Shown: positions 1 through 21,017 of the stretch, piece by piece | How the letters are laid out: each line of letters begins with the position of its first letter | Position numbering within the stretch: position 1 is the first letter of the stretch | Made by a program: the position numbers and the translations under genes | The notes under the pieces: generated by a model | Databases searched by the model: none | Told to the model about the DNA's origin: nothing | What the model saw: only the letters and a program-made list of their open reading frames with translations | Source of the DNA: a virus | Direction: 5' to 3' (one strand) | Virus record (IMG/VR): IMGVR_UViG_3300044846_001622 | Location: 1 to 21,017 of that record | Length of the DNA stretch: 21,017 bases

Positions 1-51
1 AAGACTCTGCTCATTGGTGTAATTTGCGAGTGATGATACTACAAATGACAT
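1..51 (-). CDS. Probable major capsid protein, 5' end only
   Basis: An ATG at 51-49 opens a frame that stays open to the window edge (17 codons, beginning MSFVVSSLANYTNEQSL). It starts four bases after the stop of the scaffold-like gene. In phages with an XkdF-type protease followed by a scaffold-like protein, the next gene is usually the major capsid protein, and the short N-terminus looks like the start of one. The identity is inferred from position; only the reading frame is seen. No copy of the late promoter motif lies directly before it, so it is probably co-transcribed from the motif at 609-636. Confidence 0.6.
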   Translation of the reverse strand, partial: MSFVVSSLANYTNEQSL

Positions 52-55
52 ATTT

Positions 56-601
56 TTATTTTTTCTTTAGTTGTTGTGCGATTTTTACAATGTTTGCAAA
101 TTGTTGCTCTTTTTTGCTTAACGTCTCGGGTGCTTTTGTTGGTTCAGCACTTGGAAGATTTGCAACCTTCTCTACTAAGTCAACAGTTTTAGAAAACATT
201 TCACTTTGCTTTTCTAATTTAGCTACTACACTTTCAAATTGTGCAGTTAATAAAGCGATTTTGCTTTCTAAGTTACTTACTACTTCGTTGAATTTTTCAA
301 TTGTTGCAAATTCTTTTGCAGCTTCAATTTCAACTTCAACTTCTGCAGTAGGTTCTACGATTTCAGTAACGATACCAGCAACAGTAGTTACAAGTGTACC
401 ACCTTCTACTTCGTGAGTAGCGTCGGGAGCAGGAATATCGCCTTCGGCAGTTTCTACCAAAATAGCAGTACCTACAGAAAGTTCACCTTCCCATTTGATT
501 ACCGTTCCATCTGTTAAAACGGCACTTGCCATTTCAACAGATACCGCATCGTCAAATTTCAACATTGAGCGGATTTCTTGAATTAAACTTTTAGAGTCCA
601 T
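56..601 (-). CDS. Head scaffold-like assembly protein
   Basis: A 181-residue acidic protein. Residues about 1-75 form a beta-rich segment (DGTVIKWEGELSVGTAILVETAEG), and residues about 95-150 are predicted helical coiled coil with regular hydrophobic spacing, ending in a lysine-rich tail (QQLKKK). It lies between an XkdF-type prohead protease and the probable capsid gene, the usual place for a scaffold or capsid-assembly protein that is cleaved or expelled during head maturation. No catalytic motif is visible. The start is ATG at 601, seven bases after the CTAATATA half of a late-promoter-like motif, so its mRNA may be nearly leaderless. The scaffold role is inferred from position and composition; a minor head protein is the alternative. 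Confidence 0.7.
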   Translation of the reverse strand: MDSKSLIQEIRSMLKFDDAVSVEMASAVLTDGTVIKWEGELSVGTAILVETAEGDIPAPDATHEVEGGTLVTTVAGIVTEIVEPTAEVEVEIEAAKEFATIEKFNEVVSNLESKIALLTAQFESVVAKLEKQSEMFSKTVDLVEKVANLPSAEPTKAPETLSKKEQQFANIVKIAQQLKKK

Positions 602-608
602 TTTTATA

Positions 609-636
609 TATATTAGTTTTATGTTTTATTTGTTGC
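609..636 (-). promoter_or_regulatory. Late-promoter-like motif, copy A
   Basis: On the minus strand this reads GCAACAAA, 12 bases, CTAATATA, ending seven bases before the ATG of the scaffold-like gene. The same two boxes with the same spacer occur at 1227-1254 and 7361-7388. It does not match the host TAnnTTTG box. It probably acts as a promoter for a phage-specific sigma factor; function is inferred. Confidence 0.65.
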
Positions 637-641
637 ATTTT

Positions 642-1220
642 TTATTTGCCATTCCACTTTGATAGTAGTGATTTCAAGTCTTCTAAAATTTTATCTTCTT
701 GTATAGGTTCTACAAAATCAAAAAAGCCCTCTACACTAAAACCATTCCAAGTACCATCTTTGCATTTTTGCCAATTTGCATCGTCTTCGATAAAGTAACT
801 AACAAACCAACTACCATCTTTTGCATCATCAAATCCTTTTGGTGGCATTATACCACGTTCAAAATCCAATAAATAAGATTCAAATAAAACGCATCCATCT
901 ATTGCCTTATCGTGGTCGACATTTACACTATTGTACTTGTTGTTTTTCGCCCACTTTTTAGCAATTTTATAAATGGTTTCTTTGTCAAAGACCACGTAAT
1001 ATTCACCACGAGAATCATCACGACGATAAATTGGCAAATCAGCCAACATCGCAGCCCCTGAAATAATCCTTTTTTCTTCATTTTGAATAGCAAATTTTCT
1101 ACGCTGATTGAAAGCCATAAAATCTTTTTCAATTGCTGGTTTGTCAACTAAAGAAATAAATTCGACGCCACTTTCTAAATCTTCCTCAGATATGGTCAAT
1201 TTGTAAATAGGTAAATCCAT
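642..1220 (-). CDS. XkdF-type prohead serine protease
   Basis: 192 residues, about the normal size of the family. The N-terminus (residues 8-36, containing EEDLESGVEFISLVDKPAI and then KDF) is the hallmark of the Bacteroidota version of XkdF/Peptidase S78_2. The likely catalytic His lies in VNVDHD (about residue 103) and the likely catalytic Ser in NGFSVEGFF (about residue 162), in the usual order for phage head maturation proteases. It would cleave scaffold and capsid proteins inside the prohead. It sits between the tape measure gene and the scaffold-like gene. The ATG at 1220 is six bases after the CTAATATA half of a late-promoter-like motif, and the next gene has its own copy of that motif. 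Confidence 0.85.
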   Translation of the reverse strand: MDLPIYKLTISEEDLESGVEFISLVDKPAIEKDFMAFNQRRKFAIQNEEKRIISGAAMLADLPIYRRDDSRGEYYVVFDKETIYKIAKKWAKNNKYNSVNVDHDKAIDGCVLFESYLLDFERGIMPPKGFDDAKDGSWFVSYFIEDDANWQKCKDGTWNGFSVEGFFDFVEPIQEDKILEDLKSLLSKWNGK

Positions 1221-1226
1221 ATAATG

Positions 1227-1254
1227 TATATTAGTTTAATTTAAATTTTGTTGC
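1227..1254 (-). promoter_or_regulatory. Late-promoter-like motif, copy B
   Basis: Minus strand GCAACAAA, 12 bases, CTAATATA, ending six bases before the ATG of the protease gene. It fills nearly all of the 35-base gap after the tape measure stop. It has the same boxes and spacer as copies A and C while the spacer sequence differs, which points to selection on the two boxes. Confidence 0.65.
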
Positions 1255-1255
1255 G

Positions 1256-3493
1256 TTATTCTACTACACTTACACTTTGATTGTTGCTTACACGCTTCTG
1301 TGTGCGTGAAATATCGCCTTCGGTAACGTAAACACGTCTGTCTTGTGTTAACTCGTTGCCATTGCCTAAACTTGACATTCTTGGTGCAGCCATTTGTGTA
1401 ACTTCACCACCACCAGCAGCACGATTTCCACCAGCACTTGGTGTGGATTTACTTTGAAATTTAGTATCGCTAATTTTCTTTAAGTTAGCCAAACCGAATG
1501 CAAGTGCAGCACCAGCCTGAACGTACGGGTAAGCTGGAAATATTGCAGTTATTGGTGATTTGTTTGCAGTTGTGAATGCACTTTGTGTACCTTCAATAGT
1601 TGACATTATTGTACTTGCATATTTTAACGCCTTGTCAATTTCAAAAGCACGTTTTTGGGATTCTTCACTATCACTTGCAAAGGCTTCATTCAATGAAGAC
1701 AACGCACTCAAAGAACTATTTGCTATATTATAAATACCTTCTTGTTTATTCTTTTCACGTTCTAAATCATCGGCAGCTTCTTTGTCTTTTATTGCTTTTT
1801 TCTTCTCAAAAATTTGAGCTTCTATTTCTATAGTTGCATCACCAGCATCTTGAACAGAAACTAATTTTGCCTCAAGATTTTCAACCTCAAGACGTGCAAC
1901 TTCTTTTTCAATTTCTTCTTTTGTTTTACCACTTTCTTTTGCAATCAAAATTTGTTGTGCGTAGTATTCGTCGTAGCTTTTTAAAAGAATTTGATTTGCT
2001 GCATCAGTATCTGTTTGTTGTTGAGCAATTAATTTTTCAGCTTCTGCCTTTATTTTTAAATCGTCTGCCTTTATTTTTTCATTAAATCCAGTCTTTTGAT
2101 TTATTCTATCTACATCTAATTTTGCTAAATCTTCATTTAGTTTTCTTTGTTGTGCAAGTCTTTGTTTTGGGTCAGTAATTGCACCAAGTAACGCTTGTTC
2201 TTTTTTAATTGCATTTTCTTTTGCACTTAAAGAAAGTTCTGCATATTTATTTTCTATTACAATTTTTTCACGTTCTGTTAAAAGCAAATTAGAAAGTTCT
2301 TTTGCCTTTGCTTTTTCAAGTGCAATTAATTGAAGATTTAATTTATTTTGAAGTGTAGAATTTTGCCTTTCGTAAGCGTCGTTTACTGTTGTTGTAACTT
2401 CAGCAACTTTTGTTTCACTTTTAGTTAAATCTTTTAAAATGTTATTATATGCTTCCGTCGCAATATTTAATAAACCTTGTGATTTAGTAATGTTTTCATT
2501 TGCTTTTTGTTTTGCCCTACTTACTTTTGCACCTTCATAATCTGATGTCATTAATGCCATATCAATAGCATATAATTGGTCTAAAAATCCTACTTGTTCA
2601 TCAACAGTTTTATTTTGTTCACGGTATATTTTTTCAGTTTCTTCAGCAATAATTTTTTCTAATGCTTGTGCTTGTGCTTTTTGCTTAATTAAAACAATAT
2701 TATCTTGTATTCTATCATTTAATATTTGTAAAGATTTAGCACTATTTACATTTATATCACCAGTTTCAACACCTAATTTATTTAATTCCTTAAGTGCAGT
2801 TTTGCGTTCCTTTTCAGTTAAGGTAGTATCTCCAACAAGTTTTTGATATGACTTTAATTTTTCAATATTACCTTGTTGTGCTGCAACTGCATCTCTTGTT
2901 GCTGCATTGACTTTGGTTTGTTCTTCACTTACACCACCTAATGCTTCTTTAATATCGTCCCAATATGTAATAAGCAATCCTAACCCCACAACCAACGCAC
3001 CAATACCGGTTGCAATTATAGCCCCTTTTAAAGTGCTAAATGCTTTTATAACGCCTTGTAGTGTATCTTTTGCAAGTGTGGTAAATTGTTGTTGTACTTT
3101 TCCAAGTCCTTCAAGACCTTGAGCCAATGCCATTGCACCTTGTACTTTAACAAGTTGTTTTTGTAAGTCCTCACTTTCAGAACCAAACAAAGCCATCGCA
3201 CCTTGTGCTGCACTAAAGCCACTTGCAACACCATTAACAACCGTTTGAACTTTTGCAAACTTATCAGGATTTAACGCCTTTACTCGGTCGTTAAAATCTT
3301 CCATTTGGTCAGCAAGGTTTGCAACCTTTTGTTGACCCGCTAATGCTTCTTGACTAAATTCGCCAAACGCTGCAACTAATTGTTGAGCTTCGTTTTTGGC
3401 TTCCTTTAATTGTTGTTTAAACGTTTTTACGGTTTCTGTTGCACCACCTTTTGGGGTTACTTCTATTTCTATTGCTGCGGTTGATTTTGCCAT
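1256..3493 (-). CDS. Tail tape measure protein
   Basis: 745 residues, mostly helical and rich in Ala, Lys, Gln and Glu. Residues about 15-110 and 280-620 have long coiled-coil character. A hydrophobic stretch near residues 155-180 (ATGIGALVVGLGLLITYW) is typical of tape measure proteins, which set tail length and enter the host envelope during DNA delivery. At roughly 0.15 nm per residue the length would fit a tail of about 110 nm. Its ATG overlaps the stop of the preceding tail gene (TAATG), showing translational coupling. No lytic transglycosylase or peptidase motif is visible. The role is well supported by composition and by its place in the tail cluster. Confidence 0.85.
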   Translation of the reverse strand: MAKSTAAIEIEVTPKGGATETVKTFKQQLKEAKNEAQQLVAAFGEFSQEALAGQQKVANLADQMEDFNDRVKALNPDKFAKVQTVVNGVASGFSAAQGAMALFGSESEDLQKQLVKVQGAMALAQGLEGLGKVQQQFTTLAKDTLQGVIKAFSTLKGAIIATGIGALVVGLGLLITYWDDIKEALGGVSEEQTKVNAATRDAVAAQQGNIEKLKSYQKLVGDTTLTEKERKTALKELNKLGVETGDINVNSAKSLQILNDRIQDNIVLIKQKAQAQALEKIIAEETEKIYREQNKTVDEQVGFLDQLYAIDMALMTSDYEGAKVSRAKQKANENITKSQGLLNIATEAYNNILKDLTKSETKVAEVTTTVNDAYERQNSTLQNKLNLQLIALEKAKAKELSNLLLTEREKIVIENKYAELSLSAKENAIKKEQALLGAITDPKQRLAQQRKLNEDLAKLDVDRINQKTGFNEKIKADDLKIKAEAEKLIAQQQTDTDAANQILLKSYDEYYAQQILIAKESGKTKEEIEKEVARLEVENLEAKLVSVQDAGDATIEIEAQIFEKKKAIKDKEAADDLEREKNKQEGIYNIANSSLSALSSLNEAFASDSEESQKRAFEIDKALKYASTIMSTIEGTQSAFTTANKSPITAIFPAYPYVQAGAALAFGLANLKKISDTKFQSKSTPSAGGNRAAGGGEVTQMAAPRMSSLGNGNELTQDRRVYVTEGDISRTQKRVSNNQSVSVVE

Positions 3494-6219
3494 TATTCTA
3501 CTATTATAAAATATTTAGTTCCTGATGAGATAAAGTGATGTGTCGCTTTGTTTGTGCTTATTGCGTGACTTGTTGAATTGTCAATTAAAATTGAACCATC
3601 ACCAGCCGTGATTGTTAACGTATGACTATTGCCCAATTTTTTACACGCAAACACTTTGCCTTTATTACTTGCACTTGGTGTTGGTAAAACCACGCTTATG
3701 TTCCCACCAGCACAATCGGCAACGATTAAATAATCATCGTATAAAGCCGTATAAGGTGAATCAGCGTGTACAATTTCTTCTATTTTTCCACTACCTAACC
3801 ACGCCCCAACAACTGGGTAATTCTCAACATAAACCCTATTTGATTCTGTGATTGAATATGTATCGCAATTTATAGCCGTTACACTTTCAAAATTAATTGG
3901 AATGTCTACTTGTGTACCACCTAAAATTGTGTTTGCAAATCTACCTTGTGAAACGTGGTCATTGCCTACCGTGATATTGTCTTTTGAATCTAAACCACTA
4001 TCACCAATGTTTACGCCCCCAGTAGTTACGCCCGTGAATCCAACTGGTTTGCCGAATGGGTATCTATCACCAAAAATATCAGTAACTCCTAATCCTACAT
4101 TCTTTTTGTTTGAAGTTGTTGGTTCATAATAAGTCACTAAAAGAAATTCACATAGATACACGCCTTCTTGCAAAGGGTTGTAATCTGTTATTTTGTTAAG
4201 TCTCCAATATTGACCCTCAAAGAAATATAGGTCTTTAAATTTAATGTTTGCCCATTGATACGGATTGATACGGAAATATCCTTTAAATACTTTACTATTT
4301 TTATCGGTGATTTCTTTGATTGTCTTAAACCAATAAACATTAACTAAGTTTTGATTTGAGTAATTTAACCCCATACTTGTAATGACATAGTTTGGCATTC
4401 CAAAATTTAGGTCGAATTGCATATTATCCGTGTCGTCAATGTGCAGCGTTAAAGGGTATTTTGTAAAATTAGGTGTGTTTGTTGGCGTTGTATTGTACAC
4501 TTCATACAAAGATGTAGTCTTAACTCCCCCAAAATATAGACATCTAAGCTGTCCTTTGTCATTATTTGCGTTTAATATATAAGAATAATATCTACTATTG
4601 TCTTGAAAAATCATTGTAGGTGCAAATGTGACTTCTATTTTCTTTTCTTCTTTTACAAAATCATTGTCTAAACGTATTATTCTATCACCATATATACGTG
4701 TTGTACTTTGTTTATATTCAGTATTCCTATTATCTTGACCTTCTTTGTAAGTAAATACATAGGGGTTTGCTTCTAAATCACCCATTGGAACTATTTGTAC
4801 GTTCTGCGAATAGTCAACTAAATGAGTCCAATCTTGAGTAGTGCCGTTATAAAATTCGTCACGTGGTATAAATCGCAGTTTCTTAGGGTTATCGCTATCT
4901 TGTTCAATATACAAGTTAAACATTTTAACAAAGTTAAATAGTAATTCTTTTTGTGTAAAGTCGCCACTAAAAAACTGCGAAAAATCTAATGTGTTTAAAT
5001 ATCCGTAATTAAATGCTGAAATACGATTAAAAAAATAGTTATCATTTGCATCAAGTGATAATGAAGATAATAAATTATAAAAATTTCTACCTGAAAATTC
5101 AATAAATTTAATTTGTATTTCATCACCTTGAAAACATTGTAATGATTCAAAAGATGTTGAATCAAACGACCAATTATTTACTACACTATTTGTCGACGGT
5201 ATGTAAATAGTCCTACTTAAAACACCATTTCTATATACGCCAAACCCCAGTCTTGATGTTTCCGCAGAAATCAAACCACTTGGAATACTTGCACTACCTT
5301 TAATTGATAAATAAAAATCATAGGTTGCAGTAATTGGTGAAATAAACTTATAAGTTGACGTATTATAATTTCCCCCATTGTCAAAGTTGCCACCAGTTGA
5401 GTCGTTGTTAAATGGCACTAATTGATTGAATGTAGTAATCGTAATTGTTGTTGTGTTTGCTGATTGAAATAAACGATTATTTGCCGATGTTTCATCAGTA
5501 TTTAATCCAAAATTTGTAAATGGGATAATTAAACGTTTAAACCTATCAGTTGTAAAAAATGAATCAGACGTGTATTGGTAGCCAGTAGTTGACATTATTT
5601 TGTCTACTATTGTCTTTGCATATAAACAAGGTATATGGTCATCTACTCGCCATTGATTTGTTTTAGTGTTTTTGCTTCCGAACTTATTTAGCATTTGTGC
5701 GTAAACATAACCTTCACCATACGCAAAGGCTTGTGAGCTTCCGTTTTTTATTATTGACGTGTCCCAAGAATTGGTGACGTTTGTTGAAGTTAAAGTATGG
5801 TTGTATTCGTCAAAGTTTAATTCGCTTAATTTGGCATTGCCCAGCGTTGTAAACAAGTCAGCAGTCTGTCCGTGTAGTGAACATTCATATTCTATAAAAT
5901 CGTGGTCTAAGACGTTTATTTGAATCAATCTAATAAAGCCCCTTAACTGCTCAAAGCCATCGACCAAAACAACGACATCAGCTTTTTTGTTTGGGTTGAA
6001 GTTAGGTGCAAATTGTCCACTACCTAAGACCGTGTGTTCAACTTCAAATATACCACCGAATAAAATATTGTTTGTTTTTGTGCCTGGTATTTTTGCAGTC
6101 TTTGACCAATCACTTGAACGTTGCTCAGGGTTTTTAATATCGGCAATTGAACGGGTTATAAGTAGGTCAAAATCTTCGCTTAAATCGACCAGCGTATTAT
6201 TTACAAATAAGTTTATCAT
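3493..6219 (-). CDS. Large tail protein (tail tip or fibre-like)
   Basis: 908 residues, beta-rich, with many Asn, Thr, Tyr and Phe. The N-terminus (about 1-150) resembles the assembly part of Bacteroidota phage tail proteins. The last ~100 residues carry a segment (DDYLIVADCAGGNISVVLPTP, then NKGKVF and TITAGDG) of a type found at the C-termini of phage tail fibres and tips, often surface-exposed. It overlaps the gene before it by ATGA and the tape measure gene after it by TAATG, so the three are one translational unit, probably started at motif C (7361-7388). No signal peptide or enzyme motif is visible. A tail-tip or receptor-binding role is inferred; the exact structural part is unknown. 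Confidence 0.7.
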   Translation of the reverse strand: MINLFVNNTLVDLSEDFDLLITRSIADIKNPEQRSSDWSKTAKIPGTKTNNILFGGIFEVEHTVLGSGQFAPNFNPNKKADVVVLVDGFEQLRGFIRLIQINVLDHDFIEYECSLHGQTADLFTTLGNAKLSELNFDEYNHTLTSTNVTNSWDTSIIKNGSSQAFAYGEGYVYAQMLNKFGSKNTKTNQWRVDDHIPCLYAKTIVDKIMSTTGYQYTSDSFFTTDRFKRLIIPFTNFGLNTDETSANNRLFQSANTTTITITTFNQLVPFNNDSTGGNFDNGGNYNTSTYKFISPITATYDFYLSIKGSASIPSGLISAETSRLGFGVYRNGVLSRTIYIPSTNSVVNNWSFDSTSFESLQCFQGDEIQIKFIEFSGRNFYNLLSSLSLDANDNYFFNRISAFNYGYLNTLDFSQFFSGDFTQKELLFNFVKMFNLYIEQDSDNPKKLRFIPRDEFYNGTTQDWTHLVDYSQNVQIVPMGDLEANPYVFTYKEGQDNRNTEYKQSTTRIYGDRIIRLDNDFVKEEKKIEVTFAPTMIFQDNSRYYSYILNANNDKGQLRCLYFGGVKTTSLYEVYNTTPTNTPNFTKYPLTLHIDDTDNMQFDLNFGMPNYVITSMGLNYSNQNLVNVYWFKTIKEITDKNSKVFKGYFRINPYQWANIKFKDLYFFEGQYWRLNKITDYNPLQEGVYLCEFLLVTYYEPTTSNKKNVGLGVTDIFGDRYPFGKPVGFTGVTTGGVNIGDSGLDSKDNITVGNDHVSQGRFANTILGGTQVDIPINFESVTAINCDTYSITESNRVYVENYPVVGAWLGSGKIEEIVHADSPYTALYDDYLIVADCAGGNISVVLPTPSASNKGKVFACKKLGNSHTLTITAGDGSILIDNSTSHAISTNKATHHFISSGTKYFIIVE

Positions 6220-7355
6220 AAGCGTTGAACTTTATCTACAAATGACAAATCGCATTCTATTGTCAAATTAAAAACTTTGTCGTTTAACAATGTTTTTACT
6301 GAGTAGTCGGTGTTGGTGATGTTAATTGCTTTCAAAACTCCATCGTCTAACAACCATATAGAGGGTGAAGCTACCAACTCTTTGAGCCATACACTTTCTT
6401 CTTCTGTGATCCAGTTAGAATTGAGTGTAATTTTTTGCATTATTTCGGTGTTGTAGTTACTGATACTTCTTGCACTGGTCTCGTAGGAATAACTTGAACC
6501 TGATAAACTGTATTGTGTTTGCTTGTAAGTTTTTCTTTGTATAGTAAAGTTATCTTTTCTGACCCTATTAAAGCGAAATGACTCGATAGCCCCGTATCTG
6601 TTGAGGAAGTAAACGTCATTATTTGCGTACTTTGTGCATTCATCTTTTATGTCTATTCTATATGTTTCACTTGTTGAGCCAGTACCAACTGCCTTGACCT
6701 CTAAATAGGTCGCACCACTTGCTGGTATAATTGGAATCCGTATAACCGAATCTGTTATTCCACTTAGTAAAATGATTTGTGTTGTTGCTGCTGGGAAAGT
6801 TTTAATTTCTACACTCGCAGCATTCCCACGCCAAAAGTAAAGCCAGTCTTTTTGATTTTGATAAATGGTTTTACTTCGCATTGTTGTTAAAAACTCGGCA
6901 TTTTTTGTAGTGTTAATTTTGTAGTCATTCTCAGCAAACGAAACAAAGTCGATAGGATTTAAAGCCATATTATACGCAGTTAATCCCGTCACGTTAGTTG
7001 CACCACTTACTTCGATAATTGGTGAAGTAGTGCCAGTAGAATACTCGTAACCAAAGTTTACCTTGTAAGGAATGTAACTATTCGGGCATCCACTCACAGA
7101 CGTATCGTCGATATCCCAATCTAAGGTAACAAAGTTCTCAATTAGACGCCCAATGTTAAATACACTTTTGTTTGTGCTATTGGGATAGATAGGTGCTTTT
7201 AAACGTGCAATTCGTGTTGTATTTTGAAACACATCGGCAATGAATTTAAAGTTTGGCTTGGTATAAATAGCACTATCACTCTCAGTAATGACAAAATTTA
7301 AATCATTATATGCTGGTGCGTTATTGTCGGGTTTTTGATTGACTGTTATACTCAC
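6216..7355 (-). CDS. Tail structural protein, GTG start
   Basis: 379 residues, beta-rich, resembling structural proteins that precede large tail proteins in Bacteroidota phages (segments such as YFLNRYGAIESFRFNRV and NWITEEESVWLKELVASPSIW). It may be a distal tail or baseplate-type protein. There is no ATG near the 5' end; GTG at 7355 is the only sensible start, and it lies five bases after the CTAATATA box of motif C. It ends in an ATGA overlap with the 908-residue tail gene. It is the first gene of the tail operon and lies behind two terminators, so its expression probably depends on motif C. The structural role is inferred from neighbours and residue pattern. Confidence 0.7.
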   Translation of the reverse strand: MSITVNQKPDNNAPAYNDLNFVITESDSAIYTKPNFKFIADVFQNTTRIARLKAPIYPNSTNKSVFNIGRLIENFVTLDWDIDDTSVSGCPNSYIPYKVNFGYEYSTGTTSPIIEVSGATNVTGLTAYNMALNPIDFVSFAENDYKINTTKNAEFLTTMRSKTIYQNQKDWLYFWRGNAASVEIKTFPAATTQIILLSGITDSVIRIPIIPASGATYLEVKAVGTGSTSETYRIDIKDECTKYANNDVYFLNRYGAIESFRFNRVRKDNFTIQRKTYKQTQYSLSGSSYSYETSARSISNYNTEIMQKITLNSNWITEEESVWLKELVASPSIWLLDDGVLKAINITNTDYSVKTLLNDKVFNLTIECDLSFVDKVQRL

Positions 7356-7360
7356 TCTTA

Positions 7361-7388
7361 TATATTAGCACTTTGTGAATTTTGTTGC
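7361..7388 (-). promoter_or_regulatory. Late-promoter-like motif, copy C
   Basis: Minus strand GCAACAAA, 12 bases, CTAATATA, ending five bases before the GTG of the first tail gene and starting just after the U-tract of terminator T2. Transcripts from the terminase region should mostly stop upstream, so this site is well placed to be the real start of tail-gene transcription. Confidence 0.65.
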
Positions 7389-7395
7389 TTTGATG

Positions 7396-7431
7396 AAAAA
7401 ACCCCCATAGCTGGTTTAGACTATGAGGGTT
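7396..7431 (-). terminator. Intrinsic terminator T2
   Basis: Minus strand: an 11-bp stem (AACCCTCATAG with CTATGGGGGTT, one G-U pair), a 10-base loop, then a run of T. It is a classic intrinsic terminator and lies directly before late motif C. It shares its core (AACCCT, ACCAG, GGGGTT) with T1, suggesting a tandem duplication. Confidence 0.8.
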
Positions 7432-7455
7432 AAAGCACGATTGAAAGAACGAACA

Positions 7456-7486
7456 CAAATATACACTAATTTTTGACATAAAAAAA
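7456..7486 (-). promoter_or_regulatory. Host-type promoter candidate between the two terminators
   Basis: Minus strand TATATTTG (7463-7456) fits the Bacteroidota -7 box TAnnTTTG. Nineteen bases upstream is TTTT, three of four matches to the -33 TTTG. A transcript would start near 7450 and meet T2 after about 55-60 bases, giving a short RNA unless T2 leaks. Confidence 0.4.
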
Positions 7487-7507
7487 CCCCACAACTGGTG
7501 CAGGGTT
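7480..7507 (-). terminator. Intrinsic terminator T1
   Basis: Minus strand: a 9-bp stem (AACCCTGCA with TGTGGGGTT, two G-U pairs), loop CCAGT, then seven T in all. It lies about 40 bases after the stop of the frameshifted tail-chaperone product and would end transcripts coming from the terminase operon. Confidence 0.85.
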
Positions 7508-7547
7508 AAAAGTATAAACTTTTGTATTTTAGAAGAACAATGCAAAC

Positions 7548-8284
7548 CTAAACCAAATTTCTTAAATATGCAAGTACCATACTTTCAAACGTAGTACATT
7601 TTTGCAAATCTTTGTTAAACTCTTTTTGCTTACCCACGTAAAATGCGACTGTGTTTAAAAACTCGACAATAGGCATTTCCAAGATATAATCCCATTTATC
7701 ACGTTCACCTTTGCAAATTTGATTTACGAGTTCAAACCATCCTTGTATGCCATTGCTTTTGCCTTGAGACTCTCCACCATCTGACTCAAATAAGTTTGGG
7801 TAGCGTCCAACAATTTCGGATAAAGACGAGAAAAAAAAAGCGTGTAGCCATATGCTATCTGATACGGCAAATGTAAAAACAAGTTACTGACTTCTTCAAA
7901 TTGCAAACCCAAGTTTTTGATTTTCTTAGGTCGACCAAATATGTTTACTTCTTCACTCATCATTGCCATTATCCTATGAAGATTTGGAAGCGTATCTTCG
8001 CTATTAAATTGTTGAAGTGATATAAAGTGTTGACCTTGCATTTCCATTGCGTTAGGAATCATCCTAAAGCGTCGACCTTTAATTTTAAATCTAAGCTGAA
8101 TAGTATCTTCAAACTTTAGATTGTCCATTATTGTATTGAAGCGATTGAATAAGTCGTAAACTTTCATTTCTTCAACCTCGTCAATATCTCGACCATCTAC
8201 TATGCAAATAGTGTGTATGGCTTTTTCTAAAGGTGAATAGTGATCTATCTCTTTAAGTTCTTGAATATGTTTAATTGTTATCAT
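7548..8284 (-). CDS. Tail assembly chaperone, -1 frameshift (GT-like) product
   Basis: This product would share residues 1-151 with the 186-residue chaperone and then, after a -1 slip on the T9 run at 7839-7831, continue for 94 residues to a TAG at 7550-7548, giving about 245 residues. The extension has no ATG before its last 43 codons, so it cannot easily be expressed alone, yet it has clear protein character (GWFELVNQICKGERDKW, then YILEMPIVEFLNTVAFYVGK). This pattern resembles the second domain of Bacteroidota tail chaperones. In lambda the G/GT pair made by such a slip recruits tail tube subunits to the tape measure. The slip itself is inferred; a homopolymer sequencing error could give the same picture. 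Confidence 0.65.
7724..8284 (-). CDS. Tail assembly chaperone, unshifted (G-like) product
   Basis: 186 residues, read in the zero frame through the T9 run (codons CTT TTT TTT TCT, residues about 149-152). The body is a mixed helical and beta protein (DEVEEMKVYDLFNRFNTIMD, GRRFRMIPN, then ISLQQF) followed by helices. The start ATG overlaps the terminase stop (ATGA). Calling it a tail chaperone rests on its two-frame structure, the character of the extension and its place before the tail operon; there is no enzyme motif. In most phages this gene is directly before the tape measure, but here two large tail genes and a control region lie between. Confidence 0.65.
   Translation of the reverse strand: MITIKHIQELKEIDHYSPLEKAIHTICIVDGRDIDEVEEMKVYDLFNRFNTIMDNLKFEDTIQLRFKIKGRRFRMIPNAMEMQGQHFISLQQFNSEDTLPNLHRIMAMMSEEVNIFGRPKKIKNLGLQFEEVSNLFLHLPYQIAYGYTLFFSRLYPKLLDATQTYLSQMVESLKAKAMAYKDGLNS
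7831..7839 (-). other. Slippery T9 run, probable -1 frameshift site
   Basis: On the coding strand the zero frame reads ACG CTT TTT TTT TCT. The inner T TTT TTT fits the X XXY YYZ rule, allowing both tRNAs to re-pair one base back and continue TTC TCG TCT. Both frames stay open beyond the site: 35 more codons in the zero frame and 94 in the -1 frame. Transcriptional slippage on the run would have a similar effect. Confidence 0.65.
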
Positions 8285-9468
8285 GCGAATGCAAATATAC
8301 CTTTTTTATTATGTTTTTTACAATCTACTGCCAACGCTAAGGACATAACGCAATCGTCGTGTAGTCCACTTGGTGCAGCATACTTTACTCCCGTTCGGGT
8401 GTATTCGTACTCGATGTTCTCCAATTCGTACCCTATCGGGGATTCAGGGAATGCAATAGAATTTTGTTGTATTTCCATTACCAGCCCTTCAATTATTTGT
8501 TGTTTGCTTTGTGATGTAAATCTAAAACCTTTTATGTTAGGCAATAAGCGTTGTAAATTTTCAACTATTGGGTCACCGACACCAGTACTATCTACATACG
8601 CTGGGATTCTGCCAACGACATTTACTATTTTTCTTTGTGTTTGTTCCCAATCAGATTGAAATCTGTCGACATAACACACTCTATTTTCATTATTTAACCC
8701 AATTATAACCGTCCAATCCGTGTATTTTGCAAGGTCAATGCCAAACGCTACGGGTGTGCTATTGCTTATTGGTGCATAACATCGTCGAATATTGTCTATT
8801 CCGAATGGGTTTGACTTATCGTCACCAGGTTCTGCTAAATACAACTCTTTAAAAACAAACTCAGGTAAATCACGTTTGGCTTGTTCAATTTCTTCTAATT
8901 CTAAAATGCCCTCTTTTGCAGCATCATAGGCAGTAATCTTAAAAAACTTATAGTCAGGTTCACCAAGTCTTGCACGTTCACCCAATTTATAAAACCAATT
9001 CTTTTTACCTTTGACGTTACCAATTAGTTTGCACTTGCCTTTTGTAGCCGTCAATGTAGTACGCAAAGCAAACCAACTTTCTTCTCTCATTCTCGAAGCC
9101 TCATCCACTACTGCTGCGTAAACATCGTCACCATAAAGATTGTCAGGCTTTTCTGCGGACTTAAATTCAATCCTTGCACCATTGGGTAAAATCAATGTTA
9201 ACTTACTTTCGTTGCTAATAAAAAAGTCCTTAACATTAATTTGGGTTTTCATTCGTCTAAATGCTATTTCAGCTTGTTGGTACACGGGTGCTACCCACCA
9301 CACCGCTTGATTTTCTTTTAGTTTCAATGCTTGTTCAAACATCCAAATGATATGACTTGCCGTTTTACCACACTTTGTTGCTGCTGCCGTTACCGTGTAA
9401 CGTTCAGGTGCATCAAGTATGGCTTCTTGGTAAGTCGTAACAAATGGACGATTGTAGGTTATTTGCAT
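8281..9468 (-). CDS. terL: Terminase large subunit
   Basis: 395 residues, a normal length for a compact TerL. The ATPase half has Walker A (AATKCGKT, residues 29-36) and Walker B (VVDEA, about 120-124). The nuclease half has an RNase H-like fold with acidic residues in FGIDLA (Asp245), YVDST (Asp293) and LHDDCV (Asp371/372). It packages DNA by pumping it into the prohead and cutting it. It overlaps the glycosyltransferase gene by ten bases and the tail chaperone by ATGA. The portal gene, normally next, is not in this window. Near the 3' end, TATATTTG (8299-8292) could be a weak host-type promoter for the chaperone. Confidence 0.95.
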   Translation of the reverse strand: MQITYNRPFVTTYQEAILDAPERYTVTAAATKCGKTASHIIWMFEQALKLKENQAVWWVAPVYQQAEIAFRRMKTQINVKDFFISNESKLTLILPNGARIEFKSAEKPDNLYGDDVYAAVVDEASRMREESWFALRTTLTATKGKCKLIGNVKGKKNWFYKLGERARLGEPDYKFFKITAYDAAKEGILELEEIEQAKRDLPEFVFKELYLAEPGDDKSNPFGIDNIRRCYAPISNSTPVAFGIDLAKYTDWTVIIGLNNENRVCYVDRFQSDWEQTQRKIVNVVGRIPAYVDSTGVGDPIVENLQRLLPNIKGFRFTSQSKQQIIEGLVMEIQQNSIAFPESPIGYELENIEYEYTRTGVKYAAPSGLHDDCVMSLALAVDCKKHNKKGIFAFA

Positions 9469-10475
9469 AGTGACTTGAGTAATTCGTAGCGTGTTTGGTT
9501 TATAGATTTAAGATTGTGGTGGTGGTTACAATACTCAGCATTTAAATGTCCTATGTTTAGTTTAGCCATACGGCAAAGACAATCATACCACGATTGCTCG
9601 TTATTCTCAGCAAAAATAACTCCTTTATTCCCCTCGTGTAGCGTATATGGTTTGACATTGGATACAATTATAGGTAAATTATAAGCTGCTGCCTCTACTA
9701 TCTTTAATTCGCTTTTATATTGGTTAAAATTAGTATCTTGTAATGGGGCTATACAAAAGTCAAATAAAGAATATGAAGTCCCGTAATCGGTTGGCGTTGT
9801 ACCTCGAATAGTTTTGAACCAGTTAGGTCGGTTTTCTATTGATTCACCCGTGATAGTTTTTTCACACATTTGCCATTCGTGACTTTCTGTGTGGTAACCA
9901 GCCATATAAAAGATAGCGTCGTTTTCCTCACAAAATCTTTTTACGCTATTGCCTACACGCTTTAAATCTTCAAGGTGTGTGATACCACCCACCCATCCAA
10001 TTGTTAACTTCTCATTCTTTGCCTTCTCAAACGTCCATTGATTTTGGGTTAAGTCCAATGCATTGGGTAAAATAGTAATGTTAGAATTTATCTCTTTTAT
10101 CTTCTCAGCAAGTAGGGTTGTTGACGATGTAATGTGAGTTGCGTTTAAGATAGCGTCCTTAGTTGCATTCTTGATCATTTTTTTGTAAACTCTGTAAGCT
10201 GGGTTTGATTTAGGAACTACCCAATAATCATCGACATCGCAAATAGTAGGTATGTTTAATTCGCTTAACTTCTCAAATATGTTATATTGTGCAACCGAAA
10301 TCCATCTATTGAATATAACCACATCGTAAACGCTAAAATCAATGTTTATCCACTCAGGGGGTTTTTGTGATACATCTACTTGAATATCGTAGTCTTCTTG
10401 CATACGAGCATATGGGGTGAATAGTCGATGAAAGCTCACCCCACTTGCTGAATCCATTAATACTAATATTCTCAT
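9459..10475 (-). CDS. GT-B fold glycosyltransferase (family 4-like)
   Basis: 338 residues with two Rossmann-like halves. The N-terminus (MRILVLMD, SGVSFHRLFTPY) is the acceptor half. The C-terminal half has IGWVGG (159-164), then IAPLQDT and SELKIVEAAAYNLPIIVS (about 255-272), the nucleotide-sugar binding region of GT4-type enzymes. There is no signal peptide or membrane anchor, so it would act in the cytoplasm. It overlaps both the DUF551-like gene and the terminase gene. Possible roles are glycosylating phage DNA or virion proteins, or changing host surface sugars to block re-infection; the sequence does not choose between them. A methyltransferase gene lies 1 kb upstream in the same operon. 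Confidence 0.85.
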   Translation of the reverse strand: MRILVLMDSASGVSFHRLFTPYARMQEDYDIQVDVSQKPPEWINIDFSVYDVVIFNRWISVAQYNIFEKLSELNIPTICDVDDYWVVPKSNPAYRVYKKMIKNATKDAILNATHITSSTTLLAEKIKEINSNITILPNALDLTQNQWTFEKAKNEKLTIGWVGGITHLEDLKRVGNSVKRFCEENDAIFYMAGYHTESHEWQMCEKTITGESIENRPNWFKTIRGTTPTDYGTSYSLFDFCIAPLQDTNFNQYKSELKIVEAAAYNLPIIVSNVKPYTLHEGNKGVIFAENNEQSWYDCLCRMAKLNIGHLNAEYCNHHHNLKSINQTRYELLKSLCK

Positions 10476-10657
10476 TCGTGTGGTAAATTGGGAATATGCA
10501 TCCAGTATAACGGTTCACTAACAACTATCTCAGAAGTGGTGTCGTACCAATACTCGCCGTCAAATTTTATCAATTGATTGCCAAAAGAATAGTTTCCCAT
10601 TACTTCACGGTCATCGCTTGGTTTTTGTTCTTCGGTTAATCTCCAACTGGCTTTCAT
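10472..10657 (-). CDS. DUF551-like small protein
   Basis: 61 residues. The pattern of an early Trp (ASWRLTEEQKP), a central W in GEYWYDT, and a C-terminal EPLYWMHIPNLPHE matches the layout of DUF551, where the end reads roughly THWMPLPEPP. The function of this phage family is unknown. It overlaps both neighbours by four bases (ATGA), so it is surely part of the operon. The family assignment is from the residue pattern only. Confidence 0.6.
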   Translation of the reverse strand: MKASWRLTEEQKPSDDREVMGNYSFGNQLIKFDGEYWYDTTSEIVVSEPLYWMHIPNLPHE

Positions 10658-10875
10658 AGTTTTAGCCCTTCTTCGTTTAGTATTTCGTAAAGTTTTTCAC
10701 GGCATTCTTCAAATGCTTTGTGCGTATCGTCTGACATTGTATCAGGTGCATATTTGGTTTGACTTCTTAACCACTCGTTTAATTCCCACATTGCAGACAT
10801 CCATTTTGCACCATCAACTGCACAATCAAAATCGTGTTGGTTATCAGGCAAATTAAATTCAAGTGTCGCTTTCAT
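10654..10875 (-). CDS. Conserved-looking small phage protein, unknown function
   Basis: 73 residues, acidic, mainly helical. It holds DCAVDGAKWMSAMWELNEWLRSQ, resembling small proteins common in phage accessory operons whose role is unknown. The ATG at 10875 shares a base with the previous stop (TAATG), and it overlaps the DUF551-like gene by four bases. No metal-binding, membrane or catalytic motif can be seen. Confidence 0.65.
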   Translation of the reverse strand: MKATLEFNLPDNQHDFDCAVDGAKWMSAMWELNEWLRSQTKYAPDTMSDDTHKAFEECREKLYEILNEEGLKL

Positions 10876-11099
10876 TAAAATGGCAAATCATTTTTAGGTT
10901 TAGGTACTGCGACGTAATGAGTAGCTTTGCTTTTTTCGTTTGGCGTTTTAAGTTTGCCAACTCTTAACTTTACATCACCATATTTGTTGACTTCAAGTTT
11001 GCCACTTGCAATTGCTTGATTTAGTTTTTCGATGTTAATTGATACGTTGTTTCCGTACTGGTCCTCCCAACCATTTCCGAGATAAATTGTTTCTGTCAT
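10875..11099 (-). CDS. Small protein with SSB-like C-terminal tip
   Basis: 74 residues, predicted beta-rich (TIYLGNGWEDQYG, GKLEVNKYGDVKLRVGKLK, THYVAVPKP). It ends in NDLPF, close to the D-D-D-(I/L)-P-F tip by which bacterial single-strand binding proteins recruit replication and repair enzymes. The size and strand pattern would allow a small OB-like or ssDNA-binding fold, but no aromatic DNA-binding pattern is certain. It overlaps the probable small terminase by ATGA and the next gene by one base. The function is a guess; that the gene is real is well supported by the overlaps. Confidence 0.6.
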   Translation of the reverse strand: MTETIYLGNGWEDQYGNNVSINIEKLNQAIASGKLEVNKYGDVKLRVGKLKTPNEKSKATHYVAVPKPKNDLPF

Positions 11100-11476
11100 T
11101 GTTTTAAGTTTAATGTTATTGTTATTGGTTCGTCTGTTTTTATGTTATTGTCAAGCGTCTCTTTTGGTTTGCCGTGTACACGTGTAACTAAAGTCTCAAG
11201 ATTAAATAAAGAATTTTTGTCGTGGGCTTTGACCAATGAACCAGCAATAATCTGTTCAATAATTGTATATTGACCAGTTTTATCTTTGTCTATTAGTTCA
11301 AGTTCTTGCCTATTCATTGCACACATATTCATATACGTTTGATTAATATCGTCTTTACTATACCCAAGTTCTTTAAGTTTAGTTACAATCTTTTTTGGTC
11401 GTCCTTGTGTATTAATATTCTGTGGGTTTTTATCAAATCCACTTGCTTTTTTTAGGTTGTCTAATTTATCTGCCAT
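11096..11476 (-). CDS. Probable terminase small subunit (DUF5681-like N-terminus)
   Basis: 126 residues. The N-terminus (FDKNPQNINTQGRPKK, residues 14-29) is the basic, Gly-Arg-Pro segment seen in DUF5681 and many Bacteroidota small terminase proteins. The middle (GYSKDDINQTYMNMC) is helical and could bind DNA, and the segment LETLVTRVHGKPKET is also common in such proteins. The small terminase recognises the packaging site and brings in TerL, whose gene is about 1.6 kb downstream in the same operon. A glycosyltransferase and three small genes lie between the two, which is unusual. The call rests on motif and operon position. Confidence 0.55.
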   Translation of the reverse strand: MADKLDNLKKASGFDKNPQNINTQGRPKKIVTKLKELGYSKDDINQTYMNMCAMNRQELELIDKDKTGQYTIIEQIIAGSLVKAHDKNSLFNLETLVTRVHGKPKETLDNNIKTDEPITITLNLKQ

Positions 11477-11482
11477 CAGTTG

Positions 11483-12055
11483 TTATTCAATTGTTTTTTT
11501 AAATAATAAACTCCACGATGTGGGTAAATTCATTTTTGTATGTACTTGGTAGTTGTGTTGTTGGAATAAATCAATCCATTCGTGTTCTTGTTTCAAGTTT
11601 ATATGACCCCATTCTTTATCAAAATCGGTGGTGTTTGGTGTGCTACTGAAATGAAAGTACTTGCATTCTACGTTTGTCAATAACTCATTCAGCTTATCAT
11701 CGGTAATGTGTTCCATTACTTCAATACACGCTACTAAATCGTGTTTAATTTTGTTTTGGGTTATATCGGTTTGGTGATAATAGTGTGCAACGTTGTGGCT
11801 CATAGCATAGTTAAAATGGTGTTTGTTCAAGTCGTAGTAATACACTTGTTTATTTAGGTTTTTCATTGCTAATGAATACGCACCCACGCCCCCACCAATA
11901 TCAGCAAAACTTTCAAATTCTACAAGTTTTGATATTTCCCTTGCCGTGCTATTGTATAGGTTTACAAATGACTGGTTGTCCAATGAGATGTTATTTTGTA
12001 ATTCCCATTGAAAGCATTTTTCATCACTCCATAAACCACCAAAACTATTTTCCAT
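11483..12055 (-). CDS. SAM-dependent methyltransferase (class I)
   Basis: 190 residues. Motif I (FADIGGGVGAYS, residues 50-61) binds S-adenosylmethionine, followed by an acidic residue after strand 2 (YYYD, Asp75) and a post-motif strand (CIEVMEHI, 110-117). The end (WGHINLKQEHEWIDLFQQHNY) resembles Methyltransf_23-type enzymes that act on small molecules or sugars. There is no DPPY or PC motif, so it is unlikely to be a typical DNA methylase. It overlaps the HNH gene by 11 bases. A link with the downstream glycosyltransferase in making a modified sugar is possible but inferred. Confidence 0.8.
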   Translation of the reverse strand: MENSFGGLWSDEKCFQWELQNNISLDNQSFVNLYNSTAREISKLVEFESFADIGGGVGAYSLAMKNLNKQVYYYDLNKHHFNYAMSHNVAHYYHQTDITQNKIKHDLVACIEVMEHITDDKLNELLTNVECKYFHFSSTPNTTDFDKEWGHINLKQEHEWIDLFQQHNYQVHTKMNLPTSWSLLFKKTIE

Positions 12056-12305
12056 TTTGTATCATAAAATTATTGTGTACTTGAATTAACATTTCTTTGT
12101 GTTGTTTCTTATCACCGAATTGGACGTGGTGACCTCTACAAAGTGCCATCAAGTTTTCAATGGTATCTTTTGTATTAGTGCCACCCATTCCCCTTGCTTC
12201 GATGTGGTGCAAATCTACTGCCTGACATCCACAAATTTCACAAGGCAACCAGTCACTTAAATGGTAACCAAAATACTTCATATAAATTTGTGTGTGTTTC
12301 TTCAC
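12045..12305 (-). CDS. HNH endonuclease
   Basis: 86 residues. The core reads CEICG, 4 residues, DLHHIEARGMGG, then D-IENLMALCRGHH, giving the two metal-binding pairs (CxxC and CxxHH) and the catalytic His of the DLHHI segment. Such small HNH proteins often lie near terminase genes and can be needed for packaging or cutting concatemers; others are homing enzymes. The start is GTG at 12305, which overlaps the preceding TGA (GTGA), so it is translationally coupled. It overlaps the methyltransferase by 11 bases. The nuclease fold is clear; the biological role is inferred. Confidence 0.85.
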   Translation of the reverse strand: MKKHTQIYMKYFGYHLSDWLPCEICGCQAVDLHHIEARGMGGTNTKDTIENLMALCRGHHVQFGDKKQHKEMLIQVHNNFMIQNGK

Positions 12306-12607
12306 TTTCTTTTGCGTTTTGGCTTTTGCTCATCGTCTGCAAGTTGGGCTAAAATTAAAGCGTTGTTTTCTATTTCACTAATTGTTGGTATCTGAGTTTC
12401 CTTTTCAAATCTTGCTCTTATCACAAGTGATGTAAATGAATCTACAAAGCAACTACCACACATAGGTATTGGATTTCCCATTACTTCTTGATGAATTGCA
12501 CGTACTTTGTTTTCGTCGGCTGGTGGCATTCTCATAACCATTGTTTTTCTAAATGCAGTTAAGTACTGCTCAACTTCTAAAATAAAATCTATATGTTCGT
12601 TTTTCAT
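12302..12607 (-). CDS. Hypothetical protein with a CxxC pair
   Basis: 101 residues: a helical N-terminus (FILEVEQYLTAFRKTMVMRM), a central MCGSCFVDSF with a CxxC pair, and a basic tail (KPKRKRK). I do not recognise the family. The tail and the cysteine pair would suit nucleic-acid or metal binding, but nothing proves it. The ATG overlaps the preceding stop (ATGA), and the end overlaps the HNH start by four bases. Confidence 0.65.
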   Translation of the reverse strand: MKNEHIDFILEVEQYLTAFRKTMVMRMPPADENKVRAIHQEVMGNPIPMCGSCFVDSFTSLVIRARFEKETQIPTISEIENNALILAQLADDEQKPKRKRK

Positions 12608-12828
12608 AATTTATATAATTTGTAAGCTAAAATGTAACATAGTGATGCTGGTATAATACAAGCTAAATTCCAAGTGTTAAAGAAGTAACCAATTGCAATG
12701 TGAAATGCTATGCAACTTTCACACGTCAAAGGTTTGATTCTTAATTTACTTGGTAGTTGTGGTGTCATAACTGTAGCAATGATTATTGCGAGACTCGATA
12801 TCCCAATTATTTCTATAAGTGAATACAT
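12604..12828 (-). CDS. Small membrane protein (two or three segments)
   Basis: 74 residues. Hydrophobic segments are at about 4-21 (LIEIIGISSLAIIIATVM), 40-51 and 53-70 (LACIIPASLCYILAYKL). A CESC pair (residues 35-38) precedes the second segment, a layout reminiscent of DUF1360-type membrane proteins, although that match is weak. A holin or an envelope-modifying role is possible; it lies in the middle gene region, not beside a lysin. Its first 83 bases overlap the previous small gene in another frame. It ends in an ATGA overlap with the next gene. Confidence 0.6.
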   Translation of the reverse strand: MYSLIEIIGISSLAIIIATVMTPQLPSKLRIKPLTCESCIAFHIAIGYFFNTWNLACIIPASLCYILAYKLYKL

Positions 12829-12958
12829 TTGTTAGTTGTTGTTGTAAAGTGTTTATTTTGTTATTTAGGTACGTTATTTCGTCCTTCTCTTTTAATTCTC
12901 TCGCTTTGTAGCCTATTGTCATCAGTAGGCATACAATAATGATTTTTAATAAATTCAT
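12746..12958 (-). CDS. Small membrane-anchored coiled-coil protein
   Basis: 70 residues. Residues 3-16 (LLKIIIVCLLMTIG) form an N-terminal membrane anchor, followed by a charged helical segment (ARELKEKDEITYLNNKINTLQQQL) with heptad spacing. This resembles small membrane-bound phage proteins and, in outline, inner-membrane spanins, although there is no lysin nearby. The start (ATG 12958) lies inside the preceding gene (98-base overlap), and the C-terminal 27 residues overlap the next gene in another frame. The N-terminal half looks like real protein; the low-complexity end (DTTTTK) is less convincing. Confidence 0.5.
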   Translation of the reverse strand: MNLLKIIIVCLLMTIGYKARELKEKDEITYLNNKINTLQQQLTNVFTYRNNWDIESRNNHCYSYDTTTTK

Positions 12959-13043
12959 AGTCTTTCGTTATTTCGTGTTTTATTGTTTTGTCTATATCGT
13001 GGTATTTCATTATCCGAATATAAAATGCTTGAAGTTTATTCAT
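12861..13043 (-). CDS. Small hypothetical protein after the sigma-like gene
   Basis: 60 residues, basic, helical at the N-terminus (LQAFYIRIMKYHDIDKTIK). I do not recognise it. The ATG at 13043 overlaps the end of the sigma-like gene by eight bases, which supports translation. The last third overlaps the next small membrane gene in another frame, so its true end use is uncertain. Confidence 0.5.
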   Translation of the reverse strand: MNKLQAFYIRIMKYHDIDKTIKHEITKDYEFIKNHYCMPTDDNRLQSERIKREGRNNVPK

Positions 13044-13536
13044 ATTCGTTTATTATTTGTCTTTTAATGTCTTTTATTACTCTTAGTACTTCACGCAATG
13101 TTATTTTAGTTTTACGATGGATTGACCTGGCACTTTCACCATTCGACCACATTGTGAAGATTTCCCGCTCATACCATTTGTTTTTGCTTACTACATTTTC
13201 AATCAGTTTGTATTTGTTTTCCTTTTCAATTGCATCGTCAATAGTGTTTAAATATTCGATTTGTACATTTTCAATATCAAATAGTCCTATCGGCTTCATA
13301 ACGTCGTAGAACTTTTGACGTGGTGTTGAACTTTGCGACCACATTATTTTGATGCAAAACAATTTAATATAACCATCGTTGTAAACCTTAATTAATTTGT
13401 CTTCAGGCATTTCACATAAAATAAGTAAAAGATGTTGTGCTAAGTCGTCGTGGAATAGTGGCGAGATAGTTTTACTCGCCTTATAAAGCCATTCTGATTT
13501 TGCTACTTCTATCAGTATATTATTTTTGATGTGCAA
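13036..13536 (-). CDS. Compact sigma-70-like factor
   Basis: About 166 residues. The first half resembles sigma region 2 (FHDDLAQHLLLILCEMPEDKL, then YIKLFCIKIM), the part that binds RNA polymerase core and melts the -10 box. The last 45 residues resemble region 4 (WYEREIFTMWSNGESARSIHRKTKITLREVLRVI), a helix-turn-helix that reads the -35 box. Regions 1 and 3 are missing, as in ECF-type and phage sigma factors. No ATG lies near the 5' end: stop codons are just upstream, so TTG at 13536 is the best start. It ends the replication operon and could direct RNA polymerase to the three late motifs. The sigma identity is from the residue pattern, not a search. Confidence 0.65.
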   Translation of the reverse strand: MHIKNNILIEVAKSEWLYKASKTISPLFHDDLAQHLLLILCEMPEDKLIKVYNDGYIKLFCIKIMWSQSSTPRQKFYDVMKPIGLFDIENVQIEYLNTIDDAIEKENKYKLIENVVSKNKWYEREIFTMWSNGESARSIHRKTKITLREVLRVIKDIKRQIINEYE

Positions 13537-13571
13537 ATATTACTATATTTTTTTCAATTATACAAATTTAT

Positions 13572-14318
13572 TTAATCAATATTGCAAAAACATTCAAAAC
13601 TTGGGTCATTATCCCACAAGCCAAGTTGACTTTGTGATTTGTCTTTAATTTGTTGGTAACTAATTTCTTTTTTAAATTGATGTTTACTTTCATTTTCAAT
13701 ATCAATCCACCATTGGAATAATTCGGGTTTTTCTTTTGCAATAATAGAAAGTTTGCCTTTGCCTTTTAAAAAACAACAATCACAATTACCATAGGGTTCG
13801 TTTACTTTTAAATCAAATGGTTGTTCTTTCCAAAAGTTCAATACATCTTGTTTGTTTACTTTCCATTTTACCAATGGTAGCTCTACATCGTAATCACTAT
13901 CTTTTGTTTTTTGCCATCTTCTTGGTTCGTCATAACGTATGCCATTAAAACTTGTGTAATCAGTTATCCCAATACTTTTTAAATATCGTTTTAAAGTCAT
14001 TATTTTTAGTTCTTGTGTGCAGTATCTAAATTGCATATTAGGAATAGACGATGGTCTTTGTTCTAAAAGTTCTTTGTATGGTCTACCATTGCGTGATGCA
14101 GTTTCATAGGTCACAACTTCAAATGATGCTGGTTTTCTATATTCCAACCAAACAATATTTAAATTCCATTGCTTATCGCATTCATTTATAAAATCTAATG
14201 TTCCTTGCATTTCTTTGCCAGTATTTTGAAATGTTATTAAATACTCGCCACCCTCATCAATTAATCGCTTTGTCATATATGCACTTGTACGACCACCACT
14301 AAAATTTATTACGTTCAT
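13572..14318 (-). CDS. PAPS reductase-like PP-loop protein
   Basis: 248 residues of the phosphoadenosine-phosphosulfate reductase / adenine nucleotide alpha hydrolase superfamily. The PP-loop is SGGRTSAY (7-14), which binds the ATP-type phosphates. Cysteines lie in RYCTQELK (Cys100), GNCDCCF (179, 181, 182) and FECFC (243, 245); some could bind an iron-sulfur cluster. GIRYDEPRR (126-134) is typical of the phage branch. Proposed roles for relatives include sulfur chemistry on nucleic acids or assimilation of sulfur; the substrate here is unknown. Its ATG overlaps a 38-residue gene by ATGA. Confidence 0.8.
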   Translation of the reverse strand: MNVINFSGGRTSAYMTKRLIDEGGEYLITFQNTGKEMQGTLDFINECDKQWNLNIVWLEYRKPASFEVVTYETASRNGRPYKELLEQRPSSIPNMQFRYCTQELKIMTLKRYLKSIGITDYTSFNGIRYDEPRRWQKTKDSDYDVELPLVKWKVNKQDVLNFWKEQPFDLKVNEPYGNCDCCFLKGKGKLSIIAKEKPELFQWWIDIENESKHQFKKEISYQQIKDKSQSQLGLWDNDPSFECFCNID

Positions 14319-14431
14319 ATCTTTTTCAATTCTACAAATTTATATCCATTTTTCTCTGCTTTTTTTTTATAGTAAGCAACTTCTTCTTCAGAATTTAGGC
14401 AATAAACCTCCTGATATTTATCCTTTTGCAT
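14315..14431 (-). CDS. 38-residue small protein
   Basis: ATG at 14431 to TGA at 14317-14315; the protein is 38 residues, charged and helical (starts MQKDKYQEVY, ends FVELKKI). It fills what would otherwise be a 99-base gap. It overlaps the end of the DnaA-like gene by 14 bases and the start of the PAPS-reductase-like gene by ATGA, exactly like its neighbours, which is the main support. It contains a run of nine A (three Lys codons), a place where polymerase or ribosome slippage is possible. Function unknown. Confidence 0.6.
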   Translation of the reverse strand: MQKDKYQEVYCLNSEEEVAYYKKKAEKNGYKFVELKKI

Positions 14432-14867
14432 TACCAATTGATAAAAGGTTTTTTGCATCCTCATATATTGCCGTTTCGTTTTTGTATTTCATTTGTAAAT
14501 AATCTGTGTAAGCATTCACGCTATGTATAACGGTGCTATGATCACGAATTAAAAAATTACCTACGTTCTTTAAAGTATAGTTAAAATATTTGACTGTGAT
14601 ATAACAAAATAATTGACGTGCTATAACTATTTCACGCTTTCTGTTCTTGGAAATTATGTCGTGTGGCATTATACCACTGGCATCACAAACTTTTTGCAAA
14701 ATTTCTGTTAGTTCTTTGTTCTTGTTCATCTTGTGAATTGGGTTTATAATCATTTCTTTTAAGCGTTGTATTTCTTTTTGGTAGTTGCGTTCAGTTACTT
14801 CTACTTTGTTTTCTAAATATCGTACCTGACGTCTTTCTTTAAGATATAAAACATAATAATCTATCAT
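14418..14867 (-). CDS. DnaA domain IV-like DNA-binding protein without ATPase
   Basis: 149 residues. Residues 1-45 form a coiled coil (RRQVRYLENKVEVTE). Residues about 53-120 match the DNA-binding domain IV of the initiator DnaA: ISKNRKREIVIARQ (72-85) is the basic loop and helix, and IRDHSTVIHSV (107-117) is the DnaA signature, normally RDHTTV, which contacts the origin box. The AAA+ ATPase of DnaA is absent. It overlaps the DnaB-like helicase gene by ATGA. A likely role is recognising an origin or competing with host DnaA; the fold is well supported, the role inferred. Confidence 0.8.
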   Translation of the reverse strand: MIDYYVLYLKERRQVRYLENKVEVTERNYQKEIQRLKEMIINPIHKMNKNKELTEILQKVCDASGIMPHDIISKNRKREIVIARQLFCYITVKYFNYTLKNVGNFLIRDHSTVIHSVNAYTDYLQMKYKNETAIYEDAKNLLSIGNAKG

Positions 14868-16093
14868 AAAATTTCTTTATAACGTGTGTACTTTCCTTCA
14901 AATGACATTGGAATAGTTATCGTACTGCCGTGTCTGTTCTTGCCTATAATTAATTCACAATCGTTTTCTATATCTGTTTGTTCTTGCTGGTAATATTGTG
15001 GTCTAAATGGAAACATTACTAAATCAGCGTCTTGTTCTATACTTCCTGATTCTCTCAGGTCTGAAAGCATTGGTCTTTTGTCTGCACGTTCTTCACACTT
15101 TCTACTTAGTTGAGCCAATGCAATTACAGTAATGCCTAAATCCTTAGCAATTATTTTTAAGTTGCGTGAAATCTCTGCAATTTCTTGTTCTCGATTTTGT
15201 TTTGTGCCTTTAATCAATTGCAAGTAATCTATAATTAAAATATTCAATCCGTGTTTTGCTTTGTGAAATTGAGCCTTTGCTCTAATATCTGCAATAGTCG
15301 TTTTCGTGTCATCGTCTACAAAGAAATCATTTTGCAATCGGTACAAAGTTTGTGAAATATGTTCGTGTTCATTCGTCTTTAAATTACCACCACGAATTTT
15401 ATAATTCTCAATATTTGCAAAGAATGAAATATAACGCTTACTTAGTTCTTCACTACTCATTTCTAAACTCATAAATAAAACTTTTGCATTTTGACACGCA
15501 CTTATTGTAAGCGATAAAGCAATGGCAGTTTTCCCCGAACCTGGTCGACCAGCAATGATAACTAAATTACCTTTATTCCAACCACCAATATATTTGTCTA
15601 ACATTCTCCAGCCCGTTGTGATACCCATTAACTTTTCGCCACGTTGCATTTGTTGTTCTAAATCGTCAATTACCTTTGCAGTTACCTTTGACATTGGTAA
15701 TGGTTCTTTGTCAATTGTTATATTTGCTTCTTGAGTTATTAAGTCAATATCTTTTAAAATCAAATCTAATGTGTTAAACGTATTTAAACCACTCAATTTT
15801 TCAATCAATTGGGTTTTCTTATACTCTATATCCAATTCAAAAAGATAATGCTTTAAATCAGTGCTATAAGCGTATGAATTTGTGAATTGTGTTAACTCAA
15901 ATGCTTTGCCTTTAAATTGACGTGCCAAACTTACTAAGTCAATTGGATTGTTGTTAAGATATGATAATTGCATAAACTCAATTATTTCTTTATTCCACCC
16001 CTCAAACCAATATGGTTTTATTTTTGGTAAAAATACGTGTGTTGCTTTGTCTTGTATCAAGCATCCTATTATGTAACTTTCTCTATTAATCAT
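14864..16093 (-). CDS. DnaB-family replicative helicase
   Basis: 409 residues, slightly short for DnaB. Residues 1-95 match the N-terminal helical domain (RESYIIGCLIQD). The RecA-like motor has Walker A AGRPGSGKTA (181-190), Walker B LIIDYLQLI (286-294), and the downstream segments QLSRKCEERADKRPMLSDLRESGSIEQDADLV, with the glutamine and arginines used in ATP hydrolysis and ring contacts. It unwinds DNA at the phage replication fork. It overlaps the DUF6291 gene by eight bases and the DnaA-like gene by four. The DUF6291 protein is its probable loader. Confidence 0.93.
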   Translation of the reverse strand: MINRESYIIGCLIQDKATHVFLPKIKPYWFEGWNKEIIEFMQLSYLNNNPIDLVSLARQFKGKAFELTQFTNSYAYSTDLKHYLFELDIEYKKTQLIEKLSGLNTFNTLDLILKDIDLITQEANITIDKEPLPMSKVTAKVIDDLEQQMQRGEKLMGITTGWRMLDKYIGGWNKGNLVIIAGRPGSGKTAIALSLTISACQNAKVLFMSLEMSSEELSKRYISFFANIENYKIRGGNLKTNEHEHISQTLYRLQNDFFVDDDTKTTIADIRAKAQFHKAKHGLNILIIDYLQLIKGTKQNREQEIAEISRNLKIIAKDLGITVIALAQLSRKCEERADKRPMLSDLRESGSIEQDADLVMFPFRPQYYQQEQTDIENDCELIIGKNRHGSTITIPMSFEGKYTRYKEIL

Positions 16094-16727
16094 CGTTTAA
16101 TGTTCCAAATTTAGGTTTAATTGTAATTTGTTGTGTTGGTTGTTTGTATGGTAATTCATCATTCCATCTTTCACCATTCAAATAAGTTGTTAAATGTGGA
16201 ATGAAATCTTTTTTGTCGTTGTCGATGTGATTTTTAATGTATAAAGGTATGTGATTTCTAATTAATTCTTTCTTTGCTTTTGTCAATTTATTGTAAAGTT
16301 CTTCTGATTTCTTTTTATTTCCCACTTTTAAATACATATTCCAAATAGAATCAAAATCTAAATTATTTATTATATCACTTTCATTATCATTATCATTAAC
16401 ACTATCACTTACACTATCAGCTTTTTTGGGTTTTTCAAAAAAGGGTTGGGTTTTTTGGGTTTCTGTGGGTTTCTTTGGTCTACCACCTTTTGCCCCATTA
16501 ACTGATTGTTTATCAATATATTCTTCATAGCGTTTCAAATCACGCTTTAAAGATTGTTTAATAGGTTCAAATGCAATGTTAATAATCAAATCCTCACTAA
16601 TTGGATTTTCATCGTTTACATAAGCAAAAATATGCTTAATTAATTTACCAGCAATTTCGTCTGGTAGTTGGTTAAATACTCCACTTTGGTCTGTGTAAAG
16701 TATAAATGATTTTTTGTCTTTTGCCAT
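16086..16727 (-). CDS. DUF6291-like replication protein, possible helicase loader
   Basis: 213 residues. Residues about 5-85 (SFILYTDQSGVFNQLPDEIAGKLIKHIF, ISEDLIINIAFEPIKQSLKRDLKRYEEY) fit DUF6291, common in Bacteroidota phages next to helicases. A Gly-rich basic linker (NGAKGGRPKK) and an acidic, low-complexity stretch (SVSDSVNDNDNESD) follow. The C-terminus (FDSIWNMYLKVGNKKKSEELYNKL, then FIPHLTTYLNGERWND) resembles the end of phage replisome organisers. It probably brings DnaB to the origin. The start codon touches the U7 tract of a terminator-like hairpin, so expression is probably controlled by that leader. Confidence 0.75.
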   Translation of the reverse strand: MAKDKKSFILYTDQSGVFNQLPDEIAGKLIKHIFAYVNDENPISEDLIINIAFEPIKQSLKRDLKRYEEYIDKQSVNGAKGGRPKKPTETQKTQPFFEKPKKADSVSDSVNDNDNESDIINNLDFDSIWNMYLKVGNKKKSEELYNKLTKAKKELIRNHIPLYIKNHIDNDKKDFIPHLTTYLNGERWNDELPYKQPTQQITIKPKFGTLNDD

Positions 16728-16822
16728 AAAAAAACCCCATCAAAAATGTAGCAGTAGGATTGCAACAAATTCAACGGGGCAAAAGTGGTTAAAGTATCGA
16801 GATATCCTACACCTCACTTAAC
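16728..16822 (-). ncRNA. Structured leader RNA with complementary hairpin loops and U7 end
   Basis: Between the ParB-like gene and the DUF6291 gene. Hairpin 1 (about 16787-16820) pairs GTTAAGTGAG with CTC..AC..TTAAC with small bulges; its 11-base loop contains GTAGGAT. Hairpin 2 (16735-16779) has two 19-base arms, 16 of 19 pairs formed (three G-U, three U-U mismatches), and a 7-base loop ATCCTAC, followed by seven T that end at the ATG. The two loops are perfectly complementary over seven bases, allowing a kissing interaction. It could be an attenuator, a small RNA, or a control of replication. The structures are hand-folded; the function is unknown. Confidence 0.55.
16735..16779 (-). terminator. 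Terminator-like hairpin abutting a start codon
   Basis: The second hairpin of the leader: CCCC to GGGG outer stem, then U7 at 16734-16728, then ATG at 16727-16725. It has the form of an intrinsic terminator. Efficient termination would leave the replication operon untranscribed, so it is either leaky or regulated. Confidence 0.6.
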
Positions 16823-16826
16823 GAAT

Positions 16827-16834
16827 CAAAGATA
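16827..16834 (-). promoter_or_regulatory. Host-type -7 box candidate before the leader
   Basis: Minus strand TATCTTTG, a perfect TAnnTTTG match, directly after the ParB-like stop. No good TTTG lies 19-21 bases upstream (ATGA or AATG there), so the promoter is only half supported. A transcript would start about 16820, at the base of hairpin 1. Confidence 0.4.
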
Positions 16835-17611
16835 CTAAAAAAATCTTAATTTTTCATTTCTTTCTTTAAAATTATAAATTTCTTCAAGTAGTGCAAGATA
16901 TGTTTTTACATTAGTACAGTCAACTAATTTAGTAGATTGATATTTTAATTTTTGCATCATTTTTTCGTGGCTATATCCTTTTACATTATATAATTGTACC
17001 AATGATAAAACAAAAGTTCTTCTATCACCACCAGGATAAAAATGTAACCAATCTTTAATCCATTGTAAAATAATTAATCCACGATTTTTGTATGGCAATT
17101 TTAAATTACCATTTTTTACATCATCAAAGGCATTTCCTGAATGACCACCAGCAGCAAAAATTGCTAACAAACTTGTAATGCCTAATTTATTTTTACTCAT
17201 TAAGTCTTTAAAATAACAATATTCTGCCATTCCCATTGAACAATATCCATCAATGTAATCGTCTAATTTCCAGTTTTTACTGTTAGCATTTAATACTTGA
17301 ATTTCAGTCAATCCCAAACCTTTAACCATCAAAAAATAAATAGGTTTTTTAAGTTCTTTACATACATTAAATCTATGTTGACCATCAATAATTTCAAAGT
17401 TTTCATTTACTAAAATTGGGTTTGCGTGTAACAAATCAATTTCTTTAACGCTGCTTATTAATCTTTTTAAATGCAATTGGTTCAATTCTCGATTACCTTG
17501 TTTTGTTTTAAACTTGTTGTAATCATTTGTTTTCAATACGGTGTTTACCGTTGTGTCTTTCTGCGTGTGGTTACTTGTCTTCACCATTGACGCTAATTGT
17601 GTTGTATACAT
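16835..17611 (-). CDS. ParB-like (ParB/Srx fold) domain protein
   Basis: 258 residues. Residues 24-115 form a ParB N-terminal-type domain: NRELNQLHLKRLISSVKEI, PILVNENFEIIDGQHRFNVC and LNANSKNW. DGQHR (76-80) is the family's nucleotide-binding motif (CTP or ATP in relatives). The C-terminal 140 residues are helical and do not look like a standard ParB HTH. Phage relatives have been linked with DNA binding, plasmid-like partition, nucleases or modification enzymes; there is no ParA gene next to it. It is followed by the leader RNA. The domain is clear, the function open. Confidence 0.75.
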   Translation of the reverse strand: MYTTQLASMVKTSNHTQKDTTVNTVLKTNDYNKFKTKQGNRELNQLHLKRLISSVKEIDLLHANPILVNENFEIIDGQHRFNVCKELKKPIYFLMVKGLGLTEIQVLNANSKNWKLDDYIDGYCSMGMAEYCYFKDLMSKNKLGITSLLAIFAAGGHSGNAFDDVKNGNLKLPYKNRGLIILQWIKDWLHFYPGGDRRTFVLSLVQLYNVKGYSHEKMMQKLKYQSTKLVDCTNVKTYLALLEEIYNFKERNEKLRFF

Positions 17612-17628
17612 TTTGTTTTACCTTATGG

Positions 17629-17919
17629 TTATTTTATATATTCAAGTTCTTTTAAAACTTCAAGTTCTTTTTCGTGACGTTTAAAATAAAACACCCCACG
17701 AAGATTTGGATTGTCTTGTTGTACCTTTTGCCTTGACCGTCTAATTGATTCAGGAGATGTGACCATTCTACCAGCTATTGCATTTAAAACATCGTAGACA
17801 GATTTTGCACCAAGTTCTGCAAGTTCTTCACGCCAAATATCAGCAATTAACAAAGCGTCATCGTCACGCATTTTAGTGCTATTTTCTAAGCGTTTTTTTA
17901 CTTCTTTGATTACAAGCAT
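17629..17919 (-). CDS. Small phage protein, possible DNA-binding
   Basis: 96 residues. Two-part layout: an acidic helical N-terminus (MRDDDALLIADIWREEL), then a basic segment (SPESIRRSRQKVQQDNPNLRGV) that resembles small proteins of phage accessory operons. The basic helix could contact DNA, perhaps as a helix-turn-helix, but I cannot name the family. It lies 17 bases before the ParB-like gene and 40 after the 39-residue membrane gene. Confidence 0.65.
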   Translation of the reverse strand: MLVIKEVKKRLENSTKMRDDDALLIADIWREELAELGAKSVYDVLNAIAGRMVTSPESIRRSRQKVQQDNPNLRGVFYFKRHEKELEVLKELEYIK

Positions 17920-17959
17920 AGTGTTAAAATTAAAGCCGTTAAAATTCTATAAATATGTT

Positions 17960-18079
17960 TCATCTGTTCTTAAATAATTTTCTAAAAAGCCTATCTAAAT
18001 ATTCTGCAAAATTCCATACAAAAACTAACATAATTGTGAAAATTATAACAAGTCCGATTATTTCTAAAATTGTTTTCAT
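17960..18079 (-). CDS. 39-residue single-pass membrane protein
   Basis: ATG at 18079 overlaps the stop of the preceding gene (ATGA); TGA at 17962-17960. The protein has one strong hydrophobic segment (residues about 4-22, ILEIIGLVIIFTIMLVFVW) and a basic C-terminus (DRLFRKLFKNR) expected to face the cytoplasm. It fills the 156-base gap between two longer genes. It is too short for most gene finders. The function is unknown; small phage membrane proteins can act in superinfection control or host takeover, but nothing shows that here. Confidence 0.65.
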   Translation of the reverse strand: MKTILEIIGLVIIFTIMLVFVWNFAEYLDRLFRKLFKNR

Positions 18080-18294
18080 ACTAAATCATTCTTTAAACTT
18101 CCTTTGTACATTTTTTTCAATGCTTGGTTACTACGCTTTGCTACGGGGTTCAATGGCTTCCAGTCAGGCATATCGTTAACGTCAATAAATTCTTGGCGTG
18201 TCGTTTCAATTGGTTCTTTTTTAAGCGTAAAGTATAGCATACATAAAAACCCAACACAACCGATGTAAAGGAATAATAAAATTAAATTAAACAT
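18076..18294 (-). CDS. Small single-pass membrane protein
   Basis: 72 residues. Residues 2-23 (FNLILLFLYIGCVGFLCMLYF) form one membrane segment; the rest is polar (TRQEFIDVNDMPDWKPLNP) and basic. It overlaps the genes on both sides (eight and four bases), so it is part of the same small-gene operon. The polar end probably lies in the cytoplasm. No family is recognised. Confidence 0.65.
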   Translation of the reverse strand: MFNLILLFLYIGCVGFLCMLYFTLKKEPIETTRQEFIDVNDMPDWKPLNPVAKRSNQALKKMYKGSLKNDLV

Positions 18295-18475
18295 TTTCGG
18301 TTACGTTATAAATACCTACATAAATAACGTCTGTATCTTCGCCAATGATAGCGTCGTTATCTCTAAACTTTTGAGTTGTTGTGATACAACCTACAGTTGC
18401 ATCTAACATCTTAAACATTACCCACTCGAAAGCATCAGCTTTACTTGGGAAATTTTGAATGATTGTCTTTTTCAT
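18287..18475 (-). CDS. Small hypothetical protein
   Basis: 62 residues with alternating beta and helical character (IIQNFPSKADAFEWVMFKML, then TDVIYVGIYNVTENV). I do not recognise it. Overlaps: ATGA with the 47-residue gene before it, and eight bases with the membrane protein gene after it. No motif is visible. Confidence 0.6.
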   Translation of the reverse strand: MKKTIIQNFPSKADAFEWVMFKMLDATVGCITTTQKFRDNDAIIGEDTDVIYVGIYNVTENV

Positions 18476-18615
18476 ATCGTTTTATTTTTTATTATATCTA
18501 TTGTATAAATTTCAGGGTCATATATTCTTATCCAAACTATATTATATTTTTTAGGATTTTCAGTAACTACGATGCCATTATTACGACATCGTAGTTTATA
18601 TATTGTTTTTGTCAT
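18472..18615 (-). CDS. 47-residue small protein
   Basis: ATG at 18615 shares one base with the preceding stop (TAATG), and its TGA overlaps the next ATG (ATGA), so it fits the operon exactly on both sides. The 47-residue product is basic and beta-rich (starts MTKTIYKLRC, has YNIVWIRIYDPE). It occupies the whole 139-base gap between two annotated-size genes. The function is unknown. Confidence 0.65.
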   Translation of the reverse strand: MTKTIYKLRCRNNGIVVTENPKKYNIVWIRIYDPEIYTIDIIKNKTI

Positions 18616-18773
18616 TATTTAATATCCTTACTTGAAATTTGTATCATTCTTGGCATTGAATAATAATAATATCTTAAACCTTTTTTTGTTTCTTGTGAGT
18701 AAATTTTTAATGTTTTACCATTTGTGAAAGTTACTGTTTTTGTTGTTTCTGAAAATTTTGTTAAGTCTATCAT
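18615..18773 (-). CDS. Small hypothetical protein, first of its operon
   Basis: 52 residues from ATG at 18773 (MIDLTKFSETTK, then TVTFTNGKTLKIY and GLRYYYYSMPR), with a beta-rich pattern. An upstream TTG in frame exists but lies within the -7 promoter box, so the ATG is preferred; it gives a leader of about 20 bases. It is the first gene after the host-type promoter at 18798-18828. No family is recognised. Confidence 0.6.
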   Translation of the reverse strand: MIDLTKFSETTKTVTFTNGKTLKIYSQETKKGLRYYYYSMPRMIQISSKDIK

Positions 18774-18797
18774 ATCTTTTGGCGTTTTATTATGATA

Positions 18798-18828
18798 CAA
18801 ATATACACACGTTTTCTATATATGCAAA
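18798..18828 (-). promoter_or_regulatory. Host-type (Bacteroidota) promoter, small-gene operon
   Basis: Minus strand TTTG (18828-18825), 19 bases, TATATTTG (18805-18798): a full match to TTTG-N19-TAnnTTTG. The start of transcription should be near 18792, about 20 bases before the 52-residue gene. A near-palindrome lies six bases upstream. Confidence 0.75.
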
Positions 18829-18833
18829 CTTTA

Positions 18834-18849
18834 TTTTCAATATTGCAAA
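18834..18849. promoter_or_regulatory. Operator candidate upstream of the second promoter
   Basis: Plus strand TTTTCAAT-ATTGCAAA, a 16-base inverted repeat with one mismatched position. A related site (TTTTTAAT-ATTGCAAA) overlaps the -33 box of the HTH gene promoter at 20823-20838. Both could be bound by the HTH regulator; this is inferred. Confidence 0.35.
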
Positions 18850-18864
18850 AATAATTATAAAAGA

Positions 18865-19503
18865 TTACATTTCTTTGACAATTGATTGCAATAGCTCATT
18901 GGCGTAATATAGTTTTTCGTCAATGATTTCCTGTACATCTTCAAGTTCTATGTGAGCTATAAACAAGTTGTGAGTAGATGGCATTCTTTTGTCGTATGAA
19001 ACAAAGTAACCGAAGTCAACTGCACTTGCAATCATTCCTAATTGCATCTGCCAGTAATACTCAGGATGTAATTTTAGCAAATCCTCAGCACATTTAATTG
19101 AGCGATTCTTTAAATGAATTGCACTATTAAAAGGATTCTTTATCTCGACCAAACAATTACCACCAAGTGCATCAGGGCTATAACCTGAATACTCACCATA
19201 GGGAATAAACGTGTAAGTCTCGCCACCATAATAAGTGTAAAATTCATCTTGATTTTGTTGGAATACTTCAAAGGCTTCTTTTTCGTTTTCAGTTCCCCAC
19301 GTTAACGCTTCGCCCCATATTGGTTTGCGAATGCCAGTTAGTAGCTCACTTGCTTTTTCGTAGACAAATGTCTTTGCCGTCTCTGAAAGGTACTCCGATT
19401 TGTTTCTCGGAGTACCCATAAGTTTGTGTATGTCACTTGCGGTAAATCTACCTTCACGGACTTTAAGCCATTCGCTTTCGTTATTTGTTATTGTAATTTC
19501 CAT
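18865..19503 (-). CDS. YqaJ-type exonuclease (lambda exonuclease family)
   Basis: 212 residues, a normal size. Motifs in order: GRFTASDIHKLMG (18-30), LTWGTENEKEAFEVF (67-81, Glu73), YSPDALGG (108-115, Asp111), VEIKNPF (119-125, Glu120 and Lys122), and YWQMQLGM (150-157, Gln152). These are the residues of the PD-(D/E)xK nuclease that chews one strand from double-stranded ends and hands the other to an annealing protein. The partner annealing gene (Sak-like) is one small gene upstream. It overlaps that small gene by 23 bases. Together they form a phage recombination pair. Confidence 0.9.
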   Translation of the reverse strand: MEITITNNESEWLKVREGRFTASDIHKLMGTPRNKSEYLSETAKTFVYEKASELLTGIRKPIWGEALTWGTENEKEAFEVFQQNQDEFYTYYGGETYTFIPYGEYSGYSPDALGGNCLVEIKNPFNSAIHLKNRSIKCAEDLLKLHPEYYWQMQLGMIASAVDFGYFVSYDKRMPSTHNLFIAHIELEDVQEIIDEKLYYANELLQSIVKEM

Positions 19504-19744
19504 TAGCGTTTGATTTTTCTTTTACAATTTCTTTTTCAAATTCTTTGTATAATATTAATAACCCCATATGATTTTCCTCTTTTGTTAACCAAGAAGCAAA
19601 ATCAATCGCTTTCATAATAGTATAATATCGTTGAAGACTTTTTGCGTTTTCAATTTCATCTTCCCATTGTTCCTGATGTTTAGCATCACCAAATATTTTT
19701 GATACTAACCATTCTACTGGTGTTGTTTCTAAATTATTTTCCAT
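19481..19744 (-). CDS. Small protein between the recombination genes
   Basis: 87 residues, acidic and helical. The start TPVEWLVSKIFGD resembles a class of short Bacteroidota phage proteins that begin with T-(A/P)-V-E-W-L and have no known function. Its end overlaps the exonuclease by 23 bases, and it starts 17 bases after the annealing protein stop. It may assist the recombination pair, but only position suggests this. Confidence 0.65.
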   Translation of the reverse strand: MENNLETTPVEWLVSKIFGDAKHQEQWEDEIENAKSLQRYYTIMKAIDFASWLTKEENHMGLLILYKEFEKEIVKEKSNANGNYNNK

Positions 19745-19761
19745 AAGTTCAAATCAAAATT

Positions 19762-20370
19762 TCACTTTGCAGCAATCAATAACTTTTTGTTGTCAGCACT
19801 TATAGTGTACTTTCGTTCGATGTCTTCTAACAAACCACCAGTTTGCAAATGCTCTTTTGCCTTTGCCCAATTAGGATGCTTAGGTGTTAATTCTTCTTTG
19901 CTTAAAGGTTTAGATTCTTTGGTTGCTTCAACTTCATTTTCAGGCAAATCTTCACCAGCATAAATATAAATTCCCATGCCAAACATTGCTAAATTCTTAA
20001 CTAAACACCTCATAATCGTTTTATTAATATCAAATGTCGTTGCAGCTTCAACTGATTTTTCACCATACTTTGTCATATACTTATATGGTGTTTTTCTCAT
20101 TGCTTTATTTTTACCATCCATAACTGGCAACCACATAGGTAAAGTTTTATCTTCTATAGTTACTTTAGTATGGCACATAAAACCAAGCGTTTCATCAAAA
20201 TCAGTTGGCAAAATTTCATAACTTGCATTCGGGTAAAGTTTACAAACTTCTGACCAAGCCCAAGCCCAACTTAAATAAGTTAAACCTTCTTTTTTTTCTA
20301 CTTTGTCATTGACATTAATTGAAGACAATTTTTCAAAAATTGATTCTTCTTTTTTTTCTTGTTCTTTCAT
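19762..20370 (-). CDS. Single-strand annealing protein (Sak / DUF1071 family)
   Basis: 202 residues. The signature LTYLSWAWAWSEVCKLYPNASYEI (residues 25-48) and the later TFDINKTIMRCLVKNLAMFG (113-132) place it in DUF1071/Sak, a Rad52-like group of annealing proteins. It coats single strands made by the exonuclease and pairs them, for recombination-dependent replication and concatemer formation. The C-terminus is a charged helical tail (EELTPKHPNWAKAKEHL). The ATG overlaps the previous stop (ATGA). Confidence 0.85.
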   Translation of the reverse strand: MKEQEKKEESIFEKLSSINVNDKVEKKEGLTYLSWAWAWSEVCKLYPNASYEILPTDFDETLGFMCHTKVTIEDKTLPMWLPVMDGKNKAMRKTPYKYMTKYGEKSVEAATTFDINKTIMRCLVKNLAMFGMGIYIYAGEDLPENEVEATKESKPLSKEELTPKHPNWAKAKEHLQTGGLLEDIERKYTISADNKKLLIAAK

Positions 20371-20618
20371 ATCTTGTTTTCTTTTTTAAGTTCTAATACT
20401 ATTTGCGTTAATCTTCTATTTCCCATATCATCGAATAAATGCCAGTCAATGGCTTCGTCTCTTAGCCCATCTTCATCGTGGCTAACAAAGGTATAAGGAA
20501 TTAAATCTTCAGGGTATTCGTCAATAATTAGTTGTTGTACAATTTCAGCGTCGTATTCAAAATCGTAGTCGCCGTCACACAAATGGCATTTAGCAAGGGA
20601 AAAAACAACGTAACTCAT
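20367..20618 (-). CDS. Small acidic hypothetical protein
   Basis: 83 residues, very acidic, with one CxxC (CHLCDGDYDFEYDAE) near the start and a helical end. I do not recognise it. It overlaps the HTH gene before and the annealing protein gene after by ATGA, so it is translated from the same early transcript. A DNA-mimic or metal-binding role is conceivable from composition only. Confidence 0.6.
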   Translation of the reverse strand: MSYVVFSLAKCHLCDGDYDFEYDAEIVQQLIIDEYPEDLIPYTFVSHDEDGLRDEAIDWHLFDDMGNRRLTQIVLELKKENKI

Positions 20619-20803
20619 ACCTTGTACTCCTTTATGATTTTAAGTGCCGTATTTAAGACGATAAGGGCTTTAGGTTGGATTACATCACCATTAAGGTATT
20701 TCCTAACCGTAGGCATAGATATGCCAGTACGTGCAGACACCTTTGAAACGATGCCGTGACGCTTGTTTAATTTGATTTGATTAATTACTTCTTGTATATC
20801 CAT
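20615..20803 (-). CDS. Cro/C1-type HTH regulator
   Basis: 62 residues from ATG at 20803 (MDIQEVINQIK). Helix-turn-helix: KRHGIVSKVSARTGISMPTVRKYLNGD (about 13-39), with TVRKYLNG as the recognition helix region, as in phage Cro and small repressor proteins. An upstream TTG in frame lies inside the -7 box and is not a sensible start. The predicted transcription start is within about four bases of the ATG, so the mRNA is probably leaderless, like cI of lambda. A near-palindrome overlaps its -33 box, which would fit autoregulation. It heads the early operon. Confidence 0.8.
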   Translation of the reverse strand: MDIQEVINQIKLNKRHGIVSKVSARTGISMPTVRKYLNGDVIQPKALIVLNTALKIIKEYKV

Positions 20804-20807
20804 AGAA

Positions 20808-20838
20808 CAAAAATACAAAAAGTTTTTAATATTGCAAA
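20808..20838 (-). promoter_or_regulatory. Host-type (Bacteroidota) promoter, early operon
   Basis: Minus strand TTTG (20838-20835), 19 bases, TATTTTTG (20815-20808): a full match to TTTG-N19-TAnnTTTG. The start codon of the HTH gene comes four bases after the -7 box, so the transcript is probably leaderless. Confidence 0.8.
20823..20838. promoter_or_regulatory. Operator candidate over the early promoter -33 box
   Basis: Plus strand TTTTTAAT-ATTGCAAA, an inverted repeat with two mismatched positions, sharing the ATTGCAAA half with the site at 18834-18849. Binding here would cover the -33 TTTG. Function is inferred. Confidence 0.3.
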
Positions 20839-20851
20839 TTTATTTACAAAA

Positions 20852-21017
20852 TTAAGTAAATATTTTTTGTGCTAAGTGGTCAGCGATTGACTGGGATAGC
20901 GTATCTAAACGCTTTTGGTTTAAGGTAGGTGCAATAAAAGGACGTGCTTTTGTACCAGTTTGACCTATATTTTTTACAATTACCTTTGCTATTACACTTT
21001 CTATACCTTTATTGAAA
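20852..21017 (-). CDS. HK97-gp10-like head-tail protein, 3' end only
   Basis: A minus-strand frame open from the window edge to TAA at 20854-20852 (54 codons). The end of the protein has TGTKARPFIAPTLNQKR, matching the ARPF-(I/L)-x-P-(A/T)-L segment near the C-terminus of HK97-gp10-like head-tail joining or tail-completion proteins. It shows that a structural module lies directly upstream of the early region. The promoter of the HTH gene begins 14 bases after its stop; no obvious terminator separates them. Confidence 0.6.
   Translation of the reverse strand, partial: FNKGIESVIAKVIVKNIGQTGTKARPFIAPTLNQKRLDTLSQSIADHLAQKIFT

Follow-up and report, generated by a model that had tools for sequence, protein, structure and literature searches.

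Covarying complementary loops in the leader of a phage replication operon: a candidate kissing-loop attenuator in phages of Bacteroidota

Introduction

How might a phage control its replication operon through a leader RNA whose two hairpins carry perfectly complementary loops? Such a leader lies in the stretch of DNA analyzed here (the window), an IMG/VR virus record of 21,017 bases with the gene content of a tailed phage, relatives of which occur, by comparison of gene content, among Flavobacterium phages. Nearly all plausible genes of the window are on the minus strand, where the leader sits between a ParB-like gene (17611-16835) and the replication operon. The first gene of the operon (16086-16727), assigned to DUF6291 and phrog_19415, is similar to phage replication initiation proteins (phrog_270) and is followed on the same strand by genes for a DnaB-like replicative helicase (14864-16093) and for a protein with the DnaA C-terminal helix-turn-helix (PF08299; 14418-14867).

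Two other features of the minus strand were noted in passing. Shortly after the replication genes lies a phosphoadenosine phosphosulfate reductase-like gene (phrog_424; 14318-13572), and Cellulophaga phage phi19:3 likewise has one near its replication genes. At 7507-7400 there are two tandem terminator-like hairpins (AACCC...GGGGTT plus a T tail), the first ending in T7-ATG and a TATATTTG box lying between the two; by eye, their loops are not complementary.

Organization of the leader

Read on the minus strand from 16834 to 16728, the leader comprises a TAnnTTTG box, hairpin 1, a 9-nt linker, a terminator-type hairpin 2 (hp2) and a run of seven uridines (U7), followed by the ATG of the operon (16727). 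Within hairpin 1 (16822-16789), covariation supports an outer stem, P1, formed by TTAAGT (16816-16821) and ACTTTAA (16789-16795, with one extra T); an inner stem, P2, formed by GAGGT (16811-16815) and ATCTC (16799-16803); and loop 1, GTAGGAT (16804-16810), as one side of a putative kissing helix. A 3-nt bulge (16796-16798) precedes the 3' strand of P1 and has this length in 66 of the 81 leaders described below; the linker (16780-16788) measures 8-11 nt in all 81. The arms of hp2 (5' arm, 16761-16779; 3' arm, 16735-16753) are supported by both folding and covariation, and covariation identifies the loop between them, ATCCTAC (16754-16760), as the other side of the kissing helix. The U7 tract (16728-16734), whose alignment columns are nearly invariant, is the predicted terminator tail.

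Two hairpins with perfectly complementary loops had been proposed in the initial annotation of this DNA, and both are borne out, although they differ in how far the window alone reveals them. Hairpin 2 (16779-16735), with two 19-nt arms in which 16 of 19 positions are paired and a 7-nt loop, has a folding energy of -19.0 kcal/mol (z -3.7), a value equaled by none of 200 shuffles. The stability of hairpin 1 alone is ordinary in the same kind of comparison (z +0.5), so that the window sequence by itself could not establish it, and the energy model applied to the window alone draws part of GTAGGAT into the hairpin 1 stem. That GTAGGAT is exactly the 7-nt loop is visible only through the comparison of leaders.

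Covariation among related leaders

We retrieved 80 viral loci by similarity to the downstream protein and compared their upstream DNA, which displayed the same layout with other loop sequences and with complementarity kept. In a seed alignment of 11 clean leaders, 98.5% of cells pair and 25 of 37 pairs are changed on both sides; the kissing helix is Watson-Crick in 77/77 cells, with six of its seven pairs doubly changed, and no shuffle and no slid register comes near the pairing scores. A covariance model (R1) was built and then used to find leaders in the remaining loci. It matched in most of them, in close relatives of the window, and in contigs with a small open reading frame (ORF) inserted between the leader and the replication gene, while upstream of some replication-gene homologs in other contigs the model recognized no leader. 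One weak match (L078) was set aside as a chance match.

The model yielded 81 distinct leaders with the layout of the window, all from phage contigs and containing 22 different loop pairs. Of the 563 cells in their kissing helix, 558 are Watson-Crick and none is G-U; the five unpaired cells all come from a single misaligned row (L024; true pair, GGTCAG/CTGACC). P1 is paired in 94.1% of cells and P2 in 98.3%, double changes being present in five of six and five of five pairs, respectively, and the whole-structure scores are attained by 0/500 shuffles. This alignment was fitted to the model and is biased towards the model's nested stems; the kissing helix is absent from the model, and its pairing is therefore an independent test. 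A natural double compensation is seen between the window (GTAGGAT/ATCCTAC) and L004 (GTCAGAT/ATCTGAC), whose leaders are otherwise nearly identical. Positions 1 and 2 of loop 1 are nearly constant, as GU.

The viral collection was also searched blind, with the promoter end and the hairpin 1 stem fixed and the loop left free. At 49 of 59 distinct sites, the loop was matched by its own exact reverse complement at a gap of 42-44 nt further downstream, against 12 of 2960 when the loops of other sites were used as a control, and the ten failing sites lacked the leader layout. Covariation and the blind search together exclude chance complementarity and indicate that the match between the loops has been under selection. 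Compensatory changes in loops and stems alike, which the initial annotation had named as the check on its structure, are strongly in evidence and support its suggestion of a kissing interaction or a switch between structures.

We considered hypervariability of the loops as a sign of diversifying selection and rejected it: between close pairs of leaders, loops change less than hp2 stems, and their rate of change is no higher than that of other paired positions. A general scan for kissing leaders across all fetched loci, a set enriched by design, detected 108 among 2036 terminators versus 3.8 expected. The listed matches outside the class of the window (class A) came almost all from leader families already recognized in this comparison, and nothing in the scan pointed to a broader class among unrelated contigs.

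Strand, promoter, and terminator

The hp2 stems of the 81 leaders contain 308 G-U cells versus a single A-C cell, which identifies the selected molecule as the sense-strand RNA. The share of G-U pairs is 0 in the kissing helix versus 24% in the lower hp2 stem, so exact complementarity matters in the former; P2 and the top of hp2 are also poor in G-U, and the contrast is with the long stem, not with every helix. The G-U frequency of the lower stem (columns 65-73 of alignment A5), about a quarter of cells, is itself unusual and would weaken hp2 or avoid a perfect DNA palindrome.

The -7 promoter element of the window, TATCTTTG (16827-16834), is of the TAnnTTTG type of Bacteroidota by its position and the published consensus (PMC6847099), and in 76 of the 81 leaders the box precedes the first P1 base by exactly 5 nt. 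The element spans -12 to -5 in F. johnsoniae (PMC6847099); this position and the fixed box spacing place the +1 at the base of hairpin 1, at 16822 in the window. With this predicted start, the box has the location of a Bacteroidota sigma-A promoter, and it is probably used as one; the idea that it is placed to start the leader RNA has held at one fixed distance across nearly all of these leaders. We discarded a second promoter in the linker: a sequence resembling the box with one mismatch (GATATTTG) was noted by eye in only part of the members and is not conserved. On the opposite strand, a search limited to the TAnnTTTG type found a promoter in only 6/81 leaders, again not conserved.

Hairpin 2 has the features of an intrinsic terminator, a GC-rich stem base with a near-invariant U-tract directly after it, and transcription would be expected to end at U7, giving a terminated RNA of predicted length ~95 nt in the window (16822-16728). 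The suggestion of an attenuator before the operon is supported. That of a classic riboswitch is not, given that the leaders have no conserved unpaired pocket and that their loops vary.

The placement of U7 against the start codon, also part of the initial annotation, is a trait of the window's own family, in which 55 of the 57 leaders with an open frame found have the start codon 0-6 nt past the U-tract, and does not extend to distant relatives. Bacteroidota initiate translation without Shine-Dalgarno pairing, and structure at the start codon reduces initiation (PMC6847099); a closed hp2 beside the ATG should therefore also impede translation. Competition between termination and translation at one spot suits the window's subfamily without holding generally, the start codons of distant relatives lying farther away.

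Exchange of the first gene

The first genes behind the leader encode DUF6291, Lin1244_N, HTH_36, and replisome-organizer-like proteins, a possible GIY-YIG endonuclease fragment, and small ORFs without an assigned family. One loop pair occurs with different first genes, and one kind of first gene occurs with different loops. Phages whose DnaB is 95-97% identical to that of the window have a different leader, loop pair, and first gene, and in phages mumin and snusmum a leader of 91% identity precedes a small ORF and a helicase, which replace the lillamy-type replication genes. Because the first gene is exchanged while the leader stays, control does not depend on any single protein product. We also observed a family of small proteins (about 65-77 aa, M..TYTTQTT.. 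/ M..KTKT..; L052 2765-2989 and relatives L048, L049, L254, L278, and L296) encoded between leader and replication gene, none of which matched Pfam or PHROG.

Phage isolates, other classes, and hosts

The layout is present in the isolated Flavobacterium phages lillamy, filifjonk, mumin, snusmum, and morran. The lillamy leader matches 46 GenBank records, and elemo phages with the leader layout account for 68 records. Loop pairs differ between the isolate groups with complementarity kept: GTGAGACG/CGTCTCAC in lillamy, GTGGAACG/CGTTCCAC in mumin, and GTGAGAAG/CTTCTCAC in morran. Cellulophaga phages phi19:3 and phi13:2 have the layout with the loop order reversed (CTCTCACAA / TTGTGAGAG). Loop spacing is longer in lillamy-, mumin-, and elemo-type phages (54-63 nt), and in lillamy-type isolates the start codon lies about 50 nt past the U-tract. 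Outside the architecture, the sequences of the isolate groups and of the window's class gave no convincing alignment, and no DNA similar to a class A leader was found in the phage collection; the groups may be homologous to the window's class or convergent with it.

A second class of kissing leader (class B; L046, L057, L060-L065, L075, L084, L088, and L095) has the loops GGTGGCA/TGCCACC, a T9 tract, and a start codon about 12 nt further on. Weak model matches in L007 (5891-5976) and L008 (9113-9198) (E 0.012), with complementary loops TAGTGG/CCACTA before a start codon, perhaps represent a further class. Among host genomes, 0/399 of one bacterial family matched the model, a weak negative obtained with strict filters and without a positive control, and seven bacterial genomes with relatives of the replication genes gave one weak model match (E 0.06).

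A kissing-loop attenuator as the favored mechanism

The reading that we favor, and to which we would give about an even chance, is that the leader of the replication operon is a ligand-free kissing-loop attenuator that works by capture of the terminator loop. In this model the RNA would start at the foot of hairpin 1 or immediately beside it. Hairpin 1 would fold first and expose its 7-nt loop; the loop would then pair with the emerging terminator loop sequence before the 3' arm of the terminator exists. With a linker of only 8-11 nt, kissing with P1 closed would be difficult to reconcile with a formed lower terminator stem; closure of the terminator would therefore be delayed and the polymerase would continue into the replication genes. 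This opening would also free the start codon in the window's subfamily. Were the loops left unpaired, for example with loop 1 occupied by another molecule, the terminator would close and the ~95-nt RNA would be released. A second leader RNA occupying loop 1 would be the most attractive candidate for the trigger, as a hypothesis only. We infer from the comparisons a kissing contact in the cell, its competition with the terminator, antitermination, the direction of control, and any signal.

Energetics and geometry bear on this model in different ways. At about -23 kcal/mol, hp2 is more stable than the kissing helix (about -12 kcal/mol of stacking) and would win at equilibrium, so kissing can affect termination only while hp2 is incomplete; given the greater stability of the full terminator, kissing might do no more than decorate or reinforce it. 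When the leaders are modeled as straight rods (6 A per nt, ignoring bends, bulges, and coaxial kinks), 0/81 can accommodate P1, P2, kissing, and full hp2 together, whereas 81/81 can accommodate kissing and full hp2 once P1 opens. The longer loop spacing of the isolates would weaken this steric conflict.

Alternative explanations

The same RNA might instead work in trans as a sensor of copy number or superinfection, one strand encoding both partners of an antisense-like control: the terminated ~95-nt leader would use its loops to bind leaders still being transcribed from other genome copies, either by pairing loop 2 of one RNA to loop 1 of the next or as a double-kissing dimer, and would shift them to termination. 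We consider this doubtful but worth weighing. Two fully complementary 7-nt loops on one RNA could dimerize, terminator and promoter alone predict a free small RNA, and in plasmid pT181 kissing is the means by which an antisense attenuator controls a terminator. The different loop pairs of phages with DnaB 95-97% identical are what private specificities would produce, but the loops change no faster than other paired positions in close pairs and so give no sign of diversifying selection. Copies of a contig's own loops elsewhere in the same contig are at chance (15 found versus 16.8 expected), and the short conserved linker fits function in cis better. Rather unlikely, in our estimation, is a self-addressing control of this kind, in which one RNA holds both halves of the kissing pair and, once terminated, acts in trans on leaders being made from other genome copies. 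Each loop pair would then serve as a private address, setting the phage's genome copy number and shutting out phages that share its loops; this would resemble plasmid incompatibility, but without an antisense gene.

Kissing could also be constitutive, locking a compact, nuclease-resistant small RNA or strengthening the terminator without any switching; the RNA would then have its role elsewhere or insulate the operon. Strict Watson-Crick pairing is in keeping with a permanent contact, and hp2 alone is a good predicted terminator. The rod model, however, sets the class A kissing contact in conflict with P1 plus full hp2, and in the window's subfamily, with the U-tract directly against the start codon, a terminator that always acted would shut off genes that have no room for a later promoter. 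We regard this explanation as unlikely.

Rop recognizes a kissing complex in ColE1, and a phage or host protein, antiterminator or repressor, might similarly recognize the kissing fold and set termination or translation. Conservation of the fold while loop sequence varies, together with the nearly constant GU of loop 1, would suit such a protein, but no linked gene is common to all loci and the first gene varies, making this improbable. A DNA-level element, either an origin structure or the inverted half-sites of a repressor operator, adjoining the replication genes with its perfect inverted 7-mers, is scarcely credible given the G-U excess in hp2 that marks sense RNA, the location of both 7-mers in apical loops, and a spacing that varies over 46-63 nt without helical phase.

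Relation to known systems

Attenuation by kissing with a terminator loop, the mechanism that we favor, is a known principle. In the guanidine-IV riboswitch, formation of a kissing loop impedes the terminator and increases read-through (PMC11611296; PMC10907184); as the terminator stem grows, the linker becomes shorter and the kissing loop is sterically hindered (PMC11611296). As in that riboswitch (mepA), kissing between an upstream hairpin and the terminator would oppose the complete terminator in the phage leaders, where the contact is predicted from covariation in 81 leaders. Unlike guanidine-IV, which controls guanidine export, the phage leaders precede and would control replication genes, lack a conserved aptamer and a conserved unpaired pocket, and have 22 loop pairs that vary freely.

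In pT181-type plasmids, the leader terminator of a replication gene is controlled by kissing hairpins (PMC4878617). The phage leader resembles these in its predicted intrinsic terminator (hp2 plus U7) ahead of a replication gene and differs in having both loops on the sense RNA, the pT181 partner being an opposite-strand antisense RNA. Two fully complementary 7-nt loops are likewise linked to replication control in RNAI-RNAII of ColE1; there, however, two opposite-strand RNAs and a primer mechanism are involved, in place of the one RNA of the phage leaders. The L5-L13 contact of the cobalamin riboswitch is a loop-loop contact in cis between the leader and an expression-platform hairpin (PMC10907184), but that system is ligand dependent and translational and has a conserved aptamer sequence.

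Rfam 15 gave 0 matches in the window at the curated gathering cutoff, and a local search with E up to 10 returned chance-level matches only. In the relatives, Rfam detected only a tRNA and a DUF805b RNA, both outside the leader; the latter (L242 3272-3306, 52 bits) closely precedes a ParB-like gene of Flavobacterium phage lillamy9-1. We found no description of the leader in open-access papers (including PMC8040213), subscription papers being outside the search. Its ligand-independent use in phage replication leaders, with matched loops that vary freely, thus appears to be undescribed for kissing with a terminator loop.

If the favored reading is true, these leaders would constitute an undescribed and widespread cis-regulatory RNA of phages of the Bacteroidota, a phylum with little known RNA control. 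They would offer at least 22 natural orthogonal loop pairs for ligand-free terminator control, on which kissing-loop antitermination and synthetic attenuators could be tried out. The leader is present in virulent Flavobacterium isolates whose hosts are in culture, making the mechanism directly testable.
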